A stretch of 64,000 nt of DNA from Rhodopseudomonas palustris HaA2 (GTDB taxonomy: Bacteria; Pseudomonadota; Alphaproteobacteria; Rhizobiales; Xanthobacteraceae): the NCBI RefSeq assembly GCF_000013365.1, contig NC_007778.1, forward strand, positions 4,216,001-4,280,000, written 5' to 3'. Each line of letters opens with the position of its first letter. Positions within the stretch are counted from its first letter, which is position 1. The notes beneath the pieces are model-generated. The model was given only the letters and a program-made list of their open reading frames with translations, did not search any database and had not been told where the DNA came from. Positions 1 to 64,000 of the stretch are shown piece after piece. The position numbers and the translations under genes are program-made.

Positions 1-205
1 CGAAGATCGCCTCCAGCGTGGCGTAGAGATCGGCGCGGTTGCCGATGTCGATGAGCTGCAACGCCTCCAGCGCATCGATCACCGCGCCCGGCCCGACCGG
101 CAGGCCGGCCGCGCGCAGCGCGCGGGCGAAGCCGACGATGTTGTCGGCCATCTTGCCGGTCGGCGGGTTGAGGTGATCCATCGCGGTCATCGGGTTACGC
201 TGCAT
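1..205 (-). CDS. CoxE-like VWA-domain protein (partial, cut by window edge)
   Basis: Only the first 68 residues are visible because the frame runs off the left edge. The stretch DNIVGFARALRAAGLPVGPG is typical of the N-terminus of CoxE-type proteins, which carry a C-terminal von Willebrand A domain (not visible here). CoxE proteins act with a MoxR-type ATPase in maturation of molybdenum CO dehydrogenases. The MoxR ATPase gene lies just upstream on the same strand (524-1432), which supports the call. ATG codons at 205, 190 and 181 are all in frame and none has a clear ribosome binding site, so the start is uncertain. Confidence 0.7.
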   Translation of the reverse strand, partial: MQRNPMTAMDHLNPPTGKMADNIVGFARALRAAGLPVGPGAVIDALEALQLIDIGNRADLYATLEAIF

Positions 206-226
206 CTGCTGACAACCTATCGACCA

Positions 227-326
227 GTCATTCCGGGGCGCGCCGAAGGCGCGAACCCGGAATCACATCGTCAATGCCCGTTTCAGATTCCGGGTTCGCG
301 AGCTGCGCTCGCGCCCCGGAATGACA
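227..326. repeat. Inverted pair of family A palindromic repeats
   Basis: Two copies of an approximately 38-42 bp unit face each other: one begins with attccggggcgcg and ends gcgaacccggaat, and the other is its inverted form at 285-326. The same family recurs at 38745-38894 and, degenerate, near 40278. It lies between the coxD-like and coxE-like genes, so a cox transcript would read through it. Confidence 0.75.
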
Positions 327-368
327 AACTCATAGTCGGTCTCACAACCTTGCCGCTCGCACGGTCTG

Positions 369-470
369 CTCCCTCTCCCGCTTGCGGGAGAGGGCTGCGT
401 GAGGGCGACGCGAGCACAGTGCCCGTTGCTCCCCCACCCCAACCCTCCCCCGCAAGAGCGGGAGAGGGAG
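369..470. repeat. Family E' repeat (ctctcccgc / gcgggagag palindromes)
   Basis: Two hairpin units, ctctcccgcttgcgggagag at the left and an inverted related copy at 440-470, flank a short GC-rich spacer. Related units occur at 36475-36517 and 36611-36666. Short open frames here on both strands are arginine/proline-rich products of the repeat and are not supported as genes. Confidence 0.7.
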
Positions 471-523
471 CGCGCTGCCGATGCGGCGGAGGCCGAGCCA
501 CACAACAAACGCAGAGATTCTGA

Positions 524-1432
524 CTACGTCTCTTCGGTCGCTTCCTTCAGGACCTTCTGCAGCGTGTCGCCCTGCATCCTTGTGATGTCGTCCTGGTACT
601 TCAGCAGCGCGCCGAGCGTGTCGCCGACGACTTCGGCGGTGAGCGCGCGGGCGTCGAGTTCGGTCAGCGCAGTCGCCCAGTCGAGCGTCTCGGCGACGCC
701 GGGTGATTTGTAGAAATCCTGTGCACGCAGCGCCTGCACGAAGTTCACCACCTGCTGCGACAGCTTCGCGGAGATCCCGGGCACGCGCGACTTGACGATC
801 GCCAGCTCGCGCTGAGCGTTCGGATAGTCGACCCAGTGATACAGGCAGCGCCGCTTCAGCGCGTCGTGGATTTCGCGGGTGCGGTTGGAGGTGACGATGA
901 CGATCGGCGGCTGCGGCGCCTTGATGGTGCCGAATTCCGGGATCGTCACCTGATAGTCGCTCAGCACTTCGAGCAGATACGCCTCGAAGGCTTCGTCGGC
1001 GCGGTCGAGTTCATCGATCAGCAGCACCGGGGCGCCCGCCATGTCGGGCTCCAGCGCCTGCAGCAGCGGCCGCTTGATGAGATAATGCTCGGAGAAGATG
1101 TCGCTGGAGAGCTGCGCACGATCGGTGTCGCCGGCGGCCTCCGCGAGCCGGATCGCGATCATCTGCGCCGATGAGTTCCACTCATAGACCGCTGACGAAA
1201 CGTCGAGGCCCTCGTAGCACTGCAGCCGGATCAGCCGGCGGCCGAGCGCGGCCGAAAGTACCTTGGCGATCTCGGTCTTGCCGACGCCGGCCTCGCCTTC
1301 GAGAAACAGCGGCCGGTTCATCCGCAGCGCCAGGAACACCACCGTCGCCAGCGCCCGCTCGGCGAGATAGCCGCGGCTCGTCAGCATTGCGAGCGTCGCG
1401 TCGACCGATGCGGGAGGCGCCGTGACGCTCAT
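524..1432 (-). CDS. coxD: MoxR-family AAA ATPase, CoxD-like
   Basis: A 302-residue AAA+ ATPase. Walker A is GEAGVGKT at residues 46-53, Walker B is VLLIDE at 136-141, a sensor-1 type TSNRTREI is at 181-188, and an Arg pair at 194-195 is a candidate finger. MoxR/CoxD ATPases are chaperone-like; in Oligotropha CoxD is needed to build the [CuSMoO2] centre of CO dehydrogenase. Here it lies 47 bp after coxM and is followed by a CoxE-like gene, which is the usual D-E order. Its start sits in a three-copy 14-bp repeat that carries three ATG codons; only the innermost at 1432 opens the long frame. Confidence 0.88.
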   Translation of the reverse strand: MSVTAPPASVDATLAMLTSRGYLAERALATVVFLALRMNRPLFLEGEAGVGKTEIAKVLSAALGRRLIRLQCYEGLDVSSAVYEWNSSAQMIAIRLAEAAGDTDRAQLSSDIFSEHYLIKRPLLQALEPDMAGAPVLLIDELDRADEAFEAYLLEVLSDYQVTIPEFGTIKAPQPPIVIVTSNRTREIHDALKRRCLYHWVDYPNAQRELAIVKSRVPGISAKLSQQVVNFVQALRAQDFYKSPGVAETLDWATALTELDARALTAEVVGDTLGALLKYQDDITRMQGDTLQKVLKEATEET

Positions 1433-1463
1433 GGGGTAGCACTCATGGGGTGACGCTCATGGG
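1422..1463. repeat. Three tandem 14-bp repeats over the coxD start
   Basis: Units at 1422-1435, 1436-1449 and 1450-1463 follow gtgacgctcatggg, with the outer two identical and the middle one differing at three bases. On the minus strand they give ATG codons at 1460, 1446 and 1432. The first two open five-codon frames (M-S-V-T-P and M-S-A-T-P), each closing in a TGA that overlaps the next ATG region. Confidence 0.85.
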
Positions 1464-1479
1464 CGGACCGATCGCAAGG

Positions 1480-2286
1480 TCACGCCTTGCCGTTGGCGGC
1501 ATCGACCGCGCGCTTGGCCAGCACGCCGATCAGATGCGCGCGATATTCGGCGCTGCCGTGCAGATCGCTGTTGAGCCCGTCATGCGGGACATGGATGCCG
1601 TCGAGCGACTTCGAATTGAACCGCGCCTTCAGCGCCTCCTCGAAGGCGGTGACGCGGAATACGCCGTCCGAACCGGCGCCGGTGACCGCGACGCCGACAT
1701 CCGACGGACGCCGGGCGACGAACACGCCGACCAGCGCGTAGCGCGAGGCCTGGTTGCGGAATTTGACGTAGGCGGCCTTCTTCGGCAGCGGAAACTGCAC
1801 CTTGACGATGATCTCGTCCGGCTCCAGCGCGGTGGTGAACAGGCCCTGGAAGAACTCCTCCGGCTTCAGCTTGCGCTTGTTGGTGACGATGGTGGCGCCG
1901 AGCGCCATCACCGCCGCCGGATAGTCGGCGGTCGGATCGTTGTTGGCGAGCGAGCCGCCGATTGTGCCCTTGTGGCGCACCGCGGGATCGCCGATCAGCG
2001 ACGCCAGCTCCGCCAGCGCCGGGATCGCCTCGCCGACGATCGGCGATGCGGCGACCTCGGCGTGCTTGGCGGTGGCGCCGATCACCAGCGAGCGGCCCTT
2101 CATCTCGATGCCGTTCAGCCCTTCGATGTGCGACAGGTCGACCAGATGCGGCGGCGCGGCGAGCCGCTGCTTCATCACCGGCAGCAGCGTGTGGCCACCG
2201 GCGATCAGCTTGGAATCCTCGTTCTTGATCAGCAGATTCGCGGCCTGGCGGACCGTCGCGGGGCGGTGATATTTGAAATCGTACAT
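1480..2286 (-). CDS. coxM: CO dehydrogenase-type FAD-binding (medium) subunit
   Basis: A 268-residue flavoprotein subunit of the xanthine oxidase/CO dehydrogenase family. The two FAD-binding signatures are present: AGGHTLLP at residues 29-36 and TIGGSLANNDPTAD at 108-121. It would pass electrons from the iron-sulfur subunit to an acceptor. The ATG at 2286 has AGGGAA seven bases upstream. It follows the 2Fe-2S subunit gene by about 50 bp. The molybdopterin subunit that should complete the enzyme is not between or beside these genes in the window, so the substrate (CO or another carbonyl or heterocyclic compound) cannot be assigned. Confidence 0.9.
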   Translation of the reverse strand: MYDFKYHRPATVRQAANLLIKNEDSKLIAGGHTLLPVMKQRLAAPPHLVDLSHIEGLNGIEMKGRSLVIGATAKHAEVAASPIVGEAIPALAELASLIGDPAVRHKGTIGGSLANNDPTADYPAAVMALGATIVTNKRKLKPEEFFQGLFTTALEPDEIIVKVQFPLPKKAAYVKFRNQASRYALVGVFVARRPSDVGVAVTGAGSDGVFRVTAFEEALKARFNSKSLDGIHVPHDGLNSDLHGSAEYRAHLIGVLAKRAVDAANGKA

Positions 2287-2337
2287 TGAGCTTCCCTGGG
2301 CCGCTCGGCCTGCGCTTTGATCGTTGCCCGAAACTGG

Positions 2338-2823
<486 letters not shown>

Positions 2824-3010
2824 CGGCCCTCTCATTCATGTCACACCGCCGCGTTGCACGGCAGTCAGCTCGCGTCTTAGTTGTGTTTCTTGAACATATC
2901 TTAGGGGGCAACACCCGGATCGGCAACCTCGGATCGGATTGTCGAAATCGCGCGGCCCATGAACAAGGACAGTGATAACGAGAGCGTGATCGGGGATCGC
3001 TGCGGCGCAA

Positions 3011-3472
3011 TCAGGTGCCGCCATTGCCCTCGACGGCCTTGGAGAAATTGGCGAAGAACTCGTCGGCGAGCTTCTTGGCCGAGCCGTTGATCAGCCGCTG
3101 CCCGAGCTGCGCCAGCTTGCCGCCGATATGCGCCTCGACGTCGTAGGACAGCAGCGTGCCGCCGTCCTTGTCGGACAGGCCGACGACGGCGCCGCCTTTG
3201 GCGAAGCCGGCGACGCCGCCCTCGCCCTCGCCGGTGATCTTGTAGCCGTTCGGCGGGTCGAGATCGCTGAGCGTCACGCGGCCCTTGAAGCGCGCCGACA
3301 CCGGGCCGACCTTCAACTTGGCCACCGCGCGAAAACCGCTGTCGTCCTCGGTCTTCTCCAGCTCTTCGCAGCCGGGGATGCACTGCTTCAGCACGTCAGG
3401 ATCGTTCAGTTTGCTCCACACCAGATCTTTCGGCGCGCCCAGTTGGACTTCGCCGTTCATCGTCATGGCCAT
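3011..3472 (-). CDS. coxG: CoxG-like SRPBCC-fold protein
   Basis: A 153-residue protein of the CoxG/SRPBCC (START-like) superfamily, with the family start MNGEVQL and a PGCEEL motif near residue 35. CoxG in carboxidotrophs is thought to help anchor or mature CO dehydrogenase at the membrane; this copy has no C-terminal membrane helix. The start at 3472 has a strong GGAGGAG five bases upstream. A longer in-frame extension to 3565 is cysteine/arginine-rich and is rejected. It is the first gene of the minus-strand cox group, about 190 bp upstream of coxS. Confidence 0.85.
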   Translation of the reverse strand: MAMTMNGEVQLGAPKDLVWSKLNDPDVLKQCIPGCEELEKTEDDSGFRAVAKLKVGPVSARFKGRVTLSDLDPPNGYKITGEGEGGVAGFAKGGAVVGLSDKDGGTLLSYDVEAHIGGKLAQLGQRLINGSAKKLADEFFANFSKAVEGNGGT

Positions 3473-3642
3473 GGATTCTCCTCCCGCAATCGTCAGCCGC
3501 CTTGATCGGCGGCATTGCCGGACGACTAAAGCACGCCGTTTGCAAAAGCAAAAGTAGCAAGGCACCGCAAGTCGCTACGGGCCAAGCATAGAAGCTTTGC
3601 GCATTGCGATATAGGTCGGCTTCGGAGGTTGTCGGATCGCGA

Positions 3643-4170
3643 TCAGGAATTCTGCTGCGCGTGCGGATAGTTCGGCATCATCTCGGGCTGCGCCGCAACC
3701 TTGGCGACGGATTCCACCGGCCGCTCAACCAGCATCACGATCGCAGTGCCGAGCAGCAACAGCAGTTCGGTCGCGTGCAGCCGCATCGCTTCCGCCTCGC
3801 CGACCTGGGAGGCCATGATCATGCTGGCGAAGCTGATCACGCTGCCCAGCGTCAGCGCGATCGCCAGCGGCTCGTCGGAGCCGCCGGTCTTCCGGATCGA
3901 CGGTCGCGTCAGCAGCGCGACGAATACAATGAAGAACGCCGCCACTGTGAGTTTGGCGAGTGCGAGCATCCAGGCGGTCCGCACCGTGTCGGTGGCGGCG
4001 AGATGGAAGTGATCGCCGAGGAAGATCGCCACCGAGATATTCGGCCGATCGTACAAAGCATGGATCGGCGACACCATGATCTTGAAGGCGACCATCAGCC
4101 AGGTCGGGACGAAATAGGCCGCGAGCAGCACGCCGTTTACAGAGCTGATCCGCCAATTCGTCGTCATCAT
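3643..4170 (-). CDS. Four-helix membrane protein, unknown function
   Basis: A 175-residue protein with four hydrophobic segments, roughly residues 11-33, 66-88, 103-122 and 133-150. There is no motif I recognise and the family is not assigned. The C-terminus ends in a polar tail. It lies upstream of the cox genes on the same strand, separated by about 170 bp, so co-transcription is possible but not shown. Two adjacent ATG codons open it (4170 and 4167). Confidence 0.6.
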   Translation of the reverse strand: MMTTNWRISSVNGVLLAAYFVPTWLMVAFKIMVSPIHALYDRPNISVAIFLGDHFHLAATDTVRTAWMLALAKLTVAAFFIVFVALLTRPSIRKTGGSDEPLAIALTLGSVISFASMIMASQVGEAEAMRLHATELLLLLGTAIVMLVERPVESVAKVAAQPEMMPNYPHAQQNS

Positions 4171-4617
4171 CGTAGATTCCCGCTGCCGGCCTTCCCGACC
4201 GGGGAAGTTTGCGTCGAGCTAATCCCGGTTAACGACGAGCGACAACGGAAAGGCTTTGTTAACCTTAATGGCCGTTAACCCTGTGGATGACGCCACCGCC
4301 CCGCCCTGAATCACCCCTTCGGGAACGGAATTTGCCTTTTGCTGAGTGGCCTGGTGGCCTGCCGCGCGCGACCGGCGCCGACCAATCGGCCCCCCGGGAA
4401 CCATCGTCGTCCACAGGGAAGAAGGTCGCATTGGCAGGGCTGTTGCCGTAACCAGTTACAACTGTTACAAAATCTCAAAGCGACGCGACGTTCCGGCTGC
4501 CGGGGCCCTCGCCGCATCGCGTCTCCAGCGCGGCGGGTGCCTGACAGCGGCTCGCATCGCCGGTGAGACTTCGCCTATGAGATTTGGATCCATTCGGACC
4601 TCAGACCACGGCAGCGC
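4171..4617. other. Gene-free region between divergent genes, with three GTTAAC sites
   Basis: This 447-bp region separates the minus-strand membrane protein from livH and must hold both promoters. Three GTTAAC palindromes occur within about 50 bp (4228-4233, 4258-4263, 4274-4279), which is unusual in GC-rich DNA and could mark an operator. A short palindrome cagttacaactg lies near 4453. I see no convincing -35/-10 pair and no open frame with coding character. Confidence 0.4.
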
Positions 4618-5535
4618 ATGGATTATTTCGCTCAGCAGCTCATCAACGGCCTCGTCCTCGGCTCGATCTACGGCCTGATCGCGATCGGCTACACGATGGT
4701 CTACGGCATCGTCGGCATGATCAATTTCGCCCATGGTGACATTTTCATGATCGGCGGCTTCATCGCCCTGATCAGCTTCCTGATCCTGGTGTCGTTCGGC
4801 CTCACCTTCGTGCCGCTGATCCTGCTGGTGGTGCTGCTGGTGTCGATGGCGATCACGGCGCTGTACGGCTGGACGGTCGAGCGCATCGCCTATCGCCCGC
4901 TGCGGAATTCGTTCCGGCTCGCGCCGATGCTGTCGGCGATCGGCATGTCGTTCGTGCTGATGAATTTCGCGCAGGTCGCCCAGGGCGCCCGAGTCAAGCC
5001 GGTGCCGCCGATCATCACCGGCGGCTACACGCTTCACGAGAGCGCCGACGGCTTCAACGTTCAGCTTTCCAATGTGCAGATCGTGGTGGTGATCACCACG
5101 ATCGTGCTGCTCGCGATCTTCACATGGCTGGTGGCGAAAACCCGGCTCGGCCGCGACATGCGCGCCTGCGAGCAGGACCGGACCATGGCCTCGCTGCTCG
5201 GCGTCGACGTCGACCGCACCATCTCGATGACCTTCGTGATCGGCGCCGCGCTCGCCTCGGTCGCGGGCATGATGTACCTGCTGTATTACGGCTTGGTCGA
5301 TTTCTTCATGGGATTCGTCGCCGGCATCAAGGCGTTCACCGCGGCCGTGCTCGGCGGCATCGGTTCGCTGCCCGGCGCGATGCTCGGCGGCCTGCTGATC
5401 GGGCTGATCGAGACGTTCTGGTCGGCCTATTTCTCGGTCGAGTACAAGGACGTCGCGGCGTTCTCGATCCTCATCGTCGTGTTGATCTTCATGCCGACCG
5501 GCCTGCTGGGCCGGCCGGAAGTCGAAAAAGTCTGA
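4618..5535 (+). CDS. livH: Branched-chain amino acid ABC transporter permease LivH
   Basis: A 305-residue inner-membrane permease of the LivH family, with the typical start (QQLINGLVLGSIYGLIAIGYT) [shown in part: LVLGSIYGLIAIGYT] and about eight hydrophobic segments. It pairs with LivM to form the channel through which leucine, isoleucine and valine, or related amides and aromatic acids, are imported. It is the first gene of a liv operon and is followed nine bases later by livM. The ribosome binding site is weak. Confidence 0.93.
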   Translation: MDYFAQQLINGLVLGSIYGLIAIGYTMVYGIVGMINFAHGDIFMIGGFIALISFLILVSFGLTFVPLILLVVLLVSMAITALYGWTVERIAYRPLRNSFRLAPMLSAIGMSFVLMNFAQVAQGARVKPVPPIITGGYTLHESADGFNVQLSNVQIVVVITTIVLLAIFTWLVAKTRLGRDMRACEQDRTMASLLGVDVDRTISMTFVIGAALASVAGMMYLLYYGLVDFFMGFVAGIKAFTAAVLGGIGSLPGAMLGGLLIGLIETFWSAYFSVEYKDVAAFSILIVVLIFMPTGLLGRPEVEKV

Positions 5536-5544
5536 GCGGGCGCA

Positions 5545-6876
5545 GTGGCTCATCCCGTTCACGCCGCCGCTGCCACCGCCGCCAAACCGGCCGCGAATAT
5601 CGGTTTCATCCTCAAGAAAGCCCTGATCAGCGCCCTCGTGGCGCTGGTTCTGTTTTCGCTGATGATCGGCGTGCGAACCGAGGCCGGGCCCGAAGGACAA
5701 CTGATCTACTGGACCCGGTTCGGGGACCTTGCCGGCATGGTCGCCGCGGTATTCGTCGGCTCGATCGTCGTCGAACTGCTGCGCCATTGGTGGGGACCGG
5801 TCGAGACGCCGCGGCTGATGCCCGAAGGCGCCCGCAAGACGCTCGGTGTCGCCGGCCGCGCGGTCGCGCCGGTGCTGCTGATCTTCACGATTCTGGTGCC
5901 GGTGATCTTCTACGACCAGCGCTACATTCTCGACCTCGGCATTCTCGTCCTGACCTATGTGATGCTCGGCTGGGGCCTGAATATCGTGGTCGGCCTCGCC
6001 GGCCTGCTGGACCTCGGCTACGTCGCGTTCTACGCCGTCGGCGCCTATTCCTACGCGCTGCTCGCCACCAATTTCGACCTGTCGTTCTGGATCTGCCTGC
6101 CGCTCGCCGGCATCCTCGCCGCGTTCTGGGGCGTGCTGCTCGGCTTTCCGGTGCTGCGGCTGCGCGGCGACTATCTGGCCATCGTCACGCTGGCCTTCGG
6201 CGAAATCATCCGCCTCGTCATCATCAATTGGCAGAGCCTGACCGGCGGTCCGAACGGCATCAGCGGCATTCCGCGGCCGACGCTGTTCGGCATCCCGCTG
6301 GTGCCTGGCGAGAACGGCCTCGCCGCGATGCTCGGGATTCCATTCTCGCCGTCGCACCGGCTGGTGTTCCTGTTCTATCTGATCCTGGCGCTGGCGCTGA
6401 TCACCAACTGGGCGACGATCCGGCTTCGCCGGCTGCCGATCGGCCGCGCCTGGGAAGCGCTGCGCGAGGACGAGGTCGCCTGCCGCGCGCTCGGCATCAA
6501 CACCACCACGACCAAGTTGACGGCGTTCGCCACCGGCGCGATGTTCGGCGGCTTCGCCGGCGCGTTCTTCGCCACAAGGCAGGGCTTCATCTCGCCGGAA
6601 TCCTTCACCTTCCAGGAATCCGCGCTGGTGCTGGCGATCGTCGTGCTCGGCGGCATGGGCTCGCAGCTCGGCGTCGCGCTGGCCGCGCTGGCGCTGATCG
6701 GCGGCTTCGAGCTGTTCCGCGGGCTCGATCAGTTCCGCATGCTGGTGTTCGGCCTGTCGATGGTGCTGCTGATGGTATGGCGACCGCGCGGCCTGATCGG
6801 CCACCGCGCGCCGACCGTGTATCTGCAGCACAATCAGGCGATCTCGTCCGACCTCGTCAAGGAGGGCCATGGATGA
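5545..6876 (+). CDS. livM: Branched-chain amino acid ABC transporter permease LivM
   Basis: A 443-residue permease. The C-terminal 300 residues match the LivM core (LNIVVGLAGLLDLGYVAF region near residue 145; LREDEVACRALGIN cytoplasmic loop near residue 310). An N-terminal extension of about 100 residues contributes extra membrane segments, making it longer than E. coli LivM. The start is GTG at 5545. Its TGA overlaps the ATG of livG (ATGA at 6873-6876), which indicates translational coupling. Confidence 0.92.
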   Translation: MAHPVHAAAATAAKPAANIGFILKKALISALVALVLFSLMIGVRTEAGPEGQLIYWTRFGDLAGMVAAVFVGSIVVELLRHWWGPVETPRLMPEGARKTLGVAGRAVAPVLLIFTILVPVIFYDQRYILDLGILVLTYVMLGWGLNIVVGLAGLLDLGYVAFYAVGAYSYALLATNFDLSFWICLPLAGILAAFWGVLLGFPVLRLRGDYLAIVTLAFGEIIRLVIINWQSLTGGPNGISGIPRPTLFGIPLVPGENGLAAMLGIPFSPSHRLVFLFYLILALALITNWATIRLRRLPIGRAWEALREDEVACRALGINTTTTKLTAFATGAMFGGFAGAFFATRQGFISPESFTFQESALVLAIVVLGGMGSQLGVALAALALIGGFELFRGLDQFRMLVFGLSMVLLMVWRPRGLIGHRAPTVYLQHNQAISSDLVKEGHG

Positions 6877-7712
6877 GCAACGCCCCCCCCATTCTCCGCG
6901 TCGAGGGACTGACAATGCGGTTCGGCGGCATCGTCGCCGTCAACGAATTGTCGTTCGAGGCGCAGCGCGGCAAGATCACCGCCCTGATCGGCCCGAACGG
7001 CGCCGGCAAGACCACGGTGTTCAATTGCATCACCGGTTTCTACAAGCCGAGCGCCGGCGCGATCGGCCTGCAGCATCCCGGCGGCGACAGCTACCGGCTC
7101 GACAAGCTCAACGACTTCCGCATCACCAAGATCGCCAAGGTCGCACGCACCTTCCAGAACATCCGGCTGTTCGCCGGCATGACCGCGCTGGAAAACCTGA
7201 TGGTGGCGCAGCACAACAAGCTGATGCTCGCATCCGGTCTGACCTTTCTCGGCCTGTTCGGCGCGCCGTCCTGGCGCGCGGCGGAAAAGCAGGCGATCGA
7301 GCGCGCCACCTTCTGGCTGAAGCAGATCGGCCTCTTGGAGCGCGCCGACGAGGCCGCCGGCAATCTGCCTTACGGCGATCAACGGCGGCTGGAGATCGCG
7401 CGGGCGATGTGCACCGAGCCGGTGCTGCTGTGCCTCGACGAGCCGGCCGCCGGCCTCAATGCGCGCGAGAGCGCGGCGCTCAGCGAGTTGCTGCTCTCGA
7501 TCCGCGACGACCACGGGACCTCGATCCTCCTGATCGAGCACGACATGAGCGTGGTGATGGAAATCTCCGACGCCGTCGTCGTGCTCGACTACGGCGTCAA
7601 GATCGCCGAGGGCACGCCGCAGCAGATCCGCGACGACCAGCGCGTCATCGCCGCCTATCTCGGCGTCGAGGACGAAGAGGTCGAAGCCGTCGAGCAGGAG
7701 CTCGGGCTGTGA
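6873..7712 (+). CDS. livG: Branched-chain amino acid ABC transporter ATPase LivG
   Basis: A 279-residue ABC ATPase. Walker A is GPNGAGKTT at residues 40-48, the Q-loop glutamine is at 95, Walker B is VLLCLDE at 184-190, and the signature region NLPYGDQRR at 164-172 is the degenerate form usual for LivG. Its reading frame stays open far upstream through livM, but the true start is the ATG at 6873, which has GGAGGG just upstream and overlaps the livM stop. The next gene, livF, is separated by a repeat-filled gap. Confidence 0.95.
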   Translation: MSNAPPILRVEGLTMRFGGIVAVNELSFEAQRGKITALIGPNGAGKTTVFNCITGFYKPSAGAIGLQHPGGDSYRLDKLNDFRITKIAKVARTFQNIRLFAGMTALENLMVAQHNKLMLASGLTFLGLFGAPSWRAAEKQAIERATFWLKQIGLLERADEAAGNLPYGDQRRLEIARAMCTEPVLLCLDEPAAGLNARESAALSELLLSIRDDHGTSILLIEHDMSVVMEISDAVVVLDYGVKIAEGTPQQIRDDQRVIAAYLGVEDEEVEAVEQELGL

Positions 7713-7733
7713 CCTGGCTCTCCCCATTTGCGG

Positions 7734-7848
7734 CGTCATGGCCGGGCTTGACCCGGCCATCCCCCGCTTCGTCATTGCGAGGAGCGAAGCGACGAAGCAA
7801 TCCAGCGCAGTGCCCAGCGCTGGATTGCTTCGCTTCGCTCGCAATGAC
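7734..7848. repeat. Dispersed repeats inside the liv operon (families C and B)
   Basis: A single family C unit at 7734-7761 (gtcatggccgggcttgacccggccat) is followed by an inverted pair of family B units at 7771-7848. Family B starts gtcattgcgaggagcgaagc and its mirror ends gcttcgctcgcaatgac. The same family B pair is found after the binding-protein gene at 9927-10005. The element fills most of the gap between livG and livF. Confidence 0.85.
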
Positions 7849-7884
7849 GGTCGCGGAGGGCGTAGGGTTCATCGAGGTCGCGTC

Positions 7885-8625
7885 ATGACCTCCGCCCCGC
7901 CTCTCCTCAGTATCGAAAACCTGCGCGCAGCCTACGGCAAGATCGAGGCGCTGAAGGGCGTCGATCTCGATATCAAGCCCGGCGAGATCGTCGCGCTGAT
8001 CGGCGCCAACGGCGCCGGCAAGTCGACGCTGATGATGACGATTTTCGGCAAGCCGCGCGCCAAAACCGGCCGCATCGTATTCGACGGCATCGACATCACA
8101 CAGATGCCGACCCACCTGATCGCGCGGATGAGCATCGCGCAATCGCCCGAGGGCCGGCGGATCTTTCCGCGGATGAGCGTCGCCGAAAATCTGCAGATGG
8201 GCGCCGATGCCGGTGACAGCACCGATGCCGAGCGCGCCGACGTGCTGGAACGCGTACTGACGCTGTTTCCGCGGCTGCGCGAACGCTATGGCCAGCGCGG
8301 CGGCACGCTATCGGGCGGCGAACAGCAGATGCTGGCGATCGGCCGCGCGCTGATGAGCCGGCCGCGGCTGCTGCTGCTCGATGAGCCCTCGCTCGGCCTC
8401 GCGCCGCTGATCACCCGGCAGATCTTCGAGGCCATCCGCACGCTGAACAGGCAGGACGGCCTGACCGTGCTGATCGTCGAGCAGAACGCCAACCACGCGC
8501 TGCGGCTGGCGCATCGCGGCTACGTGCTGGTCAACGGACTGATTACCCTGAGCGGCAGCGGCGCCGAATTGCTGGCGCGCCCGGAAGTCCGCGCCGCCTA
8601 TCTCGAAGGCGGCCGCAAGGTGTGA
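7885..8625 (+). CDS. livF: Branched-chain amino acid ABC transporter ATPase LivF
   Basis: A 246-residue ABC ATPase with Walker A GANGAGKST (residues 40-48), canonical signature LSGGEQQ (142-148) and Walker B LLLLDE (162-167). It forms the ATPase heterodimer with LivG. The frame is open upstream to 7738 but that part is translated repeat sequence; the ATG at 7885, with GAGG nine bases before it, matches the family start. About 170 bp of repeats separate it from livG, which might alter the relative amounts of the two ATPases. Confidence 0.94.
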   Translation: MTSAPPLLSIENLRAAYGKIEALKGVDLDIKPGEIVALIGANGAGKSTLMMTIFGKPRAKTGRIVFDGIDITQMPTHLIARMSIAQSPEGRRIFPRMSVAENLQMGADAGDSTDAERADVLERVLTLFPRLRERYGQRGGTLSGGEQQMLAIGRALMSRPRLLLLDEPSLGLAPLITRQIFEAIRTLNRQDGLTVLIVEQNANHALRLAHRGYVLVNGLITLSGSGAELLARPEVRAAYLEGGRKV

Positions 8626-8792
8626 CACCACCGCCGTCGACCGCCTGCGGCAGAATGTGCCAGAGCGCTGCGGCGAAGTGCGCATTTTGTCGATGACTTG
8701 GCCGGAAAATCAGCCAACAATGCCACCAGGCTTCGCGCCTCGGCACGGCTCGGGCGCGCTGTTCGTTCGCACATTACCGCAGGGATCGATCC

Positions 8793-9908
8793 ATGAAACT
8801 CAAGCTTCTCGGTTTGGCATTCGGCGCGTCGCTGGCGCTGTCGACCACGGCGCTGGCACAGGACATCAAGGTCGCGGTCTCGGGGCCGATGACCGGCAGC
8901 GAATCCGCGTTCGGACGGCAGTTGAAGAACGGCGCCGATCAGGCGGTCGCCGATCTCAACGCCGGCGGCGGCGTGCTCGGCAAGAAGCTGGCGCTGCAGA
9001 TCGGCGACGACGCCTGCGATCCCAAGCAGGCACGCTCTATCGCCGAGAAACTGGCAGGCGAAGGCATCCCGTTCGTCGCCGGGCATTTCTGTTCGTCGTC
9101 GTCGATCCCGGCGTCGGAAGCCTATGCGGACGGCAACGTGCTGCAGATCACGCCCGCCTCGACCAACCCGCTGTTCACCGAGCGCAAGCTGTGGAACGTG
9201 CTGCGCGTCTGCGGCCGCGACGATCAGCAGGGCCTGATCGCCGCCGAGTACATCACCAAGAATTTCAAGGGCAAGAACGTCGCCATCCTCAACGACAAGA
9301 CCACCTACGGCAAGGGTCTCGCCGATGAAACCAAGAAGGCGCTGAACAAGGCCGGCTTCCAGGAGAAGATGTTCGAGTCCTACAACAAGGGCGACAAGGA
9401 CTTCAATTCGATCGTCTCGCGGCTGAAGCGCGACTCGATCGATCTCGTCTATATCGGCGGCTACCATCAGGAAGCCGGGCTGATCCTGCGGCAGATGCGC
9501 GACCAGGGCCTGAAGACCGCGATGATGGCCGGCGACGCGATGAACGACAAGGAATTCGCCTCGATCACCGGCCCGCTCGCCGAGGGCACGCTGTTCACCT
9601 TCGGCCCCGACCCGCGCAACAAGCCGACCGCCAAGGCGATCGTCGAGAAGTTCAAGGCCAAGGGCATCGATCCGGAAGGCTACACGCTCTACACCTACGC
9701 CGCGTTCCAGGTCTGGTCGCAGGCCGTCGCCAAGGCCAAGACCACCGATCCGAAGAAGGTGATCGACACCATCAAGGCCGGCGAATGGGACACCGTGCTC
9801 GGCAAGATGGCGTTCGACGCCAAGGGCGACATCAAGGCGATCGACTACGTCGTCTACAAATGGGACGCCAAGGGCAACTACGCGGAAATCCCCGGCAAGG
9901 CGATGTGA
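8793..9908 (+). CDS. Branched-chain amino acid ABC transporter periplasmic binding protein
   Basis: A 371-residue type I periplasmic binding protein (LivJ/LivK family). It has an N-terminal signal peptide ending near residue 23 (TTALAQ), then the family start DIKVAVSGPMTG and the cysteines near GDDACDP and GHFCSS. It delivers the ligand to the LivHMGF complex. It lies 167 bp after livF with AGGGAT before the start and may have its own promoter, as binding proteins are usually made in excess. Ligand specificity cannot be read from the sequence. Confidence 0.92.
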   Translation: MKLKLLGLAFGASLALSTTALAQDIKVAVSGPMTGSESAFGRQLKNGADQAVADLNAGGGVLGKKLALQIGDDACDPKQARSIAEKLAGEGIPFVAGHFCSSSSIPASEAYADGNVLQITPASTNPLFTERKLWNVLRVCGRDDQQGLIAAEYITKNFKGKNVAILNDKTTYGKGLADETKKALNKAGFQEKMFESYNKGDKDFNSIVSRLKRDSIDLVYIGGYHQEAGLILRQMRDQGLKTAMMAGDAMNDKEFASITGPLAEGTLFTFGPDPRNKPTAKAIVEKFKAKGIDPEGYTLYTYAAFQVWSQAVAKAKTTDPKKVIDTIKAGEWDTVLGKMAFDAKGDIKAIDYVVYKWDAKGNYAEIPGKAM

Positions 9909-9926
9909 GGCGTTGGGCTTTCGATC

Positions 9927-10005
9927 GTCATTGCGAGGAGCGAAGCGACGAAGCAATCCAAACAGTGTTTGCTGCTCTGGATTGCTTCGCTACGTTCGCA
10001 ATGAC
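9927..10005. repeat. Inverted pair of family B repeats
   Basis: gtcattgcgaggagcgaagc at the left and its inverted partner ending gcaatgac at the right enclose about 25 bp. This is the same unit as at 7771-7848, about 2 kb away. It sits directly after the binding-protein gene and may form a long stem in the transcript. Confidence 0.85.
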
Positions 10006-10027
10006 GTTGAAACAACGGTGCAAAGCC

Positions 10028-10140
10028 GTCACCGCCCGGCTCGACCGGGCGGCCCAGTATTCCAGAGCGCGACCGTCTAATCCATCAGAGCAACTGACAC
10101 TCTGGGATAGTGGATCCTCCGCGTTCGCGGAGGATGACGT
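10028..10140. repeat. Composite palindromic repeat (family G)
   Basis: It contains two hairpins, cgcccggctcgaccgggcg on the left and atcctccgcgttcgcggaggat on the right, around ccagtattccagag. It differs in sequence from the other families but has the same two-palindrome layout. It lies between the binding-protein gene and the convergent ccdA gene, where it could help end both transcripts. Confidence 0.6.
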
Positions 10141-10201
10141 CCTTTGATGGCGATGCGCGTTCGACGAATATCGGCGCCTTACCAATTCAGCGCCGGCCGC
10201 C

Positions 10202-10936
10202 TCACCCGATCGTCCCCAGCGCCGGGAACGTATTCAGCAGCCAGACGCTGACGTCGGTGATGGCGCCGGTGAGGAAGGCGATGCCGGTCAGAACCATCAG
10301 CGCGCCCATCACGCGTTCGACGATGGCGAGGTGCTTCTTCATCCGCGCGAACAGGCCGGAGAACTGCTCGACCATCAAGGCCGCGAGCAGGAACGGAATG
10401 CCGAGGCCCGCGGAATAGACCGCCAGTAGCCCCGCGCCCTTCGCCACCGTGGCTTCGGCCGCGGCGACCGACAGGATCGCGGCGAGGATCGGGCCGATGC
10501 ACGGCGTCCAGCCGAACGCGAAGGCGAGCCCCATCACATAGGCGCCCCACAGGCCCACTGGTTTTGGGATCGGCAGCCGGCCCTCGCGCATCAGGATGTT
10601 GAGCCGCGTCAGGCCGAGGAAATGCAGCCCCATCAGAATGATGACGATGCCGGCGACGATCGCGAGTTCGGCCGACCAGGCCCGGATCAGGCCGCCGACC
10701 AGGCTGGCGCTGGCGCCGAGTGCCACGAACACGGTCGAGAAGCCGAGCACGAAGACCAGCGCCGAGATCATCACGGCGCGTTTCGAATTGCGCTGGGATT
10801 CGTCGGCGGCGACGTGCTCGATGGTCGCGCCGGTCAGATAGATCAGGTATGGCGGCACCAGCGGGAGCACGCAGGGCGACAGGAAGCTGACCAAGCCGGC
10901 GAGCAGCGCCGCGGGGATCGAGACGTCATGGATCAT
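10202..10936 (-). CDS. ccdA: Cytochrome c biogenesis protein CcdA
   Basis: A 244-residue polytopic membrane protein of the CcdA/DsbD family. The two redox cysteines are C22 in SPCVLPLVPPY and C146 in GWTPCIGPIL, each at the start of a three-helix repeat. CcdA carries electrons from cytoplasmic thioredoxin to the periplasm to keep apocytochrome c thiols reduced. It stands alone: no other ccm gene is nearby. It is divergent from the P1-family peptidase gene at 11059. Confidence 0.93.
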   Translation of the reverse strand: MIHDVSIPAALLAGLVSFLSPCVLPLVPPYLIYLTGATIEHVAADESQRNSKRAVMISALVFVLGFSTVFVALGASASLVGGLIRAWSAELAIVAGIVIILMGLHFLGLTRLNILMREGRLPIPKPVGLWGAYVMGLAFAFGWTPCIGPILAAILSVAAAEATVAKGAGLLAVYSAGLGIPFLLAALMVEQFSGLFARMKKHLAIVERVMGALMVLTGIAFLTGAITDVSVWLLNTFPALGTIG

Positions 10937-11058
10937 GCGGCTACATGCACCTGCCCTCGTCGGCCGCGCAAGGCCCGCTGCGGCGAGCTTCCGCAGCTTG
11001 TGATCGCGGCGTGAGGGTTGCTCGACGAAGTGTTTATGCCGACAATATCGCTCTCCTC

Positions 11059-12078
11059 ATGACCTTCACCGTTGGAACTGCCTTGAAGAACCTCATCACC
11101 GACATTGCCGGCGTCCGCGTCGGCCACGCCCACGACGAACGCTTGGCCTCCGGCGTCACCGCGATCCTGTTCGACACGCCGGCCGTCGCCTCGATCGACG
11201 TGCGCGGCGGCGGACCGGGGATTCGCGACGGCGTGCTGTTGGAGCCGGTCAATACCGTCGAGCAGGTCGACGGCTTCACGCTGTCGGGCGGCTCGGCGTT
11301 CGGGCTCGATTCCGGCGGCGGCGTGCAGGCCTGGCTCGCCGAACAGGGCCGCGGCTTCTCGATCGGCACCGCGACGATCCCGATCGTTCCGGGCGGCGTG
11401 ATCTTCGACATGCTCAATGGCGGCGACAAGGCGTGGGGGCAATTCTCGCCCTATCGCGAGCTCGGCTATCAGGCCGCAGCGGCGGCAAGCGACGCCTTCG
11501 CGCTCGGCAGCGTCGGCGCGGGGCTCGGCGCGACCACGGCGAACTACAAAGGCGGGCTCGGCTCGGCCTCCGCGACGACGCCGGGCGGAATCATGGTCGG
11601 CGCGATCGCGGCGGTGAATGCGATCGGCAGCGTCACCATCGGCGACGGCCCGTGGTTCTGGTCGGCGCCTTACGAAGTCGGCGATGAGTTCGGCGGCTGC
11701 GGCATGCCGCAGCATTTCACCGACGAGATGCTGGCGGTGAAGATCAAGGGCGCCGCCGCCGCGACCGCGGAGAACACCACGCTGGTCGCGGTCGTCACCG
11801 ACGCGCTGCTGACCAAGACGCAGGTGAAGCGGCTGGCGATGATGGCGCAGACCGGGTTTGCGCGGGCCATCTATCCGGTGCATGCGCCGCTCGACGGCGA
11901 CGTGGTGTTCGCCGCCGCGACCGGCAACAAGCCGGTCGATCCGCTGGCGGGGCTCACCGAACTCGGCGCGATCGCCGCCAACACGGTGGCGCGGGCGATC
12001 GCGCGCGGCGTCTACGAGGCGACCGCGCTGCCGTTCAAGGACGCGCAGCCGGCGTGGCGCGATCAGTTCAGGCGCTGA
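11059..12078 (+). CDS. P1-family (DmpA/NylC-type) peptidase
   Basis: A 339-residue Ntn-type hydrolase of the P1 family (L-aminopeptidase D-esterase, DmpA, NylC). The N-terminus is ITDIAGVRVGHA and a central KGGLGSAS is present. Members cleave themselves to expose an N-terminal nucleophile; the E-N-T-T sequence at 238-241 fits the Asn/Thr cleavage site of NylC, giving Thr240 as the likely nucleophile (inference). I chose the ATG at 11059 because the family begins near ITDIAGVRVG; the upstream extension is not conserved-looking. Its last 11 bases overlap the end of the convergent EF-hand gene. Confidence 0.88.
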   Translation: MTFTVGTALKNLITDIAGVRVGHAHDERLASGVTAILFDTPAVASIDVRGGGPGIRDGVLLEPVNTVEQVDGFTLSGGSAFGLDSGGGVQAWLAEQGRGFSIGTATIPIVPGGVIFDMLNGGDKAWGQFSPYRELGYQAAAAASDAFALGSVGAGLGATTANYKGGLGSASATTPGGIMVGAIAAVNAIGSVTIGDGPWFWSAPYEVGDEFGGCGMPQHFTDEMLAVKIKGAAAATAENTTLVAVVTDALLTKTQVKRLAMMAQTGFARAIYPVHAPLDGDVVFAAATGNKPVDPLAGLTELGAIAANTVARAIARGVYEATALPFKDAQPAWRDQFRR

Positions 12079-12826
12079 GCGACACCGACGAGGTCGCCGA
12101 GGCCTGCAGCTGCGCCGCCTGGCGCTGGATCAACTGCTCGATGAAATTGTAGGACGCGGTCGCTTTGCTCGACGCGCTGCTGGCGCTGGCGGCCGAGGTC
12201 GTCGACACCGTCGAGCCGTCCGCATAGGTGATCGAGGTCGTGACCGAGCCGTCGGCATTGGTGACGCTGGTGGTCGACGCGCCCGAGCTCTCCTGCGACC
12301 CGCCGCCCGCGCCGCCGCCGCCCGCCTGAGCCTGCTGGCCCCTGCCCTTCAGCGCCGAGGACAATTCGTCGAGGCTGACCGAGCCGTCATTGTCGGCGTC
12401 GAGCTTGGCGAACACCTTGCTGGCATTCTCGGCATTGGTGCCGCCGGCGCCGAGCTTGTCCTGGAATTCGGACTGGCTGATGGCGCCGTCGCCATCGCCG
12501 TCGAGTTGCGAGAACAGATCCTTCAGCGCGGTGTCGCGGCTTTTCGTGGCGGTGGTCGACGCGTCGGTGGTCGACGTCTGGCTCTGCTGCTGCGCTGCGA
12601 GCAGCGCCTGCATCATCTCCGGCGACAGGCTGCTCGCCGGCGACGAACTGCTGCTGCTCGACGAGTCGAGCAGCGAACTGCTGGAGCTGGAGCTCGAATC
12701 CGAGCTGGAGGTTTCGAACGGGTTGCTGAGGCTGGTCGTCTTCGAGGACGACCCCGACGACGACGTGGAGCTCAGCGAATTGAGCAATCCGGACAGCGCA
12801 CCGAGCGCGCCGAGGGCTGGCAACAT
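12068..12826 (-). CDS. Serine-rich EF-hand protein
   Basis: A 252-residue protein. Residues 19-67 are almost all Ser with some Thr. Two full EF-hand loops follow: D109-E120 (DGDGDG start) and D143-E154 (DADNDG start), both with acidic residues at positions 1, 3, 5 and 12, so calcium binding is likely. After a Gly-rich linker, a C-terminal region repeats an ADGS-x-x-T pattern twice (about 190-210). There is no classical signal peptide, though the N-terminus is hydrophobic. The start at 12826 has GGAG eight bases upstream. Its role is unknown. Confidence 0.8.
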
Positions 12827-13097
12827 GACGAGACTCCGTTCAACGCCGCGGACCGCGGCCGCAACTACGCACGCGCATTCTGTGCCATCGTTCAGCAATC
12901 GCCGTGCCAGCCGGAGAGCGCTTGGAATTGCAGGGATTTTCGCCGCGGTGCGGCGCCGCCCGGGCGGAAATTTCTGCCGCACCGGCACAACCTGCCGGCC
13001 CCATCGGTGCACCGCGGCAGCTTGCGGGGCCGCATTGCGAGGTCCCGGTCCGCGTGATAGCGAGGCTGATCGCTCTCACGCCGCACCGGAAGCTCCC

Positions 13098-13796
13098 ATG
13101 ACCCAGCTCGCGCCCCGCCCCCTCGTCATCGCGCCGTCGATCCTGGCGTCGGATTTCTCCAGGCTCGGCGAAGAGGTCCGCGCGGTCGATCAGGCCGGCG
13201 CCGACTGGATCCATCTCGACGTGATGGACGGGCATTTCGTGCCGAACATTTCCTACGGCCCCGACGTCATCAAGGCGATGCGGCCGCACACCACCAAGAT
13301 CTTCGACGCGCATCTGATGATCGCGCCGTGCGATCCCTATCTCGAAGCCTTCGCCAAAGCCGGCTGCGACCACATCACCATCCACGCCGAAGCCGGTCCC
13401 CATCTGCACCGCTCGCTGCAGGCGATCCGCGCGCTCGGCAAGAAGGCCGGCGTCTCGCTCAACCCGTCGACGCCGGCCTCCGCGCTGGAATACGTCATCG
13501 ACATGATCGACCTGGTGCTGGTGATGTCGGTCAACCCCGGCTTCGGCGGCCAGGCCTTCATCCCCTCCGCGATCAACAAGATCCAGGACATCCGCGCGAT
13601 GACCGCGGGCCGCCCGATCGACATCGAAGTCGACGGCGGGGTGAGCGACAAAGTGTCGGGGCAAATAGCAGCCGCCGGCGCCAACGCGTTCGTGGCGGGC
13701 AGCGCGGTGTTCAAGGGCGGCACGGTGGAGAGCTACAAGGCGAATATCGACGCGATCAGGAATGCGGCGGCGATGGCGAGAGGAGAAGTGGTTTAG
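13098..13796 (+). CDS. rpe: Ribulose-phosphate 3-epimerase
   Basis: A 232-residue TIM-barrel enzyme interconverting ribulose 5-phosphate and xylulose 5-phosphate in the pentose phosphate and Calvin cycles. Metal ligands and catalytic residues are visible: H39 and D41 in [14 protein letters not shown]72 in AHLMI, and the DIEVDGGV loop near 178, with the phosphate-binding NPGFGGQ near 147. The frame is open far upstream over the antisense of the EF-hand gene, but ATG 13098 fits the family length. It stands alone, followed by about 1.2 kb without a gene. Confidence 0.95.
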
Positions 13797-13803
13797 CTTT
13801 CCG

Positions 13804-13909
13804 CCGTCATTGCCGGGCTCGACCCGGCAATCCATCCTCTTCGTAAGATGCACTTCGGTCCGCGCGCTTCGCGCGCGATGGATGCGCGGGTCAAGCCCGC
13901 GCATGACGG
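13804..13909. repeat. Inverted pair of family C repeats
   Basis: gtcattgccgggctcgacccggcaat at 13806 and an inverted relative (gcgcgggtcaagcccgcgc...) ending near 13909 enclose about 40 bp, with an extra small palindrome gcgcgcttcgcgcgc in the spacer. Located just after rpe. Confidence 0.75.
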
Positions 13910-13947
13910 GAGTGGAGGTGGCGAGCGCTGCTACCATCTCAGCAGCT

Positions 13948-14070
13948 GTCATCCTGAGCGCCGTCATCCTGAGGTGCTCGCCCGCAGGGCGAGCCTCGAA
14001 GGATGCGGACACGAGGGCTGAGCTTGCGGCCCATCCTTCGAGGCTCGCTGCGCTCGCGCCTCAGGATGAC
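13948..14070. repeat. Family D repeats (tcatcctgaggtgc / gcctcaggatgac)
   Basis: A fragment gtcatcctgag is followed by a full unit 13963-14005 and its inverted partner 14032-14070. The same family is at 33771-33936, 40332-40440 and, degenerate, 52499-52549. It abuts the left end of the candidate RNA gene at 14100-14572. Confidence 0.8.
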
Positions 14071-14099
14071 GTTGTGCAAGTTGATCGACCTGTCAAACA

Positions 14100-14572
14100 G
14101 CCACGGCAATTCTCTCTCGCGGCTCCATCGAGCCCGAGTTGTGCACCCGTCGCTGTCACAGCGAGGGGTGGGGGCGCGCCGGCCGGCGCGGGGTTTGGTG
14201 GTTTCTCGCGAGGGCTTGCGATCCCTCGCGCGTCGCCTTCCGGCGCGCCCACCGCGGCGCTTTCTGTCTTCGGGCCCGTGCTTCCGTTGACAGGCAAGGG
14301 TAATGAAACCCCACGGTCCGGCGGATTACGCCGCCTTCGCCTGCCCCCGTGCAGCGAACTAACAAGTCGCAGAGCCTCGTAGTAGGCCCGGACGGGTCCC
14401 CGAAGCCTCCCGGACGCGTGCTTGCGAGGCACGACGCGCAGGACGCCGCGTCTGTTCGATTTCCCCGGCACGGTGCCGGCGTCCTCGAACCATCGTTCCG
14501 GACCGGTTACCCGGCCCGCCGATCTGTCCCGCTTGTACGACGCCTCGCGAAGCGCCCCTCACGGACAGGACA
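14100..14572 (-). ncRNA. Candidate structured non-coding RNA (unknown family)
   Basis: No frame here looks like a protein: the open frames are Arg/Pro/Gly-rich on both strands. The block has many short hairpins, for example cgcgagggcttgcgatccctcgcg near 14213 (stem of eight), ggcggattacgccgcc-type near 14320 and cgtgcttgcgaggcacg near 14418. A sigma70-type promoter on the minus strand (14579-14606) points into it. It is not RNase P RNA, tmRNA or SRP RNA: none of their conserved cores is present. The left end is a guess, set at the family D repeat. An unrecognised mobile or repeated element is the main alternative. Confidence 0.4.
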
Positions 14573-14578
14573 GCGCGG

Positions 14579-14606
14579 ACTATAATCATAATAGGAATTA
14601 TGTCAA
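14579..14606 (-). promoter_or_regulatory. Sigma70-type promoter reading left
   Basis: On the minus strand TTGACA (14601-14606) is followed after 16 bp by TATAGT (14579-14584), in an AT-rich patch that stands out from its surroundings. Transcription would start near 14571. No protein gene begins downstream, which is why I link it to an RNA gene. Confidence 0.6.
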
Positions 14607-14699
14607 GAGGCGGATTTGCGCCGGACGCTCCGCGGCATGCCGGGCCGCAGCGCTAATCTGGTGGTTCCAGAATGTTTCAGCCGCTGCATCCGCATCGCG

Positions 14700-14813
14700 T
14701 CGTCCCCGCGCAGGCGGGGACCCATAACCCCTGGCTTTTCAAGTGAGTAACTCTGCCGCAGCGATTCAATCGGGATGCTGCGGCGTATGGGTCCCCGCCT
14801 GCGCGGGGACGAC
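14700..14813. repeat. Inverted pair of family F repeats
   Basis: cgtccccgcgcaggcgggga at 14701 and its exact inverted form at 14787-14812 (gggtccccgcctgcgcggggacgac) enclose about 58 bp. Each unit is itself a hairpin. This is the only site of this family in the window. Confidence 0.85.
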
Positions 14814-14994
14814 AGGGGATAGGCAGAGCCAAACCGCTGATCGACGCCGGGCGGGAATCGATATTCGATCGCGCTGCGGTTCTCGGGGCGACGCCAGAAA
14901 CCGGGGGCCCGCATCTGCGGCGCAGCGCTGCGCGCTGCACCGCGTGCGGGACACGTTTCGTCTGGGAGTCGTTCAGGCCCGACTGCGCCGCGGA

Positions 14995-15177
14995 CTACTT
15001 CTCCCGCTGATTGCTCGGGATGTCCTTGTATTCGTCGATCTCGGTGCCCTTGCCGTCGAGGCCGCGGCCGGGTGGGCGCTGGGCCTTGTCGCGGTTGCTG
15101 AGGATGTCGTCCTTGCGCACCTTCTCGTCTTCGAGCTCGGACATGGCGCCCGTTCCGCTGCGTTGACCTGCCGGCAT
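14995..15177 (-). CDS. Small charged hypothetical protein
   Basis: A 60-residue, highly polar protein (MPAGQRSGTG... ending SNQREK) rich in Asp, Glu, Lys and Arg, with no hydrophobic segment and probably little fixed structure. The start at 15177 has a strong AAGGAGAT seven bases upstream, which is the main reason to accept so short a gene. A longer frame upstream lacks coding character. It is divergent from the PH-like gene at 15298. Function unknown. Confidence 0.7.
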   Translation of the reverse strand: MPAGQRSGTGAMSELEDEKVRKDDILSNRDKAQRPPGRGLDGKGTEIDEYKDIPSNQREK

Positions 15178-15297
15178 GACGATCTCCTTTGCGTCGGTTG
15201 AGATGACCAACCCGCCGACGCCCGAAAAGGTCCCGTTCCGGGCTGCGGCCAATGGCGACGTGGTGAACCGGCCGACGCGCCCGCATGACTTACCGGT

Positions 15298-15873
15298 ATG
15301 GCTTCTGAAACGACGATCCCCGACGCGTTCCGCTCCACGCTGTTCGAAGCGCCTCTGCGCCGCGCGCTCGATGCCGCGCTGCAGCCCGGCGAGCGCGTCC
15401 TGTGGCAGGCGCAGCCCGATGCCTCCGCGGCGATGATGATGGTGCGGGCGCTGTGGTGGATCGGCGTGCCGTGGCTGGCGCTTGCCCTGGTGGGGCTGTC
15501 GCGCGGCTGGCTCGGCGATTGGATCGGCTTGCCGCTGCTGTTCGGCGTCGCGCTGGTGCTGGGGCCGTTCGTCGTGCTGCTGCACCACCTGCATACGCTC
15601 TATGTCGTCACCGATCGCCGCGCGCTGATCCTGCGCGCCGGGCTCGGCCGGGACGGCGCGGTGGCGACCGATTTCGGCGCGATGAACCAGCTCGAAGTGC
15701 TCGACATTCGCGGCCGCCGCGGCCATCTCAGCTTCGCCTCCCGCGCCTCCACCGCCTCGCCCGACACCGACTTCACCGGCCGCTACGGCTTCCGCTTCCT
15801 GCCCGACGTCGCGGAGGCGCGCGGCGCCCTGGAAGCGGCCCGCGCTGCCGCCGGCCCGCACGGGCGCCGCTGA
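15298..15873 (+). CDS. Membrane protein with bacterial PH-like domain
   Basis: A 191-residue protein. The N-terminal 40 residues are soluble, two hydrophobic segments follow (about 50-70 and 77-97), and the C-terminal part begins with YVVTDRRALIL, the hallmark of the bPH2/DUF304-type PH-like domain. Proteins of this type are membrane-anchored with the PH-like domain in the cytoplasm; their roles are mostly unknown. It ends in an Arg-rich tail. Confidence 0.65.
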   Translation: MASETTIPDAFRSTLFEAPLRRALDAALQPGERVLWQAQPDASAAMMMVRALWWIGVPWLALALVGLSRGWLGDWIGLPLLFGVALVLGPFVVLLHHLHTLYVVTDRRALILRAGLGRDGAVATDFGAMNQLEVLDIRGRRGHLSFASRASTASPDTDFTGRYGFRFLPDVAEARGALEAARAAAGPHGRR

Positions 15874-15957
15874 ACGCGCGGCAATTCGGTGGCCTCCCCG
15901 CCCCGGACGAGCGGATGATAGTCGTTATCGGACCATTTTCTGGAGGCGGCGACGCGC

Positions 15958-16356
15958 TCAATCGTACCCCGTCCCGGGCCTGCTCCCCGGAATTTTCAAG
16001 AACTTGAATTTCTCCGGCAAATACTTCCGCACCAGGCCGTCGATGATTTCATGGCGACGGACGGTGACGCCCATCGGCGGCCATTCGGTCTCCTTGCCCA
16101 CCACATCGACGACCAGATAGACACTCCATGGCGGGCAGTCGGCGAGCAGGCTCTGAACGTGCAGAATGTGTGCGACGGTCATCAGGTCGAGATTGAAGAA
16201 ATAGACCATGTTGTTCGGCCAGCCGTAGTTGTCGTCAACCACCCAGAAATCGCCTCGGCCGAAGGCATCCTCTTTCCCCTGCCGTTCGAAAAAGGCGACA
16301 AGCTGTGCATACAGCCTGTCCCAGATTTGGTCCTGAAGATCCTCAGAGGACGACAT
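15958..16356 (-). CDS. Hypothetical protein, small acidic/aromatic
   Basis: A 132-residue soluble protein rich in Trp, Phe, Tyr and Asp (for example WVVDDNYGWPNNMVYFFN near residue 38). Size and composition recall small immunity-type proteins, but I recognise no family and no toxin gene is adjacent. GC content is somewhat below its neighbours. There is no strong ribosome binding site before the ATG at 16356. Confidence 0.6.
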   Translation of the reverse strand: MSSSEDLQDQIWDRLYAQLVAFFERQGKEDAFGRGDFWVVDDNYGWPNNMVYFFNLDLMTVAHILHVQSLLADCPPWSVYLVVDVVGKETEWPPMGVTVRRHEIIDGLVRKYLPEKFKFLKIPGSRPGTGYD

Positions 16357-16655
16357 CGATCGGCCTACTCACGCCCGCGGACAACCCCGCCGCAGCCAGT
16401 ACATGCTTTCGCGCAGCCACAGCCTCATGTGGAAGCGCCGAATGCTCGGATCCCACCCTCAGTTTGGCGATTTCACGAACGTTCGCACAAATTCGCTCGA
16501 CCCCAGCACAGATTCTGTTCCTTCCATCCAACCATCTATTAATGGATATTATCCTAGGATTATTCACTTATGTCAGGGAAGATCTGGTGGACTGTGGCCT
16601 CCCCGCCGCGCTTCTGCTAAAGCGCGGCGTAATCCCCCAACACGAAGAGTCTGTG

Positions 16656-17963
16656 ATGATCCCGCGCTACACCCGTCCGGAAATGGCTGCCATCTGGGAG
16701 CCGCTCACCCGCTTCAAGATCTGGTTCGAGATCGAGGCCCACGCCTCGGACGCGCAGGCGGCGCTCGGCGTGATCCCGAAAGAGGCGGCGGAGACGATCT
16801 GGGCCAAGGGCAAGGACGCGGCGTTCGACGTGGCGCGGATCGACGAGATCGAGCGCGAGGTCAAGCACGACGTCATCGCGTTTCTGACGCATCTGGCCGA
16901 GTTCGTGGGTCCCTTGTCGCGCTTCGTGCATCAGGGCATGACCTCGTCGGACGTGCTCGACACCTGCTTCAACGTGCAGCTGGTGCGCGCCTCCGACATC
17001 CTGCTGGCCGATCTCGACAAGGTTCTCGCGGCGCTGAAGACGCGCGCGTTCGAACACAAGATGACGCCGTCGATCGGCCGCTCGCACGGCATCCATGCCG
17101 AGCCGGTGACGTTCGGCCTGAAGATGGCCTACGCCTACGCCGAATTCTCCCGCGCCCGCGATCGCCTGGTCGCCGCGCGCAAAGAAGTCGCGACCTGCGC
17201 GATCTCCGGTTCGGTCGGCACCTTCGCGCATATCGATCCGCGGGTCGAAGAACACGTCGCCAAGGCAATGGGCCTCGCGGTCGAGCCGGTGTCGACGCAA
17301 GTGATCCCGCGCGATCGCCACGCGATGTACTTCGCCACGCTGGGCGTGATCGCCTCGTCGGTCGAGCGGCTCGCCACCGAGCTGCGGCATCTGCAGCGCA
17401 CCGAGGTGCTCGAGGCCGAGGAGTACTTCTCCGAGGGCCAGAAGGGCTCGTCCTCGATGCCGCACAAGCGCAACCCGGTGTTGACCGAGAATTTGACCGG
17501 CCTCGCCCGGATGGTGCGCGCCTATGCGATGCCGGCGATGGAGAACGTCGTGCTGTGGCACGAGCGCGACATCTCGCATTCCTCCGCCGAGCGCATGATC
17601 GCGCCGGACTCCACCGTGACGCTCGACTTCGCGCTCAATCGACTGGCGGGCGTGATCGAGAAGCTGGTGGTGTATCCCGACAACATGGCGAAAAATCTCG
17701 ACCGCCTCGGCGGCCTGATCCATTCGCAGCGCCTGCTCACCGCGCTGACCCAGAAGGGCTGTTCGCGCGAGGAAAGCTACAAGCTGGTGCAGCGCAACGC
17801 GATGCCGGTGTGGCGCGGCGAAGGCGACTTCCTGACGCTGCTGAAGAAGGATCCGGACATGAAGAAGTACATGTCGGATGCGGAGATCGAGGAGCAGTTC
17901 GACCTCGGCTATCACCTCAAGCACGTCGACACGATCTTCCGGCGGGTGTTCGGCGAGAACTGA
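16656..17963 (+). CDS. purB: Adenylosuccinate lyase
   Basis: A 435-residue enzyme of the fumarase/aspartase superfamily that splits SAICAR to AICAR and adenylosuccinate to AMP, releasing fumarate. The family signature GSSSMPHKRNP is present near residue 265, and TSSDVLDT and the GRSHG motif near residue 140 line the active site. The frame continues upstream to 16305 but that part is not protein-like; ATG 16656 gives the usual MIPRYTRPEM start. The 299 bp upstream is AT-rich just before the gene (16540-16580) and probably holds the promoter. Confidence 0.95.
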   Translation: MIPRYTRPEMAAIWEPLTRFKIWFEIEAHASDAQAALGVIPKEAAETIWAKGKDAAFDVARIDEIEREVKHDVIAFLTHLAEFVGPLSRFVHQGMTSSDVLDTCFNVQLVRASDILLADLDKVLAALKTRAFEHKMTPSIGRSHGIHAEPVTFGLKMAYAYAEFSRARDRLVAARKEVATCAISGSVGTFAHIDPRVEEHVAKAMGLAVEPVSTQVIPRDRHAMYFATLGVIASSVERLATELRHLQRTEVLEAEEYFSEGQKGSSSMPHKRNPVLTENLTGLARMVRAYAMPAMENVVLWHERDISHSSAERMIAPDSTVTLDFALNRLAGVIEKLVVYPDNMAKNLDRLGGLIHSQRLLTALTQKGCSREESYKLVQRNAMPVWRGEGDFLTLLKKDPDMKKYMSDAEIEEQFDLGYHLKHVDTIFRRVFGEN

Positions 17964-17974
17964 GCGACGCCTCT

Positions 17975-18124
17975 TCACCCTCCCCTGGAGGGGGAGGGTC
18001 GGCACGCAGCCCGCAGTGCGGGATGCGTGACGGGGTGGGGTGAGAAGCGGGCACGGCGGACGAACTCTTCGCCACCCCACCCCGCTCGCTGACGCGAGCG
18101 ACCCTCCCCCTCCAGGGGAGGGTG
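17975..18124. repeat. Family E repeat pair (cctcccctggagggggaggg)
   Basis: Outer hairpins tcaccctcccctggagggggagggtc and its inverted copy at the right end enclose about 95 bp that includes aactcttcgccaccccacc. The copy at 22149-22298 has the same parts, with the inner segment in inverted orientation relative to this one. It lies between purB and murI. Confidence 0.85.
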
Positions 18125-18250
18125 ATGCGCGTCGCGCCCGCGAACGTTCAGATGCGATAGCCCTGCCGCTCGCGGGGACAGGAACCGCGGGGCACAGCCA
18201 TCCCGTTGCGCGGCTACCGAAAACTAACCAAGCTGGACTAGGATCGCGTC

Positions 18251-19045
18251 GTGGGTTCGCATCCGAACATTCTGGTTTTCGATTCCGGCCTCGGCGGGCT
18301 GACGGTGCTGCGCGAGGTCGTGAAACTGCGGCCGGATGCGCGCTACGTCTATGTCGGCGACGATGCGTTCTTCCCTTACGGCCAGAAGAGCGAGGAGGCG
18401 GTGATCGGCCGCGTCGTGCCGCTGATCGGCGAACTGATCGCGGAACACGCGCCGGACCTCGTGGTGATCGCCTGCAACACCGCCTCGACCATGACGCTGG
18501 CGCCGCTGCGGGCGCGCTACGCGGTGCCGTTCGTCGGCACCGTGCCGGCGATCAAGCCGGCCTGCGCGGCGTCCAGGACCAAGCGCGTTTCGGTGCTCGG
18601 CACCAGCGGCACGGTGCGGCTGGAATACACCCGCGCGCTGATCCGTGATTTCGCCGGCGGCTGCGACGTCAATCTGGTCGGCTCGGTGCATCTGGCCGCG
18701 CTGGCCGAGGCCGCGCTCGGCGGCGCCGACGTGCCGGACGAGGCGATCCGCGCCGAGATCGCGCCCTGCTTCGTCGCCGGCGACGGCGCGGACGACCGCA
18801 CCGACAGCATCGTGCTCGCCTGCACGCATTACCCGCTGCTGCTCGACCGGCTGGTTCGGCTGGCGCCGTGGCCGGTGGACTGGATCGACCCGGCGCCGGC
18901 GATCGCCCGGCGGGTGGCCACGCTGCTCGGCGCGGGGTCCGGCCATGGCGACGCCCCCGGCGTTCGGATGGTGTTCACGTCCGGACGGCTACACCGTCTC
19001 ACCACGACTATTTCTCCGTATTTGGGCGGACACATTTCGGCCTGA
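18251..19045 (+). CDS. murI: Glutamate racemase
   Basis: A 264-residue enzyme supplying D-glutamate for peptidoglycan. The catalytic cysteines are C75 (IACNTAST) and C191 (LACTHYP), with D11 and S12 in FDSGLGG. The start is GTG at 18251 with weak Shine-Dalgarno pairing. It stands alone, 54 bp before the cupin gene on the same strand. Confidence 0.93.
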   Translation: MGSHPNILVFDSGLGGLTVLREVVKLRPDARYVYVGDDAFFPYGQKSEEAVIGRVVPLIGELIAEHAPDLVVIACNTASTMTLAPLRARYAVPFVGTVPAIKPACAASRTKRVSVLGTSGTVRLEYTRALIRDFAGGCDVNLVGSVHLAALAEAALGGADVPDEAIRAEIAPCFVAGDGADDRTDSIVLACTHYPLLLDRLVRLAPWPVDWIDPAPAIARRVATLLGAGSGHGDAPGVRMVFTSGRLHRLTTTISPYLGGHISA

Positions 19046-19099
19046 ATGCTTTCCGCCGAGCCCCGGGACTGCTAGTTTCGCAGGCAGGGAGGAGCCGCA

Positions 19100-19483
19100 A
19101 TGACCAAAACAACCTTGATCGCTCTCGCTTTCGTCGCGCTTGCCGGCGCCGCCTTCGCCCAGCAAAGCGGGATCAAGCGGACGCCGCTGCAGAAGGTCGA
19201 GTTCCCGGACGGCTTTGTGACGATCAGCGGGCTTGCGGAACTTCCTGCCGGCGGCAGCATTGGCCGCCACACCCACCCCGGAATCGAGACCGGGTATCTG
19301 CTGGAAGGTGAAGCTGTGATGAGCATCGACGGCCAGGCCGACAAACACCTCAAGGCCGGCGATTCCTATGCGATTCCCGCAGGCGTCGTGCACGACGCCA
19401 GGGTCCACGGCGACAAGGGCGCGAAAGTGCTGGCGGTTTGGGTGGTCGACAAGACCAAGCCGCTCGCCACGCCGGCGCCTTAG
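19100..19483 (+). CDS. Exported cupin-domain protein
   Basis: A 127-residue protein with a signal peptide (cleavage near AFAQ, residue 21) followed by a single small cupin barrel. Cupin motif 1 is HTHPGIETGYLLEGE and motif 2 includes PAGVVHDAR, so a metal site with three histidines and one glutamate is probably intact. It is periplasmic and substrate unknown. GGAGGAG precedes the ATG. The next gene starts three bases after its stop, suggesting an operon. Confidence 0.82.
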   Translation: MTKTTLIALAFVALAGAAFAQQSGIKRTPLQKVEFPDGFVTISGLAELPAGGSIGRHTHPGIETGYLLEGEAVMSIDGQADKHLKAGDSYAIPAGVVHDARVHGDKGAKVLAVWVVDKTKPLATPAP

Positions 19484-19486
19484 CCC

Positions 19487-20272
19487 GTGCGCGGAACCAT
19501 TCGACGCATCCCGCTGCGGCGGCGGCTGGTCGCCGACCTGATGTGGGCCTCCGAGGGCGTGCCGCTGATCACCTATCAGCGCCGGCTCGGTCTGGCGCCG
19601 CTGGCGCAGGCCCGGGCGAGGCTGACCTCGCCGCCGGGCTTCGCCGCGATCATCGCCAAGGCATTCGCGCTGGTGGCGCGGGAGCAGCCGGTGCTGCGCA
19701 CGCTGGTGATGGATTTCCCCTGGTCGCATTTCTACGAGCTGCCGCGCTGCGTCGGGGTGATCGCGATCGCCCGGCAGATCGACGGCGAGGACTGCGTCCT
19801 GGCGCAAAAGGTGGTCGCGCCCGACGAATTGTCGCTGGCCTGCGTCGACGGCCTGATCCGCGAGGCGCAATCCGCGCCGGTCGAGGAGGTGCCGATGTTC
19901 CGCAAAATGATGCGGATCAGCGCCCTGCCCTGGCCGCTGCGGCGATTCATCTGGTGGGGCGGGCTGTCGCTGGCCCGGCAGCGCGCGAATTATTTCGGCA
20001 GTTTCGGGCTGTCCTCGGTGTCGGCGATCGGCGCCGGCGACCTCTACCCGATCAGCCCCGGTCCCTACATGCTGAGCTTCGGCCGGCTCGACGAGGACGG
20101 CGGCCTCGACATGGTGATCCGATTCGACCACCGCCTGATCGACGCCGCCCCGATCGCCCGGATCATGACCCGGCTCGAACAGGTGCTGAACACCGCCATC
20201 ACCAGCGAATTACAGGCGATGCAGCGCGGCCCCGCTGCGGCAAAGCCGCCGGTCCGGGCGGTGGGGGCGTAG
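19487..20272 (+). CDS. Acyltransferase-like protein with 2-oxoacid dehydrogenase E2 fold
   Basis: A 261-residue protein. Its C-terminal part has RFDHRLIDAAP, which matches the HxxxD active-site motif of the chloramphenicol acetyltransferase/dihydrolipoamide acyltransferase fold. There is no lipoyl domain or subunit-binding domain, so it is not a normal E2 subunit. The start is GTG at 19487. It is tightly linked to the exported cupin gene. The substrate is not predictable. Confidence 0.65.
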   Translation: MRGTIRRIPLRRRLVADLMWASEGVPLITYQRRLGLAPLAQARARLTSPPGFAAIIAKAFALVAREQPVLRTLVMDFPWSHFYELPRCVGVIAIARQIDGEDCVLAQKVVAPDELSLACVDGLIREAQSAPVEEVPMFRKMMRISALPWPLRRFIWWGGLSLARQRANYFGSFGLSSVSAIGAGDLYPISPGPYMLSFGRLDEDGGLDMVIRFDHRLIDAAPIARIMTRLEQVLNTAITSELQAMQRGPAAAKPPVRAVGA

Positions 20273-20289
20273 CCGGAACCATCTGGCCA

Positions 20290-20372
20290 GGACTCATTAA
20301 GTATCTATATTTTATATTGAATTTCTAAGATCTCCGGCTTGAGCAACTCTAATGTTGACATTTGTTAACACG
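20290..20372. promoter_or_regulatory. AT-rich promoter/operator region of the HicA-like gene pair
   Basis: An AT-rich patch (20296-20330) with several TATA-like hexamers is followed by two TGTTRACA boxes exactly 10 bp apart, TGTTGACA at 20353-20360 and TGTTAACA at 20363-20370. The second is a perfect palindrome. One helical turn of spacing directly before the gene pair fits an autoregulatory operator (inference). Confidence 0.45.
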
Positions 20373-20395
20373 ACTCCCAGATTTGGAGGGGCGTG

Positions 20396-20650
20396 ATGGC
20401 TGGGCGGCCATCGCATCCGAGCAAGGAGATCGAGGCCGCCGTCGCGTTTGCCGAGGAGCAAGGGTGGTCGTGGGTCAAGGTCAGCGGACATGCGTGGGCC
20501 AAGCTGCTGTGTCCCCATCACGACCGCGATGGATGCGCGCTGTTCGTCTGGTCGACGCCGCGCAACCCGGAGAACCACGCCAAACAGCTACGCAGGCAGA
20601 TCGCGCGATGCCCGCACCGTCCGGCAGGAGAAAACGATGAAAACCTTTGA
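20396..20650 (+). CDS. HicA-like small protein, possible toxin
   Basis: An 84-residue protein. The order of helix (SKEIEAAVAFAEEQGW), strand (WVKVSGHAWAKLLCP) and strand (GCALFVWSTP), then a helix ending near RRQIARC, resembles the dsRBD-like fold of HicA mRNA interferases, with H32 near the place of the catalytic histidine. Sequence similarity is weak, so the class is an inference. GGAGG lies six bases before the ATG at 20396. It overlaps the next gene by 14 bases, a usual toxin-antitoxin layout. Confidence 0.55.
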   Translation: MAGRPSHPSKEIEAAVAFAEEQGWSWVKVSGHAWAKLLCPHHDRDGCALFVWSTPRNPENHAKQLRRQIARCPHRPAGENDENL

Positions 20651-21176
20651 GTTCCGCGTCATCGCCTCCGGCCTCGACCCCGACGCGGAGGATTTTGCCG
20701 ACCGATTCTTTCAGGCCGGCTGCGACGACGCCACGATCTCCTTCCAGCGGGGACGAATCGTCCTCGACTTCGATCGCAGCGCGCGCTCGATCGGCGAAGC
20801 CATCGCCTCGGCGATGGAGTCCGTCCGGAAAGCGGGCGCAACTGTGGAGCGGATCGAGCCGGATCCGCTGGTCAGCCTGTCGGACATCGCAGCGCGAACA
20901 GGTCTGACGCGGGCCGCGATGACCCAGTATTCGAAACGGCAAAGGGGCAAGAACTTTCCCCCGCCGATCGCGCGGGTGACCTCCGACAGTCCGCTCTGGG
21001 ATTGGGCCATTGTGGCGAAATGGCTGTATGCCAACAACAAGCTGAGCCGGGAGGCGGCAATCGAGGCCGAGGCGGTTCGCCTGGCCAACACGGCCGTCAC
21101 CTCCCGCGACTCGCAGTTTCGCGAGTCACTCGAAAGCAGCGTGCAAGCCTACGCCCGGTCGCTCGAAGCGGCCTGA
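20637..21176 (+). CDS. Helix-turn-helix protein, possible antitoxin of the HicA-like gene
   Basis: A 179-residue protein in two parts. The N-terminal 75 residues form an alpha/beta domain (MKTFEFRVIASGL...) reminiscent of partial RNase H or HicB-like folds. From residue 82, SLSDIAARTGLTRAAMTQY is a good helix-turn-helix followed by a region like AlpA/MerR winged domains. AGGAG lies before ATG 20637 and the gene overlaps its partner by 14 bases. DNA-binding antitoxin and autorepressor is the most economical role; not verified. Confidence 0.6.
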   Translation: MKTFEFRVIASGLDPDAEDFADRFFQAGCDDATISFQRGRIVLDFDRSARSIGEAIASAMESVRKAGATVERIEPDPLVSLSDIAARTGLTRAAMTQYSKRQRGKNFPPPIARVTSDSPLWDWAIVAKWLYANNKLSREAAIEAEAVRLANTAVTSRDSQFRESLESSVQAYARSLEAA

Positions 21177-21262
21177 TTTGCGGCTTTCCCATCGCGGACG
21201 GGCAAAGGCCGCGCCCCGGGCCGAATTGACATCCCCGCGGATTCTCCCTAGAAAGCCGCCAA

Positions 21263-21288
21263 CAACGCGGGCCTTTCGGCCCGCGTTG
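21263..21288 (+). terminator. GC-rich hairpin, possible terminator after the gene pair
   Basis: A perfect 11-bp stem (caacgcgggcc / ggcccgcgttg) with loop tttc, followed by cgtttcg rather than a clean T-run. It lies between the HTH gene and rpsD, so it could end the former or act in the rpsD leader. Confidence 0.5.
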
Positions 21289-21405
21289 CGTTTCGCGACC
21301 CGTGGTCCACCCCTCTTAAGCTTTGGGGCCGGACCTGTCGGCGGCGGGAATTTTCCGGCCGCACAGGAGGGCGCGTCTCCTCATCCCTGATCAACCGAGG
21401 ACGCG

Positions 21406-22023
21406 ATGACAAAGCGCAGTGAAGCCAAGTATAAAATCGACCGCCGGATGGGCCAGAATATCTGGGGCCGCCCGAAGAGCCCGGTCAACCGCCGCGAATA
21501 CGGCCCCGGCCAGCACGGCCAGCGCCGCAAGGGCAAGCTCTCCGACTTCGGCGTGCAGCTGCGCGCCAAGCAGAAGCTGAAGGGCTATTACGCCAATATT
21601 TCCGAGCGCCAGTTCCATTCGATCTATGTCGAGGCCACCCGCCTCAAGGGCGATTCGGGCGAGAACCTGATCGGCCTCCTCGAGCGCCGGCTCGACACCG
21701 TGGTGTACCGCGCCAAATTCGTCTCGACGATGTTCGCGGCGCGCCAGTTCATCAATCACGGCCACATCAAGGTCAACGGCAAGCGGGTCAACATCTCGAG
21801 CTACAAGGTTCGCGTCGGCGACCTGATCGAGGTCAAGGAATCCTCGAAGCAGCTCGCCTTCGTGCTCGAAGCGAGCCAGCTCGCCGAACGCGACGTGCCG
21901 GACTACATCGAGGTCGACCACAACAAGATGACCGCCAAGTTCGGCCGCATCCCGGCTTTGACCGACGTGCCCTTCGCGGTTCAGATGGAGCCGCATCTGA
22001 TCGTCGAATTCTATTCGCGCTAA
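21406..22023 (+). CDS. rpsD: 30S ribosomal protein S4
   Basis: A 205-residue S4 protein that binds 16S rRNA early in small-subunit assembly. The N-terminal S4 domain ([16 protein letters not shown]) is the alphaproteobacterial form, without the zinc cysteines of some S4 proteins, and the S4 RNA-binding motif begins [11 protein letters not shown] near residue 94. It stands alone with its own terminator immediately downstream; it is not in the alpha operon as in E. coli. Confidence 0.97.
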
Positions 22024-22085
22024 GCGCTCTTGGCGCCGGCGATCGAATTTTCTTCGTACTGATTGCTGCTCAGTCCGATGCATCG

Positions 22086-22117
22086 AGGCCCCGGTTCGCC
22101 GGGGCCTTTTTGTTTTG
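22086..22117 (+). terminator. Rho-independent terminator of rpsD
   Basis: Stem aggccccgg / ccggggcct with a TTCG tetraloop, followed by tttttgtttt. It is 62 bp after the rpsD stop codon. Confidence 0.93.
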
Positions 22118-22148
22118 GGCGGATTCTTGTTCGCGGCCGCTGCGAGGA

Positions 22149-22298
22149 TCACCCTCCCCTGGAGGGGGAGGGTCGCTCGCGCAGCGAGCGGGGTGGGGTG
22201 GCGAAGAGTTCATCCGCCGTGCCCGCGGCTCACCCCACCCCGACGGGCACCGCGCTACGCGCGCTACCCGCCGACCCTCCCCCTCCAGGGGAGGGTGA
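22149..22298. repeat. Family E repeat pair
   Basis: Outer hairpins caccctcccctggagggggagggt and its inverted copy enclose about 100 bp that contains gtggcgaagagttc, the reverse complement of the inner segment of the copy at 17975-18124. Located between rpsD and the threonine aldolase gene. Confidence 0.85.
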
Positions 22299-22463
22299 AG
22301 AGAGCTCCGGTGAACCCGTCGAGTTCCTTCTGCTGTAGCCCGGCCCCGCGCGGGGAGAGGTGAGCGCGGCGCGCTGCGTAGCGTCCGGGGCGCCAAAACT
22401 CGATCTCGTCTGCGAGATCACGGCCATTCCTCGCTCCGCCGCCGCCGTGCTAATCTGCGCGCC

Positions 22464-23531
22464 ATGGCCTACACCCCTGCCCCGCCCGATCCGAACGCGC
22501 CGCCCGTCCGGATCAATCTTCTCTCCGACACCCAGACGCGCCCCACGCCGGCGATGCGCGAGGCGATGGCGCGGGCCGCGGTCGGCGACGAGCAGACCGG
22601 CGACGATCCGACCGTCAACGCGCTGAACGAACGGGTCGCCGCACTGCTCGGCAAGGAAGCCGCGGTGTTCCTGCCGTCCGGCACGATGTGCAACGTCACC
22701 GCGACGCTCGCCACCTGCCGCCCCGGCGACGAGATCATCGCGCATCGCACCGCGCACATCCTGTCGCGCGAGGGCGGCGCGCATGCGGCGCTCGGCGGTT
22801 TCCAGATCACCGGCCTCGACGGCGACGACGGACAGTTCTCGCTCGATGCGTTCCGCGCCGCACTGCATCCGCGCTCGCGCTACGAGCCGCCGCAGACCAT
22901 GGTCAGCGTCGAGCAGACCGCCAATATCGGCGGCGGCACGATCTGGCCGCAGGCCACGCTCGACGCCATCGCGGCGGCCGGCAAGGAAGCCGGGCTCGCC
23001 ACCCATATGGACGGCGCAAGGCTGATGAACGCGGCGGTCGCCACCAGCATCGCGGCGCACGAGATGGCGGCGGGCTGGGATTCGGCGTGGATCGATTTCA
23101 GCAAGGGCCTCGGCGCGCCGGTCGGCGCATCGCTCGCCGGTTCACGCGCCTTCATCGACGAGGTCTGGCGCTGGAAGCAGCGGCTCGGCGGTTCGATGCG
23201 GCAGGCCGGAATCATCGCCGCCGCCTGCCACTACGCGCTCGATCATCACGTCGAACGCCTGGCGGAGGATCACGCCAACGCCCGCGCGCTGGCCGCAGGG
23301 CTGGCGCAGATCGCCGGCGTCGATGTGCAGCAGCCGCACACCAATCTGGTGTTCTTCCGGCCCGACGGCGCGGGCGTTGCCGGCGACGCGATGGTCGCCG
23401 AGCTGCGGCAGCGCGGCGTGCTGCTGGCGATGATGGACGGCCGGATCCGCGCCTGCACCCATCTCGACGTCAGCGCCGCGATGATCGACGAGACGCTGGC
23501 GCTGGTGCGCGAGATCGTGCGCAAGGCCTGA
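22464..23531 (+). CDS. ltaE: Low-specificity L-threonine aldolase
   Basis: A 355-residue PLP enzyme of the beta-eliminating lyase/threonine aldolase family, splitting threonine or allo-threonine to glycine and acetaldehyde. The PLP lysine is K214 in DFSKGLGAP and the pyridine-binding aspartate is D183 in HMDGARLMNA. Length and motifs are normal for the family. The glycine it makes could feed the gcv system 38 kb away, but no regulatory link is visible. Confidence 0.9.
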   Translation: MAYTPAPPDPNAPPVRINLLSDTQTRPTPAMREAMARAAVGDEQTGDDPTVNALNERVAALLGKEAAVFLPSGTMCNVTATLATCRPGDEIIAHRTAHILSREGGAHAALGGFQITGLDGDDGQFSLDAFRAALHPRSRYEPPQTMVSVEQTANIGGGTIWPQATLDAIAAAGKEAGLATHMDGARLMNAAVATSIAAHEMAAGWDSAWIDFSKGLGAPVGASLAGSRAFIDEVWRWKQRLGGSMRQAGIIAAACHYALDHHVERLAEDHANARALAAGLAQIAGVDVQQPHTNLVFFRPDGAGVAGDAMVAELRQRGVLLAMMDGRIRACTHLDVSAAMIDETLALVREIVRKA

Positions 23532-23581
23532 ACGAAAAACGCGCGCCGCTCGGAGAGCAGCGCGCGTCGATGACTTCGTTT

Positions 23582-23611
23582 TCACACGCGCCGCCGAGAG
23601 CGGCGTGTGAG
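23582..23611. terminator. Hairpin between convergent genes
   Basis: tcacacg and ccgc on the left pair with gcggcgtgtga on the right around a short loop, with a two-base bulge. It lies between the ends of ltaE and the convergent RG-rich gene; it has no T-run, so termination is only a possibility. Confidence 0.35.
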
Positions 23612-23616
23612 CACCG

Positions 23617-23913
23617 TCACAGGCAGAGGCGAACGCCGGCGGCGTTGACGACGCAGGCGCCCGGGCGGCCACCGCCGCGAACGCGGCCACGATCGCCCCG
23701 GCCACGCCCCCGACCACGGTCATAGCCGCGACCACGGCCGCGGCCGCGGCCGCGATCGCCACGATCACCGCGCTGCGCGAACGCTTCCGAGGTGGTTGCA
23801 CCGGTGATCAAAGCGGTCGCGCCGACGAGGCTGAAACAATAGATGCTGGTCAAAATTGCAGCCGCGAGCACGCGCGACACGAGGCTTTTGCGACCGGGTT
23901 GTCTGTAGGTCAT
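23617..23913 (-). CDS. Exported Arg-Gly-rich small protein
   Basis: A 98-residue protein. A hydrophobic segment (residues about 14-37) ends in EAFAQ, a likely signal-peptidase site. The mature part is dominated by RG and RGRG repeats (about 20 Arg in 40 residues) and ends in a short tail with two cysteines, PGACVVNAAGVRLCL. AAGGAA precedes the ATG at 23913. It would be a strongly basic periplasmic or secreted peptide of about 50 residues; binding to anionic polymers is possible but not shown. Confidence 0.7.
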   Translation of the reverse strand: MTYRQPGRKSLVSRVLAAAILTSIYCFSLVGATALITGATTSEAFAQRGDRGDRGRGRGRGRGYDRGRGRGRGDRGRVRGGGRPGACVVNAAGVRLCL

Positions 23914-24183
23914 GAGATTCCTTTCCATATAGGGCGGCGACGGTGGGCCCAAATTGTCACAGGGTCAATTCGAAACCCACCACTCGGTTCAATGCTGATT
24001 GCAGGAACTTGCTCGCGGCGGCGTCAGGCCCCGCCGCGTGCAGTGCGATCCAGGTGTCGCAGTGGAGAAATGCGCAACGATCGAAACAGCCGTCGCGCCC
24101 GCGTCACAACGATGCGGGCGTGATATCCCGGCCGTTCGGCGCGGAACCGGATTCCCGACGGACGCCGGAGCGCCGGCACGCGC

Positions 24184-25476
24184 TCAGTTCGCCAGCGCCT
24201 CGTAGACCAGCTTCTTGAGCTCGCGCTGCACCGGCTGGCGCTGCGACGGGGTCTGCTCCATCAGCACGAAGAACATCTCCTGCTTCGGATCGACCACGAA
24301 GTAACAGCCGCTGGCGCCGTCCCATTTCAACTCGCCGAGTGAACCCGGCGGCGGTGGCTTGGCGTTGCCGGGGTCGGTGCGCACGGCGAGACCGTAGCCG
24401 TAGCCGAAGCCGTCGCCGGGGAAATAGAAATGATCGCGCGCGATGCCGGAGCTGGGACCGATGTGATCGGTGGTCATCGCCTTGAAGGCGGCTTCGCTGA
24501 GATAGCGCTTGCCGTCGAGTTCGCCCTTGTGCAGCAGCATCCGCACGAAGCGGATCACGTCCGACGGGGTCGAGGTCAGGCCGCCACCGCCCGACTCCCA
24601 TTTCTTGACGATGTCCGGCCGGCTCGGCCGGCCGACGCGAAAATCGGCATCGTTCGGCATCGGCTGCGCCATCCGCGCCTTCTGCCCGTCTTCGGGCAGA
24701 TAATAGCGCGTGTCCTTCATGCCGAGCGGGTCGAACAGCTTCTCCTTTTGATACTCATAGAACGATTTGCCCGCTGCCACTTCGATGACACGGCCGAGCA
24801 CTTCGTAGGAATTGCCGTAGTCCCACAGCGTGCCGGGCTGCTCCTGCAGCGGCACTTTCGCGATCCGCTCGGCGAATTCGGCGTTGCTCGGATCGCCGTC
24901 GTAGATCTTCGCCGCCGCGATCGCCTTGCGCACCAGATTGTCGCCGTAGAAGCCGTAAGTGATGCCCGAGGTGTGCAACAGCAAATCGCTGATCTTGATC
25001 GGCCGCTTCAGCGTCTCGAAATCGAGATATTTTTCGCCGTCGTCGCGCTTCTTCTCGACGCCGACCTTGGTGTCGGCGAAGGCCGGAATGTACTTCGCCA
25101 CCGGATCGTCGAGCTTCAGCTTGCCGTCGTCGACCAGCATCATCACCGCGACGGCGGTGAACGGCTTGGTCAGCGACGCCAGCCGGAAGATGGTGTCGTC
25201 GGTCATCGGCGCCTTGGTGGCGACGTCGCGCACGCCGAAATGCTTGTGGTAGACCGGCTTGCCGCGCTGCTCGATATACACCACCGCGCCGGGGATCTTG
25301 CCCTCGGCGATGATGCCGTTGAAGAACGCGTCGATGCGCTCGAGCTTGGGTTGGGAGAACTGCGCGCCCGGCGGCGGGTCGAAGGTTCCTTCCGCGGCGG
25401 CAGGGCCGGACGCCTGAACGGCGAACGCGACCAGCGCTCCGGCCAACAGCGTCCGCACGGCATGACGCAACATCAT
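24184..25476 (-). CDS. Serine hydrolase of the beta-lactamase (class C/PBP4*) family
   Basis: A 430-residue protein with a signal peptide ending near residue 28 (GPAAAEG). The active-site SxxK is S101-L-T-K104 and the second motif is Y220-G-N222, as in class C beta-lactamases, esterases EstB and D-aminopeptidases. It is periplasmic. Whether it acts on beta-lactams, esters or peptides cannot be decided. GGGAGGAAG lies before the start; the longer upstream frame to 25818 is antisense to the macrodomain gene and is rejected. Confidence 0.87.
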   Translation of the reverse strand: MMLRHAVRTLLAGALVAFAVQASGPAAAEGTFDPPPGAQFSQPKLERIDAFFNGIIAEGKIPGAVVYIEQRGKPVYHKHFGVRDVATKAPMTDDTIFRLASLTKPFTAVAVMMLVDDGKLKLDDPVAKYIPAFADTKVGVEKKRDDGEKYLDFETLKRPIKISDLLLHTSGITYGFYGDNLVRKAIAAAKIYDGDPSNAEFAERIAKVPLQEQPGTLWDYGNSYEVLGRVIEVAAGKSFYEYQKEKLFDPLGMKDTRYYLPEDGQKARMAQPMPNDADFRVGRPSRPDIVKKWESGGGGLTSTPSDVIRFVRMLLHKGELDGKRYLSEAAFKAMTTDHIGPSSGIARDHFYFPGDGFGYGYGLAVRTDPGNAKPPPPGSLGELKWDGASGCYFVVDPKQEMFFVLMEQTPSQRQPVQRELKKLVYEALAN

Positions 25477-25525
25477 CAGTCTTCCTCCCGATTGTGACGG
25501 GACGGATGGTAACGCTCGCGTGCCG

Positions 25526-26146
25526 CTAATCAAGAGCCGCCGCCAGCGCGGCGCGGTGCAAAGCGGCGCTCGGTTCGGAGAAACAGCAGAACACCACGCG
25601 ATCGACCGGCGCCGCGGTGCGTAGCGCGTCGATGCAGGCGGCGACCGCGATCGGCGCGGCACGTTCGGGGGGAAAGCCGTAGACGCCGGTGGAGATCGCC
25701 GAAAACGCGATCGAAGCGAGGCCGTGCTGCCGGCAGAGTTGCAGCGCGCGGCGATAGCAGGAGGCGAGCGCTTCGTCCTCGCCCGACCGGCCGCCGTGCC
25801 AGACCGGGCCGACCGCATGGATCACATGGCGCGCCGGCAGATCGTAGCCCAAGGTGATCTTGGCATCGCCGGTGGCACAGCCGCCGAGCTTGCGACACGC
25901 GGCCAGCAATTGCGGCCCCGCGGCGCGGTGGATCGCGCCGTCGACGCCGCCGCCGCCCAGCAGCGAGCCGTTGGCGGCGTTGACGATCGCGTCGACCGCG
26001 AGCGTCGTGATGTCGGCGACGACGACCTCACAGGTCGCCGTCCCGCACCGGCGTGCGAAAATGCTCAGGCCGCGGCCTTGATGCCCTTGTCGGTGAACAG
26101 CTTCTGCAATTCGCCGGCCTGGAACATTTCGCGGACGATGTCGCAA
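25526..26146 (-). CDS. Macrodomain protein (ADP-ribose/O-acetyl-ADP-ribose processing)
   Basis: A macrodomain with all expected parts: VVVADIT (D45), VNAAN (N56, N59), the [10 protein letters not shown] loop (64-73) and STGVYG (152-157), numbered from ATG 26146. Bacterial members remove acetyl or ADP-ribose groups. The start is a problem: the only ATG in frame lies inside grxD and the domain proper starts near 26050, where no ATG, GTG or TTG is available. Either the gene overlaps grxD by 82 bases or a CTG near 26068, right at the grxD stop, is used. Confidence 0.82.
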
Positions 26147-26391
26147 CCGCCGACGAATTCGCCCTTCACATAGAGCTGCGGAATCGTCGGCCAGTTCGAG
26201 AATTGCTTGATGCCGTCGCGCAGCTCGGCGTTTTCCAGCACGTTGTGGCCCTTATAGGCGACGCCGATGTGATCGAGGATCTGCACCACCTGACCCGAAA
26301 AGCCGCACTGCGGAAACTGCGGCGTGCCCTTCATGAACAGCACGACGTCGTTGGCCTTCACTTCGTTGTCGATGAATTGCTCGATGCTCAT
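26065..26391 (-). CDS. grxD: Monothiol glutaredoxin (Grx4 type)
   Basis: A 108-residue CGFS-type glutaredoxin: the active site is C29-G-F-S32, preceded by the glutathione-binding K21 and followed by WPTIPQLYV. These proteins hold a shared [2Fe-2S] cluster and work with BolA in iron-sulfur delivery and iron sensing. bolA lies about 5.3 kb upstream on the same strand rather than adjacent. AAGGAT precedes the start at 26391; an in-frame extension to 26448 is rejected on family length. The macrodomain gene follows with overlap. Confidence 0.95.
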
Positions 26392-26682
26392 GGCGGATCC
26401 TTTTGCGGCGCGGCCGGCTGACCACCAGCGGCCGGGTCGAATGCTCATATATGTAGCCCGAAAACGTTTCGCAGCCCAAGTAAAATGCCCGACAGGCCGG
26501 CTGAGGTGCTGATTTGGCTCAACAATCGGAGCGGCGGGGCGCGGCGACCCGCCCGGCTCCCGCGGCGGCGTCCCGGCGCGGATTGTACGGCTGCGGCCTT
26601 ACATCCCTGAAACGAGCGCCTATGTCCGAAACTGTGGAACCGCTGCCGGACAGCGGCGTTTTTCTTCAAACCGGAGTTGCTC

Positions 26683-27939
26683 GTGCCGAATATGTCCTCC
26701 GCCGCAGCCACTGTGGTCGATTCTGCTGCTTCCGCCGACACCGCAGCCCCTGCTCCGGCCGATCGCCTCGCCGCGGCCTATCGCGCCGTCCGTGACGAGA
26801 CCGAGCGCCGCGCGGCGCCGCTGGGCCCTGAAGATCAGGTGGTGCAGTCGATGCCGGACGCCAGCCCGGCGAAATGGCACCGCGCGCATACGACGTGGTT
26901 CTTCGAGCAGTTCCTGCTCGGCCCGCACAAGCCCGGCTACCAGGTCTTCCACCCCGACTACGCCTTCCTGTTCAATTCCTATTACGTCTCCGCCGGCCCG
27001 CGGCACACCCGCGCGGCGCGCGGGCTGCTGACCCGGCCGGGCGCCGACGACGTCACCGCCTATCGGCGCGCGGTCGATGAGGCGATGCTCGGGCTGTTCG
27101 CCGAGGCCGACGACGCGACGCTGGCCCGGCTCGCGCCGCTGGTCGAGGTCGGGCTGAATCACGAACAGCAGCATCAGGAATTGCTGCTGACCGACATCCT
27201 GCACGCCTTCGCGCAGAACCCGATTCCGCCGGCCTACGATCCGGCCTGGACGCTCTCCGCCGCCGACCGCAGCGGCGACGGCTGGGTCGATCTGCCCGAA
27301 GGCATCCATGCGATCGGCCATACCGGCGACAGCTTCCATTTCGACAACGAGAAGCCGGCGCATCGCGCGCTGGTCGGGCCGGTGAAACTCGCCCGCCACC
27401 TCGTCACCAACGCCGAGTGGCTGCAATTCATGGCCGACGGCGGCTATCGCACGCCAACGCTGTGGCTGATGGACGGCTTTGCGAGCTGCGAACGCGAGGG
27501 CTGGGAAGCGCCGGGTCACTGGCGTCAGGTCGACGGCGAGTGGACCATCATGACGCTCGGCGGGCTGCAGCGCATCGATCCCGACGCGCCGGTCTGCCAT
27601 ATCAGCTATTACGAGGCCGATGCGTTCGCGCGCTGGGCCGGCAGGCATCTGCCGACCGAGATGGAATGGGAAGTGGCGGCGCGCGCCGGGCAATTGAACG
27701 ACGCCTTCGGCCTGGTCTGGCAATGGACCCGCAGCGCCTATGCGCCCTATCCGGGCTATCGCGCCATCGAAGGCGCGCTCGGCGAATACAACGGCAAGTT
27801 CATGGTCAACCAACTGGTGCTGCGCGGCTCGTCCTGCGTAACACCGGCCGATCACAGCCGTATCACCTATCGCAACTTCTTCTATCCGCACCACCGCTGG
27901 CAGTTCACCGGACTCCGGCTCGCCGATTACGACAGCTGA
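26683..27939 (+). CDS. egtB: Ergothioneine biosynthesis protein EgtB
   Basis: A 418-residue iron-dependent sulfoxide synthase joining trimethylhistidine to a thiol donor. The N-terminal DinB-like helical domain carries the metal histidines (KWHRAHTTWFFEQ; NHEQQHQELL), and the C-terminal formylglycine-generating-enzyme fold includes LPTEMEWEVAAR and RGSSCVTP. GGAG lies six bases before GTG 26683; an ATG at 26692 is the alternative and TTG 26677 is unlikely. egtD follows 46 bp downstream. No egtA or egtC is visible, so the donor may be cysteine, as in the shorter route (inference). Confidence 0.93.
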   Translation: MPNMSSAAATVVDSAASADTAAPAPADRLAAAYRAVRDETERRAAPLGPEDQVVQSMPDASPAKWHRAHTTWFFEQFLLGPHKPGYQVFHPDYAFLFNSYYVSAGPRHTRAARGLLTRPGADDVTAYRRAVDEAMLGLFAEADDATLARLAPLVEVGLNHEQQHQELLLTDILHAFAQNPIPPAYDPAWTLSAADRSGDGWVDLPEGIHAIGHTGDSFHFDNEKPAHRALVGPVKLARHLVTNAEWLQFMADGGYRTPTLWLMDGFASCEREGWEAPGHWRQVDGEWTIMTLGGLQRIDPDAPVCHISYYEADAFARWAGRHLPTEMEWEVAARAGQLNDAFGLVWQWTRSAYAPYPGYRAIEGALGEYNGKFMVNQLVLRGSSCVTPADHSRITYRNFFYPHHRWQFTGLRLADYDS

Positions 27940-27985
27940 GCAATTCGCAACAAGACGCGCCGCGCGCGCATCCGGGAGACCGCCC

Positions 27986-28957
27986 ATGAATATGCACGTC
28001 GCCGTGCACGCGCGAGCGCATCAGCTCGACGCGCCGACCCGAACCTTCGCGGCCGACGTGCTGGACGGCCTGTCGCGGCCGCAGAAGTCGCTGTCGCCGA
28101 AATACTTCTACGACGACGCCGGCTCCGAGCTGTTCGTCGAGATCACCAAGCTGCCGGAATACTACCCGACCCGCACCGAGCTCGGCATCCTGCGCGACCG
28201 CGCGGGCGAGATCGCCGCGCTGATTCCGCCGAACGCCGCCATCGTCGAATTCGGCGCCGGCGCCACCACCAAGATCCGGCTGCTGCTCGCCGCCCACGCG
28301 GTCGCGGCCTATGTGCCGGTCGACATTTCCGGCGATTTCATCACCGCGCAGGCCGAAGCGCTGCGTGGTGACTTCCCCGACCTCGCGATCCATCCGGTGG
28401 CTGCCGACTTCACCGAGCCTTTCGCGCTGCCCGAGGCGGTGCGCGATCTGCCGAAGGTCGGCTTCTTTCCGGGCTCGACGCTCGGCAATTTCGAGCCGCA
28501 GGACGCCGCCCGCTTCCTGAACAGCGCCCGCGACATTCTGGGCGACGGCGCGCGGCTGATCATCGGCGTCGATCTGGAAAAGGACGAGCGGCTGGTGGTG
28601 CCGGCCTATGACGATGCCGCCGGCGTCACCGCGAAATTCAATCTCAACGTGCTGCAGAGGATCAACCGCGAGCTCGGCGGCGACGTCGACCTGTCGGCGT
28701 TCACACATCGCGCGATCTACAATCGCGACCTCCACCGCATCGAGATGCATCTGGTCAGCCTGCGCGACCAGAGCGTGCGCATCCTCGGCGAGGACATCGG
28801 CTTCCGCGCCGGCGAGACCATCCACACCGAGAACAGCTACAAATACAGCCTCGCCCGTTTCCGCGCGCTGGCCCGACAAACCGGCTGGACCCTGCAGCAG
28901 AGCTGGACCGACGCCGACGGCCTGTTCTCGGTGCATGCGCTGGAGGCGGAGGGCTGA
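27986..28957 (+). CDS. egtD: L-histidine N-alpha-methyltransferase EgtD
   Basis: A 323-residue SAM-dependent enzyme that trimethylates histidine to hercynine, the first step of ergothioneine synthesis. Typical features: SPKYFYDDAGSELFV near residue 33, the SAM-binding EFGAGATTKIRLLL near 85, and PGSTLGNFEP near 165. It is the second gene of an egtB-egtD operon. The preceding GGGAGACC serves as a ribosome binding site. Confidence 0.95.
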   Translation: MNMHVAVHARAHQLDAPTRTFAADVLDGLSRPQKSLSPKYFYDDAGSELFVEITKLPEYYPTRTELGILRDRAGEIAALIPPNAAIVEFGAGATTKIRLLLAAHAVAAYVPVDISGDFITAQAEALRGDFPDLAIHPVAADFTEPFALPEAVRDLPKVGFFPGSTLGNFEPQDAARFLNSARDILGDGARLIIGVDLEKDERLVVPAYDDAAGVTAKFNLNVLQRINRELGGDVDLSAFTHRAIYNRDLHRIEMHLVSLRDQSVRILGEDIGFRAGETIHTENSYKYSLARFRALARQTGWTLQQSWTDADGLFSVHALEAEG

Positions 28958-28993
28958 TTTCAGCCTTTCAATCAACCGCCAACCTTTGACTCC

Positions 28994-29081
28994 GTCATGC
29001 CCGGCCTTGTGCCGGGCATCCACGTCTTACGGCGCCTGCGGCAACAAGACGTGGATGGCCGGGACAAGCCCGGCCATGACG
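28994..29081. repeat. Inverted pair of family C repeats
   Basis: gtcatgcccggccttgtgcc on the left and a mirror ending ggacaagcccggccatgac on the right, each bordered by the matching words ccacgtctt and aagacgtgg, enclose only about 10 bp. The whole element could fold into one long stem. It lies between the convergent egtD and HNH genes. Confidence 0.85.
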
Positions 29082-29140
29082 ACGTCGATAGTTTGTGACT
29101 ATCATCGGCCAACGGGCGCGAAGGGTATCTCACGAAGACG

Positions 29141-29872
29141 TTAGCTCGTCGTCTCAAGCTCGGCCGCCACGACCCGCACCACGCGTCGGCCCTTCGCTTC
29201 CACCGCGCATTTTTCGACATGGACCTCGCGATTGATCACCTGCAGGTTCGGTAGTCCCCAATAGGCAAGCAGCGCCGGCCATGGCGTGTCGCGGTGCTGG
29301 CGCCAGACCTGAAACAGCGGCACGCGGTGATCGACCTCGGCGGTCTTCAGCAGCCGCCGTTTGGTTTCGCGGCAGCGCCGGCCCTGCAGCCGGCGCAGCA
29401 GCCTGGTCTGTCCGCTCGGCGCGTTCCAGAATTGCCACGCCGTGACGCAGGCGCTGTGCCACGTCGCATTCCTGTTCGCGCCGGCGTTCCACAGATCGGC
29501 GTGCCAGCCGAAGCGATAGACCGGCTGGCCGCAGACGCAGCAGAAGCCTGCTCCCTTCGCGAAGGCCGTTTCCCGATACGGCGCCGGCGGCGTGCGAAAC
29601 GTCGCCGGCAGCCCGGCCTCCGGATCACCGACCCGCCAGGACCATCCATCGGGCACCCCGCTGCGAGCCGCCAGCGCCCGCGCCAGCCGATCGGCGCGTA
29701 GCGGATGCGCGCGCCAATAACCGTCGACCGCGACGCGCAAAGTCGACGGCGCGTAGGCGCAGCTTTTCGCGCGCACCAGCACGGCCTGCGGAAAGGCGAG
29801 CGGCAAACGCTTGGTCAGCCGCGCAAGCGCCTGCGCGTTAGCCTTCGCCTTCTCGTCCCGCCAGTTCGACAA
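29141..29872 (-). CDS. HNH-type endonuclease-like protein
   Basis: A 243-residue protein. Its C-terminal half has a zinc-ribbon start (CCVCGQP), a WHSACVTAWQFWN segment, then AEVDHRVPLFQVWRQH and NLQVINREVHVEKC, which together make an HNH nuclease core. I place the start at TTG 29872, which has GGAGGG six bases upstream; GTG 29896 with GAGG is an alternative. The frame is open to 30373 but that part overlaps another gene and lacks coding character. No methylase or phage gene is next to it. Confidence 0.72.
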   Translation of the reverse strand: MSNWRDEKAKANAQALARLTKRLPLAFPQAVLVRAKSCAYAPSTLRVAVDGYWRAHPLRADRLARALAARSGVPDGWSWRVGDPEAGLPATFRTPPAPYRETAFAKGAGFCCVCGQPVYRFGWHADLWNAGANRNATWHSACVTAWQFWNAPSGQTRLLRRLQGRRCRETKRRLLKTAEVDHRVPLFQVWRQHRDTPWPALLAYWGLPNLQVINREVHVEKCAVEAKGRRVVRVVAAELETTS

Positions 29873-30095
29873 ACCTGTCCCTCCACTCCGAGCCACGGTG
29901 CCTCGTCGCCCTAAAGCCTTCGTTAAGGCTGCGCGCCCGCCCGTCGATCGGCGAGCGGGCGGCGGCGCGGTCCGTCTTTCAGTGGGCGCGGCATTTGCCG
30001 GCATTCGATCCCGCTGCCGAAATCGGGATAGCAAGTGACGATACAAGCTCGCGTTCGTCGTTTGAACTGTTTGCGTCGCGTCACAGACCAACAGC

Positions 30096-30389
30096 ATGTT
30101 CGACAATCTGATGATTCTTTTGGTTGTTCTGTCGTTCGGCTTTCCCGCCATGCCGTGGCTGTTCGGGGCGCGATGGGGAGCCAAAGGAATCTGGCTCAGC
30201 ACCGGCTTCTCCGTCGTGCTGCTACTAGGCGGCTTCCCGATTTTGTTCGAGACCGCGTGCATCGCCAGCAACTGCGGCCAGGGCGCGATCGCCATCTTCA
30301 TGCTAGGGCCGATCTGGATCGCGTCCGCATTGCTGACGGTCGGTTCGGCGATGATCATACGGTCCAGATGCAACAGTCAGCGTCGGTAA
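30096..30389 (+). CDS. Small three-helix membrane protein, hypothetical
   Basis: A 97-residue protein with hydrophobic segments at about residues 4-24, 32-52 and 64-87, and two cysteines (ETACIASNCGQG) in the second loop. GC content is lower than in its neighbours. There is no clear ribosome binding site. The opposite strand has a weaker open frame. I accept it because hydrophobicity and codon pattern look like a real membrane protein. Confidence 0.5.
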   Translation: MFDNLMILLVVLSFGFPAMPWLFGARWGAKGIWLSTGFSVVLLLGGFPILFETACIASNCGQGAIAIFMLGPIWIASALLTVGSAMIIRSRCNSQRR

Positions 30390-30465
30390 CGCGTCGAACT
30401 GGCGCTGCTTGACGGCCGCTACGGGTCTCGCCGGACATCGCGCTCTCCCGAATCCGCCCCGCCCC

Positions 30466-31656
30466 TCACTCCACCGGCGAGCGCGCGGCGGCGCCGAGCG
30501 AGACGGCTTCCCAGATGCCGACCGCCAACAGGATCGCCGTGGTCGCGATCGACAGCGCCAGCGGGGCCATCAGCGGCGCCACCGGGATCAGCGCCAGCAG
30601 CGCGGCGATGCCGGCCATGTGCGACGGCTGCAGATGGCCGCGCACCGCGCGCTTGAACAAGAGCACGCCGATCAGGAACAGCAGCGGGCCGCCGATCGTG
30701 GTGAGGGTCACCTTGATGTCGGCGTGGCCGCTGGGATGCGCCAGCACCTGTTCGTCACTGACCGCGGTGACGACGATTCCGGCGACGATCGGCAGGTGGA
30801 TGTAGGTGTAGGCGAGCCGCGCCAGCCGGCCGGGATCGCTCGACTGCGAGATCTTCTCCGAGCCGAGATGCACGCCGATGTGGAAGTAGATCCACCACAT
30901 CGCGATCGCGCCGATCAGCGTCGAGCCGAAGGCGGCGAAGGTCGTCACGGTCCATTCGATGCCGGCGAAGGTCGCGCCCGTCACCACGATCGATTCGCCG
31001 AGCGCGATGATGATGAACAGCGCGCAGCGCTCCGCCATATGGCCGCCCTCGACGCTCCAATCCTGCGTCGTCGAGGCGCCGATCCACGGCACGTAGAAGC
31101 CCGCCACCGGCCCGGCATATTCGATCGCCAGCGCGATCATCCACAGCGCGATCCGCGCGGGGCCATCGAGCAGGCCGCCGGCGATCCAGAACACGCCGCT
31201 GACGCACAGCCAACTCGTGATCCGGAAGAAATTGATCCGCAGCGGCTCGGCTTTCGGCGTCGAGAGAAAGGCGAAGGCACTGCGTCCGACCTGCATCGCC
31301 ACGAAGGCCAGCGCGAAAGCGAGGCCGCGGCTCTCGAAGGCGCGCGGGATCGAGGTCGACAGCAGCAACCCGGCGCTCATCAGCGCGAACAGCATCAGCC
31401 GGACGCGGGTGAGTTCGGGGTCGAGCCAGTTGGTGATCCAGGAAGTGTAGACCCACACCCACCAGATCGCCGACATCAGGATCAGCGCCTGCAGCGCGCC
31501 CACCGGCGTGACATGCCCCAGCAGGAAATGCGACACCTGGGTGACGGCGAACACGAACACCAGGTCGAAGAACAATTCGACATAGGTGACGCGGCTGTGT
31601 TCGTGCGGTCTTCGCACGCGGAGCAGATTGGCGGCGCTCGATGCCTCCGTCGTCAC
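30466..31656 (-). CDS. LtrA family membrane protein (low temperature requirement A)
   Basis: A 396-residue protein with about ten to twelve membrane segments. The family signature is clear: VTYVELFFDLVFVFAVTQ near residue 22 and ALGESIVVTGATFAG in the middle. LtrA was named from Listeria growth at low temperature; its molecular role is unknown. The start at GTG 31656 lies 22 bases after the bolA stop, with GAGG nine bases upstream; an open frame further upstream is antisense-like and overlaps bolA. Confidence 0.88.
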   Translation of the reverse strand: MTTEASSAANLLRVRRPHEHSRVTYVELFFDLVFVFAVTQVSHFLLGHVTPVGALQALILMSAIWWVWVYTSWITNWLDPELTRVRLMLFALMSAGLLLSTSIPRAFESRGLAFALAFVAMQVGRSAFAFLSTPKAEPLRINFFRITSWLCVSGVFWIAGGLLDGPARIALWMIALAIEYAGPVAGFYVPWIGASTTQDWSVEGGHMAERCALFIIIALGESIVVTGATFAGIEWTVTTFAAFGSTLIGAIAMWWIYFHIGVHLGSEKISQSSDPGRLARLAYTYIHLPIVAGIVVTAVSDEQVLAHPSGHADIKVTLTTIGGPLLFLIGVLLFKRAVRGHLQPSHMAGIAALLALIPVAPLMAPLALSIATTAILLAVGIWEAVSLGAAARSPVE

Positions 31657-31678
31657 CGCGCGGCGCCTCGCCGCACCG

Positions 31679-31915
31679 TCAGCCTTCCGGAACGCCGGTC
31701 TGCAGCGCCAGCGCGTGCAGCACGCCACCCATTTGCCCCTGCAACGACTGATAGACGATCTGGTGCTGCTGCACCCGCGACTTGCCGCGGAACGATTCGG
31801 AGACCACCGTCGCCGCATAATGGTCGCCGTCGCCGGCGAGGTCGCGAATCGTCACCTCCGCGTCGGGAATCGCGGCCTTGATCATGGCCTCGATGTCGCG
31901 GGCATCCATCGGCAT
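31679..31915 (-). CDS. bolA: BolA family protein
   Basis: A 78-residue BolA protein. The conserved core includes SESFRGKSRVQQHQIVYQSL, with the invariant histidine that can ligate the [2Fe-2S] cluster shared with a CGFS glutaredoxin. Such a glutaredoxin (grxD) is encoded on the same strand about 5 kb downstream. The ATG is preceded by GGAGGACAC-type sequence. ltrA follows closely and may be co-transcribed. Confidence 0.92.
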   Translation of the reverse strand: MPMDARDIEAMIKAAIPDAEVTIRDLAGDGDHYAATVVSESFRGKSRVQQHQIVYQSLQGQMGGVLHALALQTGVPEG

Positions 31916-32100
31916 TCCGTGTCCTCCAGAATTTGATCCGGTCCGGCCGGTCGCGGCCGCAGACCGTCGTCGATTTGTGCAATACTATATTGCCATGCGC
32001 CCCTTTCAAAGCCCGCAGTCTGGGCACATCTAGCCCAGCGCCGCTCGGCTCCCGCGGCTGTTCCAGGGCCGCGGCCGACCGCCTATCGCGAGGACCATCC

Positions 32101-32463
32101 ATGAAGATCCCCGGCCCCGACCATCCGATCACGATCACGCCGAATCCGAAGCGGGTGCGCGTCACCGCCGGCGACGTGGTGATCGCCGACACCACCCGCG
32201 CGCTGACCCTGAAGGAAGCCAACTATCCGCCGGTGCACTATTTGCCCCGCGCCGATGTCGCGATGGCGCTGCTGGCCGCGACCGATCGCAGCACCCACTG
32301 CCCCTACAAGGGCGACGCCAGCTATTTCAGCATCGAAGCCGGCGGCCGGACGCTGGCGAATGCGATTTGGAGCTACGAGGCGCCGTTTCCGGCGATGGCC
32401 GAGATCGCCGGCTACCTCGCGTTCTATCCGGACAAGGTCAGGATCGAGGAATTACCGGCGTAA
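32101..32463 (+). CDS. DUF427 family protein
   Basis: A 120-residue protein of the DUF427 family, recognised by HCPYKGDASYFSI and the WSYEAPFP segment. DUF427 proteins have a small beta-rich fold and no settled function. GAGGACC precedes the ATG at 32101; the open frame further upstream is intergenic. It is divergent from bolA. Confidence 0.88.
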   Translation: MKIPGPDHPITITPNPKRVRVTAGDVVIADTTRALTLKEANYPPVHYLPRADVAMALLAATDRSTHCPYKGDASYFSIEAGGRTLANAIWSYEAPFPAMAEIAGYLAFYPDKVRIEELPA

Positions 32464-32552
32464 CGCGCGGGCCTTTCCCCTCGTAAGTCTTCAAACTTGC
32501 CGGACCGGCATTTCGCGGACATTGTCCCGCCGCGGCTCGACGGAGAGAGAGC

Positions 32553-33743
32553 GTGACGACAACCTATCCGACGCCCGGCGGCCTCGCCGCGCCCTCAGCC
32601 GCGACCGCAGCGCATGCGCGCGATCTGTCGCTCGATCGTGCGCGGACCTTCCTCACCATTCTGGTGCTGATTCATCATTCGGTGATCCCCTATACGCATT
32701 TCGGTCACACCGACGGAAAATCCTGGATCGGCTTCGATTGCGTCGTGCTCGCCACCGACAGTTTCTTCATGGCGATGTTCTTCATGCTGTCGGGGCTGTT
32801 CCTGTGGCCGAGCCTCGACCACCGGCCGAAGATGGGGACGTTCGCGCGCGACCGGCTGATCCGGCTCGGAATTCCGTTCGTGATCGCGGCGTTCACGGTG
32901 ATACCGATCGCCTACTACGCGATCGCGCTGCGCGCCGATCCGGCGCTGGGCTTCGTCGAATTCTATCGCAACATGATCACCGTCGGCCCGTGGCCGAGCG
33001 GGCCGCTGTGGTTTCTGTGGGTACTGCTGATCTTCAGCGTGATCGGCGGCACCGCCTACCGGATCTCGCGGCGGACGCTCGATCCGCTCAACCGGCTCGC
33101 TGCGCTCGGCTTTCGACGGCCGTTCGTCTACATCCTCGCGACCTTCGCGATCACCGCCGTGCTCTACGTGCCGGCGCGGGTGTATTTCGGGCCGAACGCC
33201 TGGTTCGAGTTCGGCCCGTTCTCGGTGCAGGCAAGCCGCGTGCTGCTGTATGCGGCGTATTTCTTCATCGGCGCCGGGATCGGCGCCTGCCATCCAGAGC
33301 GCGGCGTGCTCAGCGCCGGCGGCAAGCTGCCGCAGCAATGGCACGTCTGGGCGCTGCTCGCGCTCCTGCCCTATGCGGCGATGTGGGGCTTCATCGGCAT
33401 CAAGCGCGGCATTCTCGACAATCCGCCGGATCTGCCGGCGTGGTACGAGGCCGGCTACGGGCTCGCTTTCGCCGCCTTCAGCGTCACCGTGATCTTCGCG
33501 ATCCTGGCGTATTTCCTGCGCTTCAAGCGCGCCGGCTGGAGCATCCTCGACCCGTTGCAGCACGACGCCTACGGCATCTTCCTGGTGCACTATGCCTGGA
33601 TGCTGTGGCTGCAATACGCGCTGTTCAACGTCGACATCCCGGCGATCGCCAAGGCGGCGATCGTGTTCACGCTCGGCCTGCTGCTGAGCTGGGCGACGAC
33701 GGCGGGGCTGCGGAGGATTCCAGGGGCGTATCGGGTGTTGTGA
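32553..33743 (+). CDS. Acyltransferase-3 family membrane protein
   Basis: A 396-residue protein with about ten hydrophobic segments. The N-terminal region LSLDRARTFLTILVLIHHSV holds the conserved Arg and His of the acyltransferase-3 family (OpgC/NodX/OafA-like), which moves acyl groups onto surface glycans or other molecules across the membrane. The start is GTG at 32553 with GGAGAGAGAG upstream. It lies about 90 bp after the DUF427 gene. The substrate is unknown. Confidence 0.82.
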   Translation: MTTTYPTPGGLAAPSAATAAHARDLSLDRARTFLTILVLIHHSVIPYTHFGHTDGKSWIGFDCVVLATDSFFMAMFFMLSGLFLWPSLDHRPKMGTFARDRLIRLGIPFVIAAFTVIPIAYYAIALRADPALGFVEFYRNMITVGPWPSGPLWFLWVLLIFSVIGGTAYRISRRTLDPLNRLAALGFRRPFVYILATFAITAVLYVPARVYFGPNAWFEFGPFSVQASRVLLYAAYFFIGAGIGACHPERGVLSAGGKLPQQWHVWALLALLPYAAMWGFIGIKRGILDNPPDLPAWYEAGYGLAFAAFSVTVIFAILAYFLRFKRAGWSILDPLQHDAYGIFLVHYAWMLWLQYALFNVDIPAIAKAAIVFTLGLLLSWATTAGLRRIPGAYRVL

Positions 33744-33770
33744 GCACCGACGGCTACCCGACGCACTCTG

Positions 33771-33936
33771 CGTCATCCTGAGGTGCGCATGCCCTTTGGC
33801 GTGCGCCTCGAAGGATGGGCCGCGAGTACCAACGCTGCTACGCGTTTCCGCATCCTTCGAGGCTCGCTGCGCTCGCGCCTCAGGATGACGGCGTTGGGGC
33901 AAGCTGCGAAGCGCGCAGTGCGCGCCTCAGGATGAC
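33771..33936. repeat. Family D repeats, two full units and one fragment
   Basis: gtcatcctgaggtgcgcatg starts the first unit (to 33818), an inverted partner is at 33851-33890, and a 3' fragment gcctcaggatgacgg follows near 33923. The extra fragment shows repeated insertion or recombination at one site. Between the convergent acyltransferase and purL genes. Confidence 0.85.
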
Positions 33937-33970
33937 GGCGTCAGGCCGCAGGGCCTCGCGCCGGCGAAGC

Positions 33971-36181
<2,211 letters not shown>

Positions 36182-36341
36182 TTCGGCGCAATCCTGTCGT
36201 CGCGCGGGAGGGGCCCGCGCGTGGCTGTTGTTTAGAAAGATCGGGGGACGCGGGAAAGGGTTTTCTGCGCGGCTGGGGATGGCAGCGGGCGCGCGGCCGC
36301 GCTCTTAACCCATTGGCTGTTCGACAGATCTTGTCACAACT

Positions 36342-36666
36342 CGTCATGGCCGGGCTTGTCCCGGCCATCCACGGAAACGAGCACTGTGCCCGAAGGCGTG
36401 GATGCCCGGGACGAGCCCGGGCATGACGACGGTGGTGAGAATGGAGGCACGGCGCCGCCCCAGCCGCGGCCGGCTCCTTCTCCCCGCTCTGCGCGGGGAG
36501 AAGGGTGGGATGAGGGGCCGGGCAGTGAATCGAAGCGGGGGAGGTCGGGCGGGGACGTGAGGCGACGCGGTGCCGGCCTGGGAGGCTGCATTCGCTCGAC
36601 GGCCGTGCCCGGCCCCTCACCCGGATTGCTGCGCAATCCGACCTCTCCCCGCATGGCGGGGAGAGG
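36342..36666. repeat. Family C pair followed by family E' pair
   Basis: Family C units at 36342-36371 and about 36397-36428 form an inverted pair. They are followed by family E' hairpins at 36475-36517 (cttctccccgctctgcgcggggagaag) and 36611-36666 (acctctccccgcatggcggggagaggt). These fill the gap of about 515 bp between purL and the upstream trpB2-like gene; I see no gene in the gap. Confidence 0.8.
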
Positions 36667-36696
36667 TTTGGTCCGTGCCTTGCGGCCGGCTCGAGA

Positions 36697-38061
36697 CTAA
36701 GCCGCCACCGCCGGCAGGCCCGCCAGCGCGGTCGCGAGGTCGGCTTCGTTGTAGTCGACGTCGACGAGCTTGCCTTCGTAGTAGTTGATGTAGGCCTGCA
36801 TGTCGAAATGGCCGTGACCCGAGAGGTTGAACAGGATCGTCTCCGCCTTGCCCTCCGCCTTGCAGCGCAGCGCCTCGTCGATCGCGCAGCGCACCGCGTG
36901 GGTCGATTCCGGCGCCGGCACGATGCCCTCGTTGCGGGCGAACTGCACGCCGGCTTCGAAGCACTTCACCTGGTGATAGGCACGCGCCTCGATCAGGCCG
37001 AGCTCGTAGGCGTGCGACACCATCCCGCTCATGCCGTGATAGCGCAGGCCGCCGGCGTGGAAGCCCGGCGGAATGAAGGTCGAGCCCAGCGTGTGCATCT
37101 TCACCAAGGGCGTCAGATGCGCGGTGTCGCCGAAATCATAGGCGTAGGTGCCGCGCGTCAGCGTCGGGCACGCCGCGGGCTCGACCGCGATGATCCGCCG
37201 CGACCGGCCGCCGCGCAGCTGCAGGCCGAGGAACGGGAACGCAAGGCCTGCGAAATTCGAGCCGCCGCCGGCGCAGCCGATGATCACGTCGGGATCGTCA
37301 CCGGCCATTTCGCACTGCTTGATCGCTTCCTGGCCGATGATGGTCTGGTGCAGCATGACGTGATTGAGCACCGAGCCGAGCGCGTATTTGATATCCGGAT
37401 TCTTCGCCGCGACTTCGACGGCTTCGGAGATCGCGATGCCGAGCGAGCCGGGGCTGTCGGGATGCTGCGCCAGGATGGCGCGGCCGGACTCGGTCTCGGT
37501 CGAGGGCGAGGCGATGCAGCGCGCGCCGTAGGTTTCCATCAGCGCGCGGCGATACGGTTTCTGGTCGAACGAGACGCGGACCTGGAACACCAGCACGTCG
37601 AGCCCGAACAGCGAGCCGGCGAAGGCCAGCGACGAGCCCCACTGCCCGGCACCGGTCTCGGTCGACAGCTTCTTGATGCCGGCCTCTTTGTTGTACCAGG
37701 CCTGCGGCACCGCGGTGTTCGGCTTGTGCGAGCCGGCCGGCGAGACGCCTTCGTATTTGTAGTAGATCTTGGCCGGCGTGCCGAGCGCCTGCTCGAGGCG
37801 GCGCGCACGCACCAGCGGCGACGGCCGCCACATCCGGAACACGTCGCGCACCGGCGCGGGAATGTCGATGTAGCGATCGGTGGCGACCTCCTGGAGGATC
37901 AGCTCCATCGGAAACAGCGGCTCCAGATCGGACGGGCCGACCGGCTGATGCGTGCCCGGATGCAGCACGTCGGGTACCGGCTTGGGAAAGTCGGCATTGA
38001 GATTGTACCAGGACTTCGGGATGTTCTCCTCGTCCAGGACGTACTTGATCTGGTCGCTCAT
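36697..38061 (-). CDS. TrpB2-type tryptophan synthase beta-like PLP enzyme
   Basis: A 454-residue protein of the TrpB2 group: longer N-terminus than TrpB1, PLP lysine K113 in [10 protein letters not shown], and the phosphate-binding GCAGGGSNF near residue 260. TrpB2 proteins often lack a TrpA partner and may rescue tryptophan synthesis from indole or act as serine deaminases. No trpA or other trp gene is near. It lies between purQ and purL, divergent from the thioesterase gene. Confidence 0.9.
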
Positions 38062-38200
38062 TCTGGTCTCCCCTCACGCGGCCCCTTGGTGCGGCCGGGA
38101 GGGTAATACAGCGGCCGGCGGCCTGCCAATTGCGCCGTGTCAATTGAATCACGCCGCCCGCGCCGGGCGGCGATTTGCATTGCAGCGCATCATCGGATTT

Positions 38201-38722
38201 ATGGAAGGGACCCGACCAAAGGATAATTCCGCCGTGCAGCAAACCGCCGACAGCAAGCGTTCCCATCGCCCCGACCTGACGATCGCGACCGAGGGCGAAT
38301 TCGCCGGCTGGCGGACCTGGACGCGCGACACCTTCGAATCCCACAACGGGCCGTTCTGGCACCGCCTCGACGACGACGGCCGCGTGCGCTGCGCCTTTCG
38401 CGTCGAGAAGAAGCACCTCAACGGCATGAAGGCCGTGCACGGCGGCTGCTTCATGACCTTCGCCGACTATTGCCTGTTCGCGATCGCCACCAAGGAGCTC
38501 GACGGACCGGGCGTCACCGTCGCCTTCGGCGCCGAATTCCTCGACGCGGCCTTCGAAGGCGAACTGATCGAAGCCACGGGCGAAGTCACCCGCGCCGGCA
38601 AGTCGCTGATCTTCGTCCGCGGCATGCTGAAAAGCGGCGAGCGGCCGCTGTTCACATTTTCAGGGACAATCAAGCGGGTGCGGCGGAAGGTGCCGGCGAC
38701 CGAAGTGGCGGATAGTCATTGA
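38201..38722 (+). CDS. PaaI-type hotdog thioesterase
   Basis: A 173-residue protein with a single hotdog fold. AVHGGCFMTFADYCLF is the active-site helix region of PaaI/YdiI-like acyl-CoA thioesterases. Its start is uncertain: ATG 38201 has a weak site, and GTG 38234 has AAGGA ten bases upstream. The acyl-CoA substrate is unknown. A family A and C repeat cluster follows the gene. Confidence 0.78.
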   Translation: MEGTRPKDNSAVQQTADSKRSHRPDLTIATEGEFAGWRTWTRDTFESHNGPFWHRLDDDGRVRCAFRVEKKHLNGMKAVHGGCFMTFADYCLFAIATKELDGPGVTVAFGAEFLDAAFEGELIEATGEVTRAGKSLIFVRGMLKSGERPLFTFSGTIKRVRRKVPATEVADSH

Positions 38723-38744
38723 GGGGGCGAGCACGGCCCTCCCC

Positions 38745-38979
38745 CGTCATTCCGGGGCGCGCATAGCGCGAACCCGGAATCCATAGCCCCTGGAGTAACG
38801 GCTGATCAAAGAGCGCTGCGACGCCGCGCATCATTGAGAGTGCAGTGGTTATGGATTCCGGGTTCGCTCACTGCGTGAGCGCCCCGGAACGACGAACGGG
38901 GGGCTGGTCATCCGCGGTGAGCACGACAAGGTCGTTCTGACGAAGAAGATGGATTGCCGGGTCAAGCCCGGCAATGACG
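38745..38979. repeat. Family A pair plus one family C unit
   Basis: Family A units at 38745-38787 and 38851-38894 are inverted relative to each other and each carries attccggggcgc...gcgaacccggaat; the spacer is about 63 bp. A family C half (gattgccgggtcaagcccggcaatgac) follows at 38950-38979. Between the convergent thioesterase and purQ genes. Confidence 0.85.
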
Positions 38980-39014
38980 AGGGATGCGACGCCGCGCGCC
39001 CCGGCGCTAACTAA

Positions 39015-39716
39015 CTACGCCGCCGTCTTCAAATGCTCCACCAGCCCCGCGAACAGGCCGCGGCCGTCGGTGCAGCCCATGATGTCTTCGACGTGGTTTT
39101 CCGGATGCGGCATCATGCCCAGCACGTTGCCGCGCTCGCTGACGATGCCGGCGATCGAGGCGGCGGCGCCGTTGATGTTATGGCTCTCGCCGATCTCGCC
39201 CTCGGGCGAGCAGTAGCGATACAGCACACGGCCGTCGCCCTCGAGGCGCTTCACGGTCTCTTCGTCGGCTTCGTAATTGCCTTCGCCGTGCGCGACCGGC
39301 ACCTTGATCACCTGCCCGGCCGCATAGCCGCGGGTGAACGGGCTGTCGTTGCGCTCGACCCGCAGATGCACGTCGCGGCAGATGAATTTCAGCCGCGCGT
39401 TGCGCATCAAGACGCCTGGCAAGAGGCCGGACTCGCACAGGATCTGGAAGCCGTTGCAGACGCCGAGCACCAGGCCGCCGTCACTCGCGAATTTGCGCAC
39501 CGCGTCCATCACCGGCGCCCGCGCCGCGATGGCGCCGCAGCGCAGATAATCGCCGTAGGAGAAGCCGCCCGGCACCACCACGAGATCGGTGCCGTTCGGC
39601 AGTTCGGTGTCGGCATGCCAGACCATCGCGGCGTCATGGCCGGAGACGAGCTTCAGCGCGCGCGCCATGTCGCGCTCACGATTGATGCCGGGGAAGACGA
39701 GGACAGCGGATTTCAT
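39015..39716 (-). CDS. purQ: Phosphoribosylformylglycinamidine synthase, glutaminase subunit
   Basis: A 233-residue class I glutamine amidotransferase. The catalytic cysteine is C87 in [10 protein letters not shown], and the His-Glu pair is in MMPHPENH near residue 210. It supplies ammonia to PurL. The start at 39716 overlaps the stop of the coiled-coil gene (ATGA), so translation of the two is probably coupled. Confidence 0.96.
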
Positions 39717-39970
39717 GTCAATGCAGGGATGTCGTTGATCTCAAGGCGCCGTTCGATGCGGTCGAGTTGCTGATCGTGTCGCATCAACGTGGCATGGATG
39801 CCGGCGAGTTCATTGTGGACGCCAATGATCTCCTGGCGAATTCCGTTTTGGGAGAGACGTAAGCCCTGAATATCAAGCTTCATCTCGCTGATCTCGCCTT
39901 TAATCTGCGAGATGTCGCGTTGCACGGCTTTCAAGACTTCATAGACGAGGTCTGCGCTAATTTCAGCCAT
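39713..39970 (-). CDS. Short coiled-coil protein between purS and purQ
   Basis: An 85-residue protein, nearly all predicted amphipathic helix with heptad-like spacing ([19 protein letters not shown]..., then [14 protein letters not shown]). GGAG lies eight bases before the ATG. It begins 20 bases after the purS stop and overlaps purQ by four bases, so it is a true member of the operon. It is not one of the known FGAM synthase subunits. A role in assembling PurSQL is conceivable but not shown. Confidence 0.75.
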
Positions 39971-39990
39971 AGCGGCGCTCCGTAGGGCGA

Positions 39991-40236
39991 CTACCCCTTC
40001 ACCTCAATAGCATAATTCTCGATCACGGTGTTGGCGAGCAGCTTGTCGGCGGCGTCTTTCAGCGCGGCTTCGGCCGCGGCCTTGTCGGTGGCGCCGGCGA
40101 GCTCGATGTCGAACACCTTGCCCTGCCGCACGCTGGCGATGCCGTCCACGCCGAGCGACTTCAGCGCGCCCTCGATCGCCTTGCCCTGGGGATCGAGGAT
40201 CCCGTTCTTCAACGTCACCGTCACTCGCGCTTTCAT
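39991..40236 (-). CDS. purS: Phosphoribosylformylglycinamidine synthase subunit PurS
   Basis: An 81-residue PurS (MKARVTVTLKNGILDPQG), the small subunit that joins PurQ to PurL in the three-part FGAM synthase. GAGGGG precedes the ATG at 40236; the longer frame to 40428 runs through repeats and is rejected. The upstream gene is purC, separated by about 246 bp of repeats. Confidence 0.94.
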   Translation of the reverse strand: MKARVTVTLKNGILDPQGKAIEGALKSLGVDGIASVRQGKVFDIELAGATDKAAAEAALKDAADKLLANTVIENYAIEVKG

Positions 40237-40331
40237 GGTCCCCTCGTCGTGCCGGGCGCAGCCGCGCCCCGCTGGTCGTCCCGGGCGCGAGCGACGCTCG
40301 CGAACCCGGACTCTCGTTCCAACAATGTCGA

Positions 40332-40440
40332 CGTCACCCTGAGGCGCCCGGCGAAGCCGGGCCTCGAAGGGTGCCAACTCGCACCGTGCCCGCGGCGGCC
40401 ATCCTTCGAGGCTCGCTTGCGCTCGCACCTCAGGATGACG
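40332..40440. repeat. Inverted pair of family D repeats between purC and purS
   Basis: cgtcaccctgaggcgcccgg starts the left unit (40332-40373) and its inverted partner, ending acctcaggatgac, is at 40400-40440. A degenerate family A half lies just upstream near 40278-40315. Together they fill the purC-purS gap. Confidence 0.82.
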
Positions 40441-40482
40441 AGCCGCGGATGCGGCTCAGGACGACGGCTCCGGTGGGGCCTG

Positions 40483-41250
40483 TCAGCCCTTCACCAGCAC
40501 CGGGCCGGAGCCGGCCGGGCGCTCGTTTTCCATCAGGATGCCGAGGCGCTTGGCGACTTCGGTATAGGCCTCCAGCAGGCCGCCGAGGTCGCGGCGGAAG
40601 CGGTCCTTGTCGAGCTTCTCGTTCGACTTGATGTCCCACAGCCGGCACGAATCCGGCGAGATCTCGTCGGCGACGATGATCCGCATCATGTCGTTTTCGA
40701 ACAATCGGCCGCATTCCATCTTGAAGTCGACCAGGCGGATGCCGATGCCGAGGAACAGCCCGGTGAGGAAATCATTGACGCGGATCGCCAGCGCCATGAT
40801 GTCGTCGATCTCCTGCGGGGTCGCCCAGCCGAACGCGGTGATGTGCTCCTCGGAGACCATCGGGTCGTTGAGCTGGTCGTTTTTGTAGTAGAACTCGATG
40901 ATCGAGCGCGGCAATTGGGTGCCCTCCTCGATCCCGAGCCGCTGCGACAGCGAACCGGCGGCGACGTTGCGCACCACCACTTCGAGCGGCACGATCTCGA
41001 CTTCGCGGATCAGCTGCTCGCGCATGTTCAGCCGGCGGATGAAATGCGTCGGCACCCCGATGTCGTTGAGGTGCTGAAACAGGTACTCCGAGATCCGGTT
41101 GTTGAGGACACCCTTGCCCTCGATCACCTGATGCTTCTTGGCGTTGAACGCGGTAGCGTCGTCCTTGAAGTGCTGAATCAGGGTTCCCGGTTCGGGGCCT
41201 TCATACAGCACCTTGGCCTTGCCTTCATAAATGCGACGTCGCCGGCTCAT
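40483..41250 (-). CDS. purC: Phosphoribosylaminoimidazole-succinocarboxamide synthase
   Basis: A 255-residue SAICAR synthetase ([15 protein letters not shown] start; family motifs [12 protein letters not shown] and [10 protein letters not shown]). It joins CAIR with aspartate; the product is the substrate of PurB encoded at 16656-17963. ATG 41250 fits the family start; ATG 41280 ([10 protein letters not shown]) has GGAG ten bases upstream and remains possible. First of the minus-strand purine genes. Confidence 0.95.
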
Positions 41251-41551
41251 GGGGATGTACCGTGTTTTGTTGAAATCCATGGATGGGTGGCTCCGTCTGA
41301 CGATGGGGACCCACGGCGGAGCTGCCGTGAAGGCCGGAACAGGAAACAGAACAAGAACCTAGCCTTGCCGCAACCTAGCTGATTGGGGGCCCCGGCACAA
41401 TCGATCAGGCCGGTCGCACCGAAGTTTTACCCGCCGCCTGCGCTGTTGTGGGCGGTTGTCATTGTGGTTCCTGCTGGATATCTAGGCATCCGAACCGCCC
41501 ACCGCAAACCGGCGGGGCCCCGTCCCCCCGCAGAGAGATCGGAATTCGCAC

Positions 41552-41875
41552 ATGACCAGTTTCGACAAGCGCGAAGAAGGCTTCGAGAGGAAGTTCGCGC
41601 TCGACGAAGAGCAGAAATTCAAGGCCGAGGCGCGCCGCTCCAAGCTGCTCGGCCTGTGGGTCGCCGAAAAGCTCGGGCTCAGCGGCGACGCCGCCGCCGC
41701 CTATGCCAAAGAGGTGGTGATCTCGGACCTGGAAGAGGCCGGCGACGCCGACGTCATCCGCAAGGTCACCAAGGACCTCACCGACAAGGGCATCACGGTC
41801 TCCGAGCAGGAACTCCGCCTCAAGATGGGCGAATTCCTCGCCCAGGCGGCGATCGAGATCAAGGCCGGCAAATAG
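41552..41875 (+). CDS. DUF1476 protein, ATP synthase zeta-type inhibitor
   Basis: A 107-residue helical protein of the DUF1476 family (MTSFDKREEGFERKFALDEE). In Paracoccus the zeta subunit of this family binds and inhibits F1-ATPase with its N-terminal helix, which is well preserved here. It is divergent from purC; the intergenic region is about 300 bp. Two hairpin terminators follow. Confidence 0.9.
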   Translation: MTSFDKREEGFERKFALDEEQKFKAEARRSKLLGLWVAEKLGLSGDAAAAYAKEVVISDLEEAGDADVIRKVTKDLTDKGITVSEQELRLKMGEFLAQAAIEIKAGK

Positions 41876-41881
41876 GCCGCG

Positions 41882-41917
41882 CCGGGCGGGCCACCGCGGC
41901 GCGCCCGGGTCCTTTTG
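41882..41917 (+). terminator. Terminator of the zeta/DUF1476 gene
   Basis: Arms ccgggcg and cgcccgg enclose a GC-rich loop and are followed by gtcctttt. It lies within 10 bp of the stop codon. Confidence 0.65.
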
Positions 41918-41935
41918 TCGGAAAATCGATGCTAG

Positions 41936-41966
41936 AAAATGCCCGGGCTGGTCCCGGGCATTTTGT
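41936..41966. terminator. Strong second hairpin, bidirectional
   Basis: A perfect 12-bp stem aaaatgcccggg / cccgggcatttt with a five-base loop, so a T-run follows on either strand. It insulates the DUF1476 gene from rhuM. Confidence 0.85.
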
Positions 41967-42052
41967 TGGTTGGGGGCGCTGCGGCAGGTCGGTCGAACAC
42001 AACATCTGGCCTAACGGCATCTGCGACGCCGGAACAGCGTCGGTGAGGCGGC

Positions 42053-43111
42053 ATGAATCCTGACGACGGCAAGGGCGAAGGCGAACTGATCCTCTACCGC
42101 ACGGAGGATGGCCGCGATGCGTTGCAACTGCGGCTGGTGGACGGGACGGTCTGGCTGACCCAGGCCGAAATTGCGCTGCTGTTCGACACCACCAAGCAGA
42201 ACGTCAGCCTGCACTTCAAGAGCATCTTTGCCGACGCCGAACTGCCCGAGGGGGCAGTTGTCAAGGATTCCTTGACAACTGCGGCCGACGGCAAACGCTA
42301 TACGACAAAGCTCTACAACCTCAATGCCATCCTGGCGGTCGGCTACCGCGTGCGCAGCGCCCGCGGGGTGCAGTTCCGGCGCTGGGCCACCGAGGTCTTG
42401 AACGACTATCTGGTCAAGGGCTTCGTCATCAACGACGAGCGCCTGAAGGATCCTGACGGCTTCGATTATTTCGACGAGCTGCTCGAACGCATCCGCGACA
42501 TCCGGGCGTCCGAAAAACGGTTCTACCAGAAAGTCCGCGACCTGTTCGCCGCCACCAGCGCCGACTACGACCCCAAGGCGGAGGCCGCCAAGGCCTTCTT
42601 CGCCACGATCCAGAACAAGCTGGTGTTCGCCATCACCGGGATGAACGCCGCCGAACTGATCGTCACGAGGGCCGATCCTGCGCGGCCGAACATGGCGCTG
42701 ACCAGCTGGAAGGGCGATCGCGTCCGCAAAAGCGACGTCACCATCTCGAAAAATTATCTCACCGCCGACGAGATCAGCGACCTCAACCTGCTGACCACGG
42801 CCTTCCTGGATTTTGCCGAGCTGCGCGCCCGCAACCGCCAGCCGACCACCATGGCCGAATGGATGGCGCAGACCGATCGCTTCGTCGCCTTCAACGAACG
42901 CGGCGTGCTGCAGGGCGCCGGCCGCGTCTCCCATACGAGCATGGAGCAGGTCGTGGCCGAGCGCTTCGAGACTTTCGACAAACGCCGTCGCGCCGCCGAG
43001 ACCGATGCAGCCGAGGCGGAGGCGATCAGCGAGCTGACTGAACTCGAGCAGCAGGCGCGATCGTCGAAGCCACGCCCTGAGGTCAAAAAACCGCCGAAGA
43101 AGCTATCCTGA
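42053..43111 (+). CDS. rhuM: RhuM family protein
   Basis: A 352-residue protein of the RhuM (virulence RhuM/DUF) family. The N-terminal WLTQAEIALLFDTTKQNVSLH is a winged-helix-like segment typical of the family, followed by RRWATEVLNDYLVKGF. The C-terminus is charged and helical. RhuM was first seen in a Salmonella pathogenicity island and is common in accessory DNA and near defence genes; its function is unknown. It begins the accessory-like region of this window. Confidence 0.88.
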   Translation: MNPDDGKGEGELILYRTEDGRDALQLRLVDGTVWLTQAEIALLFDTTKQNVSLHFKSIFADAELPEGAVVKDSLTTAADGKRYTTKLYNLNAILAVGYRVRSARGVQFRRWATEVLNDYLVKGFVINDERLKDPDGFDYFDELLERIRDIRASEKRFYQKVRDLFAATSADYDPKAEAAKAFFATIQNKLVFAITGMNAAELIVTRADPARPNMALTSWKGDRVRKSDVTISKNYLTADEISDLNLLTTAFLDFAELRARNRQPTTMAEWMAQTDRFVAFNERGVLQGAGRVSHTSMEQVVAERFETFDKRRRAAETDAAEAEAISELTELEQQARSSKPRPEVKKPPKKLS

Positions 43112-43226
43112 AGAGCTACGCTGGTGCACCAACAATGCAATAGCAAGACATTGCAAATAGATCAGAGATAACAGAACTCCTTGGCGTCGACTGCCAAGAC
43201 TTCGACGCGTCTGCCAATGACAGCCG

Positions 43227-44048
43227 CTACTTCCCCCCAAACAACCCGTTCAACTCCGCACCCTTCGTCGCGCCCGCAAACGCCGTGAACGTGCCCTCCT
43301 CGGCGATCTCGCGCGCCGCGTTGAGAAACCCGGCCCAGGCCGACCGCGCCAATGCGCCGCCGACGCTGATGCGGCGGACGCCGAGGTCGGCGAGTGCGGC
43401 GACGCTCATCGTCGGCTGCACGATCAGCACGTTGAGCGGCTTCGGCGCGATCGCCTGCACCAGCGTGGTGATCTCGGCTTCGGTCGACACGCCCGGCGCA
43501 TACAGGCAATCGGCGCCGGCGTCGGCGAAGGCGACCAGCCGCGCCGTGGTCTTCGCCAGATCGCGCTCGCCGCACAGAAACCCCTCGCAGCGCGCCACCA
43601 GCAGCACATCCTCGCCGGTGGCATCGATCGCCGCCCGCGCCGCCCTGATGCGCTCGACGGCGAGCGCGTCGTCATACAGCGGCCGCGCCGCGTCGCCGGT
43701 CGAATTCTCGATCGACAGCCCGGCGATCCCGGTCGCCACCGCGCGGGTGACATTGGCGGCGACGCCCTCCGGCGCATCGGCGAAGCCGCCCTCGAAATCG
43801 GCGTTGATCGGCAGATCGACCGCGGCGCTCAGCGTCGTCAGATGTGCCAGCACGTCGTCGCAGGTGACATGATTGTCGGCCCGCCCGGTCGACCACGCAT
43901 AGCCCGAACTGGTCGAGGCCAGCGCCTGAAAGCCGAGATGCTGCAGCAGCCGCGCGGAGCCTACGTCCCACGGATTCGGCAGCACGAAGCAGCCGGAGGC
44001 GTGCAGCTTGCGGAAGGCGGCGCGCTTGGCGGCAGTGGAGGTGGGCAT
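43227..44048 (-). CDS. Isocitrate lyase/PEP mutase superfamily protein
   Basis: A 273-residue TIM-barrel enzyme of the isocitrate lyase/phosphonomutase superfamily. Typical parts are FVLPNPWDVGSARLL near the N-terminus, the NADFEGGF metal-binding segment near residue 84 and LLVARCEGF. Members include oxaloacetate decarboxylases and 2-methylisocitrate lyase-like enzymes; the reaction here is not predictable. AGGGAG precedes ATG 44048. Confidence 0.85.
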   Translation of the reverse strand: MPTSTAAKRAAFRKLHASGCFVLPNPWDVGSARLLQHLGFQALASTSSGYAWSTGRADNHVTCDDVLAHLTTLSAAVDLPINADFEGGFADAPEGVAANVTRAVATGIAGLSIENSTGDAARPLYDDALAVERIRAARAAIDATGEDVLLVARCEGFLCGERDLAKTTARLVAFADAGADCLYAPGVSTEAEITTLVQAIAPKPLNVLIVQPTMSVAALADLGVRRISVGGALARSAWAGFLNAAREIAEEGTFTAFAGATKGAELNGLFGGK

Positions 44049-44352
44049 CGGCGTGACTCCCTGATTTTTGCGGCAGGGTAGCACGGCGCGCGCTGTTTCG
44101 ATCGGGCTCCGCGCGGCCGAAAGTGTCCCACCCTGCGACAGCCCATCCCGCCGGCGTTAACGCTCGGAACGCCGGCGGAACAAAGCGGCGACGAATCACT
44201 GCGAATCGCGACTCGCGGAGAGCACCGCCCCGCATCTGGCGCGCGGACGCGCCGATGCGCACAAGCTCTGGGGACCGATGTTCGCCCCGCCGATGCCGCC
44301 AAGGGCGAAACGTTAACGCCGACGGCCCCGAGCGCGCCGGCTGGCGGACAGG
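44049..44352. other. Gene-free stretch of about 300 bp
   Basis: It lies upstream of the isocitrate lyase-like gene and downstream of the exported protein gene at 44353. Apart from short GC-rich open frames in several directions, I see no palindrome, promoter or coding signal. Confidence 0.4.
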
Positions 44353-44736
44353 CTAGGGCTGCGGCTTCAGAGTGATCACCGACTGGATCGATCCGCTGAC
44401 GTGATAGCCCTCCGGCTGCTGAAGCTGCTGCGGCCGGGTTTCGGTCTGCCGGATGTTGCTGTTGACGGATTCCAGCTTGCAGTCCCTGGCGATCGTGCTG
44501 CGCAGCGTCTCGCACTCCCGCATCGCCAGCTGGTAGACGATCTTGCGCGCCTGATCGATCTTCTGCGGCAGCTCGTCCCCGGACACCGCGCCGGGCAGGA
44601 AGAAGGTGAGACTGGTCTGGATCCGGACCGGCGTGCTTTGCCCGTCGGCCCCGGCCGGCGCCGTCTGCGCGGCGACAGGACCGACCAGCACCACCGCAAC
44701 GGTCGCGGCGAGTAGATAATATCTCAATGGTAACAT
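44353..44736 (-). CDS. Exported hypothetical protein
   Basis: A 127-residue protein with a signal peptide (residues 1-23, ending PVAAQ) and a mature domain of about 100 residues with two cysteines (RECETLR and ARDCKLES), which may form a disulfide. GGAGG lies before the ATG. The ordering of cysteines is loosely like small periplasmic UrcA-type proteins, but I do not assign it. Confidence 0.7.
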   Translation of the reverse strand: MLPLRYYLLAATVAVVLVGPVAAQTAPAGADGQSTPVRIQTSLTFFLPGAVSGDELPQKIDQARKIVYQLAMRECETLRSTIARDCKLESVNSNIRQTETRPQQLQQPEGYHVSGSIQSVITLKPQP

Positions 44737-45039
44737 GACGCATCCTCCAACAAGAATGGCGCGAGGCTAGCATCGCCGGATTGAGGCACGATGAAATGGC
44801 TCGGCGGAGGACGCGGCTGTCATGGAAGGATGGGTTCACCACGCCGCGCCGGCAGCGGATGAGCGAACGGAATTCGCCATCGACGGCTAAAGGCCGCGCA
44901 TTGAGCTTGGCTGTTGCGTCCTGCGGGCTGAACTCCGCGAAACATCGTTGAGCCGCCGCTCCAGCAGGCCCTTCCTTGAGTTCAATTCGAGTGGATTGAC
45001 AGCCGCTTATCGGCTAGTTTGGTCGGCGAGGAGACCACG
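44737..45039. other. Gene-free stretch of about 300 bp between divergent genes
   Basis: This must contain promoters for the exported protein and the Fic pair. gattgacagccgcttatcgg near 44994 includes TTGACA at 44996-45001; a matching -10 (for example tagttt near 45015) is weak. Nothing else is visible. Confidence 0.35.
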
Positions 45040-45279
45040 ATGTCCCGCCGTCGAAGTGCCACTGCCGGCCTGATCAGCGAGATGGCGCGGCAACACCAGG
45101 TGCAGTACGTCGCGACGGCGTCCGACGACCTTGCCCATCACATCACGCGGTTGGCCGGCGACAGCGTCGTTTTCGACGACATCGAACAGACCCTTCTCGC
45201 CCTTCAGCGCGCCGGGCATTTGAGCCGCAGAGACCTCCTCCACCTGCAGGCACGCTATCTGCGCGAAGCCAAGCCGTGA
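45040..45279 (+). CDS. Small partner of the Fic protein, possible antitoxin
   Basis: A 79-residue helical protein (MSRRRSATAGLISEMAR; ALQRAGHLSRRDLLHLQARYL). GAGGAG precedes ATG 45040 and its stop overlaps the GTG of the Fic gene by four bases (GTGA). Position and size fit a Fic antitoxin. The usual inhibitory motif (S/T)xxxE(G/N) is not visible, so its mechanism would differ or the inhibitory helix is degenerate. Confidence 0.6.
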   Translation: MSRRRSATAGLISEMARQHQVQYVATASDDLAHHITRLAGDSVVFDDIEQTLLALQRAGHLSRRDLLHLQARYLREAKP

Positions 45280-46001
45280 CATTCGATCCCTTCGGCGATC
45301 TGGACACGCAAGGTTACTTGCGCAACTTCGAGAAGGAGAAGGATCTCGCGATCCTCCGCAGGCTCGAACACGCCTCGTTTGCGACCGGCCTGTCGGAGGC
45401 GTTTGCCACGCTCGCCCGCTATGAAGCCATTTGCTACGAGCACGTACTCGACGTCCATCGCATCCTGTTCGAAGCGCTCTATCCGTGGGCCGGGCAAGAT
45501 CGAACGAAGACGGCTCCGGACATTGCCGTCAGCAAGGGCCGCATCCTCTTCGCCCATCCAAACGATATACGCCCGGCCGTGGAGTACGCGTTGACGCACG
45601 GACAGGACACGTCCTTCATGGCCTCGAAACCCGGCGAAGTCATGGGCTATCTGGCCTATGGCCACCCCTTCCTCGACGGCAACGGCCGAACCATCATGGT
45701 CGTCCATTCGGTTCTGGCGCAGCGGGCCGGATTCAGCATCGATTGGGCCAAGACCGACAAATCCAGCTATCTCGCTGCTCTCACCGAGGAACTGGAAACC
45801 CCTGGCAAGAGCATTCTCGATCGATATCTCCAACCTCTCATCCGCGATCCGATCGCCTATGAACGTTTGGGGGATTCGATCATGCAGACACCCGGCCTGG
45901 CCGGTGACCCCGACGACACGAACGTCGTCTTGGGCAAGATGTCCGACCCCAACGTGCAAAATCGCTACAAGCAGCAACAGACGAACCGAAGCAGCTCCTA
46001 G
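45276..46001 (+). CDS. Fic-domain protein
   Basis: A 241-residue Fic-fold protein. LYPWAGQDR (about 68-76) and the Fic loop H130-P-F-L-D-G-N-G-R138 are present, with the catalytic His. The canonical motif ends in a second Arg three residues later (GNGRxxR); here that position is M141. Fic enzymes transfer AMP or other groups to target hydroxyls. The changed position may alter nucleotide handling. The start is GTG 45276, coupled to the upstream small gene. Confidence 0.85.
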   Translation: MTFDPFGDLDTQGYLRNFEKEKDLAILRRLEHASFATGLSEAFATLARYEAICYEHVLDVHRILFEALYPWAGQDRTKTAPDIAVSKGRILFAHPNDIRPAVEYALTHGQDTSFMASKPGEVMGYLAYGHPFLDGNGRTIMVVHSVLAQRAGFSIDWAKTDKSSYLAALTEELETPGKSILDRYLQPLIRDPIAYERLGDSIMQTPGLAGDPDDTNVVLGKMSDPNVQNRYKQQQTNRSSS

Positions 46002-46044
46002 TCGGTAGGACGGATTGGCGGAACGTATTCCGTCACCTACGGCG

Positions 46045-46200
46045 GTTAGGCGGCGCAATACGCTTCGCTATTGCGCGTTACGCTCCAGGCGCCGTGTTAC
46101 CCACAAGGCCGACGCGACATGCGTCGAATTCAGCTGTAGCCTGCATGAGCGAAGCGACATGCAGGAAGACCCCGGGTGTCGCTGCGCTCACCCGGGTTAC
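46045..46200. repeat. Cluster of three small palindromes with cgaagcg-type loops
   Basis: Near 46053-46076 (gcgcaatacgcttcgctattgcgc), near 46141-46166 (cctgcatg ... catgcagg) and near 46172-46199 (cccgggtg ... cacccggg), three hairpins share loops with gaagcg or its complement. A fourth related one is near 46802. They differ from families A-G. They fill the 248 bp between the Fic gene and the next gene. Confidence 0.65.
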
Positions 46201-46249
46201 GCTGCTGCGCTTACTACAATCGCTTGAGTACCGACTGGGAGGATTTTCT

Positions 46250-46678
46250 ATGACGTCTTTTTCCAATCGAGAGGTCGGGAATGCTTGGACCTCGTTTATT
46301 CTGGGCGAGCTATACGAAAGCTGGCCCATGAAGATCAATCTCAATCATCTCGACATCGGTTCAAGAACAAAGGTTGCTCCGGTACGCGATGAAGAGATTC
46401 TCTTTGATGACCTCATCTCTTGGCTGGAGGCGGAAGGCTATATTCGGACCAGCCCCCAAGACGCACCAGAAGGCAATGTCTTTGGCGTAGCCCTCACTTC
46501 GAAGGGATACGAGATCCTCGGCAACATTCCAGACAGTCTCAGTAAGCCACTCGGGGTCCGTCTGAAAGAGGCGGCTCTCGAAGCCGGAAAAGACGGGGCC
46601 ATGAAGGCTGGGAAGGAATCTATTGCCGCACTAATCGGGATGACATTTGGCGCGGCAATCAAGACTTTGACGGTTTGA
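46250..46678 (+). CDS. AT-richer hypothetical protein, winged-helix-like with C-terminal hydrophobic helix
   Basis: A 142-residue protein with codon use clearly different from its neighbours (many ATT, TTT, TCT codons), so probably recently acquired. Residues 40-85 look like a small helix-rich/wing domain (ILFDDLISWLEAEGYI, then GVALTSKGYEIL), typical of MarR-like folds. The C-terminus has a helix rich in Ala/Lys and ends in a hydrophobic segment IAALIGMTFGAAI. GGGAGGA precedes the ATG. Function unknown. Confidence 0.7.
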   Translation: MTSFSNREVGNAWTSFILGELYESWPMKINLNHLDIGSRTKVAPVRDEEILFDDLISWLEAEGYIRTSPQDAPEGNVFGVALTSKGYEILGNIPDSLSKPLGVRLKEAALEAGKDGAMKAGKESIAALIGMTFGAAIKTLTV

Positions 46679-46697
46679 CTGAGATACTGCGGATTTA

Positions 46698-46805
46698 ATG
46701 GGCACCGCGAGTGTTTGATGAAGCCGGAGGTGGCCCATGCAGCAATGTAAGTTCAGTCGAGAGTTCAGGTCGAAGCGGTCAGGCTGGTGAAGGAGCCGTA
46801 GGGCG
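46698..46805 (+). mobile_element. Remnant of an IS3-type insertion sequence (left end)
   Basis: After atgcagcaatgtaag the frame reads FSREF and then, with one base shift, VEAVRLVKE, the classic beginning of IS3-family OrfA. Only about 20 codons remain before the sequence changes to an unrelated repeat at 46802. No orfB, right end or second terminal repeat is visible. Adjacent to the AT-richer gene. Confidence 0.65.
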
Positions 46806-46864
46806 CAATAGCGAAGCGTGTTGTGCGCTGAGCGGCAGATGTCGCTTCGCTCACCTCCAACACT

Positions 46865-47347
46865 CTACCCGATCCCCACCACCTCCAGCTCCTGCGCGCC
46901 CTTCCCCACCACGTCGCCGACGCGCTTGCCCATCAGCAGCCTTGCTACCGGGGCCACGAACGAGATCGTGCCCTGCTTCGGGTCGGCTTCGTCTTCGCCG
47001 ACGATGCGGTAGGTCTGGACGCGGCCGTCGGGGCGGCGGAAGGTGACGGTGCAGCCGAACGCAACGATGTCGGTCGTCTCCGGCTCGGGCATCAGTTGCG
47101 CGCTGCGGACGCGGATGTCGAACTAGCGCAGGTCGCGGGCGGGGATCGCCTCGGCGCGGCGGCGCTCGTTGACGTCCTCGATCTCGGCCGCGGCCTCGAC
47201 GCCGGCGCGCGCCTTGGCCAGCTGCGCCTCCAGCGCCTTCAGCCCCGCCGCGGTGACGAGATTGGGATGCTCCGAAATCGGCCGATCCGGCAGCATCGTC
47301 TCCGACGCGGTTTCGGCACTGTCTTCCTTGGTGAAGGCGACGCTCAA
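46865..47347 (-). pseudogene. GreA/GreB-family elongation factor split by an in-frame TAG
   Basis: The upstream part (47347-47126) encodes MSVAFTKEDS... with the coiled-coil segment LKALEAQLAKARAG and ends ARDLR. A TAG at 47125-47123 follows, and the same frame goes on FDIRVRSAQLMPEPETTDIVAFGCTV to the C-terminal FKBP-like domain (ISFVAPVARLLMGKRVGD), ending at 46865. Joined, it is about 160 residues, the full GreA/B length. The stop takes the place where relatives usually have an aromatic residue (LRY). A point mutation, sequencing error or readthrough are the options. Confidence 0.8.
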
Positions 47348-47489
47348 TCGATATCTCCGTACGAGGGAATGCGGCCGAACCTATCGCGGCTCGGCCAGTT
47401 CGAGCAACGCCGCGCTGGCGCGTTGGTTCGGACGCCCGCGGCGGGTCGACGATCCCGCGCGGATCCGGCTTGGAGCGATGGAAGTAGGA

Positions 47490-47651
47490 TTATTTGCCGG
47501 GTGGCGGCTGCGGCCCGCTCTGGTCGCGCTTCATCGCTTCGAGCTTGATCGCCAACAGGATCAGTCTTTCAGCGGGATTCGGCGCCGCAGCGGCGGCGAC
47601 CAGGCGGCAGCGATCGGCGACGGACTGGAGATAGGTCAGACGCTCAATCAT
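47490..47651 (-). CDS. Small hypothetical protein
   Basis: A 53-residue protein (MIERLTYLQSVADRCRLVA...), mostly helical, ending QPPPGK. Its amino-acid make-up is protein-like, unlike the Arg-rich extension of the same frame upstream to 47810. There is no strong ribosome binding site. It may belong to the same transcript as the split greA-like gene downstream of it. Confidence 0.5.
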   Translation of the reverse strand: MIERLTYLQSVADRCRLVAAAAAPNPAERLILLAIKLEAMKRDQSGPQPPPGK

Positions 47652-48267
47652 GGACCGAGACCGACGACGATCCCGCCCGGTCGGCGAAAGCGGCAGCCGC
47701 CCGACGAGCCGGCGGCTCGCACGAGGTGATGTCACGGCGTCCCGGGCGACGCCACACAATCGCGATCGCGACGCGATCCGGGACGATCGACCAGGACGAC
47801 ATCGGACCACGCGAAGGCGACCTCGGCCATCTGCAATGAGTCATCGAACTCCTCGTCCTCACACTGCCGAAATCGAGACGGCACGCCGGATCGTGGCCGG
47901 CAGCGCGGCCGCCGGGTCAGGAGTCTCGGGCATGACTGCCCGAGACTCCTGGTCACCACCTCAACTCCCCGGGCAGCGAGAAGTCCGGCAATGATCGCGG
48001 GCACGCGACCGGCGGTCGTCCTGTCAACGGCGGGCTTTCATGAAGTGCGTCGTAACGACAAGCGTGTTGCCGATGAGGAAAGCCCGCTGGTCGGATTTGA
48101 CCGCTGCCGACAGATTATTTTCGCCCGGCTGGCGGCAGAGATCGGCCGAGGGTGGACGACGGAGCGCCCCTGCCCGCACAGCCGCGCCACCAGGGCCAGA
48201 GCGCCCGGGGCGAGGATCGCGGCGCCGCGAAACGGCCTGCGTCCCGCCGCAGGGCCGCGGTCTGCGC
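47652..48267. other. Gene-free stretch of about 600 bp
   Basis: Several overlapping Arg-rich open frames exist on both strands but none looks like a protein or has a good start. The only clear structure is a perfect hairpin at 47918-47951. It may be decayed coding DNA or the promoter region for flanking genes. Confidence 0.4.
47918..47951. repeat. Perfect 15-bp stem palindrome
   Basis: Arm caggagtctcgggca, loop tgac, arm tgcccgagactcctg. It has no T-run on either side and is not one of the repeat families seen elsewhere in this window. Confidence 0.85.
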
Positions 48268-48681
48268 TCAGTTCGCCCGGGTCCAGGTCGAGGACTTGCA
48301 GATCATGCCGCCCATCGCGCAGCCCTGGGTGGTCAGGGTGCCGCCGGCCAGATTCATCTTGCCGGTGTAGGTCTTGCCGTCTTCGGGATTGAAGGCGCTG
48401 CCGGCCCAGGCGTTCGGCCCGGACGGCTTCATGTCGAAGAACACTTTCTGGCCGATCTTGGCCGGCGTCTCGACGCCCGGCTTCAACCAGACCAGCGTGC
48501 CGCAGACCGCACCGCCGCAGGGCGCGAACTTGACCTTGGACAGGCCGGTATCGCGCAGCCAGGTGCCGGCGACGTCGTCGGCGCGGGCGTCCGTGGCCGT
48601 CATCGCGGCGACTGCCAACAGCGCCAGCCCGGCCACCATCCCCGAGCCGACGCGACGTGATGATATCGATGTTGTCCGCAT
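48268..48681 (-). CDS. Exported DUF2147 protein
   Basis: A 137-residue protein with a signal peptide (cleavage near DARAD, residue 35) and one DUF2147 domain (VAGTWLRDTG; FDMKPSGPNAWAG; GKMNLAGGTLTTQGC). Two pairs of cysteines (CGGAVC; GCAMGGMIC) suggest disulfides in the periplasm. DUF2147 domains have a lipocalin-like barrel and unknown ligand. The run of G just before ATG 48681 is an acceptable ribosome binding site. Confidence 0.85.
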   Translation of the reverse strand: MRTTSISSRRVGSGMVAGLALLAVAAMTATDARADDVAGTWLRDTGLSKVKFAPCGGAVCGTLVWLKPGVETPAKIGQKVFFDMKPSGPNAWAGSAFNPEDGKTYTGKMNLAGGTLTTQGCAMGGMICKSSTWTRAN

Positions 48682-48837
48682 GTCCCCCCCCTGATCGTTG
48701 TTCGCGCGGCGCATCGCCGCTTGCGATCAAGCCAATAGCGCGCCGGGGCGCAAGTCAATCGGGGACTAACCGCGCTGTTGCGAAACCTGATCGGAGCCAA
48801 AAATAAAGGGACGGATCCTGTCGTCGGCCGTCCTGCA

Positions 48838-49239
48838 TCACGCCAGCCAGTTCTCGACCTTCAATCCCCGGACGCGCTTGAATTCCTGCGTATTGGCCGT
48901 GACCATGATCGCGCCCAGCGATTTCGCGTGGGCGGCGATCAGCAGATCGTTGCTGCCGATCGGCGTCCCGGCGGACTCCAGCGCCGAACGGATGGCACCA
49001 TATTCGGCGTCGGCCGGCGCCTCGAACGGCAACACGTCGATCTCGCCGAGCAGATCGCCGACTGCCTTGCTCAGCTTGGCCGACCCACTCTTGGCGCAGC
49101 CATAGCGCAGCTCGGACGCAACGATGATGCTGGTGCAGACGCCGGCTTCGCCGACCTTGGCGATGCGGCGCGCGGCCGCGCCCTGCGGATTCCGGATCAG
49201 ATCGGAAAGGATGTTGGTGTCCAGCAGGTAGCGCGTCAC
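48838..49239 (-). CDS. vapC: VapC-type PIN-domain ribonuclease toxin
   Basis: A 133-residue PIN domain. The acidic active-site residues are D7 (LLDTN), E43 (ASELRYG) and D98 (SNDLL), and N116 in TANTQEF closes the pocket. VapC toxins cut specific RNAs, usually tRNA or rRNA. The start overlaps the vapB stop by four bases, which is the normal arrangement. Confidence 0.92.
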   Translation of the reverse strand: MTRYLLDTNILSDLIRNPQGAAARRIAKVGEAGVCTSIIVASELRYGCAKSGSAKLSKAVGDLLGEIDVLPFEAPADAEYGAIRSALESAGTPIGSNDLLIAAHAKSLGAIMVTANTQEFKRVRGLKVENWLA

Positions 49240-49472
49240 AGGATTTTCTCCGGCGCCGGCGCCGGATCGTCAATCTCCGGAAACGCCTCGTCGAGCGGGG
49301 GCATCGATGCCAACAAGGCGATCAGACCGCGTTTACGCACCGGCTCGATCACCAGACGGTCACCGTCCCGATGCATGATGGCTTCATCTCCGGGCAATTC
49401 GAATTCCACCGGAATGCGGACCGCCTGGTTCCTGCCGTTGCGAAACAACCGGACGTGTCGGTGGACCGGCAT
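49236..49472 (-). CDS. vapB: VapB-type antitoxin
   Basis: A 78-residue antitoxin. The N-terminal RLFRNGRNQAVRIPVEFELPG is the AbrB-like DNA-binding motif of VapB, and the acidic Pro-rich C-terminus should wrap VapC. GGAGGT lies four bases before ATG 49472. Frames starting at 49502 or 49484 would begin inside the operator palindrome and are less likely. Confidence 0.92.
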   Translation of the reverse strand: MPVHRHVRLFRNGRNQAVRIPVEFELPGDEAIMHRDGDRLVIEPVRKRGLIALLASMPPLDEAFPEIDDPAPAPEKIL

Positions 49473-49482
49473 GCTGACCTCC

Positions 49483-49509
49483 ATGGCATATGCCATTAAC
49501 ATATGCCAT
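49483..49509. promoter_or_regulatory. VapB operator palindrome
   Basis: Perfect 10-bp arms ATGGCATATG and CATATGCCAT with a seven-base spacer ccattaa, ending ten bases before the vapB start. It is AT-rich against a GC-rich background. VapBC complexes bind such palindromes to repress their own operon. Confidence 0.8.
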
Positions 49510-49544
49510 CGCGCCGGCCCTCACAAGACCGCCCGGATGACGCC

Positions 49545-50741
49545 CTACCCCTTCACCACCGCCTCCAGCCGCCCCAGCACCTCGGCGATATCCCGCTCGA
49601 CCATCGCCGCCTCGATCAGCACGACGCGATAGTCGCGCGCTTCCAGCCAGTCCTTGCGCGCCGCGCGGTCGGTCGCGATCGCGTCGCTTTCGTCCGGATT
49701 GACCAGCTCGATCGCGATGCGGTGGGGGAACGAGACGAAATCCGGGATGTGACGGCCGACCGGGGTCTGGCGCTTGAATTGGCCGGCGAAGCGGCGGTCC
49801 TTGCGCAGGTGCTCCCAGAGCAGCCGCTCGGCGTCGGTCGGGTTGCGGCGGAGCATTCGCGCCAGCCCGCGCATCGAGCCGGCGTCGTCGCCATGGCCCG
49901 CGGCGGCGCGCTCGGCCAACAGCGCGCGCAGCTTGGTCGCCTGCGCGCCGTCGAGCACGCCGCCCTTGGCTGGGCCCTTGCGGCCCTCGGCGATCGCCAT
50001 CACCGCGCCGTGCAGCGTGTGGATGTCCTGCCTGGTCGGGTCCATCCGGGTGAAGATGTTGCGCAGATTGACCAGCATGGTGTCGCGCTTCTCCGGCGGG
50101 CGCAGAAATTCCACGCGGTCGAGCTCGGCGACCAGGTTGTCGAAGAACGCCGTCATCTGGTGCTGCGAGGCGGGCTCGGAGCGCTCCGGCATCGCATAGG
50201 GCAGCGCGCCGCCGGTGGCGTGCTTGAACCACTCGTAGCCCATCAGCAGCACGGCCTGGGCGAGGTTCAGCGAGGCGAAGGCGGGGTTGACCGGGAAGGT
50301 GACGATGCGGTTGGCGAGCGCCACCTCGTGGTTCTCGAGGCCGTAGCGCTCGCGGCCGAACAGGATGCCGGCGGTGCCGCCGCCCACGGCCGCGGTGATC
50401 ATCTCCTGCGCCGCCGCCTCCGGCCCTCGCACCGGCTTGGCCTGATCATGCGCGCGCGCGGTGGTGGCGAACAGCAGCGTGCAGTCGGCCACCGCCTCGC
50501 CCACCGTCTCGAACAGTTCGACCGCGTCCAGGATGTGATCGGCGCCGGAGGCCGAGCGGCGGGCATGGACATTGGGCCAGCCGTCGCGCGGCTTCACCAG
50601 ACGTAAACGTTTCAGGCCGAAATTACCCATGGCGCGGGCGCACATCCCGATATTTTCGCCCAGTTGAGGTTCAACGAGAATCACAACGGGACCGGCCAGG
50701 TCCGCAGCGGGCTTGGATTTATCGGTGCCGGAACCGGCCAT
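49545..50741 (-). CDS. TrmJ-type RNA methyltransferase fused to a DUF559 domain
   Basis: A 398-residue protein. Residues 1-240 are a SPOUT methyltransferase of the TrmJ type (VEPQLGENIGMCARAM; GILFGRERYGLEN; SLNLAQAVLLMGYEW), which 2'-O-methylates position 32 of tRNAs. After a linker, from about residue 295, comes a DUF559 domain (TDAERLLWEHLRKDRRFAGQ; GRHIPDF; IELVNPDE; ARDYRVVLIE), related to very-short-patch-repair-like nucleases. The D of PDF and the E of IEL remain. ATG 50741 is chosen; TTG 50756 with GAGGCGG upstream is an alternative. Confidence 0.88.
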   Translation of the reverse strand: MAGSGTDKSKPAADLAGPVVILVEPQLGENIGMCARAMGNFGLKRLRLVKPRDGWPNVHARRSASGADHILDAVELFETVGEAVADCTLLFATTARAHDQAKPVRGPEAAAQEMITAAVGGGTAGILFGRERYGLENHEVALANRIVTFPVNPAFASLNLAQAVLLMGYEWFKHATGGALPYAMPERSEPASQHQMTAFFDNLVAELDRVEFLRPPEKRDTMLVNLRNIFTRMDPTRQDIHTLHGAVMAIAEGRKGPAKGGVLDGAQATKLRALLAERAAAGHGDDAGSMRGLARMLRRNPTDAERLLWEHLRKDRRFAGQFKRQTPVGRHIPDFVSFPHRIAIELVNPDESDAIATDRAARKDWLEARDYRVVLIEAAMVERDIAEVLGRLEAVVKG

Positions 50742-51143
50742 CAAACGAGCTTTCAAAGAACCGCCTCGGGTTCGACCAAGGCGCGCCGTATGCGCGTGTT
50801 GAGATTATAGCGGAGCTTGAACAAGGCGGCCGCGGCGGCCTTTCTCAGCCGCCCTTCGGGTGCCAATTCCGGAGCGATTTCTCAAGCGAAATAATGTGTT
50901 TACCGTGAACTTTGACGATTCGTTAAGAACCTGAAGACGGCTTCACCCGTCACATGAGGCGCGGTTTTCCAGCGGCCGTGCGCGCTGCGCCCGCCACGGC
51001 TCGCCGGCCGACGGCTGGAACGACTGCGAAACCTGCCATTTTGCCCGTCCATTCACCTTTCGGCGGACCGCCCCCGGTGCTATAGCGGGCGCGGCTCACG
51101 CCCAATCCCGCCCCACGCTGTCGCAAAGAAGGCCCGATCCCGC
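50742..51143. other. Gene-free promoter region of icd
   Basis: About 400 bp between the divergent methyltransferase and icd genes. It is AT-richer around 50880-50935 (aaataatgtgtttaccgtgaac; gacgattcgttaagaac), where the icd promoter may lie, but I cannot assign boxes. No repeat and no open frame of note. Confidence 0.35.
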
Positions 51144-52370
51144 ATGGCGAAAATCAAGGTGACCAACCCCGTCGTCGAACTCGACGGTGACGAGATGACC
51201 CGCATCATCTGGCAGATGATCAAGGACAAGCTCATCACCCCGTTCCTTGATGTCGAGCTGATGTATTTCGATCTGGGCATGGAACACCGCGACAAGACCG
51301 ACGATCAGGTCACCATCGATGCGGCCAACGCCATCAAGCAGGTCGGCGTCGGCGTCAAATGCGCCACCATCACGCCGGACGAAGCGCGGGTGCAGGAGTT
51401 CGGCCTCAAGAGCATGTGGAAGTCGCCGAACGGCACCATCCGCAACATCCTCGGCGGCGTGATCTTCCGCGAGCCGATCATCTGCAAGAACGTGCCGCGG
51501 CTGGTGCCGGGCTGGACCAAGCCGATCGTGATCGGCCGCCACGCCTATGGCGACCAGTATCGCGCGACCGACATCAAGTTCCCCGGCCCCGGCACGCTGA
51601 CCATGAAGTTCGTCGGCGACGACGGCCAGGTGATCGAGCGCGAAGTGTTCAAGGCGCCCGGCGCCGGCGTCGCGATGTCGATGTACAACCTCGACGAGTC
51701 GATCAAGGACTTCGCCCGCGCCTCGCTGAACTACGGCCTGATCCGCAACTATCCGGTCTACCTGTCGACCAAGAACACCATCATGAAAGTCTATGACGGG
51801 CGCTTCAAGGACATCTTCCAGGAGATCTTCGACGCCGAGTTCAAGAAGGAATACGACGCCAAGGGCCTGACCTACGAGCACCGGCTGATCGACGACATGG
51901 TCGCCTCGGCGCTGAAATGGTCGGGCGGCTACGTCTGGGCCTGCAAGAACTACGACGGCGACGTGCAGTCCGACACCGTGGCGCAGGGCTACGGCTCGCT
52001 CGGCCTGATGACCTCGGTGCTGATGACCCCGGACGGCAAGACCGTCGAGGCCGAAGCCGCCCACGGCACCGTCACCCGGCACTATCGCGAGCACCAGAAG
52101 GGCAAGGCGACCTCGACCAATTCGATCGCCTCGATCTTCGCCTGGACCCGCGGCCTCGCCCATCGCGCCAAGCTCGACAGCAACGAGGAACTGGCCAAGT
52201 TCGCCGACACGCTGGAGAAGGTCTGCGTCGAGACGGTGGAAGCCGGCGCCATGACCAAGGACCTCGCCCTCCTGGTCGGCGCCGACCAGCGCTGGCTGTC
52301 GACCGAAGGCTTCCTCGACAAGGTCGCGCAGAACCTGCACAAGGCGATGAGCGAACCCGCCGCCGCGTAA
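51144..52370 (+). CDS. icd: NADP-dependent isocitrate dehydrogenase
   Basis: A 408-residue enzyme of the eukaryote-like NADP-IDH type ([23 protein letters not shown]), making 2-oxoglutarate from isocitrate. Substrate and metal residues lie in the KSPNGTIRN segment (about residue 95) and LIDDMVA (about residue 249). It stands alone with a strong terminator. Confidence 0.96.
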
Positions 52371-52395
52371 GCCGCGCGCAGCATCCGGACTGACG

Positions 52396-52427
52396 AAAGG
52401 CGCGGGGCCCGGCCCCCGCGCCTTTTT
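52396..52427 (+). terminator. Rho-independent terminator of icd
   Basis: Arms aaaggcgcgggg and ccccgcgcctt with a six-base loop and TTTTT, 26 bp after the icd stop codon. Confidence 0.92.
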
Positions 52428-52498
52428 CGTGGGCTTGTTCCAAGCGTCGTCCGCGAGCGTCTGCGAGCCCCGGAGCCTGCCAGCGTCCGCGCCAGCGG

Positions 52499-52549
52499 TC
52501 CTTCTTCGAGGCTCGCCCTGCGGCCTGCGGCGAGTACCCTCGGGATGAC
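52499..52549. repeat. Single degenerate family D repeat
   Basis: One unit, tccttcttcgaggctcgccc to cctcgggatgac, without an inverted partner. It lies between the icd terminator and the convergent antiporter gene. Confidence 0.6.
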
Positions 52550-52572
52550 GCTGTGCCGGCTGGCAATCCGAC

Positions 52573-54282
52573 CTATGCCGTTGCGCTCTCGGCCGGGCGC
52601 GCGGCGCCGGCGGCCAGCCTCGCCAGCATCGCCCGGGCGATCTCGTCCTCGCCCATGATCACCACGTCGGCGCCGTTGCTCTTCAGATGCGCGACCTCCT
52701 CGGCCGAATGCGCGCGGGCGATGATCGGCAGAGCGGCGTTCAGCGCTCGGGCCTTGGCGACAATCTGGCCGCCTTCGAAGGCATCGGGGATCGCCACCAG
52801 CAGACCGCGTGCGCCAGCGATCTCCGCGGCTTCCAGCATGTCCGGCGCGGCGGCGTTGCCGCCGACCGCGGTGATGCCCTCGCGCTGCAACTGCGCCAAG
52901 CGCTCGGCGTCGTTCTCGATCACCACCACGTCCGCGCCCTCCTGACGCAGCGCCGCGCCGACGGTGGAGCCGACCCGGCCATAGCCGATCAGCACGACGT
53001 GGCCGTCGTGATGCGCCGGCTTGGCCCCCGCGCCGAGCGTGGTGTTCACCGCGGCGTCCGGATCCGGCGTCTTCGCCTTCGCCTTCGCCAGCGTCTCGCG
53101 CAAGCCGAACCGATCCAGCAGCGCGAACATCAGCGGATTGAGCAGGATGGAAATGATCGCCCCCGCCAGCACGAGATCGCGGCCGCGCTCCGGCAGCAGC
53201 GCCAGGCTGACGCCGAGGCTGGCGAGGATGAAGGAGAACTCGCCGATCTGCGCCAGACTCGCCGAGATCGTCAGCGCCGTCATGTTGGGATGGCCAAACA
53301 TCCGCACGATCAGGAACGCCGCGAGCGACTTGCCGAACACGATGATCAGCACGGTGGCGAGCACCGGCAGCGGCTCGCGGATCAGGATGGCGGGATCGAC
53401 CAGCATGCCGACCGAGACGAAGAACAGCACCGCGAAGGCGTCGCGCAGCGGCAGCGTCTCGTTGGCGGCGCGCTGGCTGAGTTCGGATTCCGACAGGATC
53501 ATGCCGGCGAAGAACGCGCCGAGCGCGAACGACACGTCGAACAGCATCGCCGCCCCGAACGCGACGCCGAGCGAGATCGCCAGCACCGCCAGCCGAAACA
53601 ATTCGCGCGAGCCGGTATGCGCGACGTAGTGCAGCATCCACGGAATGATCCGCCGGCCGACCACCAGCATGAACGCCACGAAAGCCGCGACCTTGCCGAG
53701 GGTCAGCGCGATCGGCACCGCCACGCTGTCCCAGCTCGCGCCGTTGGCCTCGCCCTTGAGCAGGCCCGCCACCGCCGGCAGCAACACCAGCGTCAGCACC
53801 ATCGCCAGATCCTCGACGATCAGCCAGCCGACCGCGATGCGGCCGCGATCGCTGTCGATCAGCCGGCGCTCCTGCAGCGCGCGCAGCAGCACGACGGTGC
53901 TGGCGACCGACAGCGCCAGACCGAACACCAGCCCGCCGCCGAACGACCAGCCGAGCATGTGACCGAGGCCGACGCCGAGCGCCGTCGCGACGCTGATCTG
54001 CACCACCGCGCCGGGAATGGCGATCGCCCGCACCGACAGCAGGTCTTTCAGCGAGAAGTGCAGGCCGACGCCGAACATCAAGAGAATAATGCCGATCTCG
54101 GCGAGCTCGTTGGCGAGCTTCTGGTCGGCGACATAACCCGGCGTGAACGGGCCGATCACCACGCCGGCGAGCAGATAGCCGACCAGCGGCGACACGCGCA
54201 GCCGCTGCGCCACGACGCCGAGGATGAACGCCAGCACCAGGCCGGCCACGATGGTGGAAATCAGGGGGGTGTTGTGATCCAT
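52573..54282 (-). CDS. CPA2 family cation/proton antiporter (RosB/YbaL type)
   Basis: A 569-residue protein: an N-terminal Na+/H+ exchanger-type membrane domain of about 12 segments (LRVSPLVGYLLAGVVIGP start; SFALGAFFAGMILSES), then a TrkA-N NAD-binding domain (VVLIGYGRVGSTVGAAL near residue 425). YbaL/RosB proteins are thought to export K+ or other cations. There is no TrkA-C domain. The ATG at 54282 is used; 54300 also in frame. It is divergent from a second CPA2 gene only 193 bp away. Confidence 0.9.
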   Translation of the reverse strand: MDHNTPLISTIVAGLVLAFILGVVAQRLRVSPLVGYLLAGVVIGPFTPGYVADQKLANELAEIGIILLMFGVGLHFSLKDLLSVRAIAIPGAVVQISVATALGVGLGHMLGWSFGGGLVFGLALSVASTVVLLRALQERRLIDSDRGRIAVGWLIVEDLAMVLTLVLLPAVAGLLKGEANGASWDSVAVPIALTLGKVAAFVAFMLVVGRRIIPWMLHYVAHTGSRELFRLAVLAISLGVAFGAAMLFDVSFALGAFFAGMILSESELSQRAANETLPLRDAFAVLFFVSVGMLVDPAILIREPLPVLATVLIIVFGKSLAAFLIVRMFGHPNMTALTISASLAQIGEFSFILASLGVSLALLPERGRDLVLAGAIISILLNPLMFALLDRFGLRETLAKAKAKTPDPDAAVNTTLGAGAKPAHHDGHVVLIGYGRVGSTVGAALRQEGADVVVIENDAERLAQLQREGITAVGGNAAAPDMLEAAEIAGARGLLVAIPDAFEGGQIVAKARALNAALPIIARAHSAEEVAHLKSNGADVVIMGEDEIARAMLARLAAGAARPAESATA

Positions 54283-54475
54283 GTCCCTGTTGTGTGGCAT
54301 GACGACGCGCGATGCCACCTTCGATCCGGCTACCCATCGCCGCAGTGATCGCAATCGATCGCGGCGACCAAATCGCGCTGGCCTTGGCGACCGAATTGCG
54401 ATCTTTTGCCGCAGCGAGACTCAATTTGATCGAACCCCTCGCCGGCACGGCGATGCCGTGATTGATGGAATCATC

Positions 54476-56251
54476 ATGGCAGCAACGAGCGATATCGGCG
54501 TCTACCGGGAGGCCCTGGTTTTTCTCGGGACTGCCGGCGTGCTCATTCCATTGATGGCGCGGCTGCGCATCAGCCCGGTGCTCGGCTTTCTGGTCGCCGG
54601 ATTGGTGCTCGGCCCCTACAGCCTCGGCCGGCTCGGTGAGGGCCTGCCGTGGCTGCAGGCGATTACCATCACCTCACAGGATGCGGTCGATCGCCTGGCC
54701 GAACTCGGCGTCGCCTTCCTGCTGTTCACCATCGGACTGGAACTGTCATTCGACCGGCTGTGGACGATGCGCCGGCTGGTGTTCGGCCTGGGCATGTCGC
54801 AGGTGGTGCTGACCACGGCAGCGATCAGCGGTATCGCGCTGGCGTTCGGCAATACCGTCGAAGCCGGTCTGGTGATCGGCGCCTGTCTGGCGCTGTCCTC
54901 GACCGCCATCGTGCTGCAGCTCCTCGCCGAGCAGAAGCGGCTGGCGACGATCGCCGGGCGCAGCATCTTCGCGGTGCTGCTGGCGCAGGATCTCGCGGTG
55001 GTGCCGATCCTGTTCCTGATCGTGGTGCTGGGCAATTCCACCGGCGCTGCGGGCGCAGGCGCGGCCGCGTCTGGATCGATCTGGTTCGGCCTCGGCATGG
55101 CGATCGTGCAGGCGGCCGCCGCGATCCTGCTGATCATCGGCTTCGGACGGCTGGTGCTGCGCCGGCTGTTCCGGCTGGTGGCGCACACCCACAACCGCGA
55201 ATTGTTCATGGCGACCATCCTGTTCGTCGTGGTCGGCACCTCGCTACTGACCCATGTCGCCGGGCTGTCGATGGCGCTCGGCGCCTTTCTCGCCGGGCTG
55301 GTGCTGGCCGAGACCGAATTCCGCCGTCAGGTCGAGGTCGATATCGAGCCGTTCAAAGGCATGCTGCTCGGGCTGTTCTTCATCTCGGTCGGGATGCGGA
55401 TCGACGTCGCCGAGGTGGCGCGCTACCCGGCGATGGTGGCGGCCTCGGTGTTCGGCATGGTGGCGCTGAAGGCGGTGATCATCGCGGCGCTGACGCGCGG
55501 CTTCGGGCTGTCATGGCCGGTGGTGGCGGAAGCGAGCCTGCTGCTCGCCGGCGGCGGCGAATTCGCCTTCCTGGTGCTCGGGCTCGCCTCCTCCTCGGGG
55601 CTGGTCACCCGCGAGGTCGAGCAGTTCATGCTGCTGGTGTCGTCGGGCACCATGCTGCTGACCCCGTTTCTGGCGCGGCTCTCCCGCAAGGCCAGCAAGC
55701 GGGTGCACAACGCGACCGCACTGGCCGACGGCCACGGCGATCCCCGCCCCGCCGAGGCGGGCGGCATCATCATCGTCGGCTACGGCCGGGTCGGGCGGAT
55801 CCTCGGCGATATCCTGACGAAGCAGGACAAGGCCTTCATCGGCATCGAGATCGACCCGGATGCCGTGAGGAAGGCGCGCCGCGCCGGCCACAATCTGGTC
55901 TATGGCGACGCCACGCAGCGCGCCTTCCTGCGCAAATGCGGGCTGGCCGACGCGACGGCGCTGGTGGTGACGATGCACGACGCCAACGCCGCCGAGCACG
56001 TCGTCGCCGCGGCCCGCGCCGAGCGGCCCGATCTCCCGGTGATCGTCCGCGCCCGCGACGCAGCACACGCGATGCGGCTGTTCAAGCTCGGCGCCACCGA
56101 CGTCGTCCGCGAAGTGCTGGAAGCCAGTTTCGAAATCGCCAGCACCGTGCTGCAGACCGTCGGCATGCCGGTCGGCAAGGTGATCGCCGTCATCCACGAC
56201 GAACGCGACGCGCGGAAGAAGCAGGTGCGCGAGGGCATGACGTCGGAGTAG
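54476..56251 (+). CDS. CPA2 family cation/proton antiporter (KefB/KefC-like)
   Basis: A 591-residue protein with the same plan as the divergent neighbour: exchanger domain (LRISPVLGFLVAGLVLGP; LSMALGAFLAGLVLAET), then TrkA-N (IIIVGYGRVGRILGDIL near residue 425). The sequence is nearer to KefB/KefC glutathione-gated K+ efflux systems; no KefF/G partner is adjacent. GGAA lies upstream of ATG 54476. The open frame starting at 54281 has no coding character before this point. Confidence 0.9.
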   Translation: MAATSDIGVYREALVFLGTAGVLIPLMARLRISPVLGFLVAGLVLGPYSLGRLGEGLPWLQAITITSQDAVDRLAELGVAFLLFTIGLELSFDRLWTMRRLVFGLGMSQVVLTTAAISGIALAFGNTVEAGLVIGACLALSSTAIVLQLLAEQKRLATIAGRSIFAVLLAQDLAVVPILFLIVVLGNSTGAAGAGAAASGSIWFGLGMAIVQAAAAILLIIGFGRLVLRRLFRLVAHTHNRELFMATILFVVVGTSLLTHVAGLSMALGAFLAGLVLAETEFRRQVEVDIEPFKGMLLGLFFISVGMRIDVAEVARYPAMVAASVFGMVALKAVIIAALTRGFGLSWPVVAEASLLLAGGGEFAFLVLGLASSSGLVTREVEQFMLLVSSGTMLLTPFLARLSRKASKRVHNATALADGHGDPRPAEAGGIIIVGYGRVGRILGDILTKQDKAFIGIEIDPDAVRKARRAGHNLVYGDATQRAFLRKCGLADATALVVTMHDANAAEHVVAAARAERPDLPVIVRARDAAHAMRLFKLGATDVVREVLEASFEIASTVLQTVGMPVGKVIAVIHDERDARKKQVREGMTSE

Positions 56252-56323
56252 TCGCGGCCGACGTGGCGCGAGCCCGAGCGTCCTGCGTTCGGGCTCGGGT
56301 GCGTTCGGACTCGGGCAAGGCTG

Positions 56324-56734
56324 CTACTTCAGCACCACGATCCCCGGCTCGGCCGCCGGCATGATAATCTCGATGCAATCGCCGGGGCCGTCGGTGATCA
56401 TCCACGGATGGGTCCGGAAGGTGTCGACGGTGGTCTGTTCGCCCGGATTCAGTCCGGCGACGTCCTTCGGCGTGCCGCTGGCGTCGATCCGCAGCAGCGC
56501 GCGATACATCCCGGAATTGTTGACGAAGGTGAGCCTGGTCGGCTCGGCGGACCTCTCCGGGCGCACCTTGGACCGCTCGGCGCAGGCGCGGTGGCCGGGC
56601 CGCGCCGATGACGGCGTGGTTTCGGCATGCGCCGCGACGCCGCCCAATGTCGGGGCGAGGCTGCCGGGCGCAGCCAGCACAAGCACAGCGAGCAGGGCTC
56701 CAACCATTCCGTGTCGAACCGTCGTCATCCGCAT
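56324..56734 (-). CDS. Exported VHL beta-domain-like protein
   Basis: A 136-residue protein with a signal peptide (to about residue 34, GVAAHAE) and a C-terminal domain of about 75 residues: TRLTFVNNSGMYRALLRID, then GLNPGEQTTVDTFRTHPWMITDGPGDC. The T-x-x-HPW-x-x-x-D pattern matches the beta domain of the von Hippel-Lindau protein, found in some bacteria as exported domains of unknown role. The start at 56734 is uncertain (a second ATG is two codons downstream). Confidence 0.7.
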   Translation of the reverse strand: MRMTTVRHGMVGALLAVLVLAAPGSLAPTLGGVAAHAETTPSSARPGHRACAERSKVRPERSAEPTRLTFVNNSGMYRALLRIDASGTPKDVAGLNPGEQTTVDTFRTHPWMITDGPGDCIEIIMPAAEPGIVVLK

Positions 56735-56802
56735 GGCACGCCGCTCCCGCATCAGGCTGTCGATGCGTCGTGCGGCGCGTCGCAAAGGTTCATCGCCGAC
56801 GA

Positions 56803-57561
56803 TCAGGACGCCGACGCGCGGCGATAATGATAGCGATAGAGTTCAGTGTCGAAGCCGAGACTTGCGTACAGCGCCCGACCGGCGGTGTTGTCGGCGACGA
56901 CCTGCAGACACACCGCGTTGGCGCCGTGACCACGCGCCCAGCCGAACAGCGTGCGCATCATGCGGCGGGCCAATCCCTGCCCGCGTAGCGCCGGGTCGAC
57001 CACGACCGACTCGATCGCCAGCAATTCGCCGGACAATGCGCCGTAGGCAGTGGCGACGATGCGGCCGTCGCGGCGGAGCGCAGCGAAGCCGGCCGGCAGG
57101 GCGATCGCATCGACGACGCGGGCGTACACCGCCGCGTGCGACGGCGACTGCGCCTGCAACCGCCCGATCGCGGCGAGCCAGTCGGCATCGGCGGAAAGCG
57201 TGATGGTGACGTCCGGATCGGCGTCGAAGCGCTCGTCGCCGAAAGCGCGGAACAGCGTGCAGGTCTCGCCCTCGCGCCCGAAGCCGTTGGCGTCGAGTTC
57301 GCGATCGATCTGCGCGGCGCCTGCGAGCAGCGTCGGCACGCGGACGATCAGCGGCAGGCCGTGGTGGCGATAGATCCGCGCGAAGTCAGCGAGGTCGTCC
57401 GCGATGGTTTCGGCGCGGTCGTGCAGCGGGTTGACCGAATTGGCGCGGCGCGAGACGCCCTCGCCGAACCGCAGCAGCCAGTCGCCGTGATGCGCGCTGC
57501 GCAGCGCCGGCCAGGCGTCGAGGCAGGCCTGCTCGGCCCGCCACGCCAACGCCGTCGTCAT
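56803..57561 (-). CDS. GNAT family N-acetyltransferase
   Basis: A 252-residue protein. The C-terminal half is a GNAT domain: acetyl-CoA-binding ESVVVDPALRGQGLARRMM near residue 190 and VADNTAGRALYASLGF near 225. The N-terminal half (about 110 residues) is a degenerate second copy or accessory domain. It starts one base after the alaS stop, so the two are co-transcribed; its substrate is unknown. Confidence 0.85.
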   Translation of the reverse strand: MTTALAWRAEQACLDAWPALRSAHHGDWLLRFGEGVSRRANSVNPLHDRAETIADDLADFARIYRHHGLPLIVRVPTLLAGAAQIDRELDANGFGREGETCTLFRAFGDERFDADPDVTITLSADADWLAAIGRLQAQSPSHAAVYARVVDAIALPAGFAALRRDGRIVATAYGALSGELLAIESVVVDPALRGQGLARRMMRTLFGWARGHGANAVCLQVVADNTAGRALYASLGFDTELYRYHYRRASAS

Positions 57562-57562
57562 G

Positions 57563-60238
<2,676 letters not shown>

Positions 60239-60472
60239 GTTCGTCCAATCGTCCGGGATGCCCGCGAAACGCCCGCCGGGTCCACCGCTGTCGGGGTGCC
60301 AAGCCTTTTAGACGCGGGGCCGCGCGCTGTCCAGAAAGTGGGCACATATTCAATCGTTTGCCCCCGTCCCGGGGCTCGCCCCGGCGGCGACGAAGACCCG
60401 TTGATAGCTCGCTGCACTGCGTTGACAGCCTTGCTGAAGCCGTGTTTGTGTCCTACCTGTTGAGACTAAGTC

Positions 60473-60662
60473 GCGTCGGGAGAGATCGGCCCAATCCTTC
60501 AGTGAAGGTGGGCCGGCGCCGAAGGAGCAACCGCCCCGGAAACTCTCAGGCAAACGGACCGCGCGACAGGATGACATCTGGAAAGAGACCCGGTCGGGCG
60601 CAAGCCCAATGCGGGGTCCGCCGACGGGATAATGCTCTCAGGCGCAGCGACAGATGGGGCTC
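60473..60662 (+). promoter_or_regulatory. Tandem glycine riboswitch upstream of gcvT
   Basis: Two aptamers in a row. The first has cgggagag, gccgaaggagcaa and ggaaactctcaggcaaa; the second has tggaaagagacc, gccgacgggataa and gctctcaggcgcagcgac, with a closing tgggg. These are the conserved pieces of the gcvT riboswitch. It ends about 45 bp before the gcvT start, so it probably acts on translation or on a short terminator; glycine should switch the gcv genes on. A TTGACA lies upstream at 60422-60427 without a good -10. Confidence 0.92.
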
Positions 60663-60707
60663 GAATGGTGACGAGAAATAGGTCTCGGGAACCGTGGGAG
60701 CCTGAAC

Positions 60708-61856
60708 ATGCTGGCCCGTGATGATTCGCCTGCCCTGAAACGAACCCCGCTGCACGCGCTGCATCTGGCGCGCGGTGGAAAAATGGTGCCGTTCGCGGGC
60801 TACGACATGCCGGTGCAATACGCGCCGGGCGTGCTGAAGGAACATCTCCACACCCGCGCGAGCGCCGGCCTGTTCGACGTGTCGCATATGGGCCAGATCG
60901 AGTTGCGCGCCAGATCCGGCAGGCTCGACGACGCCGCGCAGGCGCTGGAAACGCTCGTGCCGCAGGACATCGTCGCGCTGGCGCGAGGCCGCCAGCGCTA
61001 CGCACAGTTCACCAACGACTCCGGCGGCATCCTCGACGATCTGATGGTCACAAATCTCGGCGACCGGCTGTTCCTGGTGGTCAACGCCGCCTGCAAGACC
61101 GAGGACGAGGCGCATCTGCGCGCGCATATGAGCGCGACCTGCGAGATCACGGCCCTGCCCGGGCGCGCGCTGCTGGCGCTGCAGGGACCGAAGGCCGAAG
61201 CCGCACTGGCGAAATTCTGTGCAGACGTCGTCGCACTGAAATTCATGGACGTCGCCGAACTGACGCTGATGGACCTGCCCTGCGTCGTCTCGCGCTCCGG
61301 CTACACCGGCGAGGACGGCTTCGAGATTTCGGTGCCGGCCGACGGCGCCGAGGCGTTCGCGCAGGCGCTGCTCGACCGCCCCGGCGTGCAGCCGATCGGG
61401 CTCGGCGCTCGCGACAGCCTGCGGCTGGAGGCCGGGCTTTGCCTCTACGGCCACGACATCGACCCCACCACGACGCCGGTCGAGGCCGGATTGAGCTGGT
61501 CGATTCAGAAGAGCCGCCGGTCCGGCGGCGCGCGGCCGGGCGGGTTCCTCGGCGCGGACGCGATCCTGGCGCAGCTCGACGCCGGCGCCACGCGCAAGCG
61601 CGTCGGCTTGCGGCCGGAAGGCCGCGCCCCGGTGCGCGAGGGCGCGCCGCTTTATGCCGGTGCGGACACAACCGATGCGATCGGCTCGGTGACGTCGGGC
61701 GGCTTCGGCCCGAGCCTGAATGCGCCGGTGGCGATGGGCTATCTGCCCGCCTCCCAGGCCGCCATCGACAGCCTGGTTTTCGCCGAAGTGCGCGGCCAGC
61801 GGCTGCCGCTGCGCGTCGCGGCCATGCCTTTCGTAACCAACACCTACAAGCGCTGA
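60708..61856 (+). CDS. gcvT: Aminomethyltransferase (glycine cleavage T protein)
   Basis: A 382-residue T protein (KMVPFAGYDMPVQYAPG near residue 24; FDVSHMGQIELR near 57; GYTGEDGFEISVP near 198). It takes the aminomethyl group from lipoylated H protein to tetrahydrofolate, releasing ammonia. First gene of gcvT-gcvH-gcvP, under the glycine riboswitch. Confidence 0.96.
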   Translation: MLARDDSPALKRTPLHALHLARGGKMVPFAGYDMPVQYAPGVLKEHLHTRASAGLFDVSHMGQIELRARSGRLDDAAQALETLVPQDIVALARGRQRYAQFTNDSGGILDDLMVTNLGDRLFLVVNAACKTEDEAHLRAHMSATCEITALPGRALLALQGPKAEAALAKFCADVVALKFMDVAELTLMDLPCVVSRSGYTGEDGFEISVPADGAEAFAQALLDRPGVQPIGLGARDSLRLEAGLCLYGHDIDPTTTPVEAGLSWSIQKSRRSGGARPGGFLGADAILAQLDAGATRKRVGLRPEGRAPVREGAPLYAGADTTDAIGSVTSGGFGPSLNAPVAMGYLPASQAAIDSLVFAEVRGQRLPLRVAAMPFVTNTYKR

Positions 61857-61865
61857 GGGATGCTC

Positions 61866-62231
61866 ATGACCACGCTCTACACCACCGATCACGAATGGCT
61901 GAAAATCGACGGCGACGTCGCCACGATCGGCATCACCAACTACGCGCAGGAACAGCTCGGCGACGTGGTGTTCGTCGAACTGCCGAAGGTCGGCCGTAGC
62001 GTCAAGAAGGCGGAAGCCGCAGCCGTGGTCGAATCGGTCAAGGCCGCCTCGGATGTCTACGCCCCGATCACCGGCGAAGTGCTCGAGGTCAACGAGACGC
62101 TCGGCACCGAACCTGCATTGGTGAATTCCGACGCCGGCGGCGCGGCGTGGTTCTTCAAGCTGAAGATCGCCGACAAAAGCGAACTGGACGGCCTGATGGA
62201 CGAAGCCGCCTACGCGGCGCACACGGCCTGA
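61866..62231 (+). CDS. gcvH: Glycine cleavage system H protein
   Basis: A 121-residue lipoyl carrier. The lipoylated lysine is K59 in [17 protein letters not shown] lies six bases before ATG 61866; an ATG two codons upstream (61860) overlaps that site and is less likely. Nine bases after gcvT. Confidence 0.96.
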
Positions 62232-62240
62232 ACCCAAGCC

Positions 62241-62329
62241 GTCATGCCCGGGCTTGTCCCGGCATCCACGCCCTTGGCGTATCGATGGCTGCAAGACGTG
62301 GATGGCCGGGACGAGCCCGGCCATGACGG
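62241..62329. repeat. Inverted pair of family C repeats inside the gcv operon
   Basis: gtcatgcccgggcttgtccc on the left and a mirror ending ggacgagcccggccatgac on the right, with matching ccacg / cgtgg borders and a spacer of about 25 bp. It fills most of the gap between gcvH and gcvP. Confidence 0.85.
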
Positions 62330-62411
62330 AAAAACGATAGATGTGAGTAGTTGAGCGACCTCTGAAGCGCGGCGCGCGTTTCAGTCAGTCTTGAAGGACC
62401 AGGAGCATCGC

Positions 62412-64000
62412 ATGCCGAATCGCCGACCGATCGACGAAGCCCACGACTTCGTGCGACGCCATATCGGCCCGTCGCCCCAGGACATCGATGCGATGTTGGC
62501 AACGGTGGGCGCGGACAGCCTCGACCAGCTAATGGCCGAGACGCTGCCGGATTCGATCCGCATCAAACAGCCGCTGTCGCTCGGCACGCCGCTGTCGGAA
62601 CCCGACGCGCTGACGCATATGACCGAGCTGGCGGCGAAGAACCAGGTGTTCACCTCGCTGATCGGCCAAGGCTACTCCGGCACGATCCTGCCGACCGTGA
62701 TCCAGCGCAATATTCTGGAGAATCCCGCCTGGTACACCGCCTACACGCCGTATCAGCCGGAGATCAGCCAGGGCCGGCTGGAGGCGCTGTTCAACTTCCA
62801 GACCATGATCTGCGACCTCACCGGGCTCGACGTCGCCAACGCCTCGCTGCTCGATGACGCAACCGCGGCGGCCGAAGCGATGGCGCTGGCGGAGCGCGCC
62901 GTCGCGAAGAAAACCAAGGCGTTCTTCGTCGACCGCGACACCCATCCGCAGACGCTGGCGGTGCTGCGCACCCGCGCCGAGCCGCTCGGCTGGTCGATCA
63001 TCGTCGGCGATCCGGACACCGAGCTCGAAGCCGCCGACGTATTCGGCGCGCTGCTGCAATATCCAGGCTCGTCGGGCGCCTTGCGCGACCCGCGCGCGGT
63101 AATCGCGACGCTACACAAGAAGGGCGCGCTGGCGGTGATCGCCGCCGATCTGCTGGCGCTGACGCTGATCGCCTCGCCGGGCGAACTCGGCGCCGACATC
63201 GCGATCGGCTCGGCGCAGCGCTTCGGCGTGCCGATGGGCTATGGCGGCCCGCATGCCGGCTACATGGCGGCGCGCGACAGCCTCAAGCGTTCGTTGCCCG
63301 GCCGCATCGTCGGCCTGTCGATCGACAGCCACGGCCAGCCGGCCTACCGGCTGGCGCTGCAGACCCGCGAACAGCACATCCGCCGCGAGAAGGCGACCTC
63401 CAACATCTGCACCGCGCAGGTGCTGCTCGCGGTGATCGCCGCGATGTATGCGGTGTATCACGGCCCCGATGGCCTCGCCGCGATCGCCCGCCGGGTGCAC
63501 CGGCGCACCGCGACGCTGGCGGCCGGGCTGAAGCAGCTCGGCTTCGCGCCGATCAACGAGACCTACTTCGATACGCTGACGATCGAGGTCGGCAGCAAGC
63601 GCGACGCCATCGTGGCGCGCGCCGAGGCCGAAAAGATCAATCTGCGGATCGGCGCGTCGTCGCTCGGCATCGCGCTCGATGAGACCACCACGCCCGCAAC
63701 CGTCGAGGCGCTGTGGCGCGCTTTCGGCGGGGAGCTGAACTACGCGGCAGTCGAGCGCGACGCGACCGACACGCTGCCCGCCTCGCTGACGCGGACCGGC
63801 GACTATCTCACCCAGCCGGCGTTCCAGGACTATCGCTCGGAGACCGAACTGCTGCGCTACATGCGCAAACTCAGCGACCGCGACCTGGCGCTCGACCGCG
63901 CGATGATCCCGCTCGGCTCCTGCACCATGAAGCTCAACGCCACCACCGAGATGATGCCGCTGACCTGGCCGGCCTTCGGCAGCCTGCATCCGTTCGTGCC
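62412..64000 (+). CDS. gcvP: Glycine dehydrogenase (decarboxylating), P protein (partial)
   Basis: The first 529 residues of the P protein; it runs off the right edge. Family motifs include [17 protein letters not shown] near the start, [19 protein letters not shown] near residue 91, and [20 protein letters not shown] near 116. The PLP lysine is beyond the window. It is the single-chain form, since the frame continues past the point where split P proteins end. AGGAG precedes ATG 62412. Confidence 0.95.

Follow-up and report, generated by a model that had tools for sequence, protein, structure and literature searches.

A multicopy structured RNA gene of Rhodopseudomonas palustris HaA2 and its relatives with a varying self-complementary loop that suggests pairing between RNA molecules

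The window analysed here, a 64,000-nucleotide stretch of Rhodopseudomonas palustris HaA2 (NC_007778.1, positions 4,216,001 to 4,280,000), contains a minus-strand block within roughly 1.5 kb downstream of rpe that a sequence-only reading had singled out as a candidate structured RNA gene behind its own TTGACA-N16-TATAGT promoter (Table 1). That promoter is present and points into the block (minus strand, 14606-14579; score 11/12), and it is the sole such site within 4 kb. As shuffles of the 4 kb give a mean of 0.3 sites, a lone site is weak evidence. Conservation among the copies described below begins at the -35 box and stops at a tail near 14091; the limit first given for that end, 14100, falls a few bases short of it. 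Transcription would be expected to start near 14571-14574. Just upstream of the RNA gene is a perfect 28-nt inverted repeat (14699-14726 / 14786-14813, 59 nt apart), which looks like another dispersed palindromic repeat. Adjoining the 3' end of the gene, at 13945-14084, are short repeats with CATCCTGAG / CTCAGGATGACG, and stretches of about 270-380 nt recur among the downstream flanks of some other copies in this genome.

Table 1. Features of the RNA gene and its promoter, in window positions.
Feature	Positions	Strand	Basis
Sigma70-type promoter TTGACA-N16-TATAGT	14579..14606	-	Motif score; extended motif at copies genome-wide
Structured RNA gene, ~480 nt	14091..14573	-	Covariance models, covariation, fold z, strand test
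5' domain: outer helix 14568-14561 / 14532-14524 around hairpin 14556-14551 / 14544-14539	14524..14568	-	Full-length helices 2, 3
Apical hexaloop TCGCGA, varying palindrome, candidate symmetric kissing loop	14545..14550	-	Loop counts
Hairpins of Rhodopseudomonas type, missing from shorter types in other genera	14455..14523	-	Fold and loop counts
Conserved core, multibranch domain (genome 4230254-4230450)	14254..14450	-	Covariance model R2 match
Core hairpin with near-fixed loop and covarying stem	14372..14389	-	Core helix 4 / full-length helix 12
Core hairpin with GNRA-containing loop	14320..14335	-	Core helix 6 / full-length helix 15
Long G+C-rich helix with inner covarying hairpin 14230-14221 / 14216-14207	14170..14253	-	Helices 17-19
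Two 3' hairpins	14116..14169	-	Helices 20, 21
Conserved tail CGTGGCTGTTTGACA	14091..14105	-	Conservation and genome scan

Used as a query against the HaA2 genome (a single contig of 5.33 Mb), the block recovered 17 near-full copies, 77-100% identical, together with fragments, and is thus a member of a dispersed family. Two covariance models, R1 for the core and a second model, R2, that includes a divergent relative, each found 20 copies in this genome, and a divergent 21st copy (L020) shares the promoter. In this variant (L020:1505-2040, plus strand) the promoter and 5' domain are as in other copies and the core is different. The status of the block as one of some 20 copies, like the palindromic loop described below, had escaped the sequence-only reading. 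An extended promoter motif, TTGACANNATTCCTANNNNGANTATANTCC, which was derived from the RNA copies themselves, occurs at 17 genome sites with up to three mismatches (reversed control, 0), 16 of them at covariance-model copies and one at L020 (position 1797091). Four of the 20 model-found copies (L017, L018, L019 and L022) have no extended motif at this threshold. A looser sigma70-like pattern was also sought in the 75 nt preceding the 5' hairpin of 48 copies, collected later from five genomes; it is present in 35 of them, against 3 for control windows close to the end of the locus.

A covariance-model search of related genomes, which had been put forward as a check, yielded homologues in 119 of 391 sampled host-family genomes (R1; 26 of 47 genera) and a patchy occurrence in other families of the order. 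R1 matched 3 of 297 genomes in the order sample and 1 of 289 in the class sample, the latter being HaA2 itself; R2 matched 13 of 397 genomes of the order, in 11 of 142 genera and, by their labels, seven families, all under the stricter filters used for searches spanning more than 40 genomes, which lose weak matches. Two genomes (G950 and G051) gave weak, unconfirmed matches of 33-39 bits. Presence is patchy at closer range too, as two same-genus genomes had no match, and the genus labelled g272 (genomes of 5.5-8.8 Mb) had no matching row in the family and order samples. Ten other genomes, chosen for having matches, hold 5-17 copies each. Hosts among the matches listed in a pattern scan (at least 120 stretches) include Rhodopseudomonas, Tardiphaga, Pseudolabrys, Afipia and Pseudorhodoplanes, and these have profile matches as well. 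A viral contig fitting the core pattern had no profile match, nor did actinobacterial, Nitriliruptorales, Novosphingobium and Desulfatibacillum records of the same scan; all were taken as chance. Visual inspection of seven outlying loci (L301-L306 and L308) showed three features in every one: the core hairpin, the 5' hairpin and a stretch resembling GTGCGG(C/T)GCC, which reads GATGCGGCGCC in L304. A CGCCGC closing arm can be made out clearly in all but L306 and L308.

The block had been described as having no protein-like frame, and the copies bear this out. Open reading frames run in all of its frames, as is usual for G+C-rich DNA. Those in and around the block gave no Pfam match (six ORFs) and no NCBIfam match (seven ORFs), and each of the six frames contains a stop codon in 62 to 69 of 71 copies. 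Gap lengths are divisible by three in 2,587 of 22,981 gap events, which come from pairwise comparisons and are non-independent. Judged by these alignments, no reading frame is kept across the RNA copies. A conserved peptide, raised at the outset as an outcome that would speak against an RNA gene, was accordingly not seen, and a conserved protein is ruled out by the broken frames together with the lack of Pfam and NCBIfam matches.

Seventy-four near-full copies were aligned, and RNAalifold was run on 71 of them, a gappy row and near-duplicates being omitted. The resulting fold spans the whole transcript and includes many compensated pairs. Compensating base changes had been proposed as a test of the candidate, and covariation proved strong both in the core and over the full length. 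In 41 diverse core sequences, 95.4% of cells are paired, double-change cells number 148 versus 45.8 in shuffles, and the covariation score is 0.393, compared with 0.143 for shuffled and 0.061-0.125 for slid alignments; in 27 full-length Rhodopseudomonas copies, 95.4% are again paired, 46 of 147 pairs change on both sides versus 25.6 when shuffled, and the score is 0.205 (shuffled, 0.111; slid, at most 0.052), the structures under test having come from the same alignments, which biases these values in their favour, and the margins being large. When RNAalifold was applied to a second Rhodopseudomonas subtype (A4, 20 copies), some of the predicted core helices differed; the pair counts above come from the other alignments. 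On its own, the window copy has a folding z of -4.83 versus 100 dinucleotide shuffles.

The strand of the RNA was assessed from the balance of G-U and A-C cells, a test that is independent of the covariation counts. On the promoter's strand, G-U cells outnumber A-C cells by 855 to 173 (71 copies). The best fold of the antisense strand itself shows the opposite balance, A-C exceeding G-U by 147 to 87 in alignment A3 and by 92 to 32 in A2. The G-U excess points to selection acting on RNA made from the promoter's strand. Covarying helices on the predicted transcribed strand, which is the direction of the promoter, and the lack of a kept frame support the proposal that the block is a non-coding RNA gene.

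Several parts of the RNA are distinguished by their loops. For the first hairpin of the Rhodopseudomonas-type insert (loop 14510-14507), 47 Rhodopseudomonas copies were examined; a hairpin could be identified in 45, and 38 of these have a GNRA tetraloop. GNRA is less clear in a third hairpin (19 of 47 copies). In the core, the near-fixed loop reads (C/T)ACTACG(A/G) in 40 of 41 diverse sequences, and a GNRA sequence lies within the loop of the other tabulated core hairpin in 38 of the 41. GNRA loops often engage in tertiary contacts. The tail, CGTGGCTGTTTGACA, occurs at 13 genome sites with at most one mismatch when both strands are scanned, all of them at RNA copies.

The most distinctive element is the loop of the 5' domain. 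In the window copy, TCGCGA (14550-14545) makes up the entire hexaloop of the 5' hairpin (14556-14551 / 14544-14539). The hexaloop is self-complementary in 75 of 86 distinct 32-base stretches bearing the hairpin pattern, one row (L167) having been dropped as a chance match ahead of this count. Eight palindromes occur: TCATGA (26), TCGCGA (18), CTCGAG (10), TCCGGA (10), TCTAGA (8), and ACCGGT, CCTAGG and CTGCAG (once each). Their centres comprise all four self-complementary kinds (AT 26, CG 21, GC 19, TA 9). Swapping left and right loop halves between rows gave a mean of 18.3 palindromes and a maximum of 32 (2,000 trials), and for shuffled letters the corresponding values were 14.6 and 25 (500 trials); the rows are related, so that counts are not independent events, and several palindrome types are found in different families. 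In an untargeted scan of 400 adjacent column pairs across 51 diverse members, the loop centre ranked first, with 71% self-complementary versus 25% expected (runner-up, 57% versus 29%).

The palindrome idea arose from loops that had already been fetched, and a further 60 loci, retrieved later from five genomes, served as its test. The search pattern picked out the hairpin in 48 of these and the palindrome is present in 45 of the 48 copies, the other 12 loci, two of which overlap earlier loci, being left out of the count for want of a recognised 5' hairpin. Counted as distinct stretches, 23 of 26 are palindromic, against a null mean of 5.1 and a maximum of 12. The exceptions are 11 of the 86 distinct sequences, 3 of which are self-complementary with G-U pairs, and 3 of the 48 later copies. 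By pattern, the 20 copies of the HaA2 genome comprise 15 with TCGCGA, two with CTCGAG, one with TCTAGA and two with neither; the loop pattern missed variant L020, in which TCGCGA is visible by eye.

The stem beneath this loop is conserved with weak covariation, and its pairing says little. None of the six pairs of helix 3 changed on both sides in 27 copies. With no bulge allowed, 251 of 375 cells pair over 75 sequences (shuffles: mean 239, maximum 255); with one bulge allowed, at least five pairs form in 67 of 75 (300 shuffles: mean 59.2, maximum 65). The 5' hairpin is contained in the consensus fold and in the 5' domain folded alone, with 14571-14521 forming that domain in isolation; it is missing from the minimum-energy fold of the complete window copy, where the 5' region pairs elsewhere. 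Adjacent bases are unable to pair within one chain, so their joint change points to pairing between two molecules, an argument that passages of PMC12286853 also make for OLE and GOLLD. The adjacent loop bases of this family covary in the manner by which homo-oligomeric ornate RNAs are recognised, which only an intermolecular pair would seem to explain. These observations suggest that the RNA molecules pair with one another via the palindromic loop, and a single palindromic loop would give a dimer, not a cage.

The copies also evolve together within genomes. Copy sites are common to several species, and in 25 of 31 between-species pairs each genome holds a paralogue more similar to its copy than is the counterpart at that site in the other species. 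The pairs are a hand-picked set sharing both flanks, some of which (250-400 nt) may be other repeats, from which two further qualifying pairs (L030-L045 and L030-L054) were left out. The other genomes contributed mainly query-like copies, which biases paralogue similarity upwards, and 17 near-full copies were used for HaA2. The remaining 6 pairs either tie or have the same-site copy as the more similar one for at least one of the two genomes. At the rpe site, the genomes G000 and G002 are 95.3% identical in rpe and 90.4% in 477 bases of flank; the RNA is 87.1% identical between them, and the best paralogue within the genome reaches 92.8%. By these comparisons the RNA copies are undergoing concerted evolution, which gene conversion would explain most simply. 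One copy in G002 (L053) matches L008 in its upstream flank and L011 in its downstream flank, which suggests that it arose by recombination between RNA gene copies; two further loci did not contain the reciprocal junction.

Taken together, we think it fairly probable that the family encodes a trans-acting RNA of about 480 nt, supplied by some 20 homogenised copies, that associates with itself through the hexaloop into a dimer or larger assembly. The sigma70 promoter would drive such a transcript from each copy, and the transcript would fold into the 5' hairpin domain, a multibranch core carrying GNRA-type tetraloops, the long helix on the 3' side and the short conserved tail. About 20 dispersed copies, homogenised most simply by gene conversion, would supply this RNA, and the palindromic hexaloop of one molecule would pair with the same loop on another. 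The product may be a dimer or a larger RNA assembly, possibly with proteins, acting in trans as a scaffold. A more tentative extension, which we regard as possible and rather doubtful, is self-sorting: subfamilies with TCGCGA, CTCGAG and TCTAGA loops would pair only with themselves and form separate homotypic RNA bodies, each kept uniform by gene conversion.

An unlikely alternative is that the RNA is a monomeric, redundant regulator, either a base-pairing RNA or a protein sponge, whose palindrome is bound by a dimeric protein or pairs with targets. The multiple copies, the RNA's own promoter, the conserved single-stranded tail and the nearly fixed (C/T)ACTACG(A/G) loop would all suit such a molecule, and the tail (14105-14091) could bind a partner. 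A protein or target site should, however, fix a sequence, yet eight palindromes occur, and it is self-complementarity that persists. Nor does a complementary target of the tail stand out in the genome, both strands scanned: seven more sites at two mismatches are within the control level (23, reversed pattern). Our searches found no partner protein or target for the RNA.

We hold it about equally improbable that the RNA is chiefly the part by which a non-autonomous repeat replicates or moves, its structure serving its own spread. The roughly 20 dispersed copies, their patchy distribution and the other repeats nearby are what a selfish element might leave, as is an internally deleted relic, two adjacent end fragments, downstream of rpe in one species. 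Of the other 15 Rhodopseudomonas genomes compared within roughly 1.5 kb downstream of rpe (16 in all), 7 have a full copy and 8 have no match. A clean empty site was not seen at rpe, where the region is too variable to show one, and in four loci (L269, L271, L272 and L278) the region downstream of rpe holds differing extra sequence in each species. Against this reading, 17 copies showed no target-site duplication (best shared stretch 4.1 nt, versus 4.4 with mismatched flanks), which also leaves no sign of the IS fragment that the sequence-only reading had mentioned as a competing possibility. Conservation spans the interval from the -35 box to the tail, copies have stayed at shared sites across several species, and concerted evolution likewise speaks against a selfish element. 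A plasmid-borne or phage-borne element was rejected, as plasmid records (three query types) and phage records (two query types) gave no match.

The surroundings of the copies bear on a third possibility, a cis-acting leader of the downstream gene, to which proximity to genes and the presence of a promoter lend some appeal. The nearest ORFs of the 21 HaA2 copies were picked by codon-position G+C, a heuristic that leaves some picks doubtful; on these picks no common neighbour gene was seen. Of the 21 downstream genes, 16 are convergent with the RNA (p = 0.013 one-sided and 0.027 two-sided) and 5 are co-oriented. This arrangement argues for a trans-acting product, and we consider a leader extremely improbable; convergent neighbours would also fit strong transcription of the RNA. 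A DNA-level hairpin element or decayed coding sequence, for which the strong inverted repeats and the open frames noted above could be cited, is just as hard to credit, since G-U far exceeds A-C on one strand only, which is not expected of DNA hairpins, and frames are not kept, the strand test being in the main what refutes it.

The RNA gene matched no family model in Rfam. At the gathering threshold, the RNA had no match in the whole window or in 20 further loci chosen for diversity; the only match in the window is a glycine riboswitch (60466-60571, plus strand). Permissive scans gave ten weak matches around the block, none overlapping the RNA gene, and none in L302. The earlier statement that the block lacks the cores of RNase P RNA, tmRNA and SRP RNA agrees with these scans and with ARAGORN, which found only tRNA-Phe in the window. 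RNase P RNA, tmRNA, SRP RNA, 6S RNA and group I and II introns were rejected for lack of a covariance-model match, as was membership of GOLLD, ROOL, OLE and HEARO at the gathering score. Besides these non-coding RNA and intron models, Rfam holds one for HEARO; those for GOLLD, ROOL and OLE are mentioned in the text of PMC12286853. Our searches of open-access papers turned up no description of the RNA.

Few large structured bacterial RNAs are, to our knowledge, known. The present family has no Rfam match and many chromosomal copies, and it occurs in culturable purple bacteria and their relatives; the putative, readable self-recognition code in its loop makes the role of such RNA assemblies directly testable. 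Self-sorting assembly, if true, would be a chromosomal counterpart, in several families of one order, of phage-borne RNA cages.

Among multi-copy RNA genes that are homogenised within a genome, ribosomal RNA operons are the familiar example; the present family is unrelated to them by Rfam and, unlike them, consists of single-gene units at many sites with differing neighbours. HEARO and omega RNAs are structured, a few hundred nucleotides long and present in several copies, and they accompany transposon nuclease genes, whereas for the window family no Rfam match and no common neighbour gene were seen. OLE belongs to a different host group and has its own protein partners. It resembles the window family in being a large ornate bacterial RNA with a palindrome-switching loop; passages of PMC12286853 describe OLE as an RNA-only dimer whose loop switches between palindromes. 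The window family has no Rfam match to it. GOLLD and ROOL are likewise large, highly structured and of poorly known function. The covariation of adjacent loop bases in GOLLD, read in the same source as symmetric kissing loops between chains, is as in the window family. GOLLD and ROOL are described there as genes of phages and prophages that often lie close to tRNA islands (PMC12286853); the window family, in contrast, was chromosomal in the cases examined, numbers 5-20 copies in each of the 11 genomes counted, undergoes concerted evolution by the comparisons above and lacks a match in Rfam. In 2025, as stated in that source (PMC12286853), homo-oligomers made of RNA alone were newly reported for three natural RNAs, and the window RNA appears to work like these ornate homo-oligomeric RNAs, outside their Rfam families.
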